Below, piece by piece: positions 1 through 64,000 of a stretch of 64,000 bases of DNA. Source of the stretch: Lachnospiraceae bacterium (lineage in GTDB: Bacteria > Bacillota > Clostridia > Lachnospirales > Lachnospiraceae). The notes beneath the pieces were generated by a model. That model did not search any database, had not been told where the DNA came from, and saw only the letters and a program-made list of their open reading frames with translations. Numbering within the stretch: the stretch's first letter is position 1; every line of letters begins with the position of its first letter. The position numbers and the translations under genes were made by a program. The DNA is taken from positions 62,001-126,000 of the forward strand of contig CAJTBF010000002.1 of NCBI GenBank assembly GCA_910574195.1. The letters are read 5' to 3'.

Positions 1-1
1 T

Positions 2-1174
2 AACAGTAAAGTCCGGTTCCTTGGACGAAGCATGGAGCTGGGCGTATCGGAAGATATGCTGGGCCGCGTCTTTGACGGACTGGGCCGTCCCATTGACGAC
101 GGACCGGAGATTCTGCCGGATGCAAGAATGGATATCAATGGTCTGCCGATGAATCCGGCGGCGAGAAGCTATCCGGAGGAATTTATTCAGACGGGTGTTT
201 CTGCGATTGACGGTTTGAATACGCTGGTTCGTGGACAGAAGCTGCCGATTTTCTCGGCTTCCGGTCTGCCCCACTCCCAGTTGGCCGCACAGATTGCAAG
301 ACAGGCAAAAGTATTGGGAACGGAAGAGAACTTTGCGGTTGTATTTGCCGCGATGGGTATTACGTTTGAGGAATCCAATTTCTTCATCGAAAGTTTTAAG
401 GAAACCGGTGCCATTGACCGTACTGTTTTGTTTATCAATCTGGCAAACGATCCGGCCATTGAGCGTATTGCAACGCCGAAGATGGCGCTGACGGCGGCAG
501 AATATCTGGCGTTTGAAAAAGATATGCATGTGTTGGTTATTCTGACAGATATTACGAACTATGCGGATGCACTGCGTGAGGTATCCGCGGCCCGTAAGGA
601 AGTGCCGGGGCGCCGTGGTTATCCGGGATATATGTATACGGACCTTGCCACACTCTATGAGAGAGCCGGGCGGCAGAACGGGAAAAAAGGAAGTATTACC
701 ATGATTCCGATTCTGACTATGCCGGAGGACGACAAGACGCATCCGATTCCGGACTTGACCGGGTATATTACAGAGGGTCAGATCATTCTGAGCCGTGACT
801 TATACAGAAAAGGAATTGCACCGCCGATCGACGTATTGCCGTCTCTGTCCCGTTTGAAGGATAAGGGAATCGGAGAAGGAAAAACCCGTGCAGATCATGC
901 CAATACAATGAATCAGCTATTTTCTGCTTATGCGCGTGGAAAAGATGCGAAAGAATTGATGGTGATCCTGGGTGAAGCTGCGTTGACGGAGATTGACCTG
1001 ATCTATGCAAAGTTTGCGGATGCATTTGAGAATGAGTACGTGTCGCAGGGATATACTGCTGACCGCGGGATTGAGGAAACTTTGGAGATTGGATGGAAAT
1101 TACTCTCCATGCTGCCGAGAACGGAATTGAAACGTATCGATGACAAATTCCTGGATCAATATTATCAGGGATAA
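2..1174 (+). CDS. atpB: V-type ATP synthase subunit B (5' end missing)
   Basis: This is the non-catalytic nucleotide-binding B subunit of the V1 sector of a V/A-type ATPase, which couples ATP to H+ or Na+ movement across the membrane. The reading frame is open from the left edge (position 2), so only the C-terminal part, about 390 residues, is present. The family signature is clear: [19 protein letters not shown], the degenerate P-loop region [10 protein letters not shown], then [14 protein letters not shown] and [14 protein letters not shown]. Subunit D follows in the same direction, as in other clostridial V-ATPase operons; the 89-bp gap before it is somewhat long for this operon type. The remaining subunits would lie to the left of the window. 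Confidence 0.95.
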
Positions 1175-1263
1175 AAAGAAATCGTGTAATGGTTCCATCT
1201 CCGGCGTGAACGGATTTGGACGGTTACAGATCGTCAGCAGAATAGAAGGAGAGGTGATTCCAT

Positions 1264-1920
1264 TTGGCATCTACACAGGTAAATCCTACCCGTATGGAGC
1301 TGACTCGTATGAAGAAAAAGCGTATTACGGCCATTCGTGGGCATAAACTTCTGAAGGATAAACGGGATGAGCTGATGCGTCAGTATCTGGATCTGGTACG
1401 GGAGAATATGGAAGTACGGAAACGGGTAGAGGCAGGAATTCTTTCTGCCAATAAAAATTTCGTGATCGCCAAAGCAGGAATGTCGGAAGCCGCATTGAAT
1501 ACGGCATTGATGGCGCCCAAGCAGGAGATTAATCTGGTTGCGGGGGAGAAGAATGTCATGAGTGTCAATATTCCGACATTTGAATATAAGACAAGGACGG
1601 CGGATGAGAATGATATCTATTCTTATGGTTTTGCATTTACTTCCAGCGACCTGGACGGGGCGGTAAAATCTCTGGCAGATATTCTGCCGGATATGATCCG
1701 GCTTGCAGAATGCGAGAAGGCATGTCAGCTTATGGCGGCGGAGATTGAAAAGACAAGACGGCGTGTAAACGCCCTGGAACATGTGATTATTCCGGAGGCA
1801 GAGGCAAATATCAAATATATTACCATGAAGCTGGATGAGAATGAAAGAAGTACACAGATCCGGTTGATGAAGGTAAAAGATATGATGTTGGAAGAGGCAC
1901 ATAAGTATTCCGAAAAATAG
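1264..1920 (+). CDS. atpD: V-type ATP synthase subunit D
   Basis: This is the central-stalk D subunit, which links the V1 hexamer to the membrane rotor. The protein is 218 residues, a normal length, and begins MASTQVNPTRMELTRMKKK, a typical subunit D N-terminus. Two long helical regions (about residues 10-70 and 140-215) match the antiparallel coiled coil of the family. I use a TTG start because AGGAGAGGTG lies at 1247-1256, about 7 nt upstream, and no in-frame ATG exists before Met11. It is the last gene of the V-ATPase operon, since a terminator-like hairpin follows. Confidence 0.93.
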   Translation: MASTQVNPTRMELTRMKKKRITAIRGHKLLKDKRDELMRQYLDLVRENMEVRKRVEAGILSANKNFVIAKAGMSEAALNTALMAPKQEINLVAGEKNVMSVNIPTFEYKTRTADENDIYSYGFAFTSSDLDGAVKSLADILPDMIRLAECEKACQLMAAEIEKTRRRVNALEHVIIPEAEANIKYITMKLDENERSTQIRLMKVKDMMLEEAHKYSEK

Positions 1921-1932
1921 AAAGATAAAATA

Positions 1933-1988
1933 ACGGCGGGGCTGCTGCATAGCGACGATAATTCGATTCTGTGGCGGCTCCGTTTTTT
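1933..1988 (+). terminator. probable rho-independent terminator of the V-ATPase operon
   Basis: ACGG and GGCTGC on the left pair with GCGGCT and CCGT on the right (one 3-nt bulge, two G-U pairs), followed by a run of six T at 1983-1988. The stem is imperfect, so confidence is moderate. Confidence 0.55.
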
Positions 1989-1997
1989 CGTACCATC

Positions 1998-2031
1998 GTA
2001 TGTGGGCCGACGGCAGGTTTTCTGTTTTTTA
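1998..2031 (+). repeat. member of a 37-nt hairpin repeat family
   Basis: The segment begins GTATGTGG and carries GCC-GAC-GGC followed by a T-rich tail. It is related to copies at 22142, 22185, 38882 and 58742. It is the most divergent copy. Confidence 0.4.
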
Positions 2032-2096
2032 GTACCAAAACGGGGGATGGATGCATACAATAGAAATATAATTTGTTTTGGAATGGAAGTGGAAGT

Positions 2097-2684
2097 ATGG
2101 GTGAAAAACTGCCGTTTTACATGGCGTATCCGATGCCGTTTTTATTTGATGAGGAACAGATAGAGCGAAGAGATTACGAATATATGAAAAGCCTTTATCC
2201 GGACGCGGCGAAAAGAATCCTGCCGTATGTGGAGGAAGAGTGTGATCGCTGGAAAGATCCATGCAGCATGATTTATGATGAATATCCGGACCGTCTGCAG
2301 CTTCGGCTGATGTGCGGGAGGATTTATGACAGGGTAAAGGAAAAAGAGAGGGCGTTGTACGGAACGGAATATGAGGAAAACAGCGGGCGGCAGACCATAC
2401 AGGAGCAGTCATTTTTGGGGGTAGAAGAACTGCATTTGCTTCGAAAAGCAGGAGAGCATGGGAAGAAATTTTTCCAGGAAGACGAAAAAGATATATCAGA
2501 GAGAAAAGACGGACAAAAGAAGAGACCGCTAAAACGATCGAAACAGCTTTACGATTTGATTGAGGTGATGCTGTATCAGGAGTTGTACCGACGCAGAGCA
2601 GAAGAAAGACGGGAAAAAAGGAAGTTTACACCGGGTTATGAAGCACCGCCGTTCCCTTTGCCAAAGGAAAAGATGGAATTATGA
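2097..2684 (+). CDS. conserved hypothetical protein
   Basis: I do not recognise a named domain. The 195-residue product is soluble and strongly charged. An N-terminal part (MAYPMPFLFDEEQIERRDYEYMKSLY) is followed by a helical region with DRLQLRLMCGRIYDRVKEKE, a Lys/Glu-rich linker (about residues 85-140), and a C-terminal segment ending in a Pro-rich tail (APPFPLPKEK). No signal peptide or membrane segment is visible. The ATG at 2097 is preceded by GGAAGTGGAAGT. A further upstream TTG (2073) and a downstream ATG (2121) are possible. The gene stands alone between the V-ATPase terminator and the promoter of the shikimate kinase-family gene. Confidence 0.7.
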   Translation: MGEKLPFYMAYPMPFLFDEEQIERRDYEYMKSLYPDAAKRILPYVEEECDRWKDPCSMIYDEYPDRLQLRLMCGRIYDRVKEKERALYGTEYEENSGRQTIQEQSFLGVEELHLLRKAGEHGKKFFQEDEKDISERKDGQKKRPLKRSKQLYDLIEVMLYQELYRRRAEERREKRKFTPGYEAPPFPLPKEKMEL

Positions 2685-2691
2685 GAGGGAT

Positions 2692-2720
2692 TTTACGGAA
2701 CGAAGAAAATGTGCTATAAT
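2692..2720 (+). promoter_or_regulatory. sigma-A promoter of the shikimate kinase-family gene
   Basis: TTTACG (2692-2697), a 17-bp spacer and TATAAT (2715-2720) preceded by an extended -10 TGC. The leader is about 100 nt. Confidence 0.75.
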
Positions 2721-2825
2721 TCTGAAAGGGAAACAGTAAGGGATATCCAGGTAATATCTAACGGGACATTTGTAGATCAATTCGAATAGAAATTCGCAAA
2801 AAAGACAGCAGGGTGGAAATTACAC

Positions 2826-3338
2826 ATGAGAAAAAGGAATCTTATTTTTATTGGTATGCCGGCGGCCGGAAAAAGCACGATCGGTGTAGTGGTGGCAAAA
2901 CGTCTGGGGATGCGTTTTCTGGACACGGATCTTTTGATACAGGAGCAGGAAGGGATGCTTCTGCGTGAGATTATAAGAAAAGTGGGAGAGGAAGGATTTC
3001 AGCAGATTGAGAACCAGGTGAACCGGGATGTGCAGACAGAAAATTCTGTGATTTCACCGGGAGGAAGCGTGGTTTACTGTGAGGAGGCAATGCAGCATTT
3101 TAAAGAGAACGGAACGGTAGTTTATCTCCAAATCTCCTATGAAACGATCCGCCGGAGGATCAAAGATCCAAAGAAGCGAGGAGTTTTGCTGCGGCCGGGA
3201 CAGAGTCTGAAAGATTTATATGAAGAAAGAATTCCTCTTTTTGAAAAATATGCGGATCTTACGGTTTGTGAAGACGGACTTCCAATCGAACAAACGATAG
3301 AAGCCGTTTTAGAGGTAGTAGAAAAAAGCAAATTATAA
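2826..3338 (+). CDS. aroK: shikimate kinase-family protein
   Basis: This is a P-loop kinase of the shikimate kinase family (ATP-dependent 3-phosphorylation of shikimate on the chorismate pathway), 170 residues, normal length. Visible are Walker A GMPAAGKST (10-18), the DTD motif (about 34-36), RGVLL in the lid and the ERIPLFEKYAD segment that carries the second substrate Arg. Two substrate-site positions are altered. The FRxxE motif reads FQQIE, so the shikimate-binding Arg (Arg58 of the M. tuberculosis enzyme) is Gln. The GGG motif reads GGS. It may therefore be a paralogue with another substrate. It is monocistronic behind its own promoter. Confidence 0.75.
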   Translation: MRKRNLIFIGMPAAGKSTIGVVVAKRLGMRFLDTDLLIQEQEGMLLREIIRKVGEEGFQQIENQVNRDVQTENSVISPGGSVVYCEEAMQHFKENGTVVYLQISYETIRRRIKDPKKRGVLLRPGQSLKDLYEERIPLFEKYADLTVCEDGLPIEQTIEAVLEVVEKSKL

Positions 3339-3390
3339 CAGAAATATGAACAAAAATTTACAATTATTACGATATCAAAGAAAAAAAGAT

Positions 3391-3418
3391 TTTACAAATC
3401 CTGATTTTGTGGTATACT
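3391..3418 (+). promoter_or_regulatory. sigma-A promoter of murA
   Basis: TTTACA (3391-3396), a 16-bp spacer and TATACT (3413-3418). The predicted start is near 3425, giving an untranslated leader of about 180 nt in which I see no known RNA motif. Confidence 0.75.
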
Positions 3419-3608
3419 ATATTCGCCTTTTAGACATTTTATGAATAGGCATGAGTCTTTAAGGAGATTTTCGTTGTTATAGAAAGAGGATTATATTTGC
3501 TGCATTTTGTCGTTTGACCGGCGGGATGCAGGGAAGATGTTATTGTACCAGGAGGATGCTGCATGGTATGGACGGTAACATCATAATATCGGATAATCGA
3601 GGTGCGAG

Positions 3609-4901
3609 ATGGAGCAGTATGTAATAAAGGGTGGGAGTCCGCTGGTCGGAGAGGTAGAGATTGGCGGTGCAAAGAATGCGGCACTTGCAATTCTGGCAGC
3701 AGCGATCATGACAGATGAGACGGTTTTGATTGATAATCTGCCGAATGTAAATGATATCAATGTGATGCTGGAGGCCATTTCAGGCATTGGCGCAAGTGTG
3801 CAGAGACTGGATGACCATACGGTGAAGATCAATGGAAGTACCATTACAGATTTCAATATCGAGTATGATTTTATTAAAAAGATCAGGGCGTCCTATTATC
3901 TGCTGGGCGCGTTGCTTGGAAAGTATAAGAAAGCAGAAGTCGCACTTCCGGGAGGCTGTAATATCGGGAGCCGTCCCATTGATCAGCATTTAAAGGGGTT
4001 TCGCAGGCTGGGAGCAGATGTGGACATTGAACATGGGAAGATCGTTGCGGAGGCGGAGCATTTAAGAGGAACCCATCTGTATTTTGATGTGGTGACCGTA
4101 GGAGCGACGATCAATGTTATGATGGCGGCCGCTATGTCCGAAGGTGTTACGATTATGGAGAATGTGGCAAAAGAGCCGCATGTGGTGGACGTCGCTAACT
4201 TTTTAAACAGTATGGGTGCGAATATCCGCGGCGCAGGAACGGATGTGATCCGAATCAAAGGGGTGCGTTCTCTGCATAAGACCGAGTATTCCATTATCCC
4301 GGATCAGATTGAGGCGGGAACCTTTATGTTTGCAGCGGCGGCGACCAAAGGGGACGTTACGGTTCTCCATGTGATTCCCAAGCATCTGGATGCCACGATT
4401 TCCAAATTAATTGATATTGGCTGTGAAATCAGAGAATTCGATGATGCCGTTCGCGTGATTGCGAAAGGAAGACTTCGGAGTACGCAGGTAAAGACACTGC
4501 CATATCCGGGATATCCCACGGATATGCAGCCACAGATCGGCGTAGCGTTGGCATTGGCCAGAGGGACCAGTGTGATTACGGAAAGTATCTTTGAGAACAG
4601 ATTTAAGTATCTGGATGAATTGGCCAGAATGGGCGCTGTGATTAAAGTGGAAGGAAATTCTGCCACCATTGAAGGTGTGGAAAAATTATCCGGAACAAGA
4701 ATCAGTGCGCCGGATCTGCGCGCAGGGGCGGCGTTGTGTATTGCCGGGCTTGCTACGGACGGAATTACGATTATTGATGATATCAAGTATATCCAGCGTG
4801 GATACGAACGTTTCGAAGAGAAACTCCGAGGTCTGGGCGGAATGATTGAAAAGGTGTCCAGTGAAAAAGAGATCAAGAAATTTACGTTGAAAGTTAGTTA
4901 A
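3609..4901 (+). CDS. murA: UDP-N-acetylglucosamine 1-carboxyvinyltransferase
   Basis: This enzyme transfers enolpyruvate from PEP to UDP-GlcNAc, the first committed step of peptidoglycan synthesis, in the cytoplasm. The 430-residue length is typical. The N-terminus (GGSPLVGEVEIGGAKNAAL) carries the conserved KN pair. The loop PGGCNIGSRPIDQH holds the PEP-reactive, fosfomycin-target Cys at residue 117. YPTDMQPQ and FENRFKYLDELARMG are further family motifs. The ATG at 3609 is preceded by GAGGTGCGAG. The gene is transcribed alone; a new promoter follows its stop for metK. Confidence 0.96.
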   Translation: MEQYVIKGGSPLVGEVEIGGAKNAALAILAAAIMTDETVLIDNLPNVNDINVMLEAISGIGASVQRLDDHTVKINGSTITDFNIEYDFIKKIRASYYLLGALLGKYKKAEVALPGGCNIGSRPIDQHLKGFRRLGADVDIEHGKIVAEAEHLRGTHLYFDVVTVGATINVMMAAAMSEGVTIMENVAKEPHVVDVANFLNSMGANIRGAGTDVIRIKGVRSLHKTEYSIIPDQIEAGTFMFAAAATKGDVTVLHVIPKHLDATISKLIDIGCEIREFDDAVRVIAKGRLRSTQVKTLPYPGYPTDMQPQIGVALALARGTSVITESIFENRFKYLDELARMGAVIKVEGNSATIEGVEKLSGTRISAPDLRAGAALCIAGLATDGITIIDDIKYIQRGYERFEEKLRGLGGMIEKVSSEKEIKKFTLKVS

Positions 4902-4907
4902 ATTATA

Positions 4908-4936
4908 TTGACAATTTCGTTCCTACGGTGTAAAGT
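4908..4936 (+). promoter_or_regulatory. sigma-A promoter of the SAM riboswitch-metK unit
   Basis: TTGACA (4908-4913), a 17-bp spacer and TAAAGT (4931-4936), starting a few bases after the murA stop. Confidence 0.7.
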
Positions 4937-4998
4937 TTTAAGTGTATCACAGGATAGGAAGATCTGTGATATTCGAATAATTGCATAATGTAGACTTT

Positions 4999-5101
4999 CT
5001 CTTATTCAGAGCAGTGGAGATACAAAGGATCTGTGAAGCTGCGGCAACCCCGAAAAACAGGAAGGTGCCAACCTGAGCGAGTAAATCGAACAATAAGAGG
5101 A
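4999..5101 (+). promoter_or_regulatory. SAM-I (S-box) riboswitch
   Basis: The outer P1 stem is CTCTTAT (4999-5005) with ATAAGAG (5093-5099). Conserved S-box blocks lie between: CAGAGCAGTGGAG, CTGTGAAGCTGCGGCAAC and AAGGTGCCAAC. A terminator hairpin follows at once, so SAM is expected to switch off metK by premature termination. Confidence 0.92.
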
Positions 5102-5116
5102 TTGTCAGCGTATACG

Positions 5117-5145
5117 ACAGTCCGCTTTTTGTGGACTGTTTTTTA
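5117..5145 (+). terminator. terminator of the SAM-I riboswitch expression platform
   Basis: ACAGTCC (5117-5123) pairs with GGACTGT (5133-5139), followed by a T run to 5144. Confidence 0.88.
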
Positions 5146-5300
5146 TGATATAGGAAACTTCGTTCCCTATATCACAAAAACCCTCCGGGGGATGCGCACT
5201 CGCGCGAAGAGGAATTATGTCGCAAGCGACTGCGCTCGGCGCGAGAATGTGCCAAGTCACATTCTTTATTTTGATGTGGGAAATTTTGTCCCTATATCAT
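5145..5300 (+). repeat. 156-bp palindromic intergenic element
   Basis: The left end begins ATGATATAGG and the right end finishes CCTATATCAT. Each end is itself a small hairpin. The centre holds further stems, such as GTCGC-AA-GCGAC and GCACTCGCGCG with CGCGAGAATGTGC. It contains no gene and sits between the riboswitch terminator and the metK ribosome-binding site, so it must be in the metK mRNA. Confidence 0.65.
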
Positions 5301-5365
5301 CCGGTATAAAAAGCGGGAGCCGAATAATTACAGAGAAAGCGCCAATAAGAAAAGGAGAGATTGAC

Positions 5366-6568
5366 ATGGAAAAACGGTTATTTACGTCAGAATCAGTGAC
5401 AGAAGGACACCCGGACAAGATGTGTGATCAGATTTCGGATGCGATCCTGGACGCATTGTTTGCGCAGGATCCGATGAGCCGTGTGGCATGTGAGACGGCT
5501 ACAACGACAGGACTTGTTCTGGTAATGGGAGAAATCACGACGAAAGCGTATGTGGACATGCAGAAAATTGTACGTGATACGATTAAAGAGATTGGTTATG
5601 ATAAAAGTGAATATGGGTTTGATGCTGAAACCTGCGGCGTCGTTACGGCCATTGACGAGCAGTCTGCCGATATTGCGCTGGGTGTAGATAAAGCGCTGGA
5701 AGCAAAAGAAGCGGTGAGAGCCGGAAAAGTGACGGAGGAGGAGATTGCGGCGATTGGCGCCGGAGATCAGGGGATGATGTTCGGATATGCATCCGACGAG
5801 ACCGAAGAATATATGCCGTATCCCATTGCGATGGCACATAAGCTGGCTTTGCAGCTTACGAAAATCAGAAAAGACGGGACGCTTCCCTATCTTCGTCCGG
5901 ACGGAAAAACGCAGGTTACGGTAGAATACGATGAGGAAGGAATTCCGAAGCGTCTGGATGCAGTGGTTCTTTCCACACAGCATGATCCGGATGTGACGCA
6001 GGAGCAGATTGCAGCAGATATCAGGAAACATGTATTTGATGTGATTATCCCGGCAGAGATGGTGGATGATCAGACAAAGTTCTTTGTCAATCCTACCGGC
6101 CGGTTTGTGATCGGCGGCCCGCATGGTGACAGCGGACTGACCGGAAGGAAGATCATTGTGGACACCTATGGTGGTATGGCCCGTCATGGCGGCGGCGCTT
6201 TTTCCGGAAAAGACTGTACAAAGGTAGACCGTTCCGCTGCCTATGCGGCACGGTACGCAGCAAAGAATATCGTGGCGGCAGGGCTGGCCAGAAAATGTGA
6301 GATTCAGCTTTCCTATGCCATCGGAGTGGCGGAACCGACTTCGATCATGGTGGAGACGTTTGGCACCGGAAAGGTATCAGACGACCGGTTGGTAGAGATT
6401 ATCCGGGAAAACTTTGACATGCGTCCGGCGGGCATCATTCAGATGCTGGATCTGCGGCGTCCGATCTACAAACAGACCGCGGCTTACGGGCATTTTGGAA
6501 GAAACGATCTGGATCTGCCCTGGGAGAAACTGGATAAAGTGGAAGCGTTGAAAGCATATTTGAAATAG
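5366..6568 (+). CDS. metK: S-adenosylmethionine synthetase
   Basis: MetK makes S-adenosylmethionine from methionine and ATP. The 400-residue protein starts [20 protein letters not shown] and has the family motifs [25 protein letters not shown] and [21 protein letters not shown] choose the ATG at 5366 because AAAGGAGAG sits at 5351-5359. The frame is open back to 5033, but that stretch is riboswitch and palindromic element and has no family similarity. Expression should be controlled by the SAM-I riboswitch at 4999-5145, a direct end-product feedback. Confidence 0.97.
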
Positions 6569-6579
6569 GGTCATGTTTT

Positions 6580-6609
6580 CACGGAATGCACAGTCTGGCG
6601 CATTCCGTG
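6580..6609 (+). repeat. hairpin repeat, CACGGAATGC family
   Basis: CACGGAATGC (6580-6589) is exactly inverted as GCATTCCGTG (6600-6609). The same sequence with few changes occurs at 23729-23754. No T run follows, so it is not an ordinary terminator. Confidence 0.6.
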
Positions 6610-6671
6610 AGAATAGACTTACGCAGCGAAGACTTGCGTAGCGACAACCTATAAAATTTCAATAAAACAAA

Positions 6672-6704
6672 GGGCGGGCATCTTGCGGTGCCGGCCCTTT
6701 TTAT
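6672..6704 (+). terminator. metK terminator
   Basis: GGGCGGGCATC and GGTGCCGGCCC pair around TTGC with one bulge, followed by TTTTTAT. Confidence 0.85.
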
Positions 6705-6760
6705 GTTACTGTTAAAAGAAGAGTATTTCCGGTGATTTTTGAGAGAAAGGCGAGAAGAGC

Positions 6761-7816
6761 ATGAAGCTGAAGACAAAATTGATCATTGCGTTTATGGTAA
6801 TGCTGATCCTGCCGACGGGCTTTCTGATGTTCGCAAGGCACATATTTGAACCAAAGGAAGTAGGAGAGTTTCAGCAGATGTTCCTGCTGATTATATTTTT
6901 TACCGCGGCATTGCTGGTATATTGGGTATATCGCACGGTTTCCGTACCTTTGGCAAAACTGCAGGTTGCGGCCCGAAATATCAAGGAAGGCAATCTGGAT
7001 TTTGAAATTACGGCGGACGCGGACGACGAATTCGGGGAACTCTGTCAGGACTTTGAAGAGATGCGGTTACGTCTGAAAGCGAATGCAGAGGAAAAAGTGG
7101 AATATGATAAGGAGAATAAAGAACTGATCAGTAATATTTCTCATGATCTGAAGACGCCGATCACGGCCATCAAAGGATATGTGGAAGGAATTATGGACGG
7201 GGTAGCAGATACGCCGGAAAAGATGGATAAATATATCAAGACAATTTATAATAAAGCCAATGAGATGGATTTGCTGATCAATGAACTGACGCTGTATTCC
7301 AAAATAGATACAAACCGGATTCCTTATAATTTTACAACCATTTCCGCGAAGCAGTATTTTCTGGACTGTGCGGAAGATCTGTATATGGAGTTAGAAGCAA
7401 AGGGGGTGGAATTTGAATATCGGAATTATCTGGAGGAAGATTCCAAGGTGATCGTGGATCCGGAGCAGCTTCGAAGGGTAATCAATAATATTGTTTCCAA
7501 CTCTTTGAAATATATGGATAAGCCGAAAGGCAAGGTCACGATGAATTTAAAGGATGTGGGAGATTTTATTCAGGTAGAACTGGGAGATAACGGAAAAGGG
7601 ATTGCCGCCAAAGATCTGCCCTATATATTTGATCGTTTCTATCGGACGGACGCCTCCCGGAACTCTTCGAAAGGCGGAAGCGGAATCGGGCTTTCTATCG
7701 TGAAGAAGATTGTAGAAGAACACGGGGGCAATATTTGGGGAACCAGTGAGGAAGGGGAAGGAACCATAATGTATTTTGTGGTGAGAAAATATCAGGAGGT
7801 ACCAATGAATGAGTAA
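6761..7816 (+). CDS. two-component sensor histidine kinase (HAMP, class I)
   Basis: This membrane sensor kinase has 351 residues. Two membrane helices (about 7-24 and 41-58) enclose only a very short external loop, so it probably senses something in or near the membrane. A HAMP linker (about 58-110), a HisKA domain with SNISHDLKTPI (phospho-acceptor His128) and an HATPase_c domain with NNIVSNSLKY, DNGKGI, FDRFYR and GGSGIGLSIV follow. The stop overlaps the response regulator start by 8 nt. Kinase-before-regulator order is less usual for OmpR-type pairs. The signal is unknown. Confidence 0.9.
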   Translation: MKLKTKLIIAFMVMLILPTGFLMFARHIFEPKEVGEFQQMFLLIIFFTAALLVYWVYRTVSVPLAKLQVAARNIKEGNLDFEITADADDEFGELCQDFEEMRLRLKANAEEKVEYDKENKELISNISHDLKTPITAIKGYVEGIMDGVADTPEKMDKYIKTIYNKANEMDLLINELTLYSKIDTNRIPYNFTTISAKQYFLDCAEDLYMELEAKGVEFEYRNYLEEDSKVIVDPEQLRRVINNIVSNSLKYMDKPKGKVTMNLKDVGDFIQVELGDNGKGIAAKDLPYIFDRFYRTDASRNSSKGGSGIGLSIVKKIVEEHGGNIWGTSEEGEGTIMYFVVRKYQEVPMNE

Positions 7817-8501
7817 ACGAATTTTGATCATTGAGGATGAAGAAAGTATTGCAGATCTGGAAAAAGACTATCTGGAGCTGAGTAATTTTGAAGTGGAGGT
7901 TGCCAACGACGGGGAGACAGGTCTGAAACAGGCAATGGAAGCCGATTTTGATTTGATCATACTGGATCTGATGCTTCCGGGGGTGGACGGATTTGAGATC
8001 TGCCGTCAGGTTCGTGACAGTAAGAATACCCCGATTATTATGGTTTCAGCGAAAAAAGATGATATTGATAAAATCCGGGGGCTGGGACTGGGGGCCGATG
8101 ATTATATGACGAAACCGTTTAGTCCAAGTGAACTGGTAGCCAGAGTAAAAGCACATCTGGCACGATATGAGCGGCTGATTGGCAGCAACCGGGAGGAAAA
8201 TGAGATTATTGAAATCCGTGGATTGAAGATTGATACGACGGCCCGCCGGGTATGGGTAAACGGGGAAGAGAGATCCTTCACGACAAAGGAATTTGATCTG
8301 TTGACATTTCTGGCAGGACATCCGAATCATGTGTATACCAAGGAAGAATTATTCCGGGAAATCTGGGATATGGAATCCATCGGAGATATTGCCACGGTGA
8401 CGGTGCATATCAAAAAGATTCGGGAAAAGATTGAGTACGATACTTCCCATCCACAGTATATTGAGACCATCTGGGGAGTGGGATACCGGTTTAAGGTGTA
8501 A
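7809..8501 (+). CDS. OmpR/PhoB-family response regulator
   Basis: A 230-residue DNA-binding response regulator. The receiver domain (1-118) has the acidic pair near residues 10-11, the phospho-acceptor Asp53 in LILDLMLPG and Lys102 in MTKPF. The C-terminal winged helix (about 132-230) includes FTTKEFDLL and the closing ETIWGVGYRFKV. Its start lies inside the kinase gene, so the two are translationally coupled and form one system. Target genes cannot be told from the sequence. Confidence 0.93.
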   Translation: MSKRILIIEDEESIADLEKDYLELSNFEVEVANDGETGLKQAMEADFDLIILDLMLPGVDGFEICRQVRDSKNTPIIMVSAKKDDIDKIRGLGLGADDYMTKPFSPSELVARVKAHLARYERLIGSNREENEIIEIRGLKIDTTARRVWVNGEERSFTTKEFDLLTFLAGHPNHVYTKEELFREIWDMESIGDIATVTVHIKKIREKIEYDTSHPQYIETIWGVGYRFKV

Positions 8502-8605
8502 CGATATTTCTTTCACAGTATATGACATGGGGAAGAGTGAGAATGAGCTGCTTTTTGCAGCGGCTGACAGGGTGGTTTGTCCGGAGGCGGTAAGGAGGCA
8601 AGTGT

Positions 8606-9484
8606 GTGATTACCAGTATGTCGAACCCACGAATCAAAGAGGTGGTGCAATTACAGAAAAAAAGCCGGGTGCGGAATCAGATGGGCGTTTTTGTCGTGGA
8701 GGGGATTCGCATGGTCCGGGAGGCGCCGCCGGATCGGTTGGTGCAGGTTTACATGACGGAAGAGTTTTTTGACAGGCATGGAGCGGAATTGCCGGAAGGA
8801 ATTGTGTCGCCGGAATTGGTATCGCCGCAGGTATTTACTCATATTTCGGATACCAGGACACCACAGGGAGTATTGGCGGTGGTGCGTCAGAAGAAAAGGC
8901 AGGAGAATGAGATACTGTGTTTGGATGCACAGGGAAAGTGTTCTGTGCCGGTTCATATTCTGATTCTGGACAATCTGCAGGATCCGGGGAACGTGGGAAC
9001 CATTTTTCGGACGGCGGAAGCAGCCGGCGCGACCGGAATTTATCTGAGTAATGACAGTGTAGACATTTACAATCCCAAAACCATACGTTCTACCATGGGG
9101 GCCGTTTTCCGAATGCCTTTTGCATATGTGGACAGTGTACCGGAGACGATACGGAAATTGCAGGAGCAGAAAGTACAGGTTTACGCGGCGCATCTGAAGG
9201 GAAAGCGGACTTATGACGCTGAAGATTATACGGTCCCCACGGCATTTTTGATCGGAAATGAAGGCAACGGACTGCGCAAAGAAGTCGCGGATTGTGCGGA
9301 TACCTGGATTCAAATTCCCATGCAGGGGGAGGCGGAGTCGTTGAATGCGGCTGTGGCGGCTTCCATACTGATGTTTGAGGTGAGCAGGCAGCGCCGGAAG
9401 GGATCCCCGTCCTGTCCGGATAGCCGCCAGCCCCTGGCAAAAGCAGCTTCAAACAGGCTGACGGCCGTTACGGCGCGCCCGTAG
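8606..9484 (+). CDS. TrmH/SpoU-family RNA 2'-O-methyltransferase
   Basis: A SAM-dependent SPOUT methyltransferase that modifies the 2'-O of rRNA or tRNA. The N-terminal RNA-binding substrate domain (about 1-100) includes VEGIRMVREA. The SPOUT domain has the three motifs: NLQDPGNVGTIFRTAEAAG, IGNEGNGLRKEV and IPMQGEAESLNAAVAASI, the last two forming the knot. The GTG at 8606 is preceded by TAAGGAGG. After the usual end of the fold (MFEVSRQR) there is an extra Pro/Ala-rich tail of about 30 residues without family similarity, perhaps read-through of intergenic DNA. The exact target nucleotide cannot be assigned. Confidence 0.87.
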   Translation: MITSMSNPRIKEVVQLQKKSRVRNQMGVFVVEGIRMVREAPPDRLVQVYMTEEFFDRHGAELPEGIVSPELVSPQVFTHISDTRTPQGVLAVVRQKKRQENEILCLDAQGKCSVPVHILILDNLQDPGNVGTIFRTAEAAGATGIYLSNDSVDIYNPKTIRSTMGAVFRMPFAYVDSVPETIRKLQEQKVQVYAAHLKGKRTYDAEDYTVPTAFLIGNEGNGLRKEVADCADTWIQIPMQGEAESLNAAVAASILMFEVSRQRRKGSPSCPDSRQPLAKAASNRLTAVTARP

Positions 9485-9540
9485 GGTGGGAACAGTAACA
9501 CTTTCGATAATTTTACTCAATAATTGATAAAGAATACTTC

Positions 9541-9569
9541 TTGGAATTTTTTTCGGGATGTGGTATTAT
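9541..9569 (+). promoter_or_regulatory. sigma-A promoter of argF
   Basis: TTGGAA (9541-9546), a 17-bp spacer and TATTAT (9564-9569). No clear ARG box was seen. Confidence 0.6.
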
Positions 9570-9643
9570 GGAACTGTTTTTTGAAGGAATTTCCGGAATT
9601 GATAAAGATTCTATATAACAGACCGAAAGAAAGGATAAAGAAG

Positions 9644-10648
9644 ATGAACTTAAAAGGACGAAATTTTCTCACATTAAAAGATTTTACGCCGGAAGAGATT
9701 TTATATTTGATTGATTTGGCAGCAGAGGTGAAGGAAAAGAAGAAAAAGGGAATTCCGGTGGACCATTATCGGGGGAAAAATGTGGTATTGCTTTTTGAGA
9801 AGGACAGTACCCGTACCCGGTGTGCGTTTGAAGTGGCGGCACATGATATGGGGATGGGAACGACATATATCGGCGCTACCGGTTCTCAGATGGGAAAAAA
9901 GGAAAGTATTGAGGATACGGCCCGTGTATTGGGGCGGATGTATGACGGGATTGAATACCGCGGCTATGGCCAGGAGATCGTAGAAGCGCTTGCCAAATAT
10001 TCCGGCATCCCGGTGTGGAACGGTCTGACCAATGACTATCATCCCACCCAGATGCTGGCGGACATGCTGACGATTCGGGAACATTTCGGAAGACTGAAAG
10101 GAATCCGTCTGGTTTATATGGGGGATGCGGGATATAATATGGGGAATTCTCTGATGGTTGCATGTACCAAGCTGGGGATGCACTTTGTAGCCTGCGGGCC
10201 GGATGAGTATTATCCCAACGAGGAATTGGTTGCACTATGTAAGGAATACGCGGCGGAGTCCGGCGGAAGTATTACTCTCACGGACGACGTGCAGGCGGGA
10301 ACAAAGAACGCGGATGTGGTTTACACCGACGTGTGGGTTTCCATGGGAGAACCGGATGAGAAGTGGGCCAAGAGAATTCATGATCTGACCGCTTACAAAG
10401 TGACCGGAGAAGTGATGGAGAATGCCGGTGAGAATGCGATTTTTATGCATTGTCTGCCTGCATTCCATGATTTGAAGACGACGATCGGAAAAGAGATGGG
10501 GGAACGCTTCGGGATTACAGAGATGGAAGTGACCGATGAAGTGTTTGAATCTGCCCGGTCTAAGGTGTTTGATGAGGCGGAGAATCGAATGCATACGATC
10601 AAAGCCGTGATGATGGCAACATTGGAAGAGTCGAAGGGCAGTGATTGA
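9644..10648 (+). CDS. argF: ornithine carbamoyltransferase
   Basis: This enzyme forms citrulline from ornithine and carbamoyl phosphate in arginine synthesis (or runs in reverse in arginine catabolism). It has 334 residues. The carbamoyl-phosphate motif STRTR is at 55-59, [11 protein letters not shown] follows in the middle, and HCLPAFHD with His269 marks the ornithine side. The start is the ATG at 9644, which gives the usual [12 protein letters not shown]-terminus; the frame is open farther upstream but that part overlaps the promoter. No other arg gene is adjacent, so anabolic versus catabolic use is not decided. birA follows closely. Confidence 0.96.
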
Positions 10649-10664
10649 TGCCGGAGGCAAAGCA

Positions 10665-11651
10665 TTGAAAGCAGAAATTTTAAAATTGCTCCGGGAGAGC
10701 GAGGACTATATATCCGGTCAGAAGTTGTGCGACAAGCTCGGCGTATCACGCACGGCTGTATGGAAAGTGATTCAGAAGTTACAGGAGGAAGGATACCAGG
10801 TGGAAGCCGTCCGGAACCGGGGATACCGTATTGCAAAAAGTCCGGATGTGGTTTCTCGGGAGGAACTGGAAAGCCTGCTTTTGAAAAAAACAAAATGGGC
10901 CGGGCAGAAGATCTGCTATTTTGCAGAGACGGATTCTACCAATATTCAGGCAAAGCGTCTGGGCGAGGAAGGTGCGCCCCACGGGACGCTCGTGGTGGCG
11001 GACAAGCAGAATGCCGGGCGTGGAAGAAGAGGAAAGGGTTGGGAATCCCCTTCCGGACATAGTGTTTATATGACGCTTTTGCTGCGGCCGGAGATTCCGC
11101 CGGTGAAAGCACCTATGCTGACCTTGGTGATGGCATATAGTGTGGCGGAAGGACTGCGTTTTGCGGCCGGTGTGGATGCCCGGATCAAATGGCCCAATGA
11201 TATTGTTCTTCATGGAAAAAAGTTGGTGGGGATTTTGACGGAGATGAGTACAGAGATTGATTTTATCAATCATGTTGTGATCGGAGTCGGAATCAATGTC
11301 AACATGGATTCTTTTCCGGAGGAAATTGCGGATACAGCCACTTCTCTGAAGATCGAGACCGGACAGGTACAAAAGCGCGGTCCGCTGATTGTGGAGATTT
11401 TGCGCCGGTTTGAAAAAAATTATGAGACTTATTTAAAGACGGAAGATTTGTCTGGGCTTCGGGAGGCATATAACCACTTACTGGTGAACTGTGAAAGAGA
11501 AGTACAGATTCTGGGGGCCCGGGATTCTTACCGTGCAGTGGCATTGGGAATCAATGACGGCGGGGAACTGCTGGTCAAAAAAGAGGATGGAAGCGTGGAA
11601 GCCGTATATGCCGGAGAGGTTTCTGTTCGGGGAATTTACGGATATGTTTAA
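10665..11651 (+). CDS. birA: bifunctional biotin ligase / biotin operon repressor
   Basis: BirA attaches biotin to acyl-CoA carboxylase carrier domains and can act as a biotin-responsive repressor. About 328 residues. An N-terminal winged helix (about 1-60, with SGQKLCDKLGVSRTAVWKVI) shows that this is the regulatory two-domain form. The ligase domain has GRGRRGKGWESPSG (biotinyl-AMP loop) and KWPNDIVLHGKKLVGIL. I prefer the TTG at 10665, because GGAGG (10653-10657) lies 7 nt before it. The alternative GTG at 10641 overlaps the argF end and has no ribosome-binding site. Confidence 0.92.
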   Translation: MKAEILKLLRESEDYISGQKLCDKLGVSRTAVWKVIQKLQEEGYQVEAVRNRGYRIAKSPDVVSREELESLLLKKTKWAGQKICYFAETDSTNIQAKRLGEEGAPHGTLVVADKQNAGRGRRGKGWESPSGHSVYMTLLLRPEIPPVKAPMLTLVMAYSVAEGLRFAAGVDARIKWPNDIVLHGKKLVGILTEMSTEIDFINHVVIGVGINVNMDSFPEEIADTATSLKIETGQVQKRGPLIVEILRRFEKNYETYLKTEDLSGLREAYNHLLVNCEREVQILGARDSYRAVALGINDGGELLVKKEDGSVEAVYAGEVSVRGIYGYV

Positions 11652-11756
11652 GTTGTTTCGGATACCGCTTTTTGACAGGCTGTAAGATAAACATGAAAAA
11701 GTATGTGGAAATCAATACAGTGCGTTTAATAGTGCAACGGGAAAGAAGAGGAAAAA

Positions 11757-12110
11757 ATGGACGAAGAGATCGTATTGTGCGCCGCCAGTTCCTATGAGCG
11801 AAAATTTTATCTGAATCCGGAGTTTGAAGCGCTGCCGGAATCGATCCGGCAGGAACTGCAGATCATGTGCGTTCTTTATACCGAGGATGTGGGCGGCGTA
11901 CTTCTGGTCGTATATGATGAAGAGGGAAATCTGGAACTAAAGGTAGATCATACCGAAGATGATTTTGCGTTTGACGAGATCGGCAGTGTACTGAAGATCA
12001 AAGAACTGCAGCAGACAAAACAGGACTTGTTTGAAGCGCTGGAGTTGTTTTTTAAAGTATTTTATTTGGGAGAAGAGATCGAACAGGAGAGGGAATCAGA
12101 ATGTTATTGA
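11757..12110 (+). CDS. conserved hypothetical protein (possibly DUF6145)
   Basis: A small acidic protein of 117 residues with predicted alpha/beta content ([31 protein letters not shown] can be read as beta strands) and a C-terminal helix. No catalytic motif, signal peptide or membrane segment. From memory it resembles the DUF6145 family found next to coaX in Lachnospiraceae, but that needs checking. It starts behind AGAAGAGGAAAA and overlaps coaX by 10 nt, so the two are translationally coupled. Confidence 0.75.
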
Positions 12111-12871
12111 CACTGGATGTGGGAAATACCAATGTGACAATGGGGGTATTCCGGGACGATACGCTGCTTGGCACGTTCCGGATGACGACGAAGCTCCCGC
12201 GGACTTCGGACGAATATGGGGTACTGATTTGCAGTATTCTGGAATACCGGCAGATCCATTCGCAGGAAATTGACGCGGTGATCATTGCCTCTGTTGTCCC
12301 GGATATTATGCATTCTCTTACCAGCGGCGTGATCAAATATTTGAAAGTGCAGCCTTTGATTGTGTCTGCCGGAGTGAAGACGGGAATCCGGATCGCCACG
12401 GAGAATCCGAAGCAGATCGGACCGGATCGGATTGTGGACGCCGTGGCCGGGTATGATCTGTTTGGGGCGCCGGTGATCGTAGTGGATTTTGGCACGGCGA
12501 CGACTTATGATCTGATCGGACCTGGAGGCGTATTTGAGGCAGGCGTCACGGCGCCCGGAATCGAGACGGCAGGGCGTTCCCTCTGGGGAGGCGCAGCTAT
12601 GCTGCCTGCCATTGAGATTCGGAAACCTTCTTCCATACTGGCGAAGGAGACTGTGTCCAGTATGCAGGCGGGGCTGGTATACGGCGCGGTAGGGCAGACG
12701 GAATATATTCTTCAGAAAATGAAAGAAGAGTCCGGTTATTTGGAGGCAAAGGTCGTAGCAACGGGAGGTTTGGGAAAAATCATTGCGCGGGAGACGAAGA
12801 GTATTGACGTCTATGATCCGGAACTGACGTTGAACGGCCTGCGGCTGATCTATGATAAGAACAAAAGGTGA
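12101..12871 (+). CDS. coaX: type III pantothenate kinase
   Basis: CoaX phosphorylates pantothenate in the first step of coenzyme A synthesis, is not feedback-inhibited by CoA and needs a monovalent cation. The 256-residue protein has the ASKHA signatures: [13 protein letters not shown] (residues 5-17, phosphate 1), [28 protein letters not shown] (phosphate 2) and an adenosine-site segment near [11 protein letters not shown]. It lies between the small hypothetical gene and dusB with overlaps on both sides, in one operon with birA. Confidence 0.95.
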
Positions 12872-13845
12872 GCGGTGCGTCCAGGATGAGAGAATTAAAA
12901 ATCGGAAATGTAGTTTTAAAAAATGCATATATTCTTGGCCCGATGGCAGGTGTAACAGACCTGCCATTTCGTTTATTGTGCAAGGAGCAGGGGGCGGGCC
13001 TTCTCTGTATGGAGATGGTCAGCGCCAAGGCCATTCTGTACGGAAATAAAAATACGGAAAGTCTGCTGACGATTCATCCGGAGGAGCTGCCCGTATCTCT
13101 TCAACTGTTCGGTTCGGATCCGAAGATTGTCAGCGAGATGGCAAAACGGATTGAGGAACGCCCTTTCGCTTTTCTGGATATCAATATGGGGTGTCCGGTA
13201 CCTAAAGTGGTCCGAAACGGGGAAGGTTCCGCCCTGATGAAGAATCCGAAACTGGTATATGAACTGGTGCACGCGGTGGTGAAAGCCATTCAGAAACCGG
13301 TGACGGTAAAGATTCGAAAAGGGGTTGACGATGCGCATGTCAATGCCGTGGAGATTGCGAAAATTGTGGAAGAAGCAGGGGCATCGGCAGTGGCGGTTCA
13401 TGGACGGACGAGGGAGCAGTATTATACAGGTCGTGCAGATTGGGAGATCATTCGGAAAGTGAAAGAGGCCGTGCAGATTCCGGTGATCGGAAACGGAGAC
13501 GTGACCTCCGGGGAACGGGCCGTACAGATGCAGAAAGAAACCGGGTGCGACGGCATCATGATTGCACGGGGAGCGCAGGGAAATCCCTGGGTTTTTTCGG
13601 AACTATTGCAATACGAAGAAACAGGTACACTTCCACCGCGGCCGTCCGTGGAAGAAATCCGCCGCACGATGCTGCGTCATGCACGTCTGCAGATTACATA
13701 CAAAGGAGAATATCTGGGAATCCGGGAGATGCGTAAGCATGTGTCCTGGTATACGAAAGGACTGCATGGCGCGGCACGTCTGCGGGAAGAAATCAATCGG
13801 GTGGAGAGTTATGAAGAATTGGAAGAGATCTTGACAGGGTTGTAA
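12868..13845 (+). CDS. dusB: tRNA-dihydrouridine synthase B
   Basis: An FMN-dependent enzyme that reduces uridine to dihydrouridine in the tRNA D-loop. The TIM-barrel protein, about 325 residues, has [12 protein letters not shown] (FMN phosphate region), [12 protein letters not shown] with the catalytic Cys, [24 protein letters not shown] and [12 protein letters not shown] at 12868 overlaps the coaX stop. An ATG at 12886 is the alternative and fits the usual MRELKIGN start. The downstream kinase has its own promoter inside the dusB 3' end, so dusB is the last gene of the birA-coaX unit. Confidence 0.93.
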
Positions 13846-13860
13846 AGTTTTGAGTATACT
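13831..13860 (+). promoter_or_regulatory. sigma-A promoter of the PfkB-family kinase
   Basis: TTGACA (13831-13836), an 18-bp spacer and TATACT (13855-13860), overlapping the end of dusB. Confidence 0.72.
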
Positions 13861-13895
13861 TGGTTCAGAGACAGGAAGGGAAGGAGTGCAGGAGG

Positions 13896-14858
13896 ATGAA
13901 AAAAAATTTTGATGTAATCGCAATGGGGGAGCTTTTGATTGATTTTACGATGAACGGACAGAGTGGGCAGGGAAATGACCTGTTTGAAGCATGTCCCGGC
14001 GGAGCGCCCTGTAATGTGCTGGCTCTTCTGAATAAGATGGGGAAGAAGACGGCATTTTTAGGGAAGGTAGGAAAGGATCAGTTCGGAACGTTGCTGCGCA
14101 GTACACTGGAAGAGGTGGGGATTGATGCATCTCACTTACTGACGGATGAGCAGGTCAATACAACACTGGCATTTGTACATACATTTCCTGACGGGGATCG
14201 GGAGTTCTCTTTTTACCGGAATCCCGGCGCGGATATGATGCTTACCGAGGAGGAAGTGGATCCCGATTTTCTGGCGCAGGCTCGTCTGTTCCACTTTGGC
14301 ACGTTGTCCATGACGCATGAAGGGGTACGTAAAGCGACGAAAAAGGCAGTGGAATCCGCAAAAGAGCAAGGGCTTCTGATTTCTTTCGATCCCAATCTGC
14401 GGCCGCCTCTGTGGAGTACGCTGGAACTTGCGAAAGAGCAGATGGAATATGGGTTTGCACACTGTGATATCCTGAAAATCTCGGACAATGAGATTCAATT
14501 TGTGTCCGGAAAAGAGGATTATGACGAGGGAATCCAATATCTGCAGGAAAAGTATCAGATCCCCTTGATTCTTTTGACCATGGGCAAAGAGGGAAGCCGG
14601 GCTTATTATAAAGGAATGCGTGTGGAACGCCCCGGATTTTCCTGTAAGACGATTGAGACCACGGGTGCAGGAGATACCTTCTGTGGAAGTACCCTGTATT
14701 ATCTTCTGGATCACGATTTTGTATGTCTGACGGAAGCACAGCTTGGGGAAATGCTGACCTTCGCCAATGCGGCGGCGGCCATTGTTACGACAAGAAAGGG
14801 TGCGATTCGTGCAATGCCGGAGAAAGAAGAAGTGGAAAAGCTGATTGCTTCTGTCTAA
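13896..14858 (+). CDS. PfkB-family carbohydrate kinase (fructokinase-like)
   Basis: A ribokinase-superfamily sugar kinase of 320 residues. Visible are the N-terminal substrate motif GGAPCNVLALLNKMG (PfkB signature 1) and the C-terminal ETTGAGDTFCGS (signature 2) with the catalytic Asp in GAGD. Overall the sequence is closest to bacterial fructokinases (GELLIDF, FPDGDREFSFYRNPGADMML). AAGGAG (13881-13886) lies 9 nt before the ATG. It stands convergent to the AraC gene across a bidirectional terminator. A role in processing fructose released from alpha-galactosides such as raffinose is plausible but inferred only from nearness. Confidence 0.86.
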   Translation: MKKNFDVIAMGELLIDFTMNGQSGQGNDLFEACPGGAPCNVLALLNKMGKKTAFLGKVGKDQFGTLLRSTLEEVGIDASHLLTDEQVNTTLAFVHTFPDGDREFSFYRNPGADMMLTEEEVDPDFLAQARLFHFGTLSMTHEGVRKATKKAVESAKEQGLLISFDPNLRPPLWSTLELAKEQMEYGFAHCDILKISDNEIQFVSGKEDYDEGIQYLQEKYQIPLILLTMGKEGSRAYYKGMRVERPGFSCKTIETTGAGDTFCGSTLYYLLDHDFVCLTEAQLGEMLTFANAAAAIVTTRKGAIRAMPEKEEVEKLIASV

Positions 14859-14876
14859 AGGAAGAAAAGAAATGAA

Positions 14877-14928
14877 AAACAAGGCGTCGGGAAGACAATG
14901 TTACAGTCTTTCCGGCGCCCTGTTTTTT
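14877..14928. terminator. bidirectional terminator between convergent genes
   Basis: An A-rich stretch, GGCGTCGGGAAGAC, a loop, GTCTTTCCGGCGCC and TGTTTTTT. The stem is near perfect and flanked by A and T tracts, so it can serve both the kinase gene and the AraC gene. Confidence 0.85.
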
Positions 14929-15778
14929 AAATTCTCCCCCGGTTTCTGTTTCTCCATTCTCTTGGAGATAAGGTATAAATTTTCTTAAAAGCGCGTGAAA
15001 AATGCAACTGGTTCGGATACCCTACGGCATTGGAGATATCTCCGATGGACAGTTGGGATAACTTTAGTAGCTCTGTTGCTTTAATCATGCGGTAGCTAAG
15101 TAAAAATTCCTGCGGGGATTTCCCCATCACATCTTTGAAAATCTTTCCGAAGTAACTGCGGTTCAGCCCGCAGGTTTTTGCGATATCTTCTACCGAGATC
15201 TCATTCTGGAAATTTTCCTCAATGTAAGAAATTGCTTCTTTAATATAGAAATCCCGCAATTTACTGCCTCTGGGAACAGACATATTAACAGCGGAGCGTG
15301 TCAGATAGTCCAGAAAGAGATAAAGATGGCCAATCAGATGAAAGGCGGGCAGGTCTTTGTGCTCAATCAGGTATAGCATCTCTTTCATCATTTCCTCCCG
15401 CAGATCTTTGGAACGTGCATGATATACGGGATGATCTCTCGAAAGTCCGCTGAGTTCTACGACTTCCTTTGCATGAAGACCATCAAATTCAATCCATGTA
15501 TATTCCCATGGAAGATTCTGATCTGCTGTGTAGGTGCTGATCTGCCCGGGAAAAAGCATAAATCCCTGACCGCTTTTAATTTGGTAAGAGTGGGTATTTC
15601 CTTTGGAATCGTCTGCAAGTAATGTGCCCGTTCCGGAGATGACATAGTGGAACAGATAATGGTTCCTTGCAACAGGTCCGAACGAATGGGAAGGGGTACA
15701 TTGTTCCCATCCGAACTGATAAAGTCCTAAATCAATAAAATGCTCGCTTGGAAAAACTGAAAACTTCACTTCAGACAT
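14927..15778 (-). CDS. AraC-family transcriptional regulator of the alpha-galactoside locus
   Basis: 283 residues. The N-terminal cupin sugar-sensing domain (about 1-165) includes HYVISGTGTLLADD and GFMLFPGQISTYTAD. The C-terminal double helix-turn-helix (about 180-283) has SVEDIAKTCGLNRSYFGKIFK and LSIGDISNAVGYPNQLHFSRAFKK. The start at 15778 is backed by AAGGAGG about 7 nt upstream; the frame is open for 13 more codons that lack support. The gene is divergent from the ABC uptake operon and most likely activates it in response to raffinose- or melibiose-type sugars. Three similar sequence motifs in the shared region are candidate binding sites. Confidence 0.9.
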   Translation of the reverse strand: MSEVKFSVFPSEHFIDLGLYQFGWEQCTPSHSFGPVARNHYLFHYVISGTGTLLADDSKGNTHSYQIKSGQGFMLFPGQISTYTADQNLPWEYTWIEFDGLHAKEVVELSGLSRDHPVYHARSKDLREEMMKEMLYLIEHKDLPAFHLIGHLYLFLDYLTRSAVNMSVPRGSKLRDFYIKEAISYIEENFQNEISVEDIAKTCGLNRSYFGKIFKDVMGKSPQEFLLSYRMIKATELLKLSQLSIGDISNAVGYPNQLHFSRAFKKIYTLSPREWRNRNRGRI

Positions 15779-15889
15779 GAGAACCTCCTTTTCCGCCGAT
15801 TGCTGGAAGTCCGGCAAACAACGGCATCACCGACTAGTTGTCCCTGAAAACGGGGAAAGTGGCAATATCGTAAGTTAAACGTGTTGATT

Positions 15890-15917
15890 CCGGATTTTCT
15901 GATTTCAGAGAATCCGG
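15890..15917. other. hairpin in the divergent control region
   Basis: CCGGATT and AATCCGG, with TCTG/CAGA inside them, form an inverted repeat around TTT. It may be a leader hairpin of the AraC gene or an operator. Apart from this and the motifs at 15966-16068, the 350-bp region between the two genes shows nothing else I can name. Confidence 0.4.
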
Positions 15918-15965
15918 TATGAATGATATCTTTTTTTCCTTACAGAGATACAGTATATACTAAAA

Positions 15966-16068
15966 CATTCCAAAATGCTAGATGTATTTTTTATTTAAAG
16001 CTAAAAATGGCAGAAAGATATAAAAATAGCAAAATGGTGCTATTCATTCGTTACATTTCAAAATGCTA
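15966..16068 (+). promoter_or_regulatory. candidate AraC operator: repeated CAAAATGCTA motif
   Basis: CATTCCAAAATGCTA (15966-15980) and CATTTCAAAATGCTA (16054-16068) match at 14 of 15 positions and lie 88 bp apart. A related inverted motif, TAGCAAAATGGTGCTA, lies between them at 16027-16042. The proximal copy runs into the -10 box. Confidence 0.6.
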
Positions 16069-16072
16069 TAAT
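16064..16072 (+). promoter_or_regulatory. extended -10 promoter of the ABC uptake operon
   Basis: TGC-TATAAT with TATAAT at 16067-16072 and no good -35 box, as expected of an activator-dependent promoter. Confidence 0.6.
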
Positions 16073-16128
16073 ATTGCCATCACGGAAATCGAAAGGATTT
16101 CTGAAAAGGGAAAGGAGAAAGTGAAGCA

Positions 16129-17412
16129 ATGAGAAGAAGGAAAGTAATGTTAAGTGTGCTTCTGGCCGGCATTATGCTGGCATCCATGTTCTTAAGTGCA
16201 TGTGGTACCGATGAGGCTGACGGTAAGACTGTAATCGAACTGGTGCAGTACAAGCCAGAGGCGGTGGATGTGTTTGAGAAGCTGGAAGAAGAGTTTAATG
16301 CGACACACGACGACATCCTGTTGAAGATCGATTCGCCCAATGATGCGATGACGATTCTCAAAACCAGATTCATCCGGGAAGACTATCCGGATATTCTTGG
16401 AATCGGAGGAGATATTAACTATTCTTATTTTGTTGATTCCGATATCCTTGCTGATGTGTCAGATTATCCAGGACTTGAGACAATCAAACCGGCATATCTG
16501 GATATTCTGGAAGCATTGGAATTTGTTCCAACAGAAGGAACTTTCGGTGTGCCGTATGTGGCAAATGCGGCAGGTGTGTTGTACAACCGCGATATGTTTA
16601 AAAAGCATGGCTGGAAGATTCCGGAGACCTGGAATGAGTTCATGGATCTTTGCGCAGAGATTGAATCCGAAGGAATTCAGCCGTTGTATTTTGGATTCAA
16701 AGACACATGGACTTGTCTGGCGCCATGGAATGCGCTGGCAGTTGATCTGGCGCCGGCGGATGTCTGTAAGCAGGTAAACAGAGGGGAGACCAATTTTACA
16801 GACGAATACGGCGTGATTGCAGAGAAGATGCTGGAGCTGTTGGCGTATGGAGAGGACGGACCGTTTGCATATGGGTATAACGATGCATGTACGGCTTTCG
16901 CAAATGGGGAATCCGCGATGTACACCATTGGAAGTTATGCGGTGCCGCAGATCAAATCTGTAAATCCGGACATGAATATTGATTCCTTTGTTATGCCGGG
17001 AAATGATACCGAAGAAGAGAATGTATTGAACTCCGGTGTGGACCTGCAGTTCTGTGTTACCACGGAATGCAAGGACAAAGAGGCAGCTTATGAGGTTCTT
17101 GATTTCCTTTTGGAGCATGATAATATTCAGATGTATCTGGACGACCAGAACGCAGTTCCCTGTAAAGATGAAACATTCGATCTTGCATCGGAAGTGGACG
17201 GTATGAAGAAATATATCGAGGAAGGCAGAATGTCGGATTACCAGGATCATTATTATCCGTCAGAGATGGGTGTGGATATGCAGATCCAGACATTGCTGAT
17301 CAATCAGGATGTGGATGCATTCCTGGCGAAATTCGATAAAGACTGGCTGCGCTATAACCGTGACATTATCCGTCTGGTAGAAGCCTATGAGGCGGAACAT
17401 GGAAATGAGTAA
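16129..17412 (+). CDS. sugar ABC transporter substrate-binding lipoprotein
   Basis: A family 1 extracellular solute-binding protein of 427 residues. The signal peptide ends in a lipobox LSAC with Cys25, so it is anchored in the outer face of the membrane. The mature protein has the type I binding-protein pattern (FEKLEEEFNATHDDILLKI near the N-terminus, GVPYVANAAGVLYNRDMFKKHGWKIPETWNEF in the hinge region). Two permeases follow at 21 nt and 0 nt spacing, and an alpha-galactosidase lies downstream, so the ligand is probably an alpha-galactoside. No ATPase gene is present; a shared MsmX-type ATPase elsewhere is the likely partner. Confidence 0.9.
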   Translation: MRRRKVMLSVLLAGIMLASMFLSACGTDEADGKTVIELVQYKPEAVDVFEKLEEEFNATHDDILLKIDSPNDAMTILKTRFIREDYPDILGIGGDINYSYFVDSDILADVSDYPGLETIKPAYLDILEALEFVPTEGTFGVPYVANAAGVLYNRDMFKKHGWKIPETWNEFMDLCAEIESEGIQPLYFGFKDTWTCLAPWNALAVDLAPADVCKQVNRGETNFTDEYGVIAEKMLELLAYGEDGPFAYGYNDACTAFANGESAMYTIGSYAVPQIKSVNPDMNIDSFVMPGNDTEEENVLNSGVDLQFCVTTECKDKEAAYEVLDFLLEHDNIQMYLDDQNAVPCKDETFDLASEVDGMKKYIEEGRMSDYQDHYYPSEMGVDMQIQTLLINQDVDAFLAKFDKDWLRYNRDIIRLVEAYEAEHGNE

Positions 17413-17433
17413 TCGGAAAGGAGAGGGAAGAAA

Positions 17434-18300
17434 ATGAAAAAAATGAATGACAGAGAACGGACATTTTTATTGATGACGATACCGATCCTTATCCTGTTCT
17501 TCTGCTTTAATACATTGCCGTTGATCAAGGGTGCGATTTACAGCTTTACAAATTTCAAGGGGTATGGAACTTATGACTGGGTTGGAGTACGGAACTATAT
17601 CGATCTGTTCCAGGACGGCCGTGTAGGAAAATCGTACTGGTTTACCTTTAAACTGGCATTGGTTTCCACCATCGTAGTAAATGTGGTCAGCCTGATTCTG
17701 GCATTGGGACTGAACAGCAAGATCAAATTCAAGAGTGCGCTGCGCGGACTGTACTTTATTCCGAATATCCTGGGCGCCCTGGTAGTTGGTTATATTTTCA
17801 ATTACTTCTATACATACATTCTTCCGGCAATTGTGAAGATGATGGGCGGAGAAGGAACCAGTATGCTGGCAAGTACGAAATGGGCGTGGATTGCGATCAT
17901 GATTGTCTGTGCATGGCAGTCTGTGGCGATGAACACCATTATCTATATTTCCGGTCTGCAGACGGTGCCGGAGGATGTCTATGAGGCAGGTTCCATTGAC
18001 GGAGCGACCGGATGGGCACAGTTCAAGCATCTGACCTTCCCGTTGATTCTTCCGTTTTTCAGTATCAACATGGTGCTGTGTATGAAGAACTTCCTGATGG
18101 TATTTGATCAGATCATGGCATTGACAAAGGGTGGTCCTGCACAGAGTACAGAATCCATTTCCTTCCTGATTTACAACAACGGTATGTCAGGCGGACAGTT
18201 CGGATTCCAGAGCGCCAATGCAGTGGTATTCTTTATCATGATTGTCGCAATTTCCGTAGCACAGATGACATTCACAAGTAAGAGGGAGGAACAGTTATAA
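17434..18300 (+). CDS. carbohydrate ABC transporter permease (MalF type)
   Basis: An inner-membrane permease of 288 residues with about six transmembrane helices. The cytoplasmic EAA loop, which docks the ATPase, is YEAGSIDGATGWAQFKHLTFP. Typical N-terminal order: a first helix (FLLMTIPILILFFCF), an external loop with GVRNYIDLF, then the permease core. AAAGGAGAG precedes the ATG. Its stop overlaps the start of the second permease by one base, so the two are made together as a heterodimer. Confidence 0.92.
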   Translation: MKKMNDRERTFLLMTIPILILFFCFNTLPLIKGAIYSFTNFKGYGTYDWVGVRNYIDLFQDGRVGKSYWFTFKLALVSTIVVNVVSLILALGLNSKIKFKSALRGLYFIPNILGALVVGYIFNYFYTYILPAIVKMMGGEGTSMLASTKWAWIAIMIVCAWQSVAMNTIIYISGLQTVPEDVYEAGSIDGATGWAQFKHLTFPLILPFFSINMVLCMKNFLMVFDQIMALTKGGPAQSTESISFLIYNNGMSGGQFGFQSANAVVFFIMIVAISVAQMTFTSKREEQL

Positions 18301-19142
18301 TGAAGGAAAAAGTGAAAGAAAGAGTAAACTGGCCAATCACGATCTTACTGATTCTCGGACTGATTACGGTAGCGTTTCCGCTTTATATGACGGTCGTTAT
18401 CGCATTTAAGCAGCCCAGTGAAATGACAAACAGTATTTCCGGTATTTTATCCCTTCCGAAAACCTGGAGTCTTTCAAACTTTGCGGAGGCAATGCGGGTG
18501 ACGGATTTCTGGCATTCTCTGCTGAACAGTATTATTGTCACTGTGGTAACCGTAGTGATCTCCATTCTGATTCATTCCATGATCGGATATGCGGTCGGAA
18601 GAAATAAAGCCAAGAATAAATTTTACAATTTCGTATACCTTTACATTGTAAGCGGTATGTTTGTGCCATTTGCGATTCTGATGATGCCTCTGGTAAAACA
18701 GACGGCGCAGATGGGGATTGACAATATCGTGGGCGTCATTCTCTGTTATGTTGTATTTTATATGCCGATGAACGTCCTGCTGTATTCCGGATATCTGGTA
18801 AATATCCCGATTGCACTGGAAGAAGCCGCACGTGTAGATGGTGCTACCACGTTCAAAACCTATTTCAGCATCATCTTCCCCATTATGAAGCCTATGCATG
18901 CAACGGTTGCGGTATTGACCGCTCTGGGAACCTGGAACGATGTAATGACACCGTTGGTTATTATGTCAGGAAGCGGTATGAACACTTTGCCGCTGGCACA
19001 GATGACATTCCAGACACAGTTCGGTACGAATTACAATCTTGCATTTGCATCTTACCTGCTGGCATTATTGCCGATCTTGATTTTCTACATCGTCTGTCAG
19101 AAGCAGATTCTTAATGGTGTAGTAAACGGAGCAGTGAAGTAG
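18300..19142 (+). CDS. carbohydrate ABC transporter permease (MalG type)
   Basis: The partner permease, 280 residues, about six transmembrane helices. The EAA loop reads EEAARVDGATTFKTYFSIIFP. The N-terminal helix (ITILLILGLITVAFPLYMTVV) and the loop with SLSNFAEAM are typical of MalG-like subunits. It is the last gene of the uptake operon; a strong terminator follows. Confidence 0.92.
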   Translation: MKEKVKERVNWPITILLILGLITVAFPLYMTVVIAFKQPSEMTNSISGILSLPKTWSLSNFAEAMRVTDFWHSLLNSIIVTVVTVVISILIHSMIGYAVGRNKAKNKFYNFVYLYIVSGMFVPFAILMMPLVKQTAQMGIDNIVGVILCYVVFYMPMNVLLYSGYLVNIPIALEEAARVDGATTFKTYFSIIFPIMKPMHATVAVLTALGTWNDVMTPLVIMSGSGMNTLPLAQMTFQTQFGTNYNLAFASYLLALLPILIFYIVCQKQILNGVVNGAVK

Positions 19143-19160
19143 AGCGCCTTGGGAAATATC

Positions 19161-19195
19161 AAAGCGGACTTCTTTTGGGGGAGGTCCGCTTTTAT
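19161..19195 (+). terminator. terminator of the sugar uptake operon
   Basis: AAAGCGGAC and GTCCGCTTTT pair perfectly around TTCTTTTGGGGGAG. Confidence 0.88.
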
Positions 19196-19253
19196 AGTAT
19201 GGGCGGGGGATTCACAGGGACGGGGGTGTGTGAGGAGTTGCAGAAACGGAGGT

Positions 19254-19392
19254 GTCCGCCTGGGCAGGAGTCCATGTCCACGTCACCCCGCTTTCGCTTC
19301 GCAAAAAACGTAGCAGACGCTAAACTCGAAAAAACTCGCCCCGCGCTGACGTTTTTTGAGAGGCTCCTTAGGATATGGACTCCTGTCCGGAC
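19254..19392. repeat. 139-bp palindromic intergenic element
   Basis: The inverted ends share GTCCG and CAGGAGTCCAT(G/A)TCC (left 19254-19279, right 19371-19392). The centre is rich in short stems and has no convincing ORF. It lies in the 666-bp gap between the permease and the alpha-galactosidase gene; that gap otherwise holds the terminator, a promoter and a tandem repeat. Confidence 0.6.
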
Positions 19393-19503
19393 TACATTGT
19401 TGACTGAGATGCAGAATACAACTCCGTAAGGAATACAGGAAAAGCGGTTTATATTATGGACGGAGCAAGGATTCCAAAAGATGAAAAAAATTGGAAATAA
19501 TTC

Positions 19504-19532
19504 TTGCACAGAAAGAATGAGTGGGGTATACT
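19504..19532 (+). promoter_or_regulatory. promoter upstream of the alpha-galactosidase gene
   Basis: TTGCAC (19504-19509), a 17-bp spacer and TATACT (19527-19532). The -10 hexamer is part of the 70-bp repeat and recurs at 19597 and 19667 without a matching -35. Confidence 0.55.
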
Positions 19533-19697
19533 TTATCGGACAGCGATAGCTGTCCGCCCGCCCCGAAGGGGCATGGATTACGGGATGCCCTGTGGGTATA
19601 CTTTATCGGACAGCGATAGCTGTCCGCCCGCCCCGAAGGGGCATGGATTACGGGATGCCCTGTGGGTATACTTTATCGGACAGCGTTAGCTGTCCGC
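19525..19697. repeat. 70-bp tandem repeat, 2.5 copies, three hairpins per unit
   Basis: The units start at 19525, 19595 and 19665 (the last partial) and are almost identical. Each complete unit carries CGGACAGC-GAT-AGCTGTCCG, GCCCC-GAA-GGGGC and GGGCAT...ATGCCC stems. A diverged pair of 71-bp units in the opposite orientation lies at 56329-56460. It is not a CRISPR: there are no spacers. Confidence 0.8.
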
Positions 19698-19808
19698 CTG
19701 GATGAGGGTATTTGTAAGGAGAAGAGACAGGCGCTGATAGAAGGCGTAACGGTTACTGGTCAGGGTATGACATGTAACGTGCAATGTGAGAAAAGGAGAA
19801 GTATCGCG

Positions 19809-21995
19809 ATGGGAATTGTATATGATGAGACACGAAAAACTTTTACACTGCACACGAAGGGTTCCACGTATCAGATGCAGGTAGATCCTTATGGATTCCT
19901 TCTGCATTTATATTATGGCAGACGGACGAGAGGATGCATGGATTATCTTTTGACTTATGCGGATCGGGGATTTTCGGGAAATCCGTATGATGTGGGAAAG
20001 GATCGAACCTACTCCATGGATGTTCTGCCTCAGGAATTTCCGTGCCAGGGGAATGGAGATTACCGGAGTCCTGTGTTTGCAGTGAAGAATGCAGATGGGT
20101 CGATCTGCTGTGATCTGCGGTTTCAGAGATATGAGATTGAAAAGGGAAAATATGGTTTAAAGGGACTGCCGGCTGTCTATGCAGAGGAAGCAGAGGCAGA
20201 AACATTGAAGATCTATATGGAGGATCCGGTTACCCGTGTATCTGTGTGTTTATTGTATGGTGTGTTGGAAGAGTATGATGTGATTACCCGAAGTGCAGTG
20301 GTCACCAATCAGGGGGAAGGACGGGTCTGTCTGGAAAAGATTCAGAGCGCTTGTCTGGATTTTGTCTGCGGGGAATTTGATTTGCTGACGTTTTATGGAA
20401 GACATGCTATGGAACGGAATTTACAGCGGGTACCGGTGGTGCATGGCAGTCAGATGATCGGGAGCCGCAGGGGAACTTCCAGTCATCAGTATAACCCGAT
20501 GATGATTTTGGCAGATCATGAGGCAACGGAAGATGCGGGAAGCTGCTATGCGATGGCTTTATTATACAGCGGCGGATTTAAAGGAGAAGTGGAGAAGGAT
20601 CAGTTTCATTTGACGCGGATGCAGTTGGGACTGCAGGAAGAATTGTTTTCCTATTCTCTGGATCCGGGACAGGAATTCTATGCGCCGGAAGTTGTGCTGA
20701 CATACAGCCAAAGCGGCCTGGGACGGTTGTCACACAATCTTCACATCTGTTTTCGGAAAAGACTCTGCCGGGGAAAGTATCGGGATCTGGAAAGGCCGGT
20801 ACTGTTAAATAGCTGGGAAGCGTCTTATTTTGACTTTAATGGAGAAAGTATCTATCAACTGGCAAAGCAGGCATCCCAGGTAGGTGTGGAAATGCTGGTT
20901 ATGGATGACGGATGGTTTGGCAAGCGGGATGACGATAACAGTGGATTGGGCGACTGGTATGTCAACGAGGAAAAACTGGGAGAGTCTTTGCAGGACCTGA
21001 TTCAGAGAATCAATGGGCTGGGTATGAAGTTTGGTATCTGGATTGAACCGGAGTCTGTCAATGAAGACAGTAATCTGTTCCAGGAACATCCGGACTGGGT
21101 GATGCGAATTCCGGGAAGAAATCCTGTCCGTGCACGGAATCAGCTGGTGCTTGATTTTTCCAGAAAGGAAGTTGTAGATTATATTTTTGAACAAATCTGC
21201 AAAATTTTGGATTTGGGCGTGGAATATGTGAAATGGGATATGAATCGGTCTCTGGCAGATGTATATTCCTGTGCGGCAAAGGATCAGGGAAATGTGCTCT
21301 ATGATTATGTTCTGGGCTTATACGACTTTCTGGAACGGCTGGTACAGCGTTATCCGAATATTCTGATTGAGGGATGCTGCGGCGGCGGCGGACGGTTTGA
21401 TGCAGGAATGTTATATTACACACCGCAGATCTGGTGCAGTGATAATACCGATGCGGTGGACCGGGTGCGGATTCAGTATGGAACATCTTTTGGCTATCCG
21501 GTATCCAGTGTCGGCTCTCATGTATCCGCAGTACCCAACCACCAGACGGGGAGAAGCACGTCTCTGAAAACCCGGGGCGTAGTTGCAATGGCAGGAACGT
21601 TTGGATATGAACTGGACCCGGGAATGCTGACAGAGGATGAAAAACAGGAAATCCGTTCTCAGATAGAGCAATATCATCGGTATGCGCCGTTGATTCAAAA
21701 CGGACGGTACTATCGGCTGACAAATCCGTTTGTATCAGAAGCAGGAGCATGGGAATTTGTATCAGAAGATCAGAAAGAAGTTTTATTTCAGGCGGTGATG
21801 TTGGAGATTCACGGGAATATGACGGTAAATTACGTCAGATTAAAAGGATTGAAAAGAGATTGCCTGTATCAGGAGCAGACAAGCGGCAGGGTATATGCGG
21901 CGGATGCGTTGATGGAGACAGGAATTCCGCTTCCTACGGCGTTTGGGGAATATCAGGCGTATCAATATTATTTTAAGGAAGTGGAGGAATCGTAG
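19809..21995 (+). CDS. aga: alpha-galactosidase, GH36
   Basis: A retaining alpha-galactosidase that removes terminal alpha-1,6-galactose from raffinose, melibiose or stachyose. 728 residues, the usual size of cytoplasmic bacterial GH36 enzymes, with no signal peptide. The N-terminal beta-supersandwich is followed by the catalytic barrel: DDGWFGKRDDD, VKWDMNR with nucleophile Asp477, and CSDNTDAVDR with acid/base Asp545. The ATG at 19809 is backed by AAAGGAGAAG. The frame is open to 19662, but that part lies in the tandem repeat and is not counted. It acts on sugars imported by the ABC system just upstream. Confidence 0.95.
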   Translation: MGIVYDETRKTFTLHTKGSTYQMQVDPYGFLLHLYYGRRTRGCMDYLLTYADRGFSGNPYDVGKDRTYSMDVLPQEFPCQGNGDYRSPVFAVKNADGSICCDLRFQRYEIEKGKYGLKGLPAVYAEEAEAETLKIYMEDPVTRVSVCLLYGVLEEYDVITRSAVVTNQGEGRVCLEKIQSACLDFVCGEFDLLTFYGRHAMERNLQRVPVVHGSQMIGSRRGTSSHQYNPMMILADHEATEDAGSCYAMALLYSGGFKGEVEKDQFHLTRMQLGLQEELFSYSLDPGQEFYAPEVVLTYSQSGLGRLSHNLHICFRKRLCRGKYRDLERPVLLNSWEASYFDFNGESIYQLAKQASQVGVEMLVMDDGWFGKRDDDNSGLGDWYVNEEKLGESLQDLIQRINGLGMKFGIWIEPESVNEDSNLFQEHPDWVMRIPGRNPVRARNQLVLDFSRKEVVDYIFEQICKILDLGVEYVKWDMNRSLADVYSCAAKDQGNVLYDYVLGLYDFLERLVQRYPNILIEGCCGGGGRFDAGMLYYTPQIWCSDNTDAVDRVRIQYGTSFGYPVSSVGSHVSAVPNHQTGRSTSLKTRGVVAMAGTFGYELDPGMLTEDEKQEIRSQIEQYHRYAPLIQNGRYYRLTNPFVSEAGAWEFVSEDQKEVLFQAVMLEIHGNMTVNYVRLKGLKRDCLYQEQTSGRVYAADALMETGIPLPTAFGEYQAYQYYFKEVEES

Positions 21996-22055
21996 CATCT
22001 GAGTCCGGAAGATTCCCGAAAATATTTGTAGCAGAGGGGAACGGATGAAAAAAGT

Positions 22056-22084
22056 TTGACAATCCCGTGTTACATGCGTATAAT
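22056..22084 (+). promoter_or_regulatory. consensus sigma-A promoter of glnA
   Basis: TTGACA (22056-22061), 17 bp and TATAAT (22079-22084): a perfect consensus promoter, predicted to start near 22091. The leader to glnA is nearly 200 nt. Confidence 0.85.
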
Positions 22085-22097
22085 AAGTACGAAACAA

Positions 22098-22133
22098 GGG
22101 CGTTTTTTCTATGGGGAGAAAACGCCCGTTTTT
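22098..22133 (+). terminator. terminator-like hairpin in the glnA leader (possible ANTAR target)
   Basis: GGGCGTT...TTCT pairs with AGAA...AACGCCC and closes a six-base loop ATGGGG (22111-22116); GTTTTTA follows. The loop has A at position 1 and G at position 4, the pattern of ANTAR-bound hairpins. It begins only about 7 nt after the predicted start of transcription, which is unusual for an attenuator. Confidence 0.6.
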
Positions 22134-22141
22134 ATGTGATT

Positions 22142-22221
22142 GTATACGGAAAAGCCAGCGGCGGCATGATTTTTGTATGACATCGTATGTGGAAAAGTTT
22201 GCAGTGGCAATTTTTCGTGAT
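22142..22221 (+). repeat. two tandem copies of the 37-nt hairpin repeat
   Basis: Copy 1 (22142-22178) starts GTATACGGAAAAG and holds GCC-AGC-GGC before a T-rich end. Copy 2 (22185-22221) starts GTATGTGGAAAAG with the stem TTGC-AGTG-GCAA. Copy 1 can also be folded with a hexaloop AGCGGC. Confidence 0.6.
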
Positions 22222-22284
22222 TTTGAAAAAAGATCTTTGGGAAACACTTGGTAGAATTGTAAGGTCGAATACAGGAGGTGCAAA

Positions 22285-23601
22285 ATGCATAAGTTTACGA
22301 GGGAAGAGATTCTGGAAATAGTGAAAGAAGAGGACGTACAATTTCTTCGTCTGCAGTTTACCGATGTTTTCGGTACGATGAAGAATATGGCGGTTACCGT
22401 GAGTCAACTGGAAAAAGTGCTGGATAATCAATGCAGATTTGACGCTTCCCCGGTGCAGGGATTTTCCGGTTTATATGAACCGGATCTGTATCTGCATCCG
22501 GACTGGAATACATTTGCGATTTTTCCATGGCGTCCCCAGCAGGGAAAGGTGGCCCGATTGATCTGCGACGTATACCGTCCGGATGGGACGCCCTATCCGG
22601 GGGATCCGCGCCGGATCTTGAAACGGATATTGAACGAAGCGGCAAACATGGGGTATGAGATGAAAGTAGGACCGGAGTGCGAGTTTTTCCTGTTTCACAT
22701 GGACGAGGACGGGATGCCGACCACACTGACGCACGAACAAGGCGGCTACTTTGATGTGGGGCCGTTGGATTTCGGGGAAAATGCGCGCCGGGATATGGTA
22801 TTGACATTGGAAGAAATGGGATTTGTGATCGAGTCATCTTATCATGAGAGCGCGCCGGCGCAGCATGAGATCGATTTTCAGTATGATGAGGCGCTGACCA
22901 CAGCGGATAATATTATGACATTCAAGATGGTCGTGAAGACCATTGCAAAGCGGCATGGCCTGCATGCCACATTTATGCCGAAACCGAAAGCAGAGACTGC
23001 GGGTTCCGGTATGCATATTAATCTGTCTCTCCATAAAAACGAAAAAAATGTGTTTCGCAATGACGAGGATAAGAATGGTCTCAGCCAGGAGGCTTACTAT
23101 TTTATCGGTGGATTGATGAAACATATTCGGGCGATTACTTGTATCACCAACCCTACCGTGAATTCGTATAAAAGATTTGTCCCCGGATATGAGGCGCCTG
23201 TTTATATCGGATGGTCCGCGAAATCAAAGAGTCCGCTGCTCCGTGTTCCCCCGGTTCGGGGTGAACATGCCCGCCTGGAACTGCGCAGCCCCGATTCTAC
23301 GGCGAATCCCTATTTGGCTCTTGCGGTTCTTCTGGCAGCAGGATTGGATGGAATTCAGAATCGGATTGCGCCCCGGGAAAGCATGGATCAGATCGTGTCG
23401 GAAGCGGACAGAGAAAAGTATCAGGCTCTTCCGGAGAATCTGGGAGAGGCAGTTCGAGAACTGGAAAAGGATGCATTTATCCGGGGCGTGCTGGGAGAAG
23501 AACTGGCACAGGATATGATTGCCGTGCAGAAAAAGGAATACCATGCCTACTGTATGCAGGTAACGGACTGGGAACTTGCCAATTACCTGCATAGATTGTA
23601 G
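22285..23601 (+). CDS. glnA: glutamine synthetase type I
   Basis: Makes glutamine from glutamate, ammonia and ATP. 438 residues, the GSI-alpha length. Motifs: the N-terminal loop FTDVFGTMKN with the following DASPVQGF, the ATP/metal region VGPECEFFLFHMDEDG, KPKAETAGSGMHINLSL, NSYKRFVPGYEAP, and RVPPVRGEHARLELRSPD. AGGAGGTG sits 8 nt before the ATG. The next gene encodes an ANTAR RNA-binding protein and the glnA leader has hairpins of the type such proteins bind, so control by antitermination is likely. No GlnR box was recognised. Confidence 0.96.
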   Translation: MHKFTREEILEIVKEEDVQFLRLQFTDVFGTMKNMAVTVSQLEKVLDNQCRFDASPVQGFSGLYEPDLYLHPDWNTFAIFPWRPQQGKVARLICDVYRPDGTPYPGDPRRILKRILNEAANMGYEMKVGPECEFFLFHMDEDGMPTTLTHEQGGYFDVGPLDFGENARRDMVLTLEEMGFVIESSYHESAPAQHEIDFQYDEALTTADNIMTFKMVVKTIAKRHGLHATFMPKPKAETAGSGMHINLSLHKNEKNVFRNDEDKNGLSQEAYYFIGGLMKHIRAITCITNPTVNSYKRFVPGYEAPVYIGWSAKSKSPLLRVPPVRGEHARLELRSPDSTANPYLALAVLLAAGLDGIQNRIAPRESMDQIVSEADREKYQALPENLGEAVRELEKDAFIRGVLGEELAQDMIAVQKKEYHAYCMQVTDWELANYLHRL

Positions 23602-23618
23602 ATGCACAGGAAGAAATC

Positions 23619-23773
23619 GTTACTATTCACGGCCTGGGAGGCCGCTCATAGCAACGGTTCGGGGCGATATTTAAAGTTTTGCTGCGCAAAAATCGCCCCT
23701 CACTGTTATCATTGTTGAATGATATTCCCACGGAATGCGCAGTTCAGCGCGTTCCTGAGGCGTGAATAGTAAC
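23619..23773. mobile_element. MITE-like element with 16-bp terminal inverted repeats
   Basis: GTTACTATTCACG(G)CCT (23619-23635) is inverted at the right end as AGGCGTGAATAGTAAC (23758-23773). Inside are the stems GGGGCGAT...ATCGCCCC and the CACGGAATGC hairpin also present at 6580. There is no coding capacity. It accounts for about half of the 313-bp gap between glnA and the ANTAR gene. Confidence 0.65.
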
Positions 23774-23914
23774 AAGAAATCTTTCAGAATGGCGGCGCGA
23801 AAAAGAACAGGGCAGGAGAACAGATAAAACATCATCAGAAATGGAACAGGCAGGACAGCATTTTTTCGACGGAAAGCAGCCGGAAATAATGGATAAGGCA
23901 GGAGGTGAGCGGAT

Positions 23915-24463
23915 ATGAACAGTGTGATTGTAGTATTTCCGAAAAAGGAGGTCGCAATGAAAATCCGCAATATTCTGTCTCATCATGGCATGGATGTGAT
24001 GGAAGTCTGTACAACAGGTGCGCAGGCGCTGCAATGTGCAGATATGCTGGAAGAAGGGGTTGTGGTATGCGGATACCGGATGCAGGATATGATGTATACC
24101 GGTATTCGGGAATGTCTGCCGGAATCCTTTGAAATGCTTCTGATTACGTCACCGGATAAGTTGAGAGATGGTCTGGAAAAAGGAGTAGTGGGCCTGTCCA
24201 TGCCGATTAAGGTATACGATTTGATCAATACGCTGGAGATGATTCTCCGGGGAATGCAGCGCAGGCGGAAGGCTCGCAGAGAGGCGGCCAGGAACAGAGA
24301 TCCGGAGCAAAAAGCGCTGATCGGCCAGGCAAAAGCACTTCTGATGGAACGAAACCATATGACGGAGGAAGAGGCTCACCGTTATTTGCAGAAAAGCAGT
24401 ATGGACAGTGGCACCAATATGCTGGAGACGGCACAGATGATATTGACAATTATGAACGAATAG
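23915..24463 (+). CDS. ANTAR-domain RNA-binding antiterminator
   Basis: 182 residues. The N-terminal part (1-120) is receiver-like but lacks a clear phospho-acceptor Asp in the usual place, so it is probably a pseudo-receiver. The C-terminal ANTAR domain (about 128-182) matches the three-helix pattern: ALIGQAKALLMERNHMTEEEAH, then LQKSSMDSGTNMLETAQMIL. ANTAR proteins bind paired hexaloop hairpins and prevent termination. AGGAGGTGAGC precedes the ATG. The position right after glnA suggests nitrogen-dependent control of glnA; I recall a similar glnA-linked antiterminator in solventogenic clostridia. dapF follows after 10 nt. Confidence 0.87.
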   Translation: MNSVIVVFPKKEVAMKIRNILSHHGMDVMEVCTTGAQALQCADMLEEGVVVCGYRMQDMMYTGIRECLPESFEMLLITSPDKLRDGLEKGVVGLSMPIKVYDLINTLEMILRGMQRRRKARREAARNRDPEQKALIGQAKALLMERNHMTEEEAHRYLQKSSMDSGTNMLETAQMILTIMNE

Positions 24464-24473
24464 GGAGAGAAAT

Positions 24474-25307
24474 ATGAAGTTCACAAAGATGCAGGGATTG
24501 GGAAATGATTATGTTTATGTAAACTGTCTGAAAGAAACAGTGATACATCCGTCCGAGATGGCAATCAGGGTGAGCGACCGGCATTTTGGAATCGGCGCGG
24601 ACGGTTTGATTCTGATTCGCCCCTCGGTGAAAGCAGATTTTGAGATGGAAATGTATAATGCGGACGGTTCCAGGGGGGAGATGTGCGGAAACGGAATTCG
24701 TTGTGTGGCCAAATATGTATATGACTATGGGCTGACAGATAAAACAAGAATTTCTGTCGATACACTGGGCGGAGTAAAGGAATTGGAGCTGACAGTGGAA
24801 GAGGGGGAAGTAAAGCTGGTCAAAGTGGATATGGGAAAACCAGTTCTGGAACCGCCGCGGATTCCGATTGTAACCGAAGCCGACGCCGTAATCAATCAGC
24901 CAATACAGGTAAATGGACTGGAATATCGTATGACCGGGGTATCGATGGGAAATCCGCATGCCGTGGTGTTTCTGGAAGATATAAAAAGCCTGGATATAGA
25001 AAAAACGGGTCCGTTGTTTGAACATCATGTATGTTTTCCGAAACGGATAAATACGGAATTTGTCCGGGTAGTGGACAGACATACGGTGGAAATGCGAGTC
25101 TGGGAACGCGGCTCGGGGGAAACGCTTGCCTGCGGAACCGGTGCCTGTGCCGTAACGGTTGCCTGTGTACTGAACGGACTGACGGAGGAAGAGATTACGG
25201 TAAAACTTCTGGGAGGGGATCTGCAGATTCAGTGGGACAGGGAAAACGATACGGTATATATGACCGGACCGGCGGAAATAGTATTTGAAGGGAACTGGGA
25301 AGAATAA
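24474..25307 (+). CDS. dapF: diaminopimelate epimerase
   Basis: Converts LL- to meso-diaminopimelate, for lysine and peptidoglycan. 277 residues. Both catalytic cysteines are present: Cys71 in EMCGNGIRCVAKY and Cys220 in LACGTGACAVT. The N-terminus FTKMQGLGNDYVY is typical. It is 10 nt after the ANTAR gene and followed by dapL, so the whole glnA-ANTAR-dapF-dapL stretch may be co-transcribed, although the MITE-like element lies after glnA. Confidence 0.96.
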   Translation: MKFTKMQGLGNDYVYVNCLKETVIHPSEMAIRVSDRHFGIGADGLILIRPSVKADFEMEMYNADGSRGEMCGNGIRCVAKYVYDYGLTDKTRISVDTLGGVKELELTVEEGEVKLVKVDMGKPVLEPPRIPIVTEADAVINQPIQVNGLEYRMTGVSMGNPHAVVFLEDIKSLDIEKTGPLFEHHVCFPKRINTEFVRVVDRHTVEMRVWERGSGETLACGTGACAVTVACVLNGLTEEEITVKLLGGDLQIQWDRENDTVYMTGPAEIVFEGNWEE

Positions 25308-25413
25308 AAGGCGTGTACGGAATCGTTATTTGCCGCATCTGCCTGGGGAAAAGTAATGCGGAATCTACATTGTACGGAGAAAATGTACAGCGGAAAAAAG
25401 GAGAGAGAATTTC

Positions 25414-26628
25414 ATGTTTAAAATCAATGAGAATTATCTGAAATTGCCGGGAAGTTATTTATTTTCTACGATTGGGAGAAAAGTGGAGGCCTATATGGAA
25501 GCGCATCCGGACCAATCAGTGATTCGTCTGGGAATCGGGGATGTGACACAGCCGTTGGCTCCGGCGATCATTGACGCGCTGCATCTGGCGGTGGACGAGA
25601 TGGCAGAGGCGGAGACATTTCACGGATATGCGCCGGATCTGGGCTATGAATTCCTGCGCCGGGCTATGGCGGAAGGGGATTATCAGGCCAGAGGATGTGA
25701 GATTACGGCCGATGAGGTCTTTATCTCAGACGGTGCAAAGTGCGATTCGGGAAATATCCAGGAGATTTTTGGGACAGACAATAAAATCGCGGTGTGTGAT
25801 CCGGTTTATCCGGTGTATGTGGATACCAATGTGATGGCCGGAAGGGCCGGAACCTATGATCCGGCGGCGGATACATGGAGCGACGTGATTTATATGCCCT
25901 GTACGGCGAAAAACAATTTTGTACCGGAACTGCCGAAGGAAACGCCGGATCTCCTTTATCTTTGCTTTCCCAATAATCCCACAGGCTCGGCCATTACGAA
26001 AGCACAGCTTCAGGAATGGGTGGATTACGCCAACAAAGTGGGCGCCGTGATCATCTATGATGCGGCATATGAAGCGTATATTTCGGAACCGGGGATTCCT
26101 CATACCATTTACGAATGCGAGGGGGCAAGAACCTGCGCTATTGAACTGCGCAGTTTTTCCAAAAATGCCGGGTTTACCGGTGTGCGTCTCGGTGCGACTA
26201 TTATTCCAAAAGATCTGAAATGCGGGGAGATCACACTGCATACGCTTTGGGCGAGACGACATGGAACCAAATACAACGGAGCGCCATATATTGTACAGAA
26301 GGCCGGGGAAGCCGTATATTCCCAGGCCGGAAAAGCACAGTTGGCGGAGCAGATCGCATATTATATGAAAAATGCCAGAACAATATATCAAGGACTGAAG
26401 GATGCAGGATATCAGGTATCCGGAGGAATGAATGCACCATATATCTGGCTGAAAACACCGGGGCAGATGACTTCCTGGGAATTTTTCGATTTTCTGCTGG
26501 AACATGCTCAGATTGTGGGAACGCCGGGATCCGGATTTGGACCCAGCGGGGAAGGATACTTCCGATTGACTGCATTTGGAAGTTATGAGAATACCGTAGC
26601 GGCAATGGAACGGATCAGACAGATATAA
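25414..26628 (+). CDS. dapL: LL-diaminopimelate aminotransferase
   Basis: A PLP enzyme that makes LL-diaminopimelate directly from tetrahydrodipicolinate, bypassing the succinylase and acetylase steps. 404 residues. SFSKNAGFTGVRLG holds the PLP lysine (Lys250), and RLGIGDVTQPLAP, LCFPNNPTG and YDAAYEAYI are family motifs. AAAGGAGAG precedes the ATG. Together with dapF it gives meso-diaminopimelate in two steps. Confidence 0.96.
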   Translation: MFKINENYLKLPGSYLFSTIGRKVEAYMEAHPDQSVIRLGIGDVTQPLAPAIIDALHLAVDEMAEAETFHGYAPDLGYEFLRRAMAEGDYQARGCEITADEVFISDGAKCDSGNIQEIFGTDNKIAVCDPVYPVYVDTNVMAGRAGTYDPAADTWSDVIYMPCTAKNNFVPELPKETPDLLYLCFPNNPTGSAITKAQLQEWVDYANKVGAVIIYDAAYEAYISEPGIPHTIYECEGARTCAIELRSFSKNAGFTGVRLGATIIPKDLKCGEITLHTLWARRHGTKYNGAPYIVQKAGEAVYSQAGKAQLAEQIAYYMKNARTIYQGLKDAGYQVSGGMNAPYIWLKTPGQMTSWEFFDFLLEHAQIVGTPGSGFGPSGEGYFRLTAFGSYENTVAAMERIRQI

Positions 26629-26679
26629 AGATGTAATAAAGTAACAGTTACTAATAAAAATGAAAGTTTTATGAACAGC

Positions 26680-26707
26680 TTTACAAATACGGGAAAGTGT
26701 GTTATCG
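26680..26707 (+). promoter_or_regulatory. weak candidate promoter of lon
   Basis: TTTACA (26680-26685), 16 bp and TTATCG (26702-26707). The -10 is poor, but the position just before the CIRCE operator is right. Confidence 0.4.
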
Positions 26708-26718
26708 TTACAATGGGT

Positions 26719-26745
26719 TTAGCACTCGATAAAAAGGAGTGCTAA
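26719..26745 (+). promoter_or_regulatory. CIRCE operator (HrcA binding site)
   Basis: TTAGCACTC, nine bases, GAGTGCTAA: a perfect match to the HrcA consensus. It lies about 60 bp upstream of lon, so lon is probably in the HrcA heat-shock regulon. Confidence 0.93.
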
Positions 26746-26808
26746 TAAAATAGAATTAAAAAATGTATATCATACAGACTGGAATTTATTTTTTGAAGTA
26801 AAGGAGAG

Positions 26809-29088
26809 ATGATGATGATTACAGTGCCCATATACGATATGATTATTTTACCGGAAGTGACCTATTACTTCAAAGGTGAGGTCTTTAAAGAAATGGATAT
26901 TCCGGCAGTAAAAGCCGGAGATACCCTTCTTTTTTTGATGCAGAAAGAGGAAAAGAGCCGGAAAGAGATGACGGCGGAGGACTTTTTTCCGCTGGGAGTG
27001 GCGGCGGAGATCGAGGCAATTGATAAGGAAGGGAATGTCAGTGTACGTACCGTCGAGAGAGTGGAGATTTCAGATCTGAACGTAACAAAGGAGAAGATTA
27101 CCGCGGCCGTAGCCGCCAGGAAAGAGACACTGGATGTGGAAGCGGAGGAAGTACAGAACCGGTTTGAGAAGATGCGTTCTACATTGCTTCATTTTATTCA
27201 GGGGTTTCAGTGGGGGATCTGGGCGCGCAGCTATATATTGCACTGGAAATCCATGGAGGAGATTGCTTCGGCTCTGTCCTCCTACCTGAGTCTGACCGAC
27301 GAGGAGAAGTACGCCATTCTGGCTTCCGATACCGTCTCGGAGCGGATGGACCGGATCGAACGGGCTGTCTATGAGTTGATCGAGGTGGCCAGGATCAGCG
27401 AGGAAGCGGAGAATGCCCAGCAGGAGAGACACGAGAAGGTTTATCGGGAGGATGCGATCAAGAAGCAGATTGAATTTCTGCAGAAGCAATTGGATGAGAT
27501 GCATCCGGAAAATGTTTCGGACGTCCGCAGGTTTGAACAGAAGATTCAGAATGCGGGGATGAATGAAGAAGCAAAAAAAGAGGCGGATAAAGTGCTGAAC
27601 CGGATGAAACAGGAGGGAAAGGACAGTCACGAGTACGGATTGCTCTATGATTATCTGGATTTTGTGACAAGTCTGTCCTGGAAAAAGGAAGAAACCGTGG
27701 ATGTGAATCTGGAAGAAGCGGAAAAGATATTGGATCGGGAGCATTATGGTCTTAAGAAGGTAAAGCAGCGGGTGATACAGCAGATGGCAGTTATGGCGCT
27801 GAACCGGAGGCAGTCCGGATCGATTCTGTTGTTTGTGGGCGCGCCGGGGACCGGGAAGACCAGTATCGGACAGAGTATTGCAGAAGCGCTGCATCGGAAG
27901 TATGTGCGTGTCAGTCTGGGTGGCGTGCGGGATGAAGCGGAGATTCGCGGGCACAGAAGAACTTATGTGGGCGCCATGCCGGGCCGGATTATGGAAGGAA
28001 TGAAACGCTGTGAGACTTCCAATCCGGTGATGGTGCTGGATGAAGTAGATAAATTATCCAGAGATTACAGCGGGGATCCGGCAAGCGCGCTTCTGGAAGT
28101 ACTGGATCCGGAGCAGAATCATACGTTCACGGATCATTATATGAATGTGCCCTATGATTTGTCTGATGTACTGTTTGTATGTACGGCGAATACGGTAGAT
28201 ACCATTCCGGAACCATTACTGAATCGAATGGAAGTGATTCAGTTTCCGGGCTATACATCTCTGGAAAAATTTCAGATTGCCAGGAAGCATCTGCTTCCCA
28301 GAACGATGAAGGGAATGGGGATCCGCTCGCAGAGTCTGAAAGTGACGGATGAGGCGCTGAAAATGCTGATTGAAGATTATACGAAAGAATCCGGCGTCCG
28401 TGGATTGAAAAAGCAGTTGGATACATTATGTCGTTACGCGGCGGTGAAACTGGTAAAAGGCGAGCAGAAAAGTATTACGGTCAGTCCAAAGCGGCTGCGG
28501 AGTTTTCTGGATCAGAAGCCTATACGGCATGAGGAAATTCTGGCAGAAAAGAAGCCGGGAATTGTGACCGGACTTGCATGGACGGCCGCAGGCGGAGAGA
28601 TCTTGTTTGTAGAGACACTTCTGACCAAAGGAACCGGAAAAGTGAAAGTGACCGGGCAGCTGGGGGAAGTGATGAAAGAATCGGGACAGATTGCACTTTC
28701 CCTGGTGAGGGCATTGTTTCCGAAGGAAGCGGAAGTTTTGAAAACCCATGATCTGCATATCCATGTACCTGCCGGAGCAGTCCCCAAAGACGGCCCCTCT
28801 GCCGGAATTACATTGACGACGGCATTAGCTTCGCTGGTGACAGAAAGGGCGGTGAGTCCCGAATATGCCATGACCGGAGAGGTTTCCCTGCGGGGGACCG
28901 TGATGCCCATTGGAGGATTGCCGGAAAAGCTGATGGCAGCCCACCGCGCGGGAATCTCGAAAGTGTTTATTCCGGAAGAGAATGTGGATGATCTGGAGGA
29001 AGTGGCGGAAGAGGTACGGGAAAAGCTGGAGATTCTGCCGGTAAGACACGTGCAGGAGGTATTGGAAAAAGTAGCGGTTCTTTGCTGA
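26809..29088 (+). CDS. lon: ATP-dependent protease Lon
   Basis: A homo-oligomeric ATP-dependent serine protease that removes misfolded and regulatory proteins. 759 residues. The N-terminal substrate domain (about 1-190) is followed by a coiled-coil region with KKQIEFLQKQLDEMHPEN. The AAA+ domain has Walker A GAPGTGKTS (344-352) and Walker B VMVLDEVDKLS. The protease domain carries the Ser664-Lys707 dyad in DGPSAG and LPEKLMAAHRAG. Three ATG codons in a row (26809-26817) follow AAAGGAGAG. A perfect CIRCE element upstream indicates heat-shock control by HrcA. Confidence 0.95.
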   Translation: MMMITVPIYDMIILPEVTYYFKGEVFKEMDIPAVKAGDTLLFLMQKEEKSRKEMTAEDFFPLGVAAEIEAIDKEGNVSVRTVERVEISDLNVTKEKITAAVAARKETLDVEAEEVQNRFEKMRSTLLHFIQGFQWGIWARSYILHWKSMEEIASALSSYLSLTDEEKYAILASDTVSERMDRIERAVYELIEVARISEEAENAQQERHEKVYREDAIKKQIEFLQKQLDEMHPENVSDVRRFEQKIQNAGMNEEAKKEADKVLNRMKQEGKDSHEYGLLYDYLDFVTSLSWKKEETVDVNLEEAEKILDREHYGLKKVKQRVIQQMAVMALNRRQSGSILLFVGAPGTGKTSIGQSIAEALHRKYVRVSLGGVRDEAEIRGHRRTYVGAMPGRIMEGMKRCETSNPVMVLDEVDKLSRDYSGDPASALLEVLDPEQNHTFTDHYMNVPYDLSDVLFVCTANTVDTIPEPLLNRMEVIQFPGYTSLEKFQIARKHLLPRTMKGMGIRSQSLKVTDEALKMLIEDYTKESGVRGLKKQLDTLCRYAAVKLVKGEQKSITVSPKRLRSFLDQKPIRHEEILAEKKPGIVTGLAWTAAGGEILFVETLLTKGTGKVKVTGQLGEVMKESGQIALSLVRALFPKEAEVLKTHDLHIHVPAGAVPKDGPSAGITLTTALASLVTERAVSPEYAMTGEVSLRGTVMPIGGLPEKLMAAHRAGISKVFIPEENVDDLEEVAEEVREKLEILPVRHVQEVLEKVAVLC

Positions 29089-29115
29089 AAGCAAACTTTA
29101 AATGGGCCGGATTTG

Positions 29116-29148
29116 CGTAACAGTGAGGCCGAAAGCTGAACTGTTACG
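29116..29148. repeat. intergenic hairpin (CGTAACAGT / ACTGTTACG)
   Basis: A perfect 9-bp inverted repeat around 15 nt between lon and the Nudix gene, without a T run. Smaller relatives (GTAACA/TGTTAC at 29653-29669 and TGCCAT/ATGGCA at 29670-29686) follow the Nudix gene. Confidence 0.5.
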
Positions 29149-29172
29149 TGTCCAAAGAAGGAGGAACCTGGT

Positions 29173-29649
29173 ATGGTGAAGTGCAGTACACTGTGTTATA
29201 TAGAACGGGAGCATCAGTATCTGATGCTCCACAGAACCGTGAAGGAAAAGGACGTAAATCGGGATAAATGGATTGGCGTAGGCGGCCATTTTGAAGGGAA
29301 GGAAAGTCCGGAAGAATGTCTGCTTCGGGAAGTGAAAGAAGAGACAGGCTATACCCTGACTTCCTGGAGGTATCGTGGAATTTTGACATTCGTCTACGGG
29401 GAGGATATCGTGGAATATATTTCCCTTTATACGGCGGACGGTTTTGAGGGAGATCCCATCCCCTGCGATGAAGGAGAACTGGAATGGGTGGAGCAGGACC
29501 GGATTGGGGAACTGGATATCTGGGAAGGGGATAAGATCTTTTTCCGCCTGTTAAAAGAGAATCGGCCGTTCTTTTCCCTGAAACTGGTCTATGATACAAA
29601 AGACGTGCTGCAGTATGCGGCGCTGGACGGAAAGCAGATTTCATGGTAA
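29173..29649 (+). CDS. NUDIX hydrolase (MutT-like)
   Basis: 158 residues. It hydrolyses a nucleoside diphosphate linked to another group, with Mg2+ at the Nudix helix. The Nudix box is complete: GHFEGKESPEECLLREVKEE continued by TGY, matching G-x5-E-x7-REVxEExG. The remaining sequence (WIGVGGHFEG, FVYGEDIVEYISLYTADGF) resembles 8-oxo-dGTP diphosphatases of clostridia, but the substrate cannot be read from the sequence. AAGGAGGAACC lies before the ATG. It is probably a single gene. Confidence 0.88.
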   Translation: MVKCSTLCYIEREHQYLMLHRTVKEKDVNRDKWIGVGGHFEGKESPEECLLREVKEETGYTLTSWRYRGILTFVYGEDIVEYISLYTADGFEGDPIPCDEGELEWVEQDRIGELDIWEGDKIFFRLLKENRPFFSLKLVYDTKDVLQYAALDGKQISW

Positions 29650-29704
29650 ATCGTAACAAACCGTGTTACTGCCATACAAAATGGCAGAAAAGCGGCAAAA
29701 AAGA

Positions 29705-29733
29705 TTGCATTTTTACGAAAGTATGGTTATACT
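29705..29733 (+). promoter_or_regulatory. sigma-A promoter of the ZTP riboswitch-pflB unit
   Basis: TTGCAT (29705-29710), a 17-bp spacer and TATACT (29728-29733). Confidence 0.65.
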
Positions 29734-29770
29734 GAATTTACAAAAAAGAACTACATTGTAAAAAGGAACT

Positions 29771-29852
29771 GAAACGTTCTATGTAACTGACGGAAAAGTG
29801 GAGCGTACCACGAGGAAGCATAGAATTGGACATGCCGACCGTCTGGGCAGCT
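29771..29852 (+). promoter_or_regulatory. ZTP (pfl) riboswitch
   Basis: P1 is CTATG with CATAG; AACTGACGG and GTGG...CCAC follow the family. The hallmark 3' domain GCCGACCGTCTGGGCA is at 29834-29849. The aptamer senses ZTP/AICAR, which accumulates when formyl-tetrahydrofolate is short. A terminator overlaps its 3' end, so ZTP is expected to switch expression on. Confidence 0.88.
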
Positions 29853-29873
29853 CAGCTTGGGGCTGTCTTTTTT
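29846..29873 (+). terminator. terminator of the ZTP riboswitch
   Basis: GGCAGC and GCTGTC pair (one G-U) and TTTTTT follows. The left arm is the conserved 3' part of the aptamer, which explains mutually exclusive folding. Confidence 0.8.
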
Positions 29874-30056
29874 GTGTCCTTCTGTCCGGGAACGGATATG
29901 TTGGAGACAAAGGAGACAGAGCATGTCCTGGAGTTTGTTTGAGAATTGCTTTCCGCGGGATGTCATTCCTGTTTGCCGGGATAAATTTTCGAACACGCAC
30001 AAGGCGGCAGGCAGCGAAGAGCTGAGATCGTGGAAAACGAATGGAGGAAACAAAGA

Positions 30057-32297
30057 ATGGAACAGCAGAATTTTGTACAATGGAAGGGATTTACGGCGGG
30101 AGACTGGCAGAGGGAAGTGAACGTCCGGGATTTTATTCAGAAAAATGTAACGCCTTATGAAGGGGATGCTTCTTTTCTCGAGACGGCAACGGCACGGACG
30201 AAAAAACTGATGGAGCGTCTGAACAGCCTGTTGAGGCTGGAACAGGACTTCGGCGGGGTTCTGGATATTGATACCCAGTCGGTTTCTTCCCTCACAGCTT
30301 ACCAACCGGGGTATCTGGACAAGGAGGAAGAACTGATTGTCGGACTGCAGACCAATCGTCCGTTAAAACGGGGAGTGAATCCTTTTGGCGGAATTAATAT
30401 GGCACGGAAAGCGTGTAAGGCATATGGCTATCAGCTGTCGGATAAGATCGAACAGGAATTTCAATACCGGACGACACACAATGACGGGGTATTCCGCGTC
30501 TATACGGAAGAGATGCGAAAGGTGCGTCATGCCGGAATCCTGACCGGGCTGCCGGATGCATACGGCCGTGGGAGGATCATTGGGGATTATCGCCGGGTTG
30601 CACTTTATGGCGTGGATCTGCTGATAGAGGAAAAGAAAAAAGACAAAGCGGCCATTGGAGAAGGTGATTTTGACGTAGAATCTATCCGCCTGTCAGAGGA
30701 GCTTTTCCAGCAGATTCATTTTCTGCAGAAGATGAAAGAGATGGCGCAGATGTACGGTTATGATATCTCCGGGCCGGCCGGCAATGCCAGGGAGGCAATT
30801 CAGTGGACCTATTTTGCGTATCTTGCCGCCATCAAAGAGCAGAACGGAGCGGCTATGTCTCTGGGACGGACAGGGAGTTTTCTGGATATTTATATGGAAC
30901 GGGATCTTGCGGCAGGCGTTTTGGACGAAGTACAGGCGCAGGAACTGATGGATGATTTTGTGATGAAGCTGCGGATGGCACGGCATTTACGGACACCGGA
31001 GTATAATGAACTGTTTGGCGGAGATCCCATGTGGATCACGGAATCCGTAGGCGGCATGGATGAGAATGGACGGACACTGGTGACAAAGAACAGTTTCCGC
31101 TTTCTGAATACGTTATATAATCTGGGGCCGGCGCCGGAACCGAATCTGACAATTCTCTGGTCGGAGGAACTGCCTCAGGGATTCAAAGATTTTTGTGCGA
31201 AGGTTTCCATTGATACGGATGCCATTCAGTACGAAAATGACGATCTGATGCGGCCCGGGTATGGGGACGATTATGGGATTGCCTGCTGTGTGTCTGCCAT
31301 GAAGATCGGCAAACAGATGCAGTTTTTCGGAGCAAGATGTAATCTGCCCAAACTTCTTCTGCTGGCGTTAAACGGCGGGTATGATACCATGTCCGGCACT
31401 TCGGCGGGACCGGAGATGAAGGTGTATGAAAAAGATGTTCTGGATTACGAGGAAGTGATGGAACGTTTTGCTGCGTACCGCAAATGGATCTGCCGGCTTT
31501 ATATCAATACATTGAATGCGATTCACTATATGCACGATAAATATGCTTATGAAAAGACGCAGATGGCGCTGCATGATACGGAGGTGGAACGTTTTATGGC
31601 CTGCGGTGTGGCCGGATTATCCGTGCTGACCGATTCTTTGAGTGCGATCCGGTATGCGAAGGTGAAGCCAATCCGGGATTCCAATGGCTATATCGTGGAA
31701 TTTGAGACGGAAGGGACCTATCCGACCTACGGAAATGACGACGACCGGGCGGATGCCATTGCACAGAAACTATTGTCGGAGATGACGGAAGAATTGAAAA
31801 AGACGAAAACATACCGGAATGCGAAACACACATTGTCGGTATTAACGATCACATCCAATGTGGTTTACGGAAAGAAGACCGGGGCCACGCCGGACGGAAG
31901 AAAAGCAGGAGAACCTTTTGCGCCGGGAGCTAATCCGATGCACAACCGGGAGAAGAACGGCGTTCTGGCGTCCTTGAATTCCGTGGCAAAGCTGTCATAT
32001 GAGGACTGCCGGGACGGGATTTCCAATACGTTCTCGATCACACCGGATACGCTGGGGAAGACACAGGAAGAACGGCAGGAAAATCTGGTCCGGATTCTGG
32101 ATGGATATTTCTGTCAGATGGCCCACCACATCAATGTAAATGTTCTGAACCGGCAGAAGCTTCTGGAGGCTTATGAGAATCCGGCCGCTTATCCGAACCT
32201 GACAATCCGGGTATCCGGATACGCGGTGAATTTCCATAAGTTGTCGAGGGAGCAGCAAAGAGAAGTACTGATGCGGACCTTCCATGAGGCTATGTGA
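30057..32297 (+). CDS. pflB: formate C-acetyltransferase (pyruvate formate-lyase)
   Basis: A glycyl-radical enzyme that splits pyruvate with CoA into acetyl-CoA and formate; the formate feeds formyl-tetrahydrofolate and purine synthesis. 746 residues. The active-site pair Cys410-Cys411 lies in IACCVSAM, and the radical glycine is Gly721 in RVSGYAVNF. The start at 30057 follows ATGGAGGAAAC; a longer frame from 30030 lacks support. A ZTP riboswitch controls it, linking formate supply to folate state. The activating enzyme gene (pflA) usually found next to pflB is not in this window. Confidence 0.95.
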
Positions 32298-32332
32298 CGG
32301 AGAGATCTTTCTTTGAAAGAGTAAGAGGGACA

Positions 32333-32878
32333 ATGGATAAGAAAAAACAAAGAGAACCGAAAGAAGCGCGAAAGAATAAAGGAGAGTACCGACAGCTCTC
32401 CCACCAATTTGAACCGGTATTTGACGCGGATTCCAGGGTATTGATTCTGGGAACCTTTCCGTCGGTAAAATCACGGGAAATGCAGTTTTATTACGGACAT
32501 CCGCAAAACCGTTTCTGGAGAATCATTGCATACCTGGCGGAGAGTGAGGTACCGCAGACCATAGAGGAAAAAAAGAGACTTCTGCTGCGTACGGGAATCG
32601 CGGTCTGGGACGTGATTGAGCGCTGCGAGATTATCGGATCCAGCGACAGCAGCATTCGGAATGTAGTTCCGGCAGATTTGAACCGGATTCTTCAGAACAG
32701 TTCCGTGAGAACCATTTATGCCAATGGGCAGACGGCAAAAAAATTGTACGAAAAATACAGTCAGAAAGACACCGGCCGGGAAATTATCGGTCTGCCCTCC
32801 ACCAGTCCTGCCAACGCGGCATATTCCATGGAGCGGCTATTGGAATACTGGAGTGTGATAAGGGAAGAATTAAATTAG
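32333..32878 (+). CDS. DNA-deoxyinosine glycosylase (MUG/TDG-type uracil-DNA glycosylase superfamily)
   Basis: 181 residues. It likely removes hypoxanthine (deaminated adenine) from DNA. Motifs: LILGTFPSVKSRE (active-site loop), FYYGHPQNRFW, GIAVWDVIERCEIIGSSDSSI and LPSTSPANA, matching the deoxyinosine glycosylase subfamily. I choose the ATG at 32333 behind AGAGGG. A GTG at 32294 overlapping the pflB stop would add 13 residues. It lies 35 nt after pflB and may be co-transcribed. Confidence 0.85.
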   Translation: MDKKKQREPKEARKNKGEYRQLSHQFEPVFDADSRVLILGTFPSVKSREMQFYYGHPQNRFWRIIAYLAESEVPQTIEEKKRLLLRTGIAVWDVIERCEIIGSSDSSIRNVVPADLNRILQNSSVRTIYANGQTAKKLYEKYSQKDTGREIIGLPSTSPANAAYSMERLLEYWSVIREELN

Positions 32879-32958
32879 ATCATGGCTGAGCTTCATCGGA
32901 GGAAATTTGCCTGCGCAGTCGGATGTAATCGGGAACAGACAGGAGAGGAACAGAGAAT

Positions 32959-33549
32959 ATGGTAGAAACAGGAGTTGTATTTGGAAGATTTCAAATTTTT
33001 AATTTAAAGCATATGGAATATATTCTGGCGGCAAAGATGCGGTGTCAGAAATTATATATTGGGATTACGCATGCGGATCTGGTTTCTTTTGCGGCCACCT
33101 CTTCTCTGGATCTTCATGGCACTACAAAGCGGGACAATCCATTGACCTATCTGGAGAGGTATGAGATTATTCAGGGAGCGCTGCTGGATTTCGGCGTCAG
33201 GCGGAAGGAATTTGGAATTATTCCCTTTCCCATCAGCCAGCCAGATCTGATTTTGCAGTATGCACCGCGGGATGCGACTTATTACCTCAGTATCAACAGT
33301 GAATGGGATGAGGAAAAAGCACAGAGCATTGAGCGGCTGGGCTTGAAGACGGAGCACCTCTGGCAGAGAAAGGGCGGGGACGGCGGAACATCCGGCTTTG
33401 AAGTGCGGGAAATGATTGCGCAGAACGGTCCCTGGCAGCAGTATGTGCCAAAGACGGTAAGCGACTACATTTTAAGAAGAGGAATTGATCAGCGGATCCG
33501 GGAACTGGACGCGTTGTATGCGGATCCGGCGCTGAAAGGGAGACGTTAA
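32959..33549 (+). CDS. nucleotidyltransferase-like protein (NMN adenylyltransferase family), degenerate HxGH
   Basis: A 196-residue member of the HIGH-type nucleotidyltransferase superfamily, closest in pattern to nicotinamide-nucleotide adenylyltransferases. The usual GRFQPFHxGH reads GRFQIFNLKH (residues 9-18): the first His is Asn, Gly is Lys, only the second His is kept. The C-terminal SGFEVREMI corresponds to the ISxTxxR motif and is intact. LTYLERYEII and YYLSINSEWDEEK are other family-like segments. AGGAGAGGAA precedes the ATG. Activity is doubtful or altered; it may be a nucleotide-binding regulator or act on another substrate. Confidence 0.72.
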   Translation: MVETGVVFGRFQIFNLKHMEYILAAKMRCQKLYIGITHADLVSFAATSSLDLHGTTKRDNPLTYLERYEIIQGALLDFGVRRKEFGIIPFPISQPDLILQYAPRDATYYLSINSEWDEEKAQSIERLGLKTEHLWQRKGGDGGTSGFEVREMIAQNGPWQQYVPKTVSDYILRRGIDQRIRELDALYADPALKGRR

Positions 33550-33603
33550 TTCTTTTTGCTGCCGGTTGTGCATTTCTTAATTGCTTATGTAAATTAAAAA
33601 CAA

Positions 33604-33694
33604 GGGTTGTCAGAGGAAGACAGCATTTTCGTAATATTGCGTTTGTTTTTGGATATTGCAATATTATGTGCAGATGTGATCTTACCGACAACCC
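33604..33694. other. inverted repeat between convergent genes
   Basis: GGGTTGTC (33604-33611) is inverted as GACAACCC (33687-33694). The interior contains TATTGCAATA. Possibly a terminator region or a small palindromic element. Confidence 0.4.
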
Positions 33695-33758
33695 ATTTGT
33701 TATTTTATAACTTTGCATTATTGGCTGTTACGCATGCCTGCTGTTCTTTTCCGATATC

Positions 33759-34418
33759 TCAAGGAAGCAGATAGGCATACATAACAACGAAGTGGCAGGC
33801 GCTTCCGCCCATAACAAACAGGTGGAAAATTTCATGACTGCCGAAGTTCTTGTGTCTGCTGTTAAAAATGGGCAGTTTCAACGCGTAAATAATTCCACCG
33901 ATCGTATAAATAATTCCACCTGCTAAAAGCCATCCGAATGCGGCGGCACTCATGGAATTCAGAATCTGTGTAAACGCGAGTACGCAGGTCCAGCCCATTC
34001 CGATATAGAGAACGGAAGAAACCCATTTCGGACAGTATACCCAGAATGCTTTGATCAGAATACCTGCGATAGCAATGCCCCATACCAGCGAAAGAAGAAG
34101 GATTCCTGTGTGTCCGCCGAGTACGAGCAGACAGATTGGAGTGTAGCTTCCCGCAATCAGAATGAAAATCATCATATGATCTATTTTCTTTAAAATCGTA
34201 TTTACCTTTTCGGATAAATCAAAAGTATGATAAGTGGTACTTGCCGCATATAATAAAATCAGACTGGCCGCGTAAACGGCAAGTGAAATGATGTAAATCC
34301 GGCCGGGTTCATGTGCTGCCTTGATCAGCAGAGGAATGGCGGAAAAGAACGCCATCAGCATACCGATGAAATGAGTAATCGCACTGCCAGGATCTTTCAG
34401 ATGTTGTCTTGTTTTCAT
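33759..34418 (-). CDS. hemolysin III-family membrane protein (PAQR superfamily)
   Basis: 219 residues with seven predicted transmembrane helices. Family residues are present: PGSAITHFIG near the N-terminus, STTYHTFDLS, and HEIFHLFVMGGSACHF near the C-terminus with the conserved His residues that bind zinc in PAQR proteins. The bacterial family (YqfA/TrhA) is linked to membrane fluidity and energy balance; true haemolytic function is not implied. The start at 34418 is backed by AGGAGGCG. A 22-bp palindrome overlaps its promoter, so a dedicated repressor is likely. Confidence 0.88.
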   Translation of the reverse strand: MKTRQHLKDPGSAITHFIGMLMAFFSAIPLLIKAAHEPGRIYIISLAVYAASLILLYAASTTYHTFDLSEKVNTILKKIDHMMIFILIAGSYTPICLLVLGGHTGILLLSLVWGIAIAGILIKAFWVYCPKWVSSVLYIGMGWTCVLAFTQILNSMSAAAFGWLLAGGIIYTIGGIIYALKLPIFNSRHKNFGSHEIFHLFVMGGSACHFVVMYAYLLP

Positions 34419-34466
34419 AGTTGATACGCCTCCTGAATGTATGAATTGCATAACGTAGTTTTAAAA

Positions 34467-34495
34467 ACTATATGTAGTATATGTATATACTACAA
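34467..34495 (-). promoter_or_regulatory. promoter with 22-bp palindromic operator (hemolysin III gene)
   Basis: On the minus strand TTGTAG (34495-34490), a 17-bp spacer and TATAGT (34472-34467). The palindrome TGTAGTATA-TGTA-TATACTACA (34473-34494) covers the spacer and nearly all of the -35, a classic repressor position. The regulator is not identifiable here. Confidence 0.7.
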
Positions 34496-34582
34496 CAAAT
34501 ATGATAAAAAAACAAGAGAAATATTTACTTGATTTTTTATAACATTCCTGCCAGAAAATGAACATTTTTGCCAAAAACATTG

Positions 34583-34610
34583 TTTACCATTCAGAATCCG
34601 TTATTATAAA
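34583..34610 (+). promoter_or_regulatory. candidate promoter of the LRR wall protein gene
   Basis: TTTACC (34583-34588), 16 bp and TATAAA (34605-34610). Confidence 0.5.
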
Positions 34611-34688
34611 AACGGAAAATAGCTAATTGCTATATGTATTTTGTTAGTGGGTTAAGTAGAAAATACAGAAAATGAAGGAGAAATGTTC

Positions 34689-37600
34689 ATGAAACGGCGA
34701 AGGTATTTCAAAGTCAAAGGTATGGCGGCGTTGATTCTGACGACAGTCTTATTCCATGTTCTATTGGAAATCTCTGTGCCAGATGGACTTACTGTGCACG
34801 CGGCGCGGGCAGAACAGGAAGAGACGGATACAAAAGGAACGGACATTTCCAGGGAAGCAGTATCTCTGGAGAAAGAAGCGTCAGATTCTGAAAGTATACA
34901 AAAGAATGGTGCGGCAGAGGACATAAAGGCCAATTCCAAAGAAACATCGGCAGACAGTACAAAAGTGAATTCCAAAGAAACAGTGTCAGACGATACAAAA
35001 GCGAATTCCAAAGGGACGTCGGCAGACAGTACAAAAGTGAATTCCAAAGAAACAGCGGCGGACGGTACAAAAGCGAATTCCAAAGAAACAGCGGCAGACG
35101 GTACAAAAGCGAGTGCTAAGGGAACGTCAGCAGATGACACAGAAGAAGCGGAGAATACACAAATCGGCGGCGAAGAGACAAAAAGCGAGGCTGCTTTAAG
35201 GTCAAATGCCGCGGCAGGAGATGTGGAGATCAACAAAGAGAATTTTCCGGATGCGGGATTCCGGGAATATCTGCGGACAGATTCGAACATGTTGAAACTT
35301 CATCAGGATCCGAACAAATTTACGGCTGCGGAGATGGCGTTGGTTACCGTATTGAACATGAAAAACAGCAGTTCCACAGCGGAAAGCCTTGCGGGAATTG
35401 AACATTTTGAGAATCTCACCACGCTGCACTGTAACGGAGTGTACTTAAAAAGCATTGATGTAAGTAAGAATGTAAAGCTGCGATATCTGGAATGCAGTCA
35501 GGCATGGAATCTGACAAGTCTGAATATAAGAAACTGTACGGAGTTAGAAACGCTGTATTGCCAGCAGTGTAAATTGGCGGATCTGGATCTGAGCACGAAT
35601 TCAAAATTAGAGGTATTATGGTGTGATGGGAATGAGCTCCGGACGCTGCGTACAGAGAATAATCCGGAACTGAGACAGCTTTATTGTTATCAAAATCAGC
35701 TTACCGCGCTGGATGTGGGCAACAACACAAAACTGAAAGACCTCCGGTGTGAAACGAACGCGTTGGAAGTATTGGATGTGGGAAATAACAGGTTGTTGGA
35801 AATACTGTTTTGTGACAGGAATCAGTTAAAAGAGATCCATATAAAAGGATATTCGTATTTGAGGGGATTTTCGATTGATGACAACCAGTTGACCTCTTTG
35901 GATGCCAGCGACTGTCCGGAACTGGGGACATTAAACTGTCGGAACAATCAGTTGAAGGAATTAAAGGTAACAGGGGATCCGAAACTAAGAGAACTGATCT
36001 GCACCAATAATCAGTTGACAGAACTGGATGTCCGAGATAACGAGGCGCTGCACCATTTCCATGCAGGTAAGAATCAATTGAAGGCGCTGGATGTATCCAA
36101 TAGTAAGGAACTGTCCTATTTTTACTTTCCTGAGAATCAACTGACAGAAATAGATCTTAGTCAGAACCCACAGATCGTCACCTTCTGGTGCCAGAATAAT
36201 CAACTGAAAGCGCTGGATCTTAGGGAGAATACAAAACTGGGGAATCTGGACTGCAGCCAGAATCAACTGCAGACGCTGGATCTCAGTCAGAATCAGAGTC
36301 TGCGGACCCTTGCCTGTACGAAGAATCAGCTTCTTTCCCTGCAGCTTCCAATGAGTTGTAATCTGAAGACGCCCTGTGAACAGCATGTAGTTGCAACGAC
36401 AGGGGAAGGACAGAGGGAATGGGATCTGTCAGAGTCGGATCCGAATGTAGACAGAAGTAAAATTTCGAATCTGCAAGGCGCGTCATTTTCGGGTTCTTCC
36501 GGCACGGTTTTCACAGACTTTCAGCCGGGAACGGACGTTACATATACCTATGACTGCGAAAACAGTCTGACAATGCAGGTGACCGTGCATTTTAAAGAGA
36601 CCAACAGATGGATCACAGAACTTACGGGAATGTCCGGGTGGAGATATGGAGACGCCCCGGTAAGTCCGAGGGCAGAATCCTTATATGGAGAGGTACAGTA
36701 TCTTTACAGCGGGACGCGGGAGGGAGAGGACTACCATCCGGAGATCCCGCAGGAATCCGGTATATGGTATGTGAAAGCTGTGGTACCCGAAACGGAAGAC
36801 TATACAGGTCTGGAAGGAACGCCCGTAGAATTTGAGATTACAAAGGCAGTACCGGCGGAGCTGGTTCTTCCCGACGGGCTGAGCGCCGCGCATGGGAGTC
36901 CGCTTTCCACCGTTGTGCTGCCGCAGGGCTGGGCATGGGTGAATCCGAATGAGAACGTACATGTAGAAAAGCAGAGCTATGAGGCGATGTGGGAGGTGGA
37001 CGACAGGAATTATGATTATACAAAGACAGAGGGATATGATGCGGAGAAACATGCCGTTTTTCGGGAATTAAACGTTACGGTTGTGGCAGAGGAGAAAAAA
37101 CGTGTGGACATTTCCCAGGGAATCCGGGAGATTCCGGACTCCCTGAAGGATGCCGGTCTGGATACGGAGACGAAGATTACAGAAAAGCTCTGTCAGGTTG
37201 CGGCGGAAAAGCAAGGATACTCCGGGGAAAATACAGTAGTCTACGACGTGAAGCTGCAGGTGAGTTTGGATGGCGGAAAAACCTGGGAGAATGTGACACC
37301 GGAGAATTTTCCGGGGGAAGGGCTGGAGGTATTGCTGCCATATCCGGAAGGAACGAACAGAGCAGATCATGATTTTATTGTTACGCATATGTTTACTCAT
37401 GAGATGAATGGGCACGAGCCTGGAGAAGTAGAGACATTGGAGGCGGAAAAGGCGGAAGAAGGGCTTCGGTTTACCGTATATAGCTTATCTCCCATAGCGA
37501 TTGCATGGAAAGCTCATGATACAGACAGCGGATCGTACAATCCGGAGAAGCCGGGAACAGATTCCCCGTCCACAGATACCGGGAACCAGAAGCCGGAAAC

Positions 37601-37784
37601 GAATTCCCCATCCACGGATACTGGGAATCGAAAGCCGGAAAACAGAAATGAGAAAAAGGAAGGAGCAGAGGTCCAAAAAAGCGACAGTCCGCCGACCGGA
37701 GATGTCGGCGAGCCGGATCAGTGGATATTCTGGATGCTGCTGGCGGGAATCGGAGGATGTGTGTGTTTTCGAAAAAGTAAATGA
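34689..37784 (+). CDS. leucine-rich-repeat cell-wall-anchored surface protein
   Basis: 1031 residues. A signal peptide (KVKGMAALILTTVLFHVLLEISV) ends near VHAARA. A low-complexity region with six 12-residue repeats of the NSKETxADxTKx type (about 82-153) follows. Then come at least eleven roughly 21-residue leucine-rich repeats of the form NxxLxxLxCxxNQLxxLD (about 220-560), Ig/Flg-type beta domains, and a Pro/Thr-rich stalk (PSTDTGNQKPET). It ends in a sorting signal: SPPTGD, a hydrophobic helix and FRKSK. It should be attached to peptidoglycan by a sortase and may bind host or bacterial partners. GAAGGAG is 8 nt before the second ATG, which I use as start. Confidence 0.87.
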   Translation: MKRRRYFKVKGMAALILTTVLFHVLLEISVPDGLTVHAARAEQEETDTKGTDISREAVSLEKEASDSESIQKNGAAEDIKANSKETSADSTKVNSKETVSDDTKANSKGTSADSTKVNSKETAADGTKANSKETAADGTKASAKGTSADDTEEAENTQIGGEETKSEAALRSNAAAGDVEINKENFPDAGFREYLRTDSNMLKLHQDPNKFTAAEMALVTVLNMKNSSSTAESLAGIEHFENLTTLHCNGVYLKSIDVSKNVKLRYLECSQAWNLTSLNIRNCTELETLYCQQCKLADLDLSTNSKLEVLWCDGNELRTLRTENNPELRQLYCYQNQLTALDVGNNTKLKDLRCETNALEVLDVGNNRLLEILFCDRNQLKEIHIKGYSYLRGFSIDDNQLTSLDASDCPELGTLNCRNNQLKELKVTGDPKLRELICTNNQLTELDVRDNEALHHFHAGKNQLKALDVSNSKELSYFYFPENQLTEIDLSQNPQIVTFWCQNNQLKALDLRENTKLGNLDCSQNQLQTLDLSQNQSLRTLACTKNQLLSLQLPMSCNLKTPCEQHVVATTGEGQREWDLSESDPNVDRSKISNLQGASFSGSSGTVFTDFQPGTDVTYTYDCENSLTMQVTVHFKETNRWITELTGMSGWRYGDAPVSPRAESLYGEVQYLYSGTREGEDYHPEIPQESGIWYVKAVVPETEDYTGLEGTPVEFEITKAVPAELVLPDGLSAAHGSPLSTVVLPQGWAWVNPNENVHVEKQSYEAMWEVDDRNYDYTKTEGYDAEKHAVFRELNVTVVAEEKKRVDISQGIREIPDSLKDAGLDTETKITEKLCQVAAEKQGYSGENTVVYDVKLQVSLDGGKTWENVTPENFPGEGLEVLLPYPEGTNRADHDFIVTHMFTHEMNGHEPGEVETLEAEKAEEGLRFTVYSLSPIAIAWKAHDTDSGSYNPEKPGTDSPSTDTGNQKPETNSPSTDTGNRKPENRNEKKEGAEVQKSDSPPTGDVGEPDQWIFWMLLAGIGGCVCFRKSK
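34932..35147 (+). repeat. 36-bp coding tandem repeat, six copies
   Basis: Copies begin at 34932, 34968, 35004, 35040, 35076 and 35112 and encode 12-residue NSKETxADxTKx units at the N-terminus of the LRR protein. The last copy is diverged. Copy number is likely to vary between strains. Confidence 0.85.
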
Positions 37785-37789
37785 GAGAT

Positions 37790-37914
37790 GCGGACAGACC
37801 GTGAGATTTGGAAGCAGGAATCGCAATCACTGCCATAAATAACCCAAATCCGAGAGCTTCAATCATAGCCCCAATATTTTTTTCAATAACTGACCAGTTA
37901 AAAACATAATTCAT
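37790..37914 (-). pseudogene. remnant of an amino-acid ABC transporter permease gene
   Basis: From the ATG at 37914 the frame reads MNYVFNWSVIEKNIGAMIEA and then LGFGLFMAVIAI, the N-terminus of a His/Glu/Arg-type permease. Similarity stops after about 32 residues, close to the end of the LRR gene, where the frame runs into antisense sequence. It has a ribosome-binding site (TGGAGATAAC) and sits 27 nt after the binding-protein gene, as in an intact operon. The rest of the permease and the ATPase gene are missing. Confidence 0.65.
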
Positions 37915-37941
37915 AAGTTATCTCCATCTGTTCCAATCATT

Positions 37942-38796
37942 CTATTTGTACATTGCCGGTTTTCCTGTTGTCGGGGGATCCAATGTAACACCAAACCATT
38001 TCTCATATGCGTCGATATAGGATTGATAGGTTGCGCCTGACATGGCGTCAATCAATACGGTGTCTACATAATTCAGCCATTCCGCATCTCCCTTTTGCAC
38101 GCCGGCGCCGTAGTTCTGCGGATATCCGCTGATGCCGGAAGCGATGTAGGATTCGTCGGACGCTGCCTGATAGTTGGCATTTGACATATCGAAGACCGCC
38201 GCGTCACATCTGCCGGATTCCAGAGCCTGATATAACAATGCCTGATCTTCATATTGATCTACGGTATAGCTTCCTTCCTGTTCCGGGAACAGGGATGCAA
38301 CAATCTGTTCTGCATAACTGTTCTGGAGGATTGCAATCGTAACCTGTGTGCCGTCTTCCATTGCGGCAATTAATTCTTCGCTGCTTGTATAAGCTCCGTT
38401 TTTGTGAAGGAGTGCTTCCGCACCTTCGGTATAATATGGTACGGTGAATTCAATCTGCTGTGCTCTTTCCGCACTGATGGTCATAAACTGGAAGCAGATA
38501 TCTACATTTCCGTTTACCAGATTCGGTACACGTTCATCGGAGGACTGTTCTACAAATTCTACTGCCTCCGGATCCCCAAACAGGGAATTTGCAAGAATTT
38601 TTGCCATCTCCACATCAAATCCGGCAAGTTCTCCGTCATCATCATAGAAATGCCAGGGAGCGTTCGTGCTGCCGGTTCCGACAATCAGGTGTCCTCTCTC
38701 CATGACCTCCTGAAGTTTGCTGCTTTTGCCGGATTCCTGTGTATCACCGGAACCGCCGCAGGCGCTAAGTACAAATACAAGTGTCAGCATTACCAT
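37942..38796 (-). CDS. amino-acid ABC transporter substrate-binding lipoprotein, probably non-functional 5' end
   Basis: A family 3 solute-binding protein of about 284 residues with GHLIVGTGSTNAPWHFYDDD, ELAGFDVEMAKILAN and FTVPYYTEGAEALL. The lipobox LSAC is present. The natural frame continues upstream of the first ATG as QNKKIFSV, the expected signal-peptide start, but the initiator codon is replaced by CAG and no ATG, GTG or TTG is in frame before it. The ATG at 38796 has no ribosome-binding site. The terminator of the upstream aldolase gene lies only about 40 bp before it. With the truncated permease downstream, this looks like the leftover of a deleted transporter operon. Confidence 0.75.
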   Translation of the reverse strand: MVMLTLVFVLSACGGSGDTQESGKSSKLQEVMERGHLIVGTGSTNAPWHFYDDDGELAGFDVEMAKILANSLFGDPEAVEFVEQSSDERVPNLVNGNVDICFQFMTISAERAQQIEFTVPYYTEGAEALLHKNGAYTSSEELIAAMEDGTQVTIAILQNSYAEQIVASLFPEQEGSYTVDQYEDQALLYQALESGRCDAAVFDMSNANYQAASDESYIASGISGYPQNYGAGVQKGDAEWLNYVDTVLIDAMSGATYQSYIDAYEKWFGVTLDPPTTGKPAMYK

Positions 38797-38832
38797 TACG
38801 GAAAATATTTTTTTGTTCTGATAAAAAATTTC

Positions 38833-38880
38833 AACAAAAAATAGAGACGGAGATTCGTAAATTTGACGAATCCCCGTCTT
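38833..38880 (-). terminator. terminator of the regulator-aldolase operon
   Basis: On the minus strand AGACGGGGATTCGT pairs with ACGAATCTCCGTCT, followed by a T-rich run (38844-38833). Confidence 0.82.
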
Positions 38881-38881
38881 T

Positions 38882-38917
38882 GGATGTCCGGGACTGCCAG
38901 TGGCAGTTTTTTGTATA
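38882..38917 (+). repeat. member of the 37-nt hairpin repeat family
   Basis: ACTGCC-AGT-GGCAGT followed by TTTTTGTAT; closest to the copy at 58742. Confidence 0.5.
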
Positions 38918-38939
38918 GTAATTAATTTTCAAGCACGCT

Positions 38940-39728
38940 TTAGAAAATTGCGGCCTCAAACTGGTGGAATTGTTCGGTCAGTTTTCGGCATGCATCATAA
39001 AAAATTCCCATGTCCACTGAATAGGAAATATACTGTACTCCTGATTTCATCCATTTTTCCATCATAGCCTTACTGTCGGTAAATGTTCCGACCACAATAT
39101 TTCTTTTTTTGGCTGCTTTTACGATTTTGTCCATTTCCGTGACTACACGCGGGTGATGGACCTGTCCGGGAACTCCCAGACTTTGTGATAAATCGTATGG
39201 TCCAATGAAAACAATATCGATCCCTTCCACAGACAGAATTTCATTCAGATTTTCAATGGCCTCCCGGCCTTCGATCTGTGCGATTACAATGGTATCGTTC
39301 GCAGTTCTAAAATAAGTCTCTTTACTCATTGCAGAATAATGAGCGGCTCTCACGAAGCGGCACACTCCTCGTTCTCCTGCCGGGGAAAACTTGGCATATT
39401 TTACGGCCAGACGTGCCTCCGCTGCTGTGGATATTTTGGGGATTTCGATGGCGGCAGCGCCGATATCCAGCGCCTTGCCGATTGCTTCCTCTGTGAGGTC
39501 GGCAACCCGGATGACCGGAAGAATCTCTGCATTCTGCGCGGCCCGGATGTTGTTCTGCATACTCTGGATGTTGATTGGTCCATGTTCCATATCCAGAATT
39601 ACAAAATCCATCTTTGCATAACCGGCGGCTTCCACAAATCCCGGATCACAGGTCTTCATAAATGGTCCAAACACCGGTTTCCCGGCCAGCAGCTTCTTTT
39701 TAAAATTTTGAATCAGTTGTTCGTTCAT
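38940..39728 (-). CDS. HpcH/HpaI-family aldolase
   Basis: A class II metal-dependent aldolase of 262 residues. Similar enzymes cleave 2-keto-3-deoxyglucarate or 4-hydroxy-2-oxo acids to pyruvate and an aldehyde. Motifs: DFVILDMEHGPIN, IPKISTAAEARLAVKYAKFSP, GERGVCRFVRAAHYS, IAQIEGREAIENL and IDIVFIGPYDLSQSLG with the metal-site acids. The start at 39728 follows AGAGGACC. It is 34 nt downstream of the YheO-type regulator gene and probably co-transcribed with it. Substrate unknown. Confidence 0.86.
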   Translation of the reverse strand: MNEQLIQNFKKKLLAGKPVFGPFMKTCDPGFVEAAGYAKMDFVILDMEHGPINIQSMQNNIRAAQNAEILPVIRVADLTEEAIGKALDIGAAAIEIPKISTAAEARLAVKYAKFSPAGERGVCRFVRAAHYSAMSKETYFRTANDTIVIAQIEGREAIENLNEILSVEGIDIVFIGPYDLSQSLGVPGQVHHPRVVTEMDKIVKAAKKRNIVVGTFTDSKAMMEKWMKSGVQYISYSVDMGIFYDACRKLTEQFHQFEAAIF

Positions 39729-39762
39729 TGTACGGTCCTCTTTTTTATGAAATGTTCTGTTT

Positions 39763-40398
39763 CTATGCGTCTTCTTCATTCAGGTAATTATAAACTGTGA
39801 ATCTGGAGATCCCCAGAAATTCCGCAACCCGTTCCGCTGACTTTTTGATAAGAAAGGCCCCTTTCTTATCCAGATATTTTACAACAGCTACTTTGTCTTC
39901 TTTATCCAGTGTGTGTAAGGTGTGCCCGGTACTTTCTACCGCTGCCTTCATAAGAGCTTCCAGAAGTTCGTCAATATTACTGGTGAATAGTTCTCCTTTC
40001 GGTTCTTCCTCGGCTTCTTTTGTCAGTTTCAGCATTGCTTCATGGCCGGCGATAAAACCTGTAATATCATAATTAATGCAGAGACTTCCCACCAATGTTC
40101 CGTTTTCATCAAAGAAATATTTACTGGAAGAACGTAAAATTTTCCCGTCTTTTGTTTTATTGATATAGCAGAGTTCATCTTTCGGCTGTGAGGTCCCCCT
40201 CAGAATAGATAATCCGGCGTCGGTTCCACCGCCGCCAATAGCTCTTCCCGTTACATGCCCGTTCCAGATTGCAACGATCGTATTGTCATAAGGTCGTGTC
40301 AGATCATGAAGAACGACTTCACAGTCTGTTCCGAATTGTTTCGCGATACATTCGCATACTTCACATAGCATCTTAAAATTGTCTTCTACAAAACTCAT
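39763..40398 (-). CDS. YheO/DauR-type transcriptional regulator
   Basis: 211 residues. The N-terminal YheO-like PAS domain (about 5-120) includes FGTDCEVVLHDLTRPYDNTIVAIWNGHVTGR and GSLCINYDIT. The C-terminal HTH_22-type domain (about 150-210) has KYLDKKGAFLIKKSAERVAEFLGISRFTVYNYL. A known member, DauR, controls D-arginine use. Here a D-amino-acid-type enzyme is transcribed divergently, so a D-amino-acid-responsive regulator is a reasonable inference. It has its own TTGACA/TAGAAT promoter. Confidence 0.86.
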   Translation of the reverse strand: MSFVEDNFKMLCEVCECIAKQFGTDCEVVLHDLTRPYDNTIVAIWNGHVTGRAIGGGGTDAGLSILRGTSQPKDELCYINKTKDGKILRSSSKYFFDENGTLVGSLCINYDITGFIAGHEAMLKLTKEAEEEPKGELFTSNIDELLEALMKAAVESTGHTLHTLDKEDKVAVVKYLDKKGAFLIKKSAERVAEFLGISRFTVYNYLNEEDA

Positions 40399-40495
40399 AT
40401 TCTGTCCATCCTCTTATCCGCACAGGCAACCGATCACAGGGCGCCGGAAGGGATATAAATTTTTGAAATAACTATTCAACAGTTTGTTTAGCTTT

Positions 40496-40524
40496 ATTCT
40501 AATTTCATTCGAATAATTTGTCAA
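40496..40524 (-). promoter_or_regulatory. sigma-A promoter of the YheO-type regulator gene
   Basis: On the minus strand TTGACA (40524-40519), a 17-bp spacer and TAGAAT (40501-40496). Confidence 0.72.
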
Positions 40525-40663
40525 TATCTTTTCTTTCATGCCGGTGTCTGGTACAGTATGAAACGTAATAGACGACCATCAAAGATAATCATAATTTGTA
40601 ACAGTGCAACCTTTTGCTTCCCTGTCGGTATAATTTCACAGGTTTTTAAATCTGTTCTTGAGC

Positions 40664-40716
40664 TTTTCAACATTTTGTGTAAAAATAGCAGGAAGGAGAA
40701 CTTTTTTCAACATTTT
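40664..40716 (+). promoter_or_regulatory. 13-bp direct repeats upstream of the D-threonine aldolase-like gene
   Basis: TTTTCAACATTTT at 40664-40676 and again at 40704-40716, 40 bp apart. They may be operator sites of the divergent regulator. The rest of the 393-bp divergent region is AT-rich and shows only the regulator promoter. Confidence 0.4.
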
Positions 40717-40791
40717 TGTTTGTATTTACTGTAAAGGAATACCTCAAAGGCATTCCTGATCCTGGATCCTGCTTGAGAAAGGAGAGATGAG

Positions 40792-41895
40792 ATGGAGTAT
40801 GATTATTCTTTCGAGGGGATGGATGCGGTGATTTCCCCGGCATTGATTTATTACCGTAGTTTGATATGTGAGAATATACAGAAGGCAGTCCGGACGGCGA
40901 AAGGAGCAGATCGCCTGTGGCCGCATATCAAAAGTCATAAAATGGCGGATATGATTCGTCTGTCCATGGGATATGGGATTACGCGTTTTAAATGTGCAAC
41001 GATTGCAGAGGCGGAAGTGGCGGCCTCCTGCGGCGCCGGTCATGTAGTGATCTCTTATCCGTTGGTAGAGCCGAACATTGCAAGAGCAGTAAAATTGGTA
41101 CAGGGAACACAGTTCTATGCAATCGGAGACAATTTGGAGATGCTCGCCCAGTTGGGGGATGCAGCCCGGGAGTCCACAGGCAGTATACAGGTGCTTGTGG
41201 ATGTGAATCTGGGAATGGACAGAACAGGGGTATCGATGAAGGAAGTACCTGCCTTTTGTGAGGCCTGCGCCGGAATTCCGAGAATTGCGCTGAGAGGACT
41301 GCATTGTTATGACGGACATCGGACAGAACAGGACTACACAAGCCGGAAAATGCAGGTGGATAAGCTAAATCTACGATTGATAGATTTGTTTCGTTCTTTG
41401 AAAGAACGATTTGCATTCTGTTCAATATTAATACTTGGAGGGACTCCCTCTTTTCCGTGTCATGCGGACGTTCGCGATGCGTTCTTTTCGCCTGGAACTC
41501 TGTTTGTCTATGATGACGGATACCGGAAAAAGTTTCCGGATTTGCCCTATGTTCCGGGGGCGGCCATACTAACGCGTGTGGTCAGTTGTCCGGGGGAAGG
41601 GATTTTTACGTTAGATTTGGGGTATAAGGGCAGTGCGGCGGATCCGGCCGGTATACGGGGGCGGCTTCTGGGCGTGGAGTATTGTGAAGAATGGTTTCAA
41701 AGTGAAGAACACTGGACTTTTCGGATGAAACCGGGATATGAGCGGGAACGCCCGAAAGTGGGGGAAGAATTTTTTGTGATTCCCACACATATCTGTCCTA
41801 CCAGTGCGCTGTACCCATCGGTCCCGGTTGTGGAAGGCGGAAAAATAGTAGATCACTGGTCTGTTTCCGCGCGGAACCGTCAGATTACATATTGA
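40792..41895 (+). CDS. D-threonine aldolase / D-serine dehydratase-like PLP enzyme
   Basis: 367 residues of the alanine-racemase N-terminal fold with the DSD1-type C-terminal domain. Such enzymes cleave D-threonine-type hydroxy amino acids or dehydrate D-serine, using PLP and a metal. The PLP lysine is in PHIKSHK. The metal-binding His-Cys pair is in PTHICPTSALYP. Other matches: VLVDVNLGMDRTG, GLHCYDGH and LILGGTPSFP. AAAGGAGAG precedes the ATG. It is divergent from the YheO-type regulator and followed by a RidA gene, a logical pairing because dehydration releases enamine/imine intermediates. Confidence 0.85.
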   Translation: MEYDYSFEGMDAVISPALIYYRSLICENIQKAVRTAKGADRLWPHIKSHKMADMIRLSMGYGITRFKCATIAEAEVAASCGAGHVVISYPLVEPNIARAVKLVQGTQFYAIGDNLEMLAQLGDAARESTGSIQVLVDVNLGMDRTGVSMKEVPAFCEACAGIPRIALRGLHCYDGHRTEQDYTSRKMQVDKLNLRLIDLFRSLKERFAFCSILILGGTPSFPCHADVRDAFFSPGTLFVYDDGYRKKFPDLPYVPGAAILTRVVSCPGEGIFTLDLGYKGSAADPAGIRGRLLGVEYCEEWFQSEEHWTFRMKPGYERERPKVGEEFFVIPTHICPTSALYPSVPVVEGGKIVDHWSVSARNRQITY

Positions 41896-41928
41896 ACAGT
41901 TTATGTCGAAGGAGAGGAAGGTTGAAAG

Positions 41929-42398
41929 ATGAATGTTTATGACGTATTGAAAGAAAAAGGGATCACACTGCCGGCGCCGCCGCCTAAAGGAGGCGTCTAT
42001 ACGCCGGTTCAGGAATTTGGTCCCAATCTGCTGTATTGTTCCGGATGCAGCCCGGATTTGGGAAACGGGAATACATATGTCGGAAAGCTGGTGATTCCCT
42101 CACATTGGAGGAAGGGCAGAAGGCAGCGTACAATTGCATGCTGAACCTGCTTGCCAATCTGGATGCAAAGACCGGAGACCTGAATAAGATCAAACGTTTT
42201 GTAAAGGTACTTGCATTTGTGAATTCTGCGGATACTTTTTCCCAGCAGCCGCAGGTAGTCAACGGCGGTTCCAATTTGCTTCTGGAGCTTTTTGGAGAAG
42301 AGGCGGGCTGTCCGGCGAGAACGGCCATTGGAACCAATGCGCTTCCGGGAAATATTGCCTGTGAGATCGAGGTCCTGGTGGAATTAAAGGGAGAATAA
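41929..42398 (+). pseudogene. RidA-family enamine/imine deaminase, frameshifted
   Basis: RidA proteins hydrolyse reactive enamine/imine products of PLP dehydratases. The first part is in one frame (MNVYDVLKEKGITLPAPPPK to GNTYVGKL). The rest is in the next frame (GDSLTLEEGQKAAYNCMLNL to the C-terminus with [19 protein letters not shown]). The join is at about 42090: one extra G in AAGCTGGTGATT would restore KLGDSLTLEEG. Conserved family residues on both sides are intact, so the lesion is recent or a sequencing error. Confidence 0.8.
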
Positions 42399-42415
42399 TG
42401 AGGAAAGGCTGCCAT

Positions 42416-42535
42416 ATGAAAATAATTACACGATCAAAATATCTGGATAGAATCATTGAGCTAAAGGATACTCCTGATATAAAGATTATTACAGGGATCC
42501 GTCGTTCTGGTAAGTCCAAGCTGATGCAGGAATAA
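42416..42535 (+). pseudogene. truncated AAA ATPase gene (5' remnant)
   Basis: A 39-residue frame beginning [18 protein letters not shown] contains a P-loop [10 protein letters not shown] and stops at once. This is the N-terminus of the AAA_14/DUF4143-type ATPases often found as selfish or toxin-linked genes in gut Firmicutes. The remaining 350 or more residues are missing. A terminator follows 25 nt later. Confidence 0.65.
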
Positions 42536-42557
42536 AAATACAATTTTAATATAGAAG

Positions 42558-42603
42558 AAACCACTTCTTAAGGTGCAGATAGTGCCTGGGAGGTGGTTTT
42601 TTA
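42558..42603 (+). terminator. rho-independent terminator
   Basis: AACCACTTC...AAGG pairs with CCTGGGAGGTGGTT with small mismatches, followed by TTTT. Confidence 0.7.
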
Positions 42604-42656
42604 ATTTTTATCTGATAAAAGAGAGAAATCTAACCGAGAGTTTGGAGAGGGGTATT

Positions 42657-42821
42657 CTAGTGTACTGACCGGATTACATTTCGCCAAATGACTTGCCTGA
42701 ATTTCCATCTGCCGCGTTGTTGTCGGTCAACGATGCCACCGCATCGCCTCCTTCCAACGCCTTGCAGACTGAAAATTCATTCTGCGTCATTTAGCTGAAA
42801 GTAATCGGGTCAGTACACTAG
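42657..42821. mobile_element. 165-bp MITE-like element with 21-bp terminal inverted repeats
   Basis: CTAGTGTACTGACCGGATTA plus C (42657-42677) is inverted at 42801-42821 with one mismatch. The interior has no ORF. It fills much of the 450-bp gap before the VWA gene. After it lies a G/C-run-rich stretch (42836-42900) in which I see no clear promoter. Confidence 0.75.
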
Positions 42822-42985
42822 GGCATGCAGTTTCCCAAAAAGGCAAAAGTTTCCCCCCGGGGATAAAAGCTGTTCCCCGGAAAGAAATTTTATTTCCCCG
42901 GGTGAAAAAAGAGGAACAGGAACGGTTGGATGAAAAGTCTCCGTGCCATATAATAAGTTCCATCAAGAGGAAGGACAAAAGAGAT

Positions 42986-44317
42986 ATGGACGAGAGAACA
43001 GCGGAGTTGGCACAAAAAGGGCTGTATTGTATCAGAAAGGATCTTTCCGATCAGTATCCTTATATGCGTCCGGCAATCTATTATCTGACGCCGGTATCCG
43101 ACGAGAAGGAAAAAAGACTCAGCACAGACGGAACCTGTCTGTTTTATCACCCGGAATATGTGCTTTCGTGTTTTGAAAGCAAGAAGAAATATTCCGGTCT
43201 GGTGTATCAGTTTCTGCATATCCTGATGCATTGTCTGCTGGGGCACGTATGTAAGAAGAATGAAGAAAATGCATTCCTGTATGACGAGTGCGCGGATTAT
43301 CTTGCAGACAGAGCGATTGAGCGGATGACGGGAAAAGCGCGGAGACGCCCGGGGCGATATGAGGTATGGGAAGAATATCATGATTTTAAAAGAAAAACCG
43401 GGGGATTATCCGTATCCGGTCTTCGAGATTACTGCAGACTCCAAAAAGAAAGGGCGGAGTATCTGCAGAAAATCGGAAAATATGTGTACAGTGATAATCA
43501 CCAATACTGGACGAAGGAAAATCCGGCGTCGCTTGCCCGGAAGGGAAACGACAGGGCGAAAGGTGCAGGCGGCAACTGGCAGTTTCTGTGGAGTCAGGTG
43601 GTTGAAACGGCGGATATGATGAAAAGAGGAGGGCTGTGCGCAGGCAATCGGGCAGGGGAAAACCAGGAGGAACGAGCGGCGTCCGCAGAAAATACTGCAG
43701 ATTATAAAAGTCTGCTGCAAAGGATGTGTTCCCTCAGAGAGGTGATTCAGACGACGGATGCGGAGTTTGATTATATCTGGTATGAGACGGGGGTCGCGCT
43801 TTATGGAAATATCCCGCTGATTGAGCCGGCAGAGTGTGCGGAGGAACCTGTGGCGGACGATATTATTATTGCCATTGATACGTCCGGTTCCTGTTCCGGG
43901 GACGTTGCTTCCCGTTTTCTGCGGGAGACATGCAATCTGCTGCGGGATATGAACATACGGGGAAATCACTGCCGGATTCGGATTCTCCAGTGTGACAGCG
44001 AGATTCAGAATGAAATTCTCATTCAGTCAAAGGAGGAAATTCCGGATTTTCAGAATCAGATGATATACGGATACGGAGGAACCGATTTCCGCCCGGTGTT
44101 TGCATATATCGAAGAATGCAGGAAAAAGGGGGAGATCAAAAAGGTGTCCGGGTTGATTTATCTTACGGATGCGGAGGGGATTTTTCCTGATCAACGTACA
44201 GACTATGAAACCGTATTTGTGGTATGGAATGCGTATGACGCTGTGTTTCGGGAGATTCCGGACTGGATTACGAAGGTAAAGCTTACAGAGGAGGATATGG
44301 AAGAGTTTTCGGTTTAG
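42986..44317 (+). CDS. VWA-domain protein with metallopeptidase-like N-terminus (DUF2201 type)
   Basis: 443 residues in two domains. The N-terminal zincin-like region has FLHILMHCLLGH (His78, His82, His87) and DECADYLADR. The catalytic Glu expected after the first His of HExxH is Ile, so peptidase activity is doubtful. The middle is variable and charged. The C-terminal VWA domain has an intact MIDAS: DTSGS from Asp298, the Thr in GGTDFRP and the Asp in YLTDAEG. The MoxR-type ATPase gene follows after 12 nt, the classic MoxR-VWA pairing. I take the ATG at 42986; a GTG at 42902 would add 28 residues. Confidence 0.82.
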   Translation: MDERTAELAQKGLYCIRKDLSDQYPYMRPAIYYLTPVSDEKEKRLSTDGTCLFYHPEYVLSCFESKKKYSGLVYQFLHILMHCLLGHVCKKNEENAFLYDECADYLADRAIERMTGKARRRPGRYEVWEEYHDFKRKTGGLSVSGLRDYCRLQKERAEYLQKIGKYVYSDNHQYWTKENPASLARKGNDRAKGAGGNWQFLWSQVVETADMMKRGGLCAGNRAGENQEERAASAENTADYKSLLQRMCSLREVIQTTDAEFDYIWYETGVALYGNIPLIEPAECAEEPVADDIIIAIDTSGSCSGDVASRFLRETCNLLRDMNIRGNHCRIRILQCDSEIQNEILIQSKEEIPDFQNQMIYGYGGTDFRPVFAYIEECRKKGEIKKVSGLIYLTDAEGIFPDQRTDYETVFVVWNAYDAVFREIPDWITKVKLTEEDMEEFSV

Positions 44318-44329
44318 AAGGAGGAACGA

Positions 44330-45598
44330 ATGATGTGGAAAGTAACGATAAAGGAAGCCAGGAAAATGATCCTGGAGTGTATCGACGTCTATCTGCAAAA
44401 AGATGAGAACGGGTATTGTATTCCCCGGAATAAGCAGCGCCCCATTTATCTGGAAGGCCCAGCGGGAATCGGCAAGACGGAACTGGCATCCCAGCTGGCA
44501 CAGGAAAAGGGACTTGGATTTGTCAGTTACAGCCTGACGCACCATACAAGACAAAGTGCGGTGGGTCTTCCGGCGATTGTGGAACGCAGAAAGGAAGGGG
44601 CGGCATATAAGGCGACAGAATATACGATGTCGGAAATCGTAGATTCGATTTACCGGTCTGTGCAGCAGGGGAATCGGGAAGGAATCCTGTTTGTGGACGA
44701 GGTGAACTGTGTGTCGGAAACGCTGTCGGCGGTTATGCTGCAGTTTCTTCAGAATAAAAGTTTTGGCCCGCACAGAATTCCGGAGGGATGGATCATTCTG
44801 ACAGCAGGAAATCCACCGGAATATAATAAATCGGTGAAGCTCTTTGATCCGGTTACCTATGACCGGCTTCGTGTGATCGAGCTGCAGCCGGATGTGGATT
44901 CCTGGCTTGAGTATGCCGTGTCGGAGGGGGTGCATCCTCTTGTGACGGAATATGTCCGGAATAACAAAGAGTATTTTTACTGGTATGAGAAAAGTGCGGG
45001 GATGACAGAGATCGTGACGGCCCGCGGCTGGGAGGACCTGTCCCGTGCCGTGAAAGCAAACGAGGCGTTTGGGTATGAGGTAAACGAGGCGCTGGTCGGA
45101 CAGTTTATCCGGAAAGAATCAATTGCATTGTCCTTTATGAATGAGTACCGTTCCTGGCGGGAATTGTTGGGAAAAAAGGAATTGCAGGAGATCCTGGCGG
45201 GGGAAAATCAGGAAGAGCACGCGGCCAGATTTGCCGGTTATGAATTTACAAAAAGGTGGACGGTTGTAAGTATTCTCTTAAAACGGCTCTATACCGAGGC
45301 GGAGGAACTTGTAAAAATCTGGAAGAAGAGAGAGGAGGAGTATGCTGTTGTGGAAGAAAAGATGGATCAGTGGGACAGAATGCTGACCAACAGTATCACA
45401 TTTATCCGGGATGCATTCGGTGTGAAGGAGGAGATGGAGCACTATCTCTCCATGATGTATCGAAACAAAAATACCGGGTATCTTCTGGCATTGAAGAGGA
45501 ATGAGTTGTTTCACGGCCTGTATCGGAAGATCAATCAGGGCGGGGATCAGAAGGAAGCCATCCGAAAGGAACTGCGTGAATGGGGGAAAAGGCAATGA
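44330..45598 (+). CDS. MoxR-type AAA+ ATPase
   Basis: 422 residues. Walker A EGPAGIGKTE (42-51), Walker B ILFVDEVN (119-126), sensor 1 TAGNP (158-162) and the arginine-finger region DPVTYDRLR. The lid and C-terminal part (about 200-422) are helical and family-specific. MoxR ATPases remodel protein complexes together with VWA partners, as RavA does with ViaA. AAGGAGGAACG lies before the ATG. The end overlaps the next gene by 4 nt (ATGA), implying coupled translation. Confidence 0.87.
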   Translation: MMWKVTIKEARKMILECIDVYLQKDENGYCIPRNKQRPIYLEGPAGIGKTELASQLAQEKGLGFVSYSLTHHTRQSAVGLPAIVERRKEGAAYKATEYTMSEIVDSIYRSVQQGNREGILFVDEVNCVSETLSAVMLQFLQNKSFGPHRIPEGWIILTAGNPPEYNKSVKLFDPVTYDRLRVIELQPDVDSWLEYAVSEGVHPLVTEYVRNNKEYFYWYEKSAGMTEIVTARGWEDLSRAVKANEAFGYEVNEALVGQFIRKESIALSFMNEYRSWRELLGKKELQEILAGENQEEHAARFAGYEFTKRWTVVSILLKRLYTEAEELVKIWKKREEEYAVVEEKMDQWDRMLTNSITFIRDAFGVKEEMEHYLSMMYRNKNTGYLLALKRNELFHGLYRKINQGGDQKEAIRKELREWGKRQ

Positions 45599-47364
45599 GA
45601 GAAGAGGTTTGTCTTGTAACACAGCCGGTAGAACTGCAAAAGGAAGAAAAATACGGCGTATTGAAATATCATTTGACAGAGCGGGCCGTCATAGAAGGTA
45701 TGGAGCATTTGCGGGAGATCAGTCAGTACTTCCGCGGGGAAAGGCAGTGGAAAAACCGGATTCTTTTACAGTGCCCGGAAACATACAGCGCTTACCAGGC
45801 GGCAGCGGCCATACAAAGCCTTTTGGCAGAGGAAAATCTTCGGCAGGAGGAAGAGACGGAAGAGGAATGGGAACTGCCGGATTCGGAAAACTGGTATGAG
45901 GACGAGGGCAGAGAGCAGGGAAAAACCACGTGTCAGCTTCTTCCCCAGGGGCAGGATTATCTTGTGGTGGCGGCCGGGGAGCTGGCGGGGGAAAGAGAAG
46001 AGGAGGAGATCAAACAGGCGGTGATGCTGCAGATGACAGAGGAACAGGGAGTGAAGCAGCTCGTCAGGCAGGCACAGCATTTACTGGTTGTATGCGGTGG
46101 GGAAAGGATACAGGAAGAGAGGCTGATGGCACAATTGGACAGGCTGAACTGTGAGACAATCCTCGTCTGTGTACCGGATCTTTCCGCAAGGCGAGAACTG
46201 GCGGAACGTCTGTTGTTTGAGCAGGGATTTGTAATACTGTCCGTGGAGAAACCAAAACCGGTTTATTATGAAATGCTTTTACAACATTATATAGAGGCGA
46301 GAGGCCGAAAACTCTGGAATTGGAAGGCCGCGCCGGAACTGCTCGAGGAACTGCGTCATTTTCGGGGGAAATATTTTAATGAAAATGATCTTTTCCTGTA
46401 TGTGGAGCATGCGGCAGAACGGGCGGGAGAACAAAGGGAAGAGCTTACCAGAGCGGATTTTGCACTGCCCCGCATCGGTTCGAGATGTCCGGCACAGGAA
46501 AGGCTGCGCAAAATGGTGGGGCTTACGGAAGTAAAAAAGCAGATTGAACGGCTGTGTGCGGTCCGGGTGATCGAAGCGGAGTACAAAATCACAAAGGGGG
46601 AACAGCCCGTCCGCCATCAAAACCTGATTTTCTCAGGGATGCCGGGGACCGGGAAGTCTGAGGCGGCAAGACTATATTCCCGCATTCTTGCGGAGAATCA
46701 TGTAACAAACGGCAGATTTATTTCCGCCAAACGGAGTGAAATGATCGGAAAATATGTGGGGCATACCGCGCCCCGGATTCAAAAGTTGTTTGAACAGGCG
46801 GAAGGCGGAATCTTGTTTATTGACGAGGCGGGAGCGCTGACACTGAGGGATGACTTTACGAAGGAAGCCGTGACCGAGCTGGTACGGTTTATGGAGGAAA
46901 ATCCGCAGACGACCGTGATTTTCGCGGCTTATCCGGATAAGATACAGGAGTTTTTACATATGGATGAAGGGCTGGCGTCCAGAATCAGTAAAATTTTGCA
47001 GTTTCCATCTTACGGCAGGGAAGAACTGGCGGAAATATTCCTCTATATGGTGAACGAGAGCGGATGGGAGCTGGAAAATGGCTGGGAGGCGGTTCTTGAC
47101 CGGTATATTGTACAAAAAAAGCAGACGGAAAAGAAAAGTTTTGGAAATGCAAGAGAGATGCGAAAGCTGATGGAGGCGGCAGTGGAATATAGCTGCGGGC
47201 GGATGTTTCAGAAAAGTGTACGCCCTGCCGGTTCAAGGTGTCAGATTACGGTTGACGACCTGAAGCATGCGGCAAAAGAGCTTTTGCCAAAGAAGCAGGA
47301 GAAAAGGCAGATTGGATTTGTGACGGCGACAGAGAATGGTGCAGCGCAGGGAGGATGTCTATGA
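45595..47364 (+). CDS. CbbX/SpoVK-type AAA+ ATPase with long N-terminal region
   Basis: 589 residues. The first 320 or so have no motif I recognise: an acidic stretch (QEEETEEEWELPDSENWYED) and a possible degenerate NTPase-like fold (QHLLVVCGGERI, CETILVCVPDLS). The C-terminal AAA+ domain is clear: VGLTEVKKQIERL, Walker A GMPGTGKSE (348-356), KYVGHTAPRIQKLFEQA, Walker B ILFIDEA (about 405-411), and SRISKILQFPSY with the sensor/Arg region. This CbbX/SpoVK family includes Rubisco activases and modules of some conflict systems. Two AAA+ proteins in one short operon is notable. The start overlaps the MoxR stop. Confidence 0.83.
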   Translation: MREEVCLVTQPVELQKEEKYGVLKYHLTERAVIEGMEHLREISQYFRGERQWKNRILLQCPETYSAYQAAAAIQSLLAEENLRQEEETEEEWELPDSENWYEDEGREQGKTTCQLLPQGQDYLVVAAGELAGEREEEEIKQAVMLQMTEEQGVKQLVRQAQHLLVVCGGERIQEERLMAQLDRLNCETILVCVPDLSARRELAERLLFEQGFVILSVEKPKPVYYEMLLQHYIEARGRKLWNWKAAPELLEELRHFRGKYFNENDLFLYVEHAAERAGEQREELTRADFALPRIGSRCPAQERLRKMVGLTEVKKQIERLCAVRVIEAEYKITKGEQPVRHQNLIFSGMPGTGKSEAARLYSRILAENHVTNGRFISAKRSEMIGKYVGHTAPRIQKLFEQAEGGILFIDEAGALTLRDDFTKEAVTELVRFMEENPQTTVIFAAYPDKIQEFLHMDEGLASRISKILQFPSYGREELAEIFLYMVNESGWELENGWEAVLDRYIVQKKQTEKKSFGNAREMRKLMEAAVEYSCGRMFQKSVRPAGSRCQITVDDLKHAAKELLPKKQEKRQIGFVTATENGAAQGGCL

Positions 47365-48053
47365 TTTACAAAAAAGAACAGAACAAAGAGAGTCTGGCGC
47401 GTTATGCGGCAGAGCAGGAAGGGACGCTGCAGACGCGGGACGGCCTGCTGGAATATCGTCTCTCCTATCTGCCGGAGCTGGCCCTGCATGGAGAGAGGGA
47501 AATTCTGGAGAGAGAGATTAGAGACGGAGCGCCGCGGCTGGGGCTTGACATGGATATTCTGTGGATCATGAAAGAGCCCATGTATTTGAGAAAGGGAGCA
47601 GATATCTGGCAGGGAAACTGCTTTTCAGGAATTGGATGGCAGTTTTATACAACATTGGATGCAGCCGTGTACGGGGGACAGTATGAAACTCTGCAAATGC
47701 TTCTTGCGAAGGGGGCCAGATTTGATCTTCGCAGTAAAAGGCTTCGGGAAATGTATTACCATTGTCCGGATGAACGTATTCTGCGGCTTGCGTTTGAAAA
47801 GAAAGAATACCATGCGGAAGTTCTGGAAATCGACCGGATTTTACAGGAAAGGGAAGAAGCCAACCTCCACCTGCTGGAAGTCCTGTATCAGAAGGGGTTC
47901 CGGCCGGTAAAAAATATTCTGGATTTATATGTACAGCAATTTTATGGCTGGCATGATGAGAAACGGCTGGAGAAGGATCCGGTGGTTCGCTTTTTCCAGG
48001 AAAAGGGGTATCGGCGGAAAGGAGAGAGCGAAGAAGAATGGGGCTTAAAATAA
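47361..48053 (+). CDS. ankyrin-like hypothetical protein, small
   Basis: 230 residues, no signal peptide. One stretch, TTLDAAVYGGQYETLQMLLAKGARFDLRS (about 98-126), is a good ankyrin-type helix pair; flanking helices (RILRLAFEKKEYHAEVLEI) are weaker repeats. GGAGG (47350-47354) fits the ATG at 47361, which overlaps the previous stop by 4 nt. A role as substrate adaptor for the ATPases of the operon is inference only. Confidence 0.7.
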   Translation: MIYKKEQNKESLARYAAEQEGTLQTRDGLLEYRLSYLPELALHGEREILEREIRDGAPRLGLDMDILWIMKEPMYLRKGADIWQGNCFSGIGWQFYTTLDAAVYGGQYETLQMLLAKGARFDLRSKRLREMYYHCPDERILRLAFEKKEYHAEVLEIDRILQEREEANLHLLEVLYQKGFRPVKNILDLYVQQFYGWHDEKRLEKDPVVRFFQEKGYRRKGESEEEWGLK

Positions 48054-49738
48054 GGAGAAAAGAAACGCCCGGAAAAAAGATTCTGGATGAAATACGAACA
48101 CTGCTGATGATGACAGAAGAAAGCATACCTTACCGAACGCAAAGCGTTCCCTTGTGCGAAGCGCCTCAGACAAGGGATGTCCGAAAGAGCGTACCTTATC
48201 GGATGCAAAGTTTGTCTGCTTCCGTTGGGGAGGCTGCATTAAGGGGGACCCGGCCAGGGATGGATCAGGAGAAATGTGCCGCAAAGATTCGGAAAGCGCT
48301 GGAGGCATATGACGACTATGTACGGGGAAGAGAGCTGTGCGACAAGACGAAAAGCCGGATCCTTTTGAAAGATTCCAGATACCGGACAGAAGGCGATATA
48401 AAATGTATGGAAGAATGCCTTTTTCTGGCAGCACGACAGGATGCGGAAGAGATCTTTGACACGCTTCTCTCCAGAACTATTTCGGCGGCAGAGATCAATT
48501 CGCGGTGGGAACAGAAATATCGAAACAAACTGGCAGAGAAATTCGGCCCGCAGGGGATGTCCCCACGTCTGTGGGATGCAGATCATGTTCCCGGCATTTA
48601 TGCGGCGGTTCTGACCGGGGATGAAGCGCGGATGGAGGCGGAGTTTGCTTTTGACACCGGCTTTGAGGTAGATCATACAGAGGAATTTCTTTTGTATGGG
48701 GCCATGGCGGGTCTGGCGGAATATCTTGAAGACGGGGAAAAATTAGAAAAAATCACAGGAAAAACGATGTTTACGGCGGGATTTGCGGAAGGAAATATTC
48801 TGGAAACCGTACATTGCCATGATCTTTTTACAGCGGCCGTTCTTTCGGAAAAGCAGGAAACGATACGGTATCTGACTGAAATTCTGGGGGAGATCCCATG
48901 GAGCCGGGGACTGGAAGAAGGAATTTTGTATGCGTCGAAGGAGCTTCAGGATTTTATGCTGCGGGAATTTCCGGAGATTCAAAACTATGTTTCTCTGTCG
49001 GCAATTGTACGGGCAAGAAATACCCGTTTTCTGGAAATTCTTATGGACGGGCAGAAAAACCGGACGGATCACTGGACGGAATTGGCGGATTGGATCCATA
49101 CAGGCCGGGGATGGCTGGACGATCCCTGCGTGGAGCTGCAGAATCTAAGAGAAGAAAAACAGTTTCTGGACAGACTGCTCCATTTTGTACCGGAGCGGAA
49201 ATATATTCCGGGAATCCAGACCATGCTGTGCAGGGATGCATTGTCGTCGGCGGGAAGAGAAGAACGGTGCAGAATGCTGTTTCAGGTCTTTTTTGAAGCG
49301 GGAGACGTAAGCCGGGAAGATTTTTCCTGGTTTGCAGTGCAATGTATCCACGGTAATCTGAAAATGCTGAAAGTCCTGCGCGGCGTGCCCAATTTCACCC
49401 GTATCGGAATTGATCCGCATACGGAGGAACTGAATCCGGAAGGTATTTTCAAAGGACTTCTGATAGCACAGGGAGGACTGGACAGGGTAATGGAAGTATT
49501 TGTACCATTAAATACCGGACCGCAATTGGATGGGATTGTCCGCACTGCGTTGGCGGAGAATAAACCAGGCGTCATAAAGAAAGCAATTCAATGCGGTTAT
49601 CTTACCGGAGAAAATGCGTTAAATGCATATGAGAAGCTGTTGGAGCAGGGGAATGTGAAGGAAGAGCTTCTTGCCGTACTGATTGCGCTTGCCCAGAAGG
49701 AAGAGAGGAAAGAACGTTATGAAAGGGAGGAAAACTGA
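48038..49738 (+). CDS. ankyrin-like hypothetical protein, large paralogue 1
   Basis: 566 residues, soluble, no recognised catalytic motif. The helical repeat pattern is ankyrin-like: HVPGIYAAVLTGDEARMEAEF, HCHDLFTAAVLSEKQETIRYL, LLREFPEI-type segments, NTRFLEILMDG and GIDPHTEELNPEG near the end. It aligns over most of its length with the next gene, so the two are diverged tandem duplicates. Residues about 28-70 come from palindromic repeat DNA (PYRTQSVPLCEAPQ and PYRMQSLSAS) and look like an insert. The start lies within the end of the previous gene (16-nt overlap). Confidence 0.7.
   Translation: MGLKIRRKETPGKKILDEIRTLLMMTEESIPYRTQSVPLCEAPQTRDVRKSVPYRMQSLSASVGEAALRGTRPGMDQEKCAAKIRKALEAYDDYVRGRELCDKTKSRILLKDSRYRTEGDIKCMEECLFLAARQDAEEIFDTLLSRTISAAEINSRWEQKYRNKLAEKFGPQGMSPRLWDADHVPGIYAAVLTGDEARMEAEFAFDTGFEVDHTEEFLLYGAMAGLAEYLEDGEKLEKITGKTMFTAGFAEGNILETVHCHDLFTAAVLSEKQETIRYLTEILGEIPWSRGLEEGILYASKELQDFMLREFPEIQNYVSLSAIVRARNTRFLEILMDGQKNRTDHWTELADWIHTGRGWLDDPCVELQNLREEKQFLDRLLHFVPERKYIPGIQTMLCRDALSSAGREERCRMLFQVFFEAGDVSREDFSWFAVQCIHGNLKMLKVLRGVPNFTRIGIDPHTEELNPEGIFKGLLIAQGGLDRVMEVFVPLNTGPQLDGIVRTALAENKPGVIKKAIQCGYLTGENALNAYEKLLEQGNVKEELLAVLIALAQKEERKERYEREEN
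48124..48245 (+). repeat. palindromic repeat inserted in frame in a coding sequence
   Basis: Two units begin at about 48124 and 48190 (TACCTTACCGAACGC and TACCTTATCGGATGC). The first has the stems GAACGC-AAA-GCGTTC and CCCTTGT...ACAAGGG. The architecture and the shared ACCTTATCGGA core are like the 70-bp repeats at 19525 and 56329. The frame is kept through both units. Confidence 0.6.
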
Positions 49739-51674
49739 CTGGGACGATTTGTTTCGGGGAGGAGGCCCGGGGGAAGGAGGCCCAGGGGAAGGAAATCCGG
49801 AAGAAAGAAATCCGGGAGAAGAAAACCTAGAAGAGGAAAATATTGCCGGTCTGTTTGAGGATTCCCTGTATCCGGAAAGGATAGATCATGAGATCTGGGA
49901 GTTGATTTCAGATCCGGAGCAGACAGACTCGGCGGCATATCTGGAAAAGATTGAGGTCCTGATAAAGAAACTGTGGGAAAGCATGTGTAAAATGTCTCTC
50001 TGTATGTACCGAGGGATTTCCTGGCAGAGCCGAGGAGAAGGAATGTACTTTTTACAGGAGCCGGAGCCGGGAAACTATTCCGAATACATCTGCGAATATC
50101 TGTGTCTGGCGGCGGAAAAAGAAAAGGAGGCACTCTTTGATCTTCTCCTTACGAAAAGCTGCAGAATCAATATCTGGAGGGAGAGGGCGGTGGGAACCGT
50201 TTCCTGGAATGAAGAACGGCAAAACAGGAGAAAAGGAAAACTGATTCATACGAAATCTGTCTGGCTGGAAAAGATTATCCGGAAATGCGGCATTCAAAAT
50301 CAGGCGTTTGAAGAAAGGCGGTGCAATGTGCCGCAGCCGGTTGAAACCGATGTACCGGGACTTTATATGGCAATCCTTGCCGGGGAGACAGAATTGGTGA
50401 AATTCTATCTTACTTACGGGGGGGAACTGCACCGGGACGACACAGAGGACTGCCTTCTGTACGCGGATTTTTACCATCACAATTTCGCTCCCTGGAGCCA
50501 ATGGGATTTTGAGGGAAAGATACTTGTAAAATGCCGGCATGAGTTGGGATATGCGGTAAAATTTCCAGGTAGAAATGCCTGCAGATTTTATGAACCGCCG
50601 ATCTTTCAAGAACAGAAGTACGAACTGCACGTTCATGATCCATTCACGATGGCAATTTTATCTGGAAATAAAGAAATGATCCGATTTATCGCAGAACGGA
50701 TCGGCAGATTAGAATGGAATGAAAATATGGAACAGAGCATTGTATACGCAAATTATGAGATTACAGCGCTGCTGCTGAAAGAATTTCCGGAGATTCTGGA
50801 CTATCTCTGTCTGACCGCAATTTTGCAGGGGAAAAATACAGTATTGTTAAAGGCTTTTCGAGAGAAACGCCGGGATACGATGAAAAACGAAGAACAGGAG
50901 GCGGAAAAATTTTTGCGTTGGTATACAAGAGAGGCCTGCCTTTTGCTGAAAGAGGCCGCGTTCTGGCATCATTTTAGTATGACGAGAGAAATTTCTTTTT
51001 TCAGAGAATTACTTACCGGGATACAGGATCCGGAATTTCGGGAGCTGGCATGGGGATTCCTGTGCTGCGAATGGATTCTGGCAGAGAAAAATGAAAGAAA
51101 GGGGCGGGAACGGTTTATAAAACTGCTTCTTTCGTATCCGGACGAGGATTTGGCAAAATCAGATGCAGAAGGCCTGAGCGCTCCGGAAGGGATTCGTGTT
51201 ACTAAATACCTGCACGGGCGCGGGCAGCGGGATTTTACGGAAATATTCTTTCATATGCAGGATACATGGTATCCCGGGAATTGGTTCAACGAGGAATTAT
51301 TTGGAAATATTCTTACCCTTATGCGTCCGGTCAGCCGGGAGAAAGGCTTCCGGCGTTTTGGAATAGATCTGTACACAGACAGATGGAAAGAAATAAAGAT
51401 CAATTATGTACGGCAGGGAATCCTGTTTATGAAATTATTTGTTCCCTTGTATATAAGTCCCCAGGCGGATGTGATCAATCAGGAAATCATCACAACCGGC
51501 AGCAGCCGGCTCGTAAGATCCGCGGTCAGACGAGGATTTATTACAGAAAAAAATGCCTGGGCATTATATCAATACGCACTGGAAATTGGAATATTAAACG
51601 AAGAGATTTTGACATTGCTGCAGGAATTGCTGCGGGAGCGGAGCCTGAAAGAAAGATATATCTACAGATTTTAG
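49719..51674 (+). CDS. ankyrin-like hypothetical protein, large paralogue 2
   Basis: 651 residues. A Gly/Glu/Pro-rich N-terminal linker (GPGEGGPGEGNPEERNPGEE) is followed by a long helical-repeat region related to the previous gene: DVPGLYMAILAGETELVKFYL, HVHDPFTMAILSGNKEMIRFI, LLLKEFPEILDYLCLTAIL and GIDLYTDRWKEI, ending with a similar C-terminal domain (RGFITEKNAWALYQYALE). There is no catalytic motif. The start at 49719 overlaps the previous stop by 20 nt and follows GAGGAAAG. It is the last gene of the six-gene unit. Confidence 0.72.
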   Translation: MKGRKTDWDDLFRGGGPGEGGPGEGNPEERNPGEENLEEENIAGLFEDSLYPERIDHEIWELISDPEQTDSAAYLEKIEVLIKKLWESMCKMSLCMYRGISWQSRGEGMYFLQEPEPGNYSEYICEYLCLAAEKEKEALFDLLLTKSCRINIWRERAVGTVSWNEERQNRRKGKLIHTKSVWLEKIIRKCGIQNQAFEERRCNVPQPVETDVPGLYMAILAGETELVKFYLTYGGELHRDDTEDCLLYADFYHHNFAPWSQWDFEGKILVKCRHELGYAVKFPGRNACRFYEPPIFQEQKYELHVHDPFTMAILSGNKEMIRFIAERIGRLEWNENMEQSIVYANYEITALLLKEFPEILDYLCLTAILQGKNTVLLKAFREKRRDTMKNEEQEAEKFLRWYTREACLLLKEAAFWHHFSMTREISFFRELLTGIQDPEFRELAWGFLCCEWILAEKNERKGRERFIKLLLSYPDEDLAKSDAEGLSAPEGIRVTKYLHGRGQRDFTEIFFHMQDTWYPGNWFNEELFGNILTLMRPVSREKGFRRFGIDLYTDRWKEIKINYVRQGILFMKLFVPLYISPQADVINQEIITTGSSRLVRSAVRRGFITEKNAWALYQYALEIGILNEEILTLLQELLRERSLKERYIYRF

Positions 51675-51855
51675 CGGAAATCTCTTGAAACAGAAGAAAC
51701 GGTAGGGACTATTTTGAGGGGTATCATTTTGTCCGGCAGCACGCCAGAGAAAAAATAGAGGGATTAGAAAAGTATTAAGGCAGAAGTATCCCCAAAAATG
51801 TTCCAGTGGAAGTTACGAATATAAGAAGGAAAATCAGCATGTAGCCGGATTCCGG

Positions 51856-51884
51856 GAATATGAAAACAAACCCCTGCATACATT
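51856..51884 (+). promoter_or_regulatory. sigma-E-type sporulation promoter of spoIIID
   Basis: GAATATG (51856-51862), a 14-bp spacer and CATACATT (51877-51884) resemble the sigma-E pattern (KMATATT, CATACA-T). It fits the known sigma-E control of spoIIID and puts the RNA start near 51890. Confidence 0.65.
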
Positions 51885-51913
51885 GTAAAAACAGGTTTTG
51901 CAGGGGGATTTTG

Positions 51914-52177
51914 TTGAGAGATTATATTGAAGAAAGAGCCGTAGAAATCGCCAATTATATTATAGAAAGCAATGCCACAGTACGGCAGACAGCAAAAAAA
52001 TTCGGGATAAGCAAAAGTACGGTACATAAAGATGTAACGGAACGTCTTCTTCAGATTAATCCGTCTCTTGCGGCACAGGCACGGAAAGTGCTGGATACGA
52101 ATAAATCGGAGCGGCATATCCGGGGCGGACTTGCTACCAGAGAAAAATATCTGCATCTGGAGCATCAACATTCCTAA
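51914..52177 (+). CDS. spoIIID: sporulation transcription factor SpoIIID
   Basis: A mother-cell DNA-binding protein that switches gene expression in mid-sporulation. 87 residues: RDYIEERAVEIANYIIESNATVR, then the helix-turn-helix AKKFGISKSTVHKDV, then the basic tail with NKSERHIRGGLATREKY. I use the TTG at 51914, which gives the family N-terminus and has AGGGGG 6 nt upstream. The longer frame from an ATG at 51860 would start upstream of the predicted RNA 5' end. Its presence indicates a spore former. Confidence 0.93.
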   Translation: MRDYIEERAVEIANYIIESNATVRQTAKKFGISKSTVHKDVTERLLQINPSLAAQARKVLDTNKSERHIRGGLATREKYLHLEHQHS

Positions 52178-52221
52178 AGGGGAGGTAGTATTTAAGTACA
52201 AAATAAAACGTGCAGGTCAGG

Positions 52222-52266
52222 AAGTGATCAGCTCCTTGTCGATTAACAGGGGACTGATCATTTCTT
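52222..52266 (+). terminator. spoIIID terminator
   Basis: TGATCAG with CTGATCA and inner CTCC/GGGG, followed by TTTCTTG. Confidence 0.7.
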
Positions 52267-52325
52267 GATATAGATAAAATAGGCGGAAAGGTTTAACAGA
52301 GTTGGCATATTTGTATCCAAAAGTC

Positions 52326-52354
52326 TTGATAAAAGTATATATCAATACTATAAT
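52326..52354 (+). promoter_or_regulatory. sigma-A promoter upstream of the EamA gene
   Basis: TTGATA (52326-52331), a 17-bp spacer and TATAAT (52349-52354). The leader to the EamA gene is about 150 nt. Confidence 0.72.
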
Positions 52355-52510
52355 AGGGGCTGATATGATGAAAGCCAGAGGGAAGCTATGCCGTGGATGA
52401 ACAAAAATTATGGGGACAGGGTACAGTAGATGGTTAATAATATCACATTGTTTAATACTGTTCTTGAGAATGAAATGAAAAAAAGCACGTGAGATAGGAG
52501 GCGGATGCAG

Positions 52511-52924
52511 ATGTGGTTCTTGTTTGCGATACTGTCTGCGCTGTTTGCTGCATTAACCTCTATTTTGGCTAAGGTTGGAATAGAAGATGTTAATTCAAAC
52601 CTGGCCACAGCAATACGGACAGTGGTGGTTGTTGTCATGTCATGGGGCATGGTATTTTTAACAAAGACGCAGGGTGGGATAACGGAAATCAGTAAAAAAA
52701 GCTGGGTTTTCCTGATCCTTTCCGGGTTGGCAACCGGGGCTTCATGGCTCTGCTATTACCGGGCACTGCAAACGGGGAAAGCTTCTCAGGTGGTTCCGGT
52801 TGATAAATTGAGTGTTGTGTTTACCATTTTACTGGCATTTCTTTTTCTGCATGAAGAATTTACGGTAAAGTCTCTGGTTGGCTGTGTGTTGATTGGCGCA
52901 GGGACATTGTTTATGGTTTTATGA
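52511..52924 (+). CDS. EamA-family (DMT) small membrane transporter
   Basis: 137 residues, four to five membrane helices, a single EamA domain: half the size of usual DMT exporters, so it must work as a dimer. Family features: LSALFAALTSILAKVGIEDVNS at the N-terminus, ATGASWLCYYRALQTGKASQVVPVDKLSVVFTILLAFLFLHE and a closing GCVLIGAGTLFMVL. AGGAGG (52496-52501) is 9 nt before the ATG at 52511; the ATG at 52505 is too close. The substrate is unknown. It stands alone between two terminators. Confidence 0.87.
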   Translation: MWFLFAILSALFAALTSILAKVGIEDVNSNLATAIRTVVVVVMSWGMVFLTKTQGGITEISKKSWVFLILSGLATGASWLCYYRALQTGKASQVVPVDKLSVVFTILLAFLFLHEEFTVKSLVGCVLIGAGTLFMVL

Positions 52925-52964
52925 TTTGTTTTAAAGTATATATTTCTTTCATATAGTATCTATA

Positions 52965-52999
52965 ATACACCGCAGCCCATGTGTTTCGGTGTATTTTTT
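52965..52999 (+). terminator. terminator of the EamA gene
   Basis: ATACACCG and CGGTGTAT pair around a 14-nt loop, followed by a T run. Confidence 0.82.
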
Positions 53000-53358
53000 G
53001 TGGGCGGCAATGAGCCGGACGGAGAGTATCTCCGCTCCCAGTCGACAAATGTCGCGCTCATCCAGGCGCAAACCGGGTGGCGGCAAAGGCCGTATAGAGT
53101 GTCTGTCAACCCTCTGTTAGTGCTGCCTGTCCTGGAGGTGGAGGATTGTACACAGAAGAAAATCAGCCGGAGATGAAGGGTAGCGCAAAGACGGTCAATT
53201 CTGCTTTTTGTGAAGTAGTGTGCAGCAGAAAGGGAAATGTCAGTTTTTTAGATGTATTTTAAATTTTTCGAAACAAAAAAAGGAAAATAGCAGGAATAAT
53301 CAGAAATGTAGAAATATTAAGAAAAAATAAAAAAACACATCTATTTTTTCTGAAAATA
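53000..53358. other. non-coding stretch, GC-rich then AT-rich
   Basis: The first 180 bases are richer in GC than the surroundings and read like part of another replicon or element. A 65-codon frame there (52979-53176) has no start signals and no family I know. The rest is AT-rich upstream promoter DNA. Confidence 0.35.
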
Positions 53359-53367
53359 TGATATACT
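53359..53367 (+). promoter_or_regulatory. extended -10 promoter of the binding protein-YesM/YesN unit
   Basis: TGA-TATACT (TATACT at 53362-53367); no good -35 was seen. Confidence 0.5.
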
Positions 53368-53400
53368 GAAATTACGACATAAGATGAAGGGGACTTGCAT

Positions 53401-54651
53401 GTGGGACGAAAACGACTCTTTTTTGTAATTCTTATGATTTTGTTGACGTTGTGCCTGGGAATGGGGAGTTTGGCGGGGTGTAGTATAAAAGAAGGAGCTT
53501 TGCCGGAGAAAGTTACGGAGATCACGCTTTGGTTTTGGTGGGATCAGGAACATGAAAAGAGAGAATTGAGAAAACTGGTAGAGGAGTTTCATCATACGCA
53601 GGATGAGATTCAGGTTAAGATTCGTTATATACCGGCAGAGGATTTTAAAAAGCGGATGGCATTAAGTATGGCGGATGATTCTATGCCGGATCTGGCAGTA
53701 CTTGATTCGGTGGATTTTCAGTTTCTGCATGCGATGCAGCCCTTTGCAGAACTCACGGAAGAATTGGAAGAGTGGGATGCTTATATTCCGCAGATGATGC
53801 AGAGCTGTGCAGAGGACGGAAAGATATATGCCCTCCCATTGGGATTCAGTTGTTCGGTCTTATATTATAATGAAGATATCTTTCGACAACATACTCTGGA
53901 AATACCGCAGACCTGGGATACATTGTATGAAACAGCACTGAAACTATCGGATGAGGAACATGGAGGGTTTGCGCTGCCGGTTCTTCGCAAGGAGGAAAGC
54001 GTGTTTAACTTTCTTCCGATTCTCTGGTCCGGTGGCGGTGATATCGATCATCTGGATTCTGAGGAGAGCCGGAGAGCGTTTTCTTTTTTACGGAGACTGG
54101 CAGAAAGCGGGGCAATGAGCAGACAGGTGGTGAATCTGACGGCAGGGGATCTGGCAATTCAATTTGCAGAAGGAAATATTGCAATGATGATGAATTCTTC
54201 GGCAATGGTCAATTCTATCCGGGAATATAATCCGGAATTACATTTTAAAGTTGCCGTGCCGCCGGCGATAGATGAGAAGGAGGGGTATGTTTCCGCAGCG
54301 GGCGGGGCGGCTCTTCTCGGTGTGACGAAGGGGGAGCATCAGGAAGAGGCGATTGCATTTTTACGTTTTGTCAGTGAGAAAGACCGGATATTAAAACATA
54401 TGGATGGATTTGGTTTTATGGCAGCGCGGCAGGACGTATTGGCGCAACAGGTTTTGGATGATATACAAAAGCAGAAGGTGTTGGAGATTGCAAAAACATC
54501 CCAGAATCGGGAACTCTCTGTGAAATGGCCTTATATTTCTGAAGTTTTTGCTGAAGTCGTAGAGCAGGAGATTATAGGGGAACAGGAAGAGGCGGAGATT
54601 TTGAAAGAGGCGGCGAAAAAAATGCGGGAAATCAGAGGGGAGGATCTATGA
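53401..54651 (+). CDS. extracellular solute-binding lipoprotein linked to a two-component system
   Basis: A family 1 binding protein of about 416 residues. The signal peptide ends with the lipobox LAGC. The mature part has TLWFWWDQEHEKRELRKLVEEFHHTQDEIQVKI and ALPLGFSCSVLYYNEDIFRQ, with the carbohydrate-type hinge region. I use the GTG at 53401, 7 nt after GAAGGGGA. No permease gene is adjacent; the next gene is a sensor kinase that overlaps by 4 nt. The protein probably presents its ligand to the kinase rather than only to a transporter. Confidence 0.85.
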   Translation: MGRKRLFFVILMILLTLCLGMGSLAGCSIKEGALPEKVTEITLWFWWDQEHEKRELRKLVEEFHHTQDEIQVKIRYIPAEDFKKRMALSMADDSMPDLAVLDSVDFQFLHAMQPFAELTEELEEWDAYIPQMMQSCAEDGKIYALPLGFSCSVLYYNEDIFRQHTLEIPQTWDTLYETALKLSDEEHGGFALPVLRKEESVFNFLPILWSGGGDIDHLDSEESRRAFSFLRRLAESGAMSRQVVNLTAGDLAIQFAEGNIAMMMNSSAMVNSIREYNPELHFKVAVPPAIDEKEGYVSAAGGAALLGVTKGEHQEEAIAFLRFVSEKDRILKHMDGFGFMAARQDVLAQQVLDDIQKQKVLEIAKTSQNRELSVKWPYISEVFAEVVEQEIIGEQEEAEILKEAAKKMREIRGEDL

Positions 54652-56381
54652 AAAAGGAGTGTTCTCTAAGAGAGGGACTGTTAATTCGCTTTCTGATTGC
54701 AACATTGATTCCGATTTTGTTATTCTCTGCGGCCACACAGATGAATATGGTAAGAGCGCAGAGGAAAGGGCTGGAAGATCAGATTGAAAGTAATCTGCGT
54801 ACTTCGACGCAAGGGCTGGATATGTTATTGGACAAGTATTCCTCTGTTTTGTATGACCTGTGCACAGATGAAACCATTTTGGACGCAGTGGAATATATGA
54901 ATGATCTGTCAGATATCCTGGGAGCGAATCGAAGCGTTGTGAGGCGCGGGCTGAATCACGCATGCAGCCGGACTGAAGGAATTGTAGGAATTATGTTTTC
55001 GCTATCGGGGGGAGACACTATTTTTTTTGACGCACTAAATTCTTCCTCTACGAACAGTTCCTGGATAGAGGAAGCCGGTGTTCCGGAAGTAGAAAAAGAA
55101 TATGTATATCGGGGGATTCCCAAGGCTGTATATGCAAACGGGGAGAAAATTTACATTTTTCAAATTGCAAGAAAATTGGTAGATTACAGGGATATTCATA
55201 GAGAGTTAGGAACAGCGGTGATCAGTATTGAGGAGTCTCAGGTTTGTGAGGCAATAGATTCGGGAGGGGATGATCGAAGTTATCTCTTGGACGGAAGTCA
55301 GATTTTGAGTGCAGTGTCCAAAGAAGAGATTGGAAGAAACTATGGAGAACTTGTGGATTTAAAAGCAAATCAATACACAAGCTTTACAAATGAAAAATGT
55401 GGCTATACGATCTGTAATGTGCAGCCAATGGGGGAATATCGCAGATCCATTCAAATTCAATATCTGGTACTTACTGTGATTGCAGGAATCACGATTTTGA
55501 TTGTATTTGCAGCAACCTTTTCTGTGACAAAACCGTATTTGAGAATCGTAGACAATTATAAGGAAGCGATGGACCGCCTGCAGAAAGGGGATTTTACCGT
55601 TTGTGTGGAGACGCAGGAAGGAATGGCACCGGAATTGCGGAATATTGCAGAGGGCTTTAATGAAATGGTGGTACATATGCAGGATTTGATCCGGCAGGGA
55701 AAGCAGGCGGCTCTGGAACAGAAAAATGCGGAAATGTCGGCGTTAGAAGCACAGATTGATCCCCATTTCCTGTATAATACCCTGGATACAATTAACTGGA
55801 AGGCGATTGAAAATGAACAGTATGATATCAGTGAGATGCTGGGGGCTTTGGCGGATATTTTGCGCTACATTGTAAAAAACGCCGGTGGGACAACGACGCT
55901 TTCACAGGAATTAGAATGGCTGGAACATTATCTTTTGTTGCAAAGTGTAAAATTGGGAAAGAAACCGGAGCTGCAGATAAAAGTCCCGGAGGAGTTGATG
56001 GAGACACGGATTCATAAACTACTGCTGCAGCCTTTTGTGGAGAATGCAATAAAGTATGCATTTACAGGGAGAGACACCGGAAACATGCTGGTGATTCGTG
56101 CAAAGGAGATTGAAAATCAGATTCATCTTTCTATTGGCGATAATGGGAGAGGAATTGAACCGGAACTTTTGAAGAGACTGAATGATGAGTCTGCGGATCT
56201 GGGAGAGCATATGGGAATTGTAAATGTAAGGAAACGATTAAAGCTGTATTATGGAGAGGAAGCAACGGTATATTTCGAAAGTATTGTAAACAGTTATACA
56301 AGAGTGCATTTATTTATGCCCATTCGGGCATCCCATATGGAGTATCCTTCGGGCGAGCGGACAGCTAACGTTGTTCGATAA
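54648..56381 (+). CDS. YesM-type sensor histidine kinase
   Basis: 577 residues. Membrane helices near 14-32 and 268-290 frame a large external sensor domain. A HAMP region follows (VTKPYLRIVDNYKEAMDRLQKGDF), then the His_kinase domain with DPHFLYNTLDTINW (His373), and an HATPase domain with LLLQPFVENAIKYA and DNGRGIEPE. The normal family end is near VHLFMPI. The last 18 residues (from RASHMEYPSGERTANVVR) are encoded by a palindromic repeat that also supplies the stop codon. It pairs with the AraC-type response regulator downstream. Confidence 0.9.
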   Translation: MKKECSLREGLLIRFLIATLIPILLFSAATQMNMVRAQRKGLEDQIESNLRTSTQGLDMLLDKYSSVLYDLCTDETILDAVEYMNDLSDILGANRSVVRRGLNHACSRTEGIVGIMFSLSGGDTIFFDALNSSSTNSSWIEEAGVPEVEKEYVYRGIPKAVYANGEKIYIFQIARKLVDYRDIHRELGTAVISIEESQVCEAIDSGGDDRSYLLDGSQILSAVSKEEIGRNYGELVDLKANQYTSFTNEKCGYTICNVQPMGEYRRSIQIQYLVLTVIAGITILIVFAATFSVTKPYLRIVDNYKEAMDRLQKGDFTVCVETQEGMAPELRNIAEGFNEMVVHMQDLIRQGKQAALEQKNAEMSALEAQIDPHFLYNTLDTINWKAIENEQYDISEMLGALADILRYIVKNAGGTTTLSQELEWLEHYLLLQSVKLGKKPELQIKVPEELMETRIHKLLLQPFVENAIKYAFTGRDTGNMLVIRAKEIENQIHLSIGDNGRGIEPELLKRLNDESADLGEHMGIVNVRKRLKLYYGEEATVYFESIVNSYTRVHLFMPIRASHMEYPSGERTANVVR

Positions 56382-56460
56382 GGTATATCCATTTGGAGAG
56401 CATCCTATATGGGATGTCCTTCGGGCGAGCAGACAGCTATTGCTGTCCGATAAGGTGTCC
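56329..56460. repeat. 71-bp tandem repeat, two diverged units
   Basis: The units start at 56329 and 56400 (GCATCC...). They contain CCTTCGGGCGAGC and the stem GACAGCTATTGCTGTC. The reverse complement matches the 70-bp repeats at 19525. The first unit forms the 3' end of the kinase gene; the second is intergenic. Confidence 0.7.
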
Positions 56461-56573
56461 TTTATTGAACGCAACACGTCCGTTCGTGCGGAACGCTTAA
56501 GATGCAGATGCCCGGATGGAAAGAAAGTGCCTGAAATTATAAAATATTTCTACGCATGGAATAGGAGGGAGAC

Positions 56574-58109
56574 ATGCGAATTGTAATCGTAGAGGATGAA
56601 GCGCCTATTCGGGAGGGAATGGCAAAACTTCTTCATCAGATAGATAAAAAATATGAAGTGGTCGGAAAGGCAGTGGATGGACAAAGTGGTTATGAGTTGA
56701 TTTGTAGTTTGCGTCCGGATCTTGCGATTGTCGATATTAGAGTACCAAATATGGATGGATTATCAATGGTTCGGAAGTTAAGAGAGAGAAAGATGCAGTG
56801 TCAGGTACTGGTACTTACGGCCTATTCCGAATTTGACTATGCCAGACAGGCGATTGAACTGGGGATTGTCAGTTATCTTTTAAAACCTTTAAAGATTCCG
56901 GAATTAAAAGCAGCTTTGCGCCAGGTAGAGTTAGTATTGCAAAAAGAGGAAAACAGAGAGTACGCGTTTTCGCTGGATAATATTTTCCTGAGCTGTATGA
57001 ATGGACAATTGGAACCGGATGAATATTTTCATAAGCAGACATATGAAAAATATGGATTTACAGTACGGGATCCAGCAGAATTGTTTTTGATCTGGCTGGG
57101 AGACGGATTTGAGGAACAGCGGGGGCTTGCCAGAGAACTTCTGGAACATGTGGCGACTTATTCTGTGAAGTATTCGGCGCATATCCGTGAGGCGAAAAGT
57201 TGGAAGTCCATATTAATGATTTTGTATCGGCAGCCTGCGGGGGAGTCTCAGCGCACATATTATAAAAGGTCTGTAATGCCGATGCTGTGCAGTAATCTAA
57301 AAAGGCCCATGGTATGTGTATGGAGAAAATCAGAGCAGATTTTGGATATTTCCAGAATTCTGCCGGAAATGTTGAAAGAAATGGAGTGGAATCTGTGGTT
57401 TCCGGATCGATTTTTGATCTGCCGGGAAGAAATCAATCGTCTGCATGTGGTGCCGGTAAAATATCCGTTGGATCTGGAAGATCAGGCAAAATGGGCAGTG
57501 CGAAGGAAGGACTGGAAGAAGCTTTTCACATGTTATGAGCGGCTGTATGAATGTATGATGCAGGAACCACATCTTCCGTCGCAAATAAAGGAATGTCTGA
57601 TTCGATTTAACTGGAGTATGATCCGGGCACAAAAAGATAGAAAGGAAGAATCAGAATTACAGATTCAGAATATCCTGCAAAAGATTGCTGCGGCTTGTAC
57701 ATGGGAACAGATCAGTCTGGCTATGCGGGAGTTTATGTCTATATTGAATTGTGTGGATCGGCAGGAGGAAGATCCTTCTGTAAGCGATCTGATTCAAAGG
57801 GCGAAGGATTTCATACGCAAATATTATAATCAGGGGATTACCCTGGAAGAAACGGCGAGAAGGCTTTATGTTTCAGAAGAATATTTGAGTATGCAGTTCA
57901 AAAAAGAAACAGGGAATACTTTTACGGAGACGGTGCGGCACTATCGGATTGACCGGGTGAAAACACTGCTTGTGGATACGCATTTGAGGATGAATCAGAT
58001 TGCAGATCTGGCGGGATATTCTGATCCCAAGTATATGAGCAGGGTGTTCCGCGAGGAGGTGGGAATGCTTCCCTCGGAATATCGGAAAATACATAGTGAA
58101 GTTATTTAA
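56574..58109 (+). CDS. YesN-type response regulator with AraC output domain
   Basis: 511 residues. The receiver (1-125) has the acidic pair ED at 7-8, phospho-acceptor Asp54 in AIVDIRVPNMDG and Lys in YLLKPLK. A middle linker region (about 130-390) carries no clear motif. The C-terminal AraC double HTH (about 405-511) has ITLEETARRLYVSEEYLSMQFKK and MNQIADLAGYSDPKYMSRVFRE. It should answer the YesM-type kinase and probably controls sugar uptake or glycosidase genes not in this window. Confidence 0.92.
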   Translation: MRIVIVEDEAPIREGMAKLLHQIDKKYEVVGKAVDGQSGYELICSLRPDLAIVDIRVPNMDGLSMVRKLRERKMQCQVLVLTAYSEFDYARQAIELGIVSYLLKPLKIPELKAALRQVELVLQKEENREYAFSLDNIFLSCMNGQLEPDEYFHKQTYEKYGFTVRDPAELFLIWLGDGFEEQRGLARELLEHVATYSVKYSAHIREAKSWKSILMILYRQPAGESQRTYYKRSVMPMLCSNLKRPMVCVWRKSEQILDISRILPEMLKEMEWNLWFPDRFLICREEINRLHVVPVKYPLDLEDQAKWAVRRKDWKKLFTCYERLYECMMQEPHLPSQIKECLIRFNWSMIRAQKDRKEESELQIQNILQKIAAACTWEQISLAMREFMSILNCVDRQEEDPSVSDLIQRAKDFIRKYYNQGITLEETARRLYVSEEYLSMQFKKETGNTFTETVRHYRIDRVKTLLVDTHLRMNQIADLAGYSDPKYMSRVFREEVGMLPSEYRKIHSEVI

Positions 58110-58303
58110 TGGAGGAGAGTTGTCAACAAAATATCAGAGAGGAAAAGGGGAATACAGAGAAAGCATATTTCATTAAATTTGTCTACTTTTTTGAGAAATT
58201 TCTACCTTTCAAAAGAAAAAAATCATGTTATTATGACTATGCTGAATAAAGATATAATATTTTGGAAACACTGTGAAAAGATTGAATAAAGGGGAATGGA
58301 ACG

Positions 58304-58534
58304 ATGAATACTTTCAACGTGACTTTCAGAAGTCCTGAAGAGATCTTAAGTTTTTTGAACACTGTGGAGAAATATGATATCGCGATGGACATGATAAGAG
58401 GCCGGCTTACCGTTGATGCGAAGTCGCTCCTCGGACTCATGAATCTGGGGCTGAACAATGTTGCCGAACTGCGTGTGTACGGCGAGGATTGTGATCAGCT
58501 TAGGCAGGAGATTTCCAGATACGTAGCTGCATAA
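58304..58534 (+). CDS. HPr-like protein lacking the phosphorylatable histidine
   Basis: 76 residues with the HPr fold pattern: a short strand, helix SPEEILSFLNTVEKY, RGRLTVDAKSLLGLMNLGL, NVAELRVYGED and a C-terminal helix. The His15 site of HPr (GLHARP) reads FRSPEE, so it cannot accept phosphate from enzyme I. The regulatory Ser46-type site is kept (Ser41 in AKSLLGLM). This is the situation of Bacillus Crh, a regulator in carbon catabolite repression, although the sequence alone does not prove that role. GGGGAATGGAACG precedes the ATG. Confidence 0.78.
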   Translation: MNTFNVTFRSPEEILSFLNTVEKYDIAMDMIRGRLTVDAKSLLGLMNLGLNNVAELRVYGEDCDQLRQEISRYVAA

Positions 58535-58599
58535 AATATAGTAAAACCCTCCCCCCTCATAGTACTATTTTTACGGATTCTCGCATCCGTCATGTTGTC

Positions 58600-58672
58600 A
58601 CCTCGGAGGACCTGTGAACCTCCTCCGGATCAGATATTTTGCTGACAGGCACGGTAAAATTTTCTGATTCAC
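58600..58672 (+). promoter_or_regulatory. probable guanidine-IV (mepA motif) riboswitch
   Basis: Hairpin 1 is CGGAGG with CCTCC and loop ACCTGTGAA. Hairpin 2 is ATCAGATATTTT with AAAATTTTCTGAT and a loop containing ACAGGCACGG. The loops can kiss through CCTGT (58611-58615) and ACAGG (58645-58649). A terminator and a MATE gene follow, the known context of this class. The consensus was recalled, not searched. Confidence 0.72.
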
Positions 58673-58690
58673 GTATCTGGGACTTGTTTT

Positions 58691-58730
58691 GGAGAGCTCT
58701 CCGGCGTATAATACGTCGGGGAGCTCTTTT
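58691..58730 (+). terminator. terminator of the MATE leader
   Basis: AGAGCTC-TCCGGCGTA and TACGTCGGGGAGCTCT pair with few G-U, then TTTT. It is the expression platform of the riboswitch. Confidence 0.82.
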
Positions 58731-58741
58731 CCTATGTCCTG

Positions 58742-58778
58742 GTATACGGAAAAGCTGCCGGTGGCAGGCTTTCTGTAT
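58742..58778 (+). repeat. member of the 37-nt hairpin repeat family
   Basis: GTATACGGAAAAG followed by GCTGCC-GGT-GGCAGGC and TTTCTGTAT. It has the same length and ends as the copy at 22142. Its last bases overlap the ATG at 58777. Confidence 0.6.
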
Positions 58779-60336
58779 GGAACAAAGAGAAAAGTGCTTT
58801 GAAAAAAGAAAAAGGAAAAAGAAAATAAAGAAAAGGATTGGGAGTGAGCCCGCAGTGAAAAAAGAAGAGGAAGCCGATGAGAGAACATCCGTGCAAGAGA
58901 GAGGGGGAAAGATAGTAGGAGAGCAAGAAAAGGAGCAGGCGGAAAAGAAGCGAATAGAAAAAAATCAGGGAAAGAGGAAACAAGAGATAGAAAGTAACAA
59001 AAAAAGGTATTTGTTTGATAATAAAGCGTTAGTCGTATTAATTATTCCACTGATCATTGAACAGTTTCTTGCAATTCTTGTGGGAATGGCGGATTCTGTT
59101 ATGATTGCAAGTGTGGGAGAGGCCGCTGTATCAGGGGTGTCGCTGGTAGATAATATTATGGTATTGTTTATCAATGCATTTTCTGCATTGGCGACCGGGG
59201 GCGCGGTGATTTCCGGACAATATTTGGGACAGAAACATGAACATCATGCCTGCCGTGCATCCACACAGATCGTCTGGTTTGTAACATTTGTGGCCGTTAT
59301 ATTGATGCTGGTGGTTTATGGTGGAAAGTGGTTTATTCTCCATGTGGTATTCGGTTCCATTGATGCAGACGTCATGGGACATGCGGATATCTATCTGATG
59401 ATTGTAACGGCATCCATTCCGTTCATGGCATTGTATAATGCCGGAGCCGCTATTTTCCGGGCAATGGGAGATTCCAAAGTACCGATGAAAGTATCTATTT
59501 TGATGAATTTGATCAATGTGTCCGGAAACGCCATTTTGATCTATGGACTGCATCGGGGAACAGAAGGAGTAGCCATTCCCACATTAATTTCCCGTGTAAC
59601 GGCAGCGATTGTCATTACTGTGTTGCTTGGAAATCAGACATTGCGTTTGCATTTGGAGAGAGGGAACCGTTATCGACCGGATTGGAGAATGATTCGTCGT
59701 ATCCTTCGAATTGGTGTTCCAAATGGTTTGGAGAATAGTATGTTCCAATTGGGAAAAATTTTGGTGTTGAGCCTGGTTTCTTCTTTTGGAACTTTTGCGA
59801 TTGCAGCAAATGCAGTTTGTAATGTGATCGCCCTGTTTGAAATTCTTCCCGGGATTGCAGTAAATCTTGCAATTACAACCGTGATTGCACGCTGCGTGGG
59901 TGCCGGATCATATGAGCAGGCAAAATATTATACAAAAAAGCTTATTTTGATTACGTACGTAGGGTTGTGGGTGATGAATCTGGTGGTGGTATTGCTGCTT
60001 CCGCTCATCCTTCGAATCTATCAGTTGTCTGATATGACGTCTGAGATTACCCGGCAGATCATTTATCTGCACACGATGTGCTGTATTATAATCTGGCCTC
60101 TGGCATTCAGCCTCCCTTCTACTTTACGGGCGGCGGGAGATGCACAGGTTACGATGTACATTTCCATGGCATCTATGTGGATTTTCCGAATTATATGCAG
60201 TTATATTTTAGGAAAATATCTTGGAATGGGCGTGCTCGGAATCTGGGCGGCAATGGGAATCGATTGGTTGTTCCGGGCGATATGTATGTGTGTGCGGTAT
60301 AGGAGCGGAAGATGGATGCTAAAGAGGGCGATTTAG
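58777..60336 (+). CDS. MATE-family efflux transporter (MepA-like)
   Basis: 519 residues from the chosen ATG. The membrane core (about residues 84-519) has twelve predicted helices: LFDNKALVVLIIPLIIEQFLAILVGMADSVMIASVGEAAVSG at its start, PFMALYNAGAAIFRAMGDS and LPSTLRAAGDAQVTM later. The first 80 or so residues are an unusual, very charged Lys/Glu/Arg extension without family similarity. The start is uncertain because no strong ribosome-binding site is visible; a GTG at 58855 is another option. The leader carries a probable guanidine-IV riboswitch, so guanidinium export is the likely function. Confidence 0.85.
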   Translation: MEQREKCFEKRKRKKKIKKRIGSEPAVKKEEEADERTSVQERGGKIVGEQEKEQAEKKRIEKNQGKRKQEIESNKKRYLFDNKALVVLIIPLIIEQFLAILVGMADSVMIASVGEAAVSGVSLVDNIMVLFINAFSALATGGAVISGQYLGQKHEHHACRASTQIVWFVTFVAVILMLVVYGGKWFILHVVFGSIDADVMGHADIYLMIVTASIPFMALYNAGAAIFRAMGDSKVPMKVSILMNLINVSGNAILIYGLHRGTEGVAIPTLISRVTAAIVITVLLGNQTLRLHLERGNRYRPDWRMIRRILRIGVPNGLENSMFQLGKILVLSLVSSFGTFAIAANAVCNVIALFEILPGIAVNLAITTVIARCVGAGSYEQAKYYTKKLILITYVGLWVMNLVVVLLLPLILRIYQLSDMTSEITRQIIYLHTMCCIIIWPLAFSLPSTLRAAGDAQVTMYISMASMWIFRIICSYILGKYLGMGVLGIWAAMGIDWLFRAICMCVRYRSGRWMLKRAI

Positions 60337-60546
60337 AAACGGCCTTTTATAACGGAGTGTAGACCAACGCAGCAGATGGAAATTTAGACAAGTGAAACAT
60401 ATGGATAATTAGCATGGGTTATATTAGGGACAAATGGGGAAACGATAAGAAAAAGAGTGGAGTTTGATCCGTTTTACAGTGCGTTGGTTTGACGGTGCCG
60501 ATAGATAGAAAAGAATTTGATAAAGGCTTACATGGAGGGATACAGG

Positions 60547-62094
60547 ATGAAAAAGGAACTGGTGATTGTTTTGGATTTTGGCGGACAGTATAATCAACTT
60601 GTAGCGCGCCGGGTTCGGGAATGTAATGTGTATTGTGAAATCTATTCTTATAAGATTGGAATTGAAACAATAAAACAGATGAATCCGAAAGGAATTATTC
60701 TTACCGGAGGACCAAATAGTTGTTACGAGAAAGGGGCTCCAACATATACAAAAGAATTGTTTGACCTGGGAATTCCGGTGTTAGGTTTGTGCTATGGCGC
60801 ACAGTTAATGATGCTTGTGCTGGGTGGAAAAGTAGAGCGGGCAGATGTCAGAGAATATGGAAAGACAGAAGTGATCATTGACAAAAAGAGTTCCGGAATT
60901 TTCGAAAAGGTGGCTGATAAAACGGTCTGCTGGATGAGTCATTTCGACTATATTTCACAGGCGGCGCCCGGATTCGAAATTACCGCGCATACAGCAGATT
61001 GTCCTACGGCGGCGGCAGAAAATGAAGCAAAGAAGTTGTATGCCATTCAGTTCCATCCGGAAGTACTGCATACAGTGGAAGGCACGAAGATGATCAATAA
61101 CTTTGTAAGACATGTGTGTGCCTGTGCAGGTGATTGGAAGATGGATACTTTTGTGGAGAATTCCATCCGGGAAATCCGCGAGAAAGTCGGAAACGGAAAG
61201 GTACTTTGCGCGCTTTCCGGCGGAGTAGACTCTTCCGTGGCGGCAGTGATGCTCTCAAAGGCGATAGGCAGCCAATTAACCTGTGTGTTTGTGGATCACG
61301 GTCTGCTTCGTAAAAAGGAAGGGGACGAGGTGGAGGCAGTGTTTGGGCCGGAAGGTCCGTATGACCTGAATTTTGTCCGGGTAAATGCACAGGAACGATT
61401 TTATGAAAAGTTGGCGGGGATTGAAGAGCCGGAGGAGAAGCGGAAGATTATTGGTGAGGAATTTATTCGGGTATTTGAAGAGGAAGCAAAGAAAATCGGA
61501 GCCGTCGATTTCCTCGTGCAGGGAACCATTTATCCGGACGTTGTGGAAAGTGGACTGGGGGGAGAATCTGCGGTGATCAAATCTCATCACAATGTGGGCG
61601 GACTTCCGGATTATGTGGATTTTAAAGAAATTATCGAACCCTTGCGGGACCTGTTCAAGGATGAAGTTCGAAAGGCCGGTCTGGAAATGGGAATTCCCCA
61701 AAAGCTTGTTTTCCGGCAGCCGTTCCCAGGCCCGGGGCTTGGTATTCGAATTATCGGTGAGATCACTGCGGAGAAAGTAAAGATTGTACAGGATGCGGAT
61801 GCAATTTACCGGGAAGAAATGGATGCCGCCGGAATGAATCAGATTGCCGGGCAGTATTTTGCAGCATTGACCAATATGAGAAGTGTGGGTGTTATGGGGG
61901 ATGAAAGGACCTATGATTATGCAGTGGCATTGCGGGCCGTGAATACAATTGATTTTATGACAGCGGAGGCGGCAGAAGTACCTTATGCTGTGCTGAATAA
62001 AGTGATGAGCAGGATTATCAATGAAGTTCGCGGGGTAAACCGGGTGATGTATGATTTGACATCGAAGCCGCCGGGGACGATTGAGTTCGAATAA
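60547..62094 (+). CDS. guaA: GMP synthase (glutamine-hydrolysing)
   Basis: Converts XMP to GMP with glutamine and ATP. 515 residues: a class I glutamine amidotransferase domain with nucleophile Cys82 in GLCYGAQ and the FHPEV motif, an ATP pyrophosphatase domain with [21 protein letters not shown], and the dimerisation domain with [12 protein letters not shown] and [22 protein letters not shown] is 7 nt before the ATG. The usual last residues are GTIEWE; here Phe replaces Trp, next to a likely integration site. I found no purine riboswitch upstream. Confidence 0.96.
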
Positions 62095-62160
62095 ACAAAA
62101 ATGCTTAGTGAATTCCAGTGTTTATGCGGGTTTGCGGCATTTCAAAAGGTCTTTTGATAA
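62083..62160. other. probable attachment-site region at the guaA 3' end
   Basis: The guaA 3' end is a well-known integration site. The sequence after the stop changes character: it has AAATGC...GCATTT inverted flanks and TTGATAACA-type repeats, followed by a repressor and an excisionase-like gene. The other attachment site is outside the window. Confidence 0.5.
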
Positions 62161-62269
62161 CAAATTGATAACAGTCGTTTGAGTGCGATTATTCTTACTG
62201 TCAAGTGGTTTGTTGGTGGGGGAATGATTTGTAAGCGGTTTGGACGGCTGGCATAAATCCATATTTGAA

Positions 62270-62314
62270 ACGCCCTTAGCTGTGGGTAGGAACTCATGGC
62301 TAAGGGCGTTTTTT
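62270..62314 (+). terminator. strong terminator downstream of guaA
   Basis: ACGCCCTTAGC and GCTAAGGGCGT pair perfectly, followed by TTTTTT. Confidence 0.9.
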
Positions 62315-62324
62315 GTTGTGCTTG

Positions 62325-62855
62325 TTAATCAGTTTTTAGTTTGTCCTTGAACTGTTCAACCAAGGTATCACTCAATTCCTTAGAGGGAACTTTTGCCCAA
62401 TGCTGCGTGGTGTCAAACTTCGGGTAATTGTACCGCCACTGGTCGTAATCTTCCCTGCTGATTTCCTCGGCAGAGAGTTTTACAGCCTGTTCCTGCCAAG
62501 CGGTAAGCATTTGCAGTAATTCAGCGGCATCCTTACTTTTGTCTTTGTTGACTTTCAAACAGACTTCTCCGTCTGTTTCACTGACAATAAGACCGTAAAT
62601 GTCCTCAAGGGAAAATAAGGTGTGCATAAGCCCGATGTAGCTGTCAATGTCGGGTATGTCCAGTGCTTGCGGCGTAACGTCAAGAGCCTGCGCCAGTGCA
62701 GCAGTCAAGTCTGCCTTCGGTTTGCGTGAGCCAGTTTCGTACTGTGCCAGACGGACATCCGCTGATTTTTCGGGAAACCCGACAAGCATACCGAGATATT
62801 TCTGTGTCATGCCCCGCATGATGCGGAAAAAATGTATTCTTTCGCCAATCGCCAT
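62325..62855 (-). CDS. Xre-family (Cro/CI-type) transcriptional regulator
   Basis: 176 residues. The N-terminal HTH_3 domain (about 1-65) reads ERIHFFRIMRGMTQKYLGMLVGF and VRLAQYETGSRKPKADLTAALAQALDVTPQALDIP. The C-terminal half has no named motif (WRYNYPKFDTTQHWAKVPSKELSD). Close relatives sit at the ends of integrative elements in gut Firmicutes and probably repress excision genes. It is divergent from the excisionase-like gene. CAAGGAGTG precedes its ATG. Confidence 0.85.
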   Translation of the reverse strand: MAIGERIHFFRIMRGMTQKYLGMLVGFPEKSADVRLAQYETGSRKPKADLTAALAQALDVTPQALDIPDIDSYIGLMHTLFSLEDIYGLIVSETDGEVCLKVNKDKSKDAAELLQMLTAWQEQAVKLSAEEISREDYDQWRYNYPKFDTTQHWAKVPSKELSDTLVEQFKDKLKTD

Positions 62856-62888
62856 AGTGTTTCACTCCTTGTGCTTATGTTTATAAGG

Positions 62889-62918
62889 AGTATAGCATAT
62901 ATGTTTAGAGAAAGTCAA
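62889..62918 (-). promoter_or_regulatory. promoter of the Xre regulator
   Basis: On the minus strand TTGACT (62918-62913), 18 bp and TATACT (62894-62889). Confidence 0.68.
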
Positions 62919-62961
62919 GCGCAAGTGAAACAAAAAAGTTTAATATTTTCTTGCAAACCTA

Positions 62962-62990
62962 TTGACAATAGCAGAATTGTTTAGTATTAT
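62962..62990 (+). promoter_or_regulatory. promoter of the excisionase-like gene
   Basis: TTGACA (62962-62967), a 17-bp spacer and TATTAT (62985-62990). Confidence 0.72.
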
Positions 62991-63029
62991 ATATTAAGCA
63001 AAAACGCTTAGAGAGAAAGGAGAGGTTGT

Positions 63030-63230
63030 ATGGACAACAAATTTATCCGTGTGGACGAGGTGGCGCAAGAGCTTTCCATATCGAAGCCTTACGCCTACAA
63101 GCTCATTAAAAAGTTGAATGACGAGCTGAAGGAGCAGGGCTTTATCACGATTGCAGGGCGTGTCAACCGCCAGTATTTTGAGGAAAGACTCTATGGGGCG
63201 GGAGAAAAACAGGGAAAGGAGATGGTATAA
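63030..63230 (+). CDS. excisionase-like helix-turn-helix protein of an integrative element
   Basis: 66 residues: FIRVDEVAQELSISKPYAYKLIKKLNDELKEQGF is a MerR/Xis-type winged helix, followed by ITIAGRVNRQYFEERLYG. Proteins of this type usually precede the tyrosine integrase gene of conjugative transposons. AAAGGAGAG is before the ATG. A new ATG follows the stop directly at 63231, probably the integrase start, but an insertion sequence cuts it after a few codons. Confidence 0.8.
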   Translation: MDNKFIRVDEVAQELSISKPYAYKLIKKLNDELKEQGFITIAGRVNRQYFEERLYGAGEKQGKEMV

Positions 63231-63237
63231 ATGATTT

Positions 63238-64000
63238 TGTCAAGATTAGTTGACACATTTTCCTCAAGGATTTTGTATCCTATGCTGCTTCTTTCAGGGA
63301 ATCATAGTATTGCTGTCGTTTAACCATAGGAGGAAGCCCTCCGTTGGCAGAGCAGATTCTTCGGTTATTCCAGTAGCTGATGAAATATCTCCAGATAATC
63401 GTCCTGAGTTCATCTGTGGTCATTTTTTCCGTATCATAACGGTCGTACAGCAGTTCTGATTTCATCCTTGCCCACATACTTTCACAGCGGGCATTATCAT
63501 GACATCTTCCGCACGCACTGTTCATACTTTGCTGTATGCCGTACTGCATTGCGGTATAGCTGGCTGGTGTACTGGCTCCCTCTGTCACTATGGATAATGG
63601 CTCCACGGATACCGGGGTACGCATTAAAAGTATTTTCCAGTGTCTGAACACATAACGGTGCCTTCATGTTGGTATCCATTGCCAGACCGACCACGCTGGA
63701 ATCAAAACAGTCAAAAACAGCAGAAACATACAGTTTTCCATTACTGGCTTTGATCTCTGTTATATCTGTAACACATTTTGTCAGCGGCTCCTCTGTATGG
63801 AAATCACGTTTTAACAGATCGTCTGATTTTCTGGCTTCCCTGTCCGCTTCTGTGATCCCCTTTGGCTTGCGTCTGGGAGGATGACTGATTCCGATCTCTT
63901 CCATGATACGGTAAACAGTGCGTTCACTGGGAATATTCACATTTTCTGGCTGCTTCAATGTCAATGCCTGATACATGCGGATACGGCCATACGTATCATT
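63238..64000 (-). mobile_element. IS3-family insertion sequence (right part; runs off the window)
   Basis: The end near 63238 begins TGTCAAGATTAGTTGACACA, a plausible IS terminus. The transposase is on the minus strand. The other end is outside the window. It has inserted at the first codons of the gene after the excisionase. Confidence 0.75.
63280..64000 (-). pseudogene. IS3-family transposase orfB (DDE), partial and frameshifted
   Basis: The product enters from the right edge (NDTYGRIRMYQAL). It has the HTH_21 region IPSERTVYRIMEEIGI and the rve core with Asp in VTDITEIKASNGK, second Asp in HSDRGSQYTSQLYR and Glu in NARCESMWARMKSE, then IIWRYFISYWNNRRICS. The reading frame changes near 63545 between SQLYRNA and MQYGIQQSMNSA, so the chain is split unless a sequencing error or recoding is involved. 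The stop is at 63280-63282. Confidence 0.82.

What the first reader, a model, noticed from the sequence alone, without database searches (positions are those of the whole stretch)
42986..51674. Six-gene VWA / MoxR / CbbX-type AAA / ankyrin-like operon: candidate undescribed system
Six genes on one strand with gaps or overlaps of 12, -4, -4, -16 and -20 nt encode a VWA protein with zincin-like N-terminus, a MoxR AAA+ ATPase, a CbbX/SpoVK AAA+ ATPase and three ankyrin-like proteins. MoxR-VWA pairs are known chaperone modules (RavA-ViaA) and are cores of some predicted NTP-dependent conflict systems. I do not know this combination with a second AAA+ ATPase and a duplicated large helical-repeat partner. 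A MITE-like element and a truncated ATPase gene upstream suggest a variable locus. Function (defence, stress remodelling, envelope complex) is inference.
Basis: partly seen in the sequence, partly recalled or inferred. Interest (0 to 1): 0.85.

Follow-up and report, generated by a model that had tools for sequence, protein, structure and literature searches.

The report
Divergent MoxR–VWA operon with ankyrin-like partners
Six tightly packed bacterial genes combine a known type of protein-remodelling machine with a second motor protein and three repeat proteins; no other genome searched had the whole set, but its first two genes are an odd branch of a three-gene module common in the same bacterial family.

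Summary
In detail: six same-strand genes (A VWA/DUF2201, B MoxR, C SpoVK/CbbX-like AAA+, D–F ankyrin-like; E and F paralogous) with the stated gaps and overlaps, a MITE-like element and a truncated P-loop ORF upstream. The conserved six-gene system does not: among 397 family genomes, D–F relatives were found in one other, as a repeated cassette in a genome with no A or B match, and no C-type ATPase or D–F relative lay within five genes of the pair in 71 surveyed loci. A–B, however, are the most divergent aligned members of a family-wide module: VWA lay within two genes of MoxR in 69 of 71 loci, and a leucine-rich-repeat/helical-tail protein flanked the pair in 63 of 71 (2 of 785 other ORFs). 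My searches found no description of this LRR–VWA–MoxR module. I read the window as a derived version whose LRR component is replaced by ankyrin-like proteins plus a second AAA+ ATPase; a weak, mixed C-terminal similarity of E/F to the LRR protein's tail fits but does not prove it. The function (remodelling of a target, possibly conflict-related) is inference; no effector domain was recognised, and PADLOC gave only weak AAA-level matches.

The parts
42986..44317 (+). A: VWA (DUF2201) protein, 443 aa; N-terminal three-His zincin-like region without catalytic Glu; MIDAS residues D-T-S-x-S, T, D intact
44330..45598 (+). B: MoxR-type AAA+ ATPase, 422 aa; Walker A, Walker B, sensor 1 and Arg residues intact; about 80 aa shorter than most aligned relatives
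45595..47364 (+). C: SpoVK/CbbX-like AAA+ ATPase, 589 aa; C-terminal AAA domain (about residues 300-545) with Walker A and B read directly from the sequence; N-terminal part without detected relatives
47355..48053 (+). D: ankyrin-like protein, 232 aa (or start 47361); 40% identical over 136 columns to a protein of another Lachnospiraceae genus
48038..49738 (+). E: helical, ankyrin-like protein, 566 aa, paralogue of F
49719..51674 (+). F: helical, ankyrin-like protein, 651 aa, paralogue of E; mostly helical in a low-confidence model
42657..42821 (.). MITE-like element, 165 bp with 36-nt terminal inverted repeats, between the truncated P-loop ORF and gene A
42365..42535 (+). Truncated P-loop ORF (56 codons stop to stop; P-loop recognised by reading)

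Best explanation
One translationally coupled operon encodes a protein-remodelling machine. B (MoxR ring) and A (VWA adaptor with a MIDAS metal site) are the motor–adaptor pair. They are a very divergent copy of a Lachnospiraceae LRR–VWA–MoxR module, in which a fast-evolving solenoid protein is the third, presumably target-recognising, part. Here that LRR protein is absent and its role is taken by ankyrin-like D, E and F, helped by a second AAA+ motor, C. Proposed working: D/E/F bind a target or hold it inactive, A contacts the complex through MIDAS, B (and C) use ATP to remodel or release it. Shown: gene order, overlaps, intact AAA and MIDAS residues, the family-wide triad, E–F paralogy, recurrence of D–E/F. 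Inferred: physical complex, replacement of the LRR part, mechanism and biological role.
For: Overlapping starts and stops. Intact Walker and MIDAS residues. B matches in 231 of 397 family genomes, 19 of them only weak (E above 1e-50; my count of the list). Survey of 73 loci, 71 with a MoxR ORF called: VWA within two genes in 69, LRR-or-tail gene adjacent in 63, against 2 of 785 ORFs at other positions. The third component varies most: median pairwise identity 21% against 38% (VWA) and 48% (MoxR). It can lose or change its LRR: L074 has part of the tail + DUF6273, L138 has HAD + LRR, and four short proteins keep the tail with no LRR_5 match. E/F C-termini resemble the tail: hhalign E 6.4e-4, 0 of 200 column shuffles reach the score; AUC 0.81 against at most 0.77 for other E/F segments and 0.75 for 40 shuffles.
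Against: The tail match is weak and mixed: hhalign probability 28%; another E/F tile scores 20.1 against 22.1; a control segment puts as many LRR tails in the top 20 as the E/F tail does, 8. In the reverse HMM search E scores only E 0.011 (best domain 7.6 bits; best of 1000 shuffles 0.1), a kinase-like ORF ranks above it, F is not among the 40 rows printed, and with the full-length LRR model E lies among the shuffles. D–E/F occur in G012 without an A or B match. No C-type ATPase is near the pair elsewhere; the profile hits were FtsH and ClpB. B has a very long branch (5.36), so its derivation is unresolved. No structure supports the complex.
Confidence: 0.45

Rival explanations
1. Juxtaposition: A–B are an independent divergent MoxR–VWA pair, and D–F (perhaps with C) are a separately mobile cassette placed behind them at a variable spot; overlaps reflect compaction, not a shared machine. 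D–E/F would act on their own, for example as an array of binding or immunity-like proteins.
For: G012 carries two D genes and two E/F-type stretches (one a fragment) at contig ends; E/F stretches lie 1.68 kb apart and are 90-92% identical in the two longest repeats (a third repeat 67-89%), with no A or B match in the genome. A MITE-like element and a truncated P-loop ORF border the window operon. None of five congeners with 6-18 kb upstream of spoIIID showed matches to A–F there (genes read).
Against: Five consecutive junctions with a 12-nt gap or overlaps of 4-20 nt suggest co-expression of all six; C overlaps both neighbours.
Confidence: 0.33
2. A conflict (anti-phage or other defence) system of the MoxR–vWA ternary kind, with D–F as sensors and one part as effector.
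For: Published ternary systems pair MoxR–vWA with a variable third component, one class with a second AAA+ ATPase (PMC7159879; PMC8195603 passages); strong divergence and rarity here.
Against: No effector domain recognised by Pfam or NCBIfam; PADLOC gives only weak AAA-level matches. No relatives of F or D in phages, of D or E in plasmids, or of D, F or E/F in pattern-limited scans of viral contigs; F does match phrog_7059, function unknown, at 3.8e-4.
Confidence: 0.15
3. Phage-derived virion assembly module: A–B descend from a jumbo-phage MoxR–vWA pair with N-terminal metallopeptidase.
For: A and B match phrog_1314 (1.2e-25) and phrog_1297 (7.5e-38); such a pair is described in jumbo phages with a proposed role in virion assembly (PMC7824862 passage). 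Seven short unannotated faecal contigs labelled 'Bacteriophage sp.' match B at 44-50%; whether they are phage or bacterial was not checked.
Against: Lachnospiraceae chromosomal genes match B at 40-51%, the five named phages listed only at 21-22% (12 of 373 records listed). I recognised no phage genes among the neighbouring ORFs read.
Confidence: 0.04

Closest known systems
MoxR–VWA chaperone pairs (RavA–ViaA, NorQ–NorD, CbbQ–CbbO)
   Same: Adjacent MoxR AAA+ and VWA genes with intact Walker and MIDAS residues; in NorQ–NorD the VWA plugs the hexamer and an intact MIDAS is needed for the target (PMC9976466, passages).
   Different: A has a DUF2201-type VWA with a three-His N-terminal region; four extra genes follow; no target gene recognised nearby.
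MoxR–vWA ternary conflict systems (VMAP, iSTAND, FtsH, iSTAND2, TERNS3; PMC7159879, PMC8195603)
   Same: Core pair plus a variable third component; the FtsH class has a second AAA+ ATPase.
   Different: No effector domain recognised; the second ATPase is CbbX/SpoVK-like; partners are ankyrin-like. VMAP, iSTAND and TERNS3 profiles were not at hand to test.
Lachnospiraceae LRR_5/tail–VWA–MoxR module (this work; no description found in searches)
   Same: A and B are homologues of its VWA and MoxR; the own genome also has a VWA, LRR and MoxR set on contig 6 (L069).
   Different: No LRR gene beside A–B; C–F instead; A and B have the lowest mean identity of 69 and 72 aligned sequences.
CbbX / SpoVK / EccA AAA+ ATPases
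   Same: C-terminal AAA and lid align to CbbX structures 3zuh and 3syk, E about 1e-37.
   Different: Far below NCBIfam cut-offs; N-terminal part unmatched.
Jumbo-phage MoxR–vWA with metallopeptidase domain (PMC7824862, passage)
   Same: A VWA protein with an N-terminal metallopeptidase-like part beside a MoxR ATPase.
   Different: Named phage relatives of B are distant (21-22%); A lacks the catalytic Glu.

Membership tests
MoxR–VWA chaperone pair | Adjacent genes for a MoxR AAA+ ATPase and a VWA protein | tested here: met
MoxR–VWA chaperone pair | Intact Walker A/B and MIDAS residues | tested here: met
MoxR–VWA chaperone pair | Physical complex and ATPase coupling | not testable with these tools
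   needs purified proteins
Kaur et al. MoxR–vWA ternary conflict systems | Third component of type VMAP, iSTAND or FtsH | tested here: inconclusive
   No such match in C–F (an FtsH_fam match of C at 20 bits is far below cut-off 600); VMAP and iSTAND profiles not available
Kaur et al. MoxR–vWA ternary conflict systems | Effector domain fused to VWA or encoded next to it | tested here: not met
   No effector domain recognised in the six; an unknown one in D–F cannot be excluded
Lachnospiraceae LRR/tail–VWA–MoxR module | VWA (DUF2201) and MoxR homologous to the module's | tested here: met
Lachnospiraceae LRR/tail–VWA–MoxR module | Adjacent LRR_5/tail third gene | tested here: not met
   No LRR match in the six or the upstream RidA-like ORF
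Lachnospiraceae LRR/tail–VWA–MoxR module | Helical C-terminal tail in the partner | tested here: inconclusive
   Weak, mixed similarity of E/F C-termini
SpoVK or CbbX | NCBIfam equivalog score | tested here: not met
   176 of 423 and 148 of 459 bits
Ankyrin-repeat proteins | Pfam ankyrin score above gathering | tested here: not met
   Best 15.5 (D) and 16.7 bits (F), cut-offs 22.7 and 22.3; fold not confirmed, model pLDDT 45
Zincin metallopeptidase | HExxH catalytic motif (motif recalled) | tested here: not met
   HxxxH; no Glu at that site in the window or 68 relatives
Known anti-phage defence systems (PADLOC 2.0) | Strong match to defence-system proteins | tested here: not met
   Only weak AAA-level matches, best IetA 5.6e-9 for C

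The most novel reading that the evidence does not exclude
Lachnospiraceae carry an undescribed class of MoxR–vWA ternary system, LRR/tail–VWA–MoxR, whose fast-evolving third component is a swappable recognition protein (LRR, DUF6273, HAD–LRR, short tail forms). The window is its most derived form seen: the recognition protein became a set of duplicated ankyrin-like receptors driven by two different AAA+ motors.
Probability: 0.3. Interest if true: 0.72.

Novelty: new variant of a known kind. Interest (0 to 1): 0.5.

Why it matters
For MoxR–VWA pairs the target is often unknown. A module whose MoxR gene has strong matches in over half of the sampled Lachnospiraceae genomes (about 212 of 397), with one rapidly varying partner next to the pair in 63 of 71 loci, gives a handle on target choice: the partner may specify the target. 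If the replacement reading is right, the window is a natural partner swap that could test this in a major family of gut bacteria.

Tried and rejected
Six-gene system as a conserved unit: rejected (E in 1 of 12 genomes of the genus, the own one; E/F in 2 of 397; D in 2 of 397; D in 1 of 266 of the order, the own one; no congener match reaches the N-terminal part of C). SpoVK next to VWA–MoxR: three ORFs matched my SpoVK profile in two loci, but on reading they are FtsH and ClpB. Inactive AAA domain in the N-terminal half of C (which would parallel the FtsH ternary systems): suggested only by strand/helix order in a very poor model; the profile test was negative, score 19.6 with shuffles up to 20.3; not claimed. 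Catalytic zincin in A: no Glu. Models of F (pLDDT 45) and C (pLDDT 35) were too poor for a fold search, so none was run. PDB sequence search with E/F: nothing; with A: nothing; with B: Midasin, 1.3e-4. Phage, plasmid and viral-contig searches for D–F: no match, nor for A and C in viral contigs. Genome-contig scan with E found nothing; with D, one contig. These scans depend on short peptide patterns, so absence is weak evidence. The promoter scan found fewer sites than shuffles; terminator-like sites exceeded shuffles (15 against 8.9, sd 2.5), but none lies between F and spoIIID. MoxR tree: end branch of B 5.36 and the bootstrap had not settled, so its place is unsure.

Limits: the 73 surveyed loci are mostly the top of the MoxR listing (60; 13, a few of these chosen for a short MoxR, the own genome or the genus), not a random draw, and some genomes give two. 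L130 and L173 were dropped from counts because my ORF picker called no MoxR there. The 8 of 71 without an adjacent third gene include contig-edge cases. ORFs came from my own longest-first script. Alignments left out short members (VWA up to 380 aa, MoxR up to 350, LRR under 250). The LRR model was built from 11 loci of the same survey where adjacency first showed the family; the 2 of 785 background is the control.
Full report
What is there. The window carries six same-strand genes, A–F, at 42986-51674, with a 12-nt gap and overlaps of 4, 4, 16 and 20 nt (start contexts). A is a VWA protein (DUF2201, above Pfam cut-off). B is a MoxR-type AAA+ ATPase. C is an AAA+ ATPase whose last 290 residues resemble SpoVK and CbbX. 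D and F have sub-threshold ankyrin matches, E none. E and F are paralogues, 24% identical over 531 columns, E 2e-35. Walker and MIDAS residues of B and A are intact, as in the relatives. The supposed zincin part of A keeps H-x-x-x-H and a third His, but there is no Glu after the first His in the window or in 68 aligned relatives. Upstream lie a RidA-like ORF, a truncated P-loop ORF ending at 42535 and a 165-bp MITE-like element with partial copies elsewhere in the genome. Downstream is spoIIID.

Is the set conserved? Not in the genomes examined. E was found in 1 of 12 genomes of the genus, the own one. A profile of E and F was found in 2 of 397 genomes of the family, and a profile of D in 2 of 397 and in 1 of 266 of the order, the own one. 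The second genome is G012. There, D genes lie at the ends of two contigs and E/F-type stretches (one full, one a fragment) flank the D of contig C34; the E/F stretches are 1.68 kb apart and 90-92% identical in the two longest repeats. A gene that I read as an HNH nuclease is next to them. G012 is listed without a match to B and gave none to A at E up to 0.1. So D–E/F are a real, recurring pair, separable from A–B. For C, no match listed in 200 family genomes begins before residue 216 (the list was cut), and phmmer with residues 1-300 against the ORFs of 34 fetched SpoVK-like loci found nothing. In congeners, the stretch upstream of spoIIID (about 17-18 kb in four, 6 kb in a fifth) shows no match to A–F.

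The family-wide module. B has matches in 231 of 397 family genomes, 19 of them only weak (E above 1e-50, my count of the list). I fetched wide neighbourhoods for 73 loci. A MoxR ORF was called in 71. A VWA homologue lies within two genes in 69 of 71, and an LRR_5-type or tail-bearing gene directly flanks the pair in 63 of 71, against 2 of 785 ORFs at all other positions (first count). The third gene may sit on either side of the pair. Pfam found LRR_5 in 10 of the 15 third-component proteins scanned, the other five having been picked because they looked LRR-less. It is the most variable part: median pairwise identity 21% against 38% for VWA and 48% for MoxR. Its C-terminal helical tail is kept in four short proteins (three with no Pfam match, one with an unrelated sub-threshold match), in part in a protein with a DUF6273 domain (L074; tail-model positions 48-82 of 84, E 1.8e-4), and in a HAD–LRR protein (L138). 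Two loci have Hsp70 and DnaJ genes directly behind MoxR (L077, L152). The own genome has a VWA, LRR and MoxR set on contig 6, with MoxR on the other strand (L069). Within five genes of MoxR in the 71 loci, no D, E or F relative matched and the three SpoVK-profile hits were FtsH and ClpB on reading.

How the window relates to it. A and B have the lowest mean identity of both alignments (27.5% and 40.4%; rank 1 of 69 and 1 of 72), and B has an end branch of 5.36 against a median of 0.42. No LRR gene is next to them. The C-termini of E and F resemble the tail of the LRR proteins: hhalign score 22.1, E 6.4e-4, probability 28%, 0 of 200 column shuffles as high (best 16.1). Another tile of E/F scores 20.1, so part of this may be general helical-repeat likeness. 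An HMM of the two tails ranks LRR tails above other ORF tails with AUC 0.81; other E/F segments give 0.55-0.77 and 40 shuffles at most 0.75; but one control segment puts as many LRR tails in the top 20 (8) as the tail does. In the reverse search with the tail model E is at E 0.011 (best of 1000 shuffles 0.1), below a kinase-like ORF; F is not among the 40 rows printed; with the full-length LRR model E (E 3) lies among the shuffles. I call this suggestive, no more.

Mechanism. In NorQ–NorD a MoxR hexamer is plugged by the VWA partner, whose MIDAS site is thought to contact the target (PMC9976466, passages). My best reading is that A–B do this here, that D–F take the place of the LRR part as target-binding or holding proteins, and that C adds a second remodelling motor. 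Only gene order, motifs, relatedness and co-occurrence are shown; the complex, the targets and the role are inferred. The main rival is juxtaposition with a mobile D–F cassette, supported by G012.

Known systems. Published MoxR–vWA ternary systems have a variable third component, and the FtsH class has a second AAA+ ATPase with an inactive N-terminal AAA domain (PMC7159879, passages and section 21; PMC8195603, passages; PMC12839542, one passage). The window resembles these in outline but has no recognised effector domain, so I do not file it as a member. Jumbo phages have a MoxR–vWA pair with a metallopeptidase part (PMC7824862, passage), in line with the PHROG hits of A and B. Searches for a description of the LRR–VWA–MoxR module, or of MoxR–VWA with ankyrin or SpoVK partners, gave none in the listings; the library holds open-licence papers only, and apart from the passages named I saw listings.

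Verdict. A real, unusual operon; not a conserved six-gene system in the genomes examined; probably a divergent variant of a widespread three-gene module for which I found no description. Interest 0.5.

Noticed in passing
L069-L081, L115-L174: An LRR_5/tail–VWA–MoxR module in Lachnospiraceae: third gene adjacent in 63 of 71 loci, 2 of 785 other ORFs. Wider than the window and probably the more general finding.
   Followed up: partly
L113 (G201) and L114 (G205); window spoIIID at 51860-52177: In two congeners spoIIID matches come in two parts about 5 and 10 kb apart, and in a third (G203) on two contigs, as if the gene were interrupted by an inserted element. Intact in the window.
   Followed up: no
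L092 12931-15279 (G012): E/F-type stretches around a D gene repeated 1.68 kb apart, 90-92% identical in the two longest repeats, next to a gene with a weak PADLOC type IV restriction match, 1.7e-4.
   Followed up: partly
L077 and L152: Hsp70 and DnaJ genes directly downstream of MoxR in two related loci, which would fit a chaperone role of the module.
   Followed up: no
window 4999-5099 and 29773-29855: SAM and ZMP/ZTP riboswitches.
   Followed up: no
plasmid hits: In several Streptomyces plasmids the stretch matching C's AAA domain is annotated as a right-handed parallel beta-helix repeat protein, another possible pairing of CbbX-like ATPases with repeat proteins.
   Followed up: no
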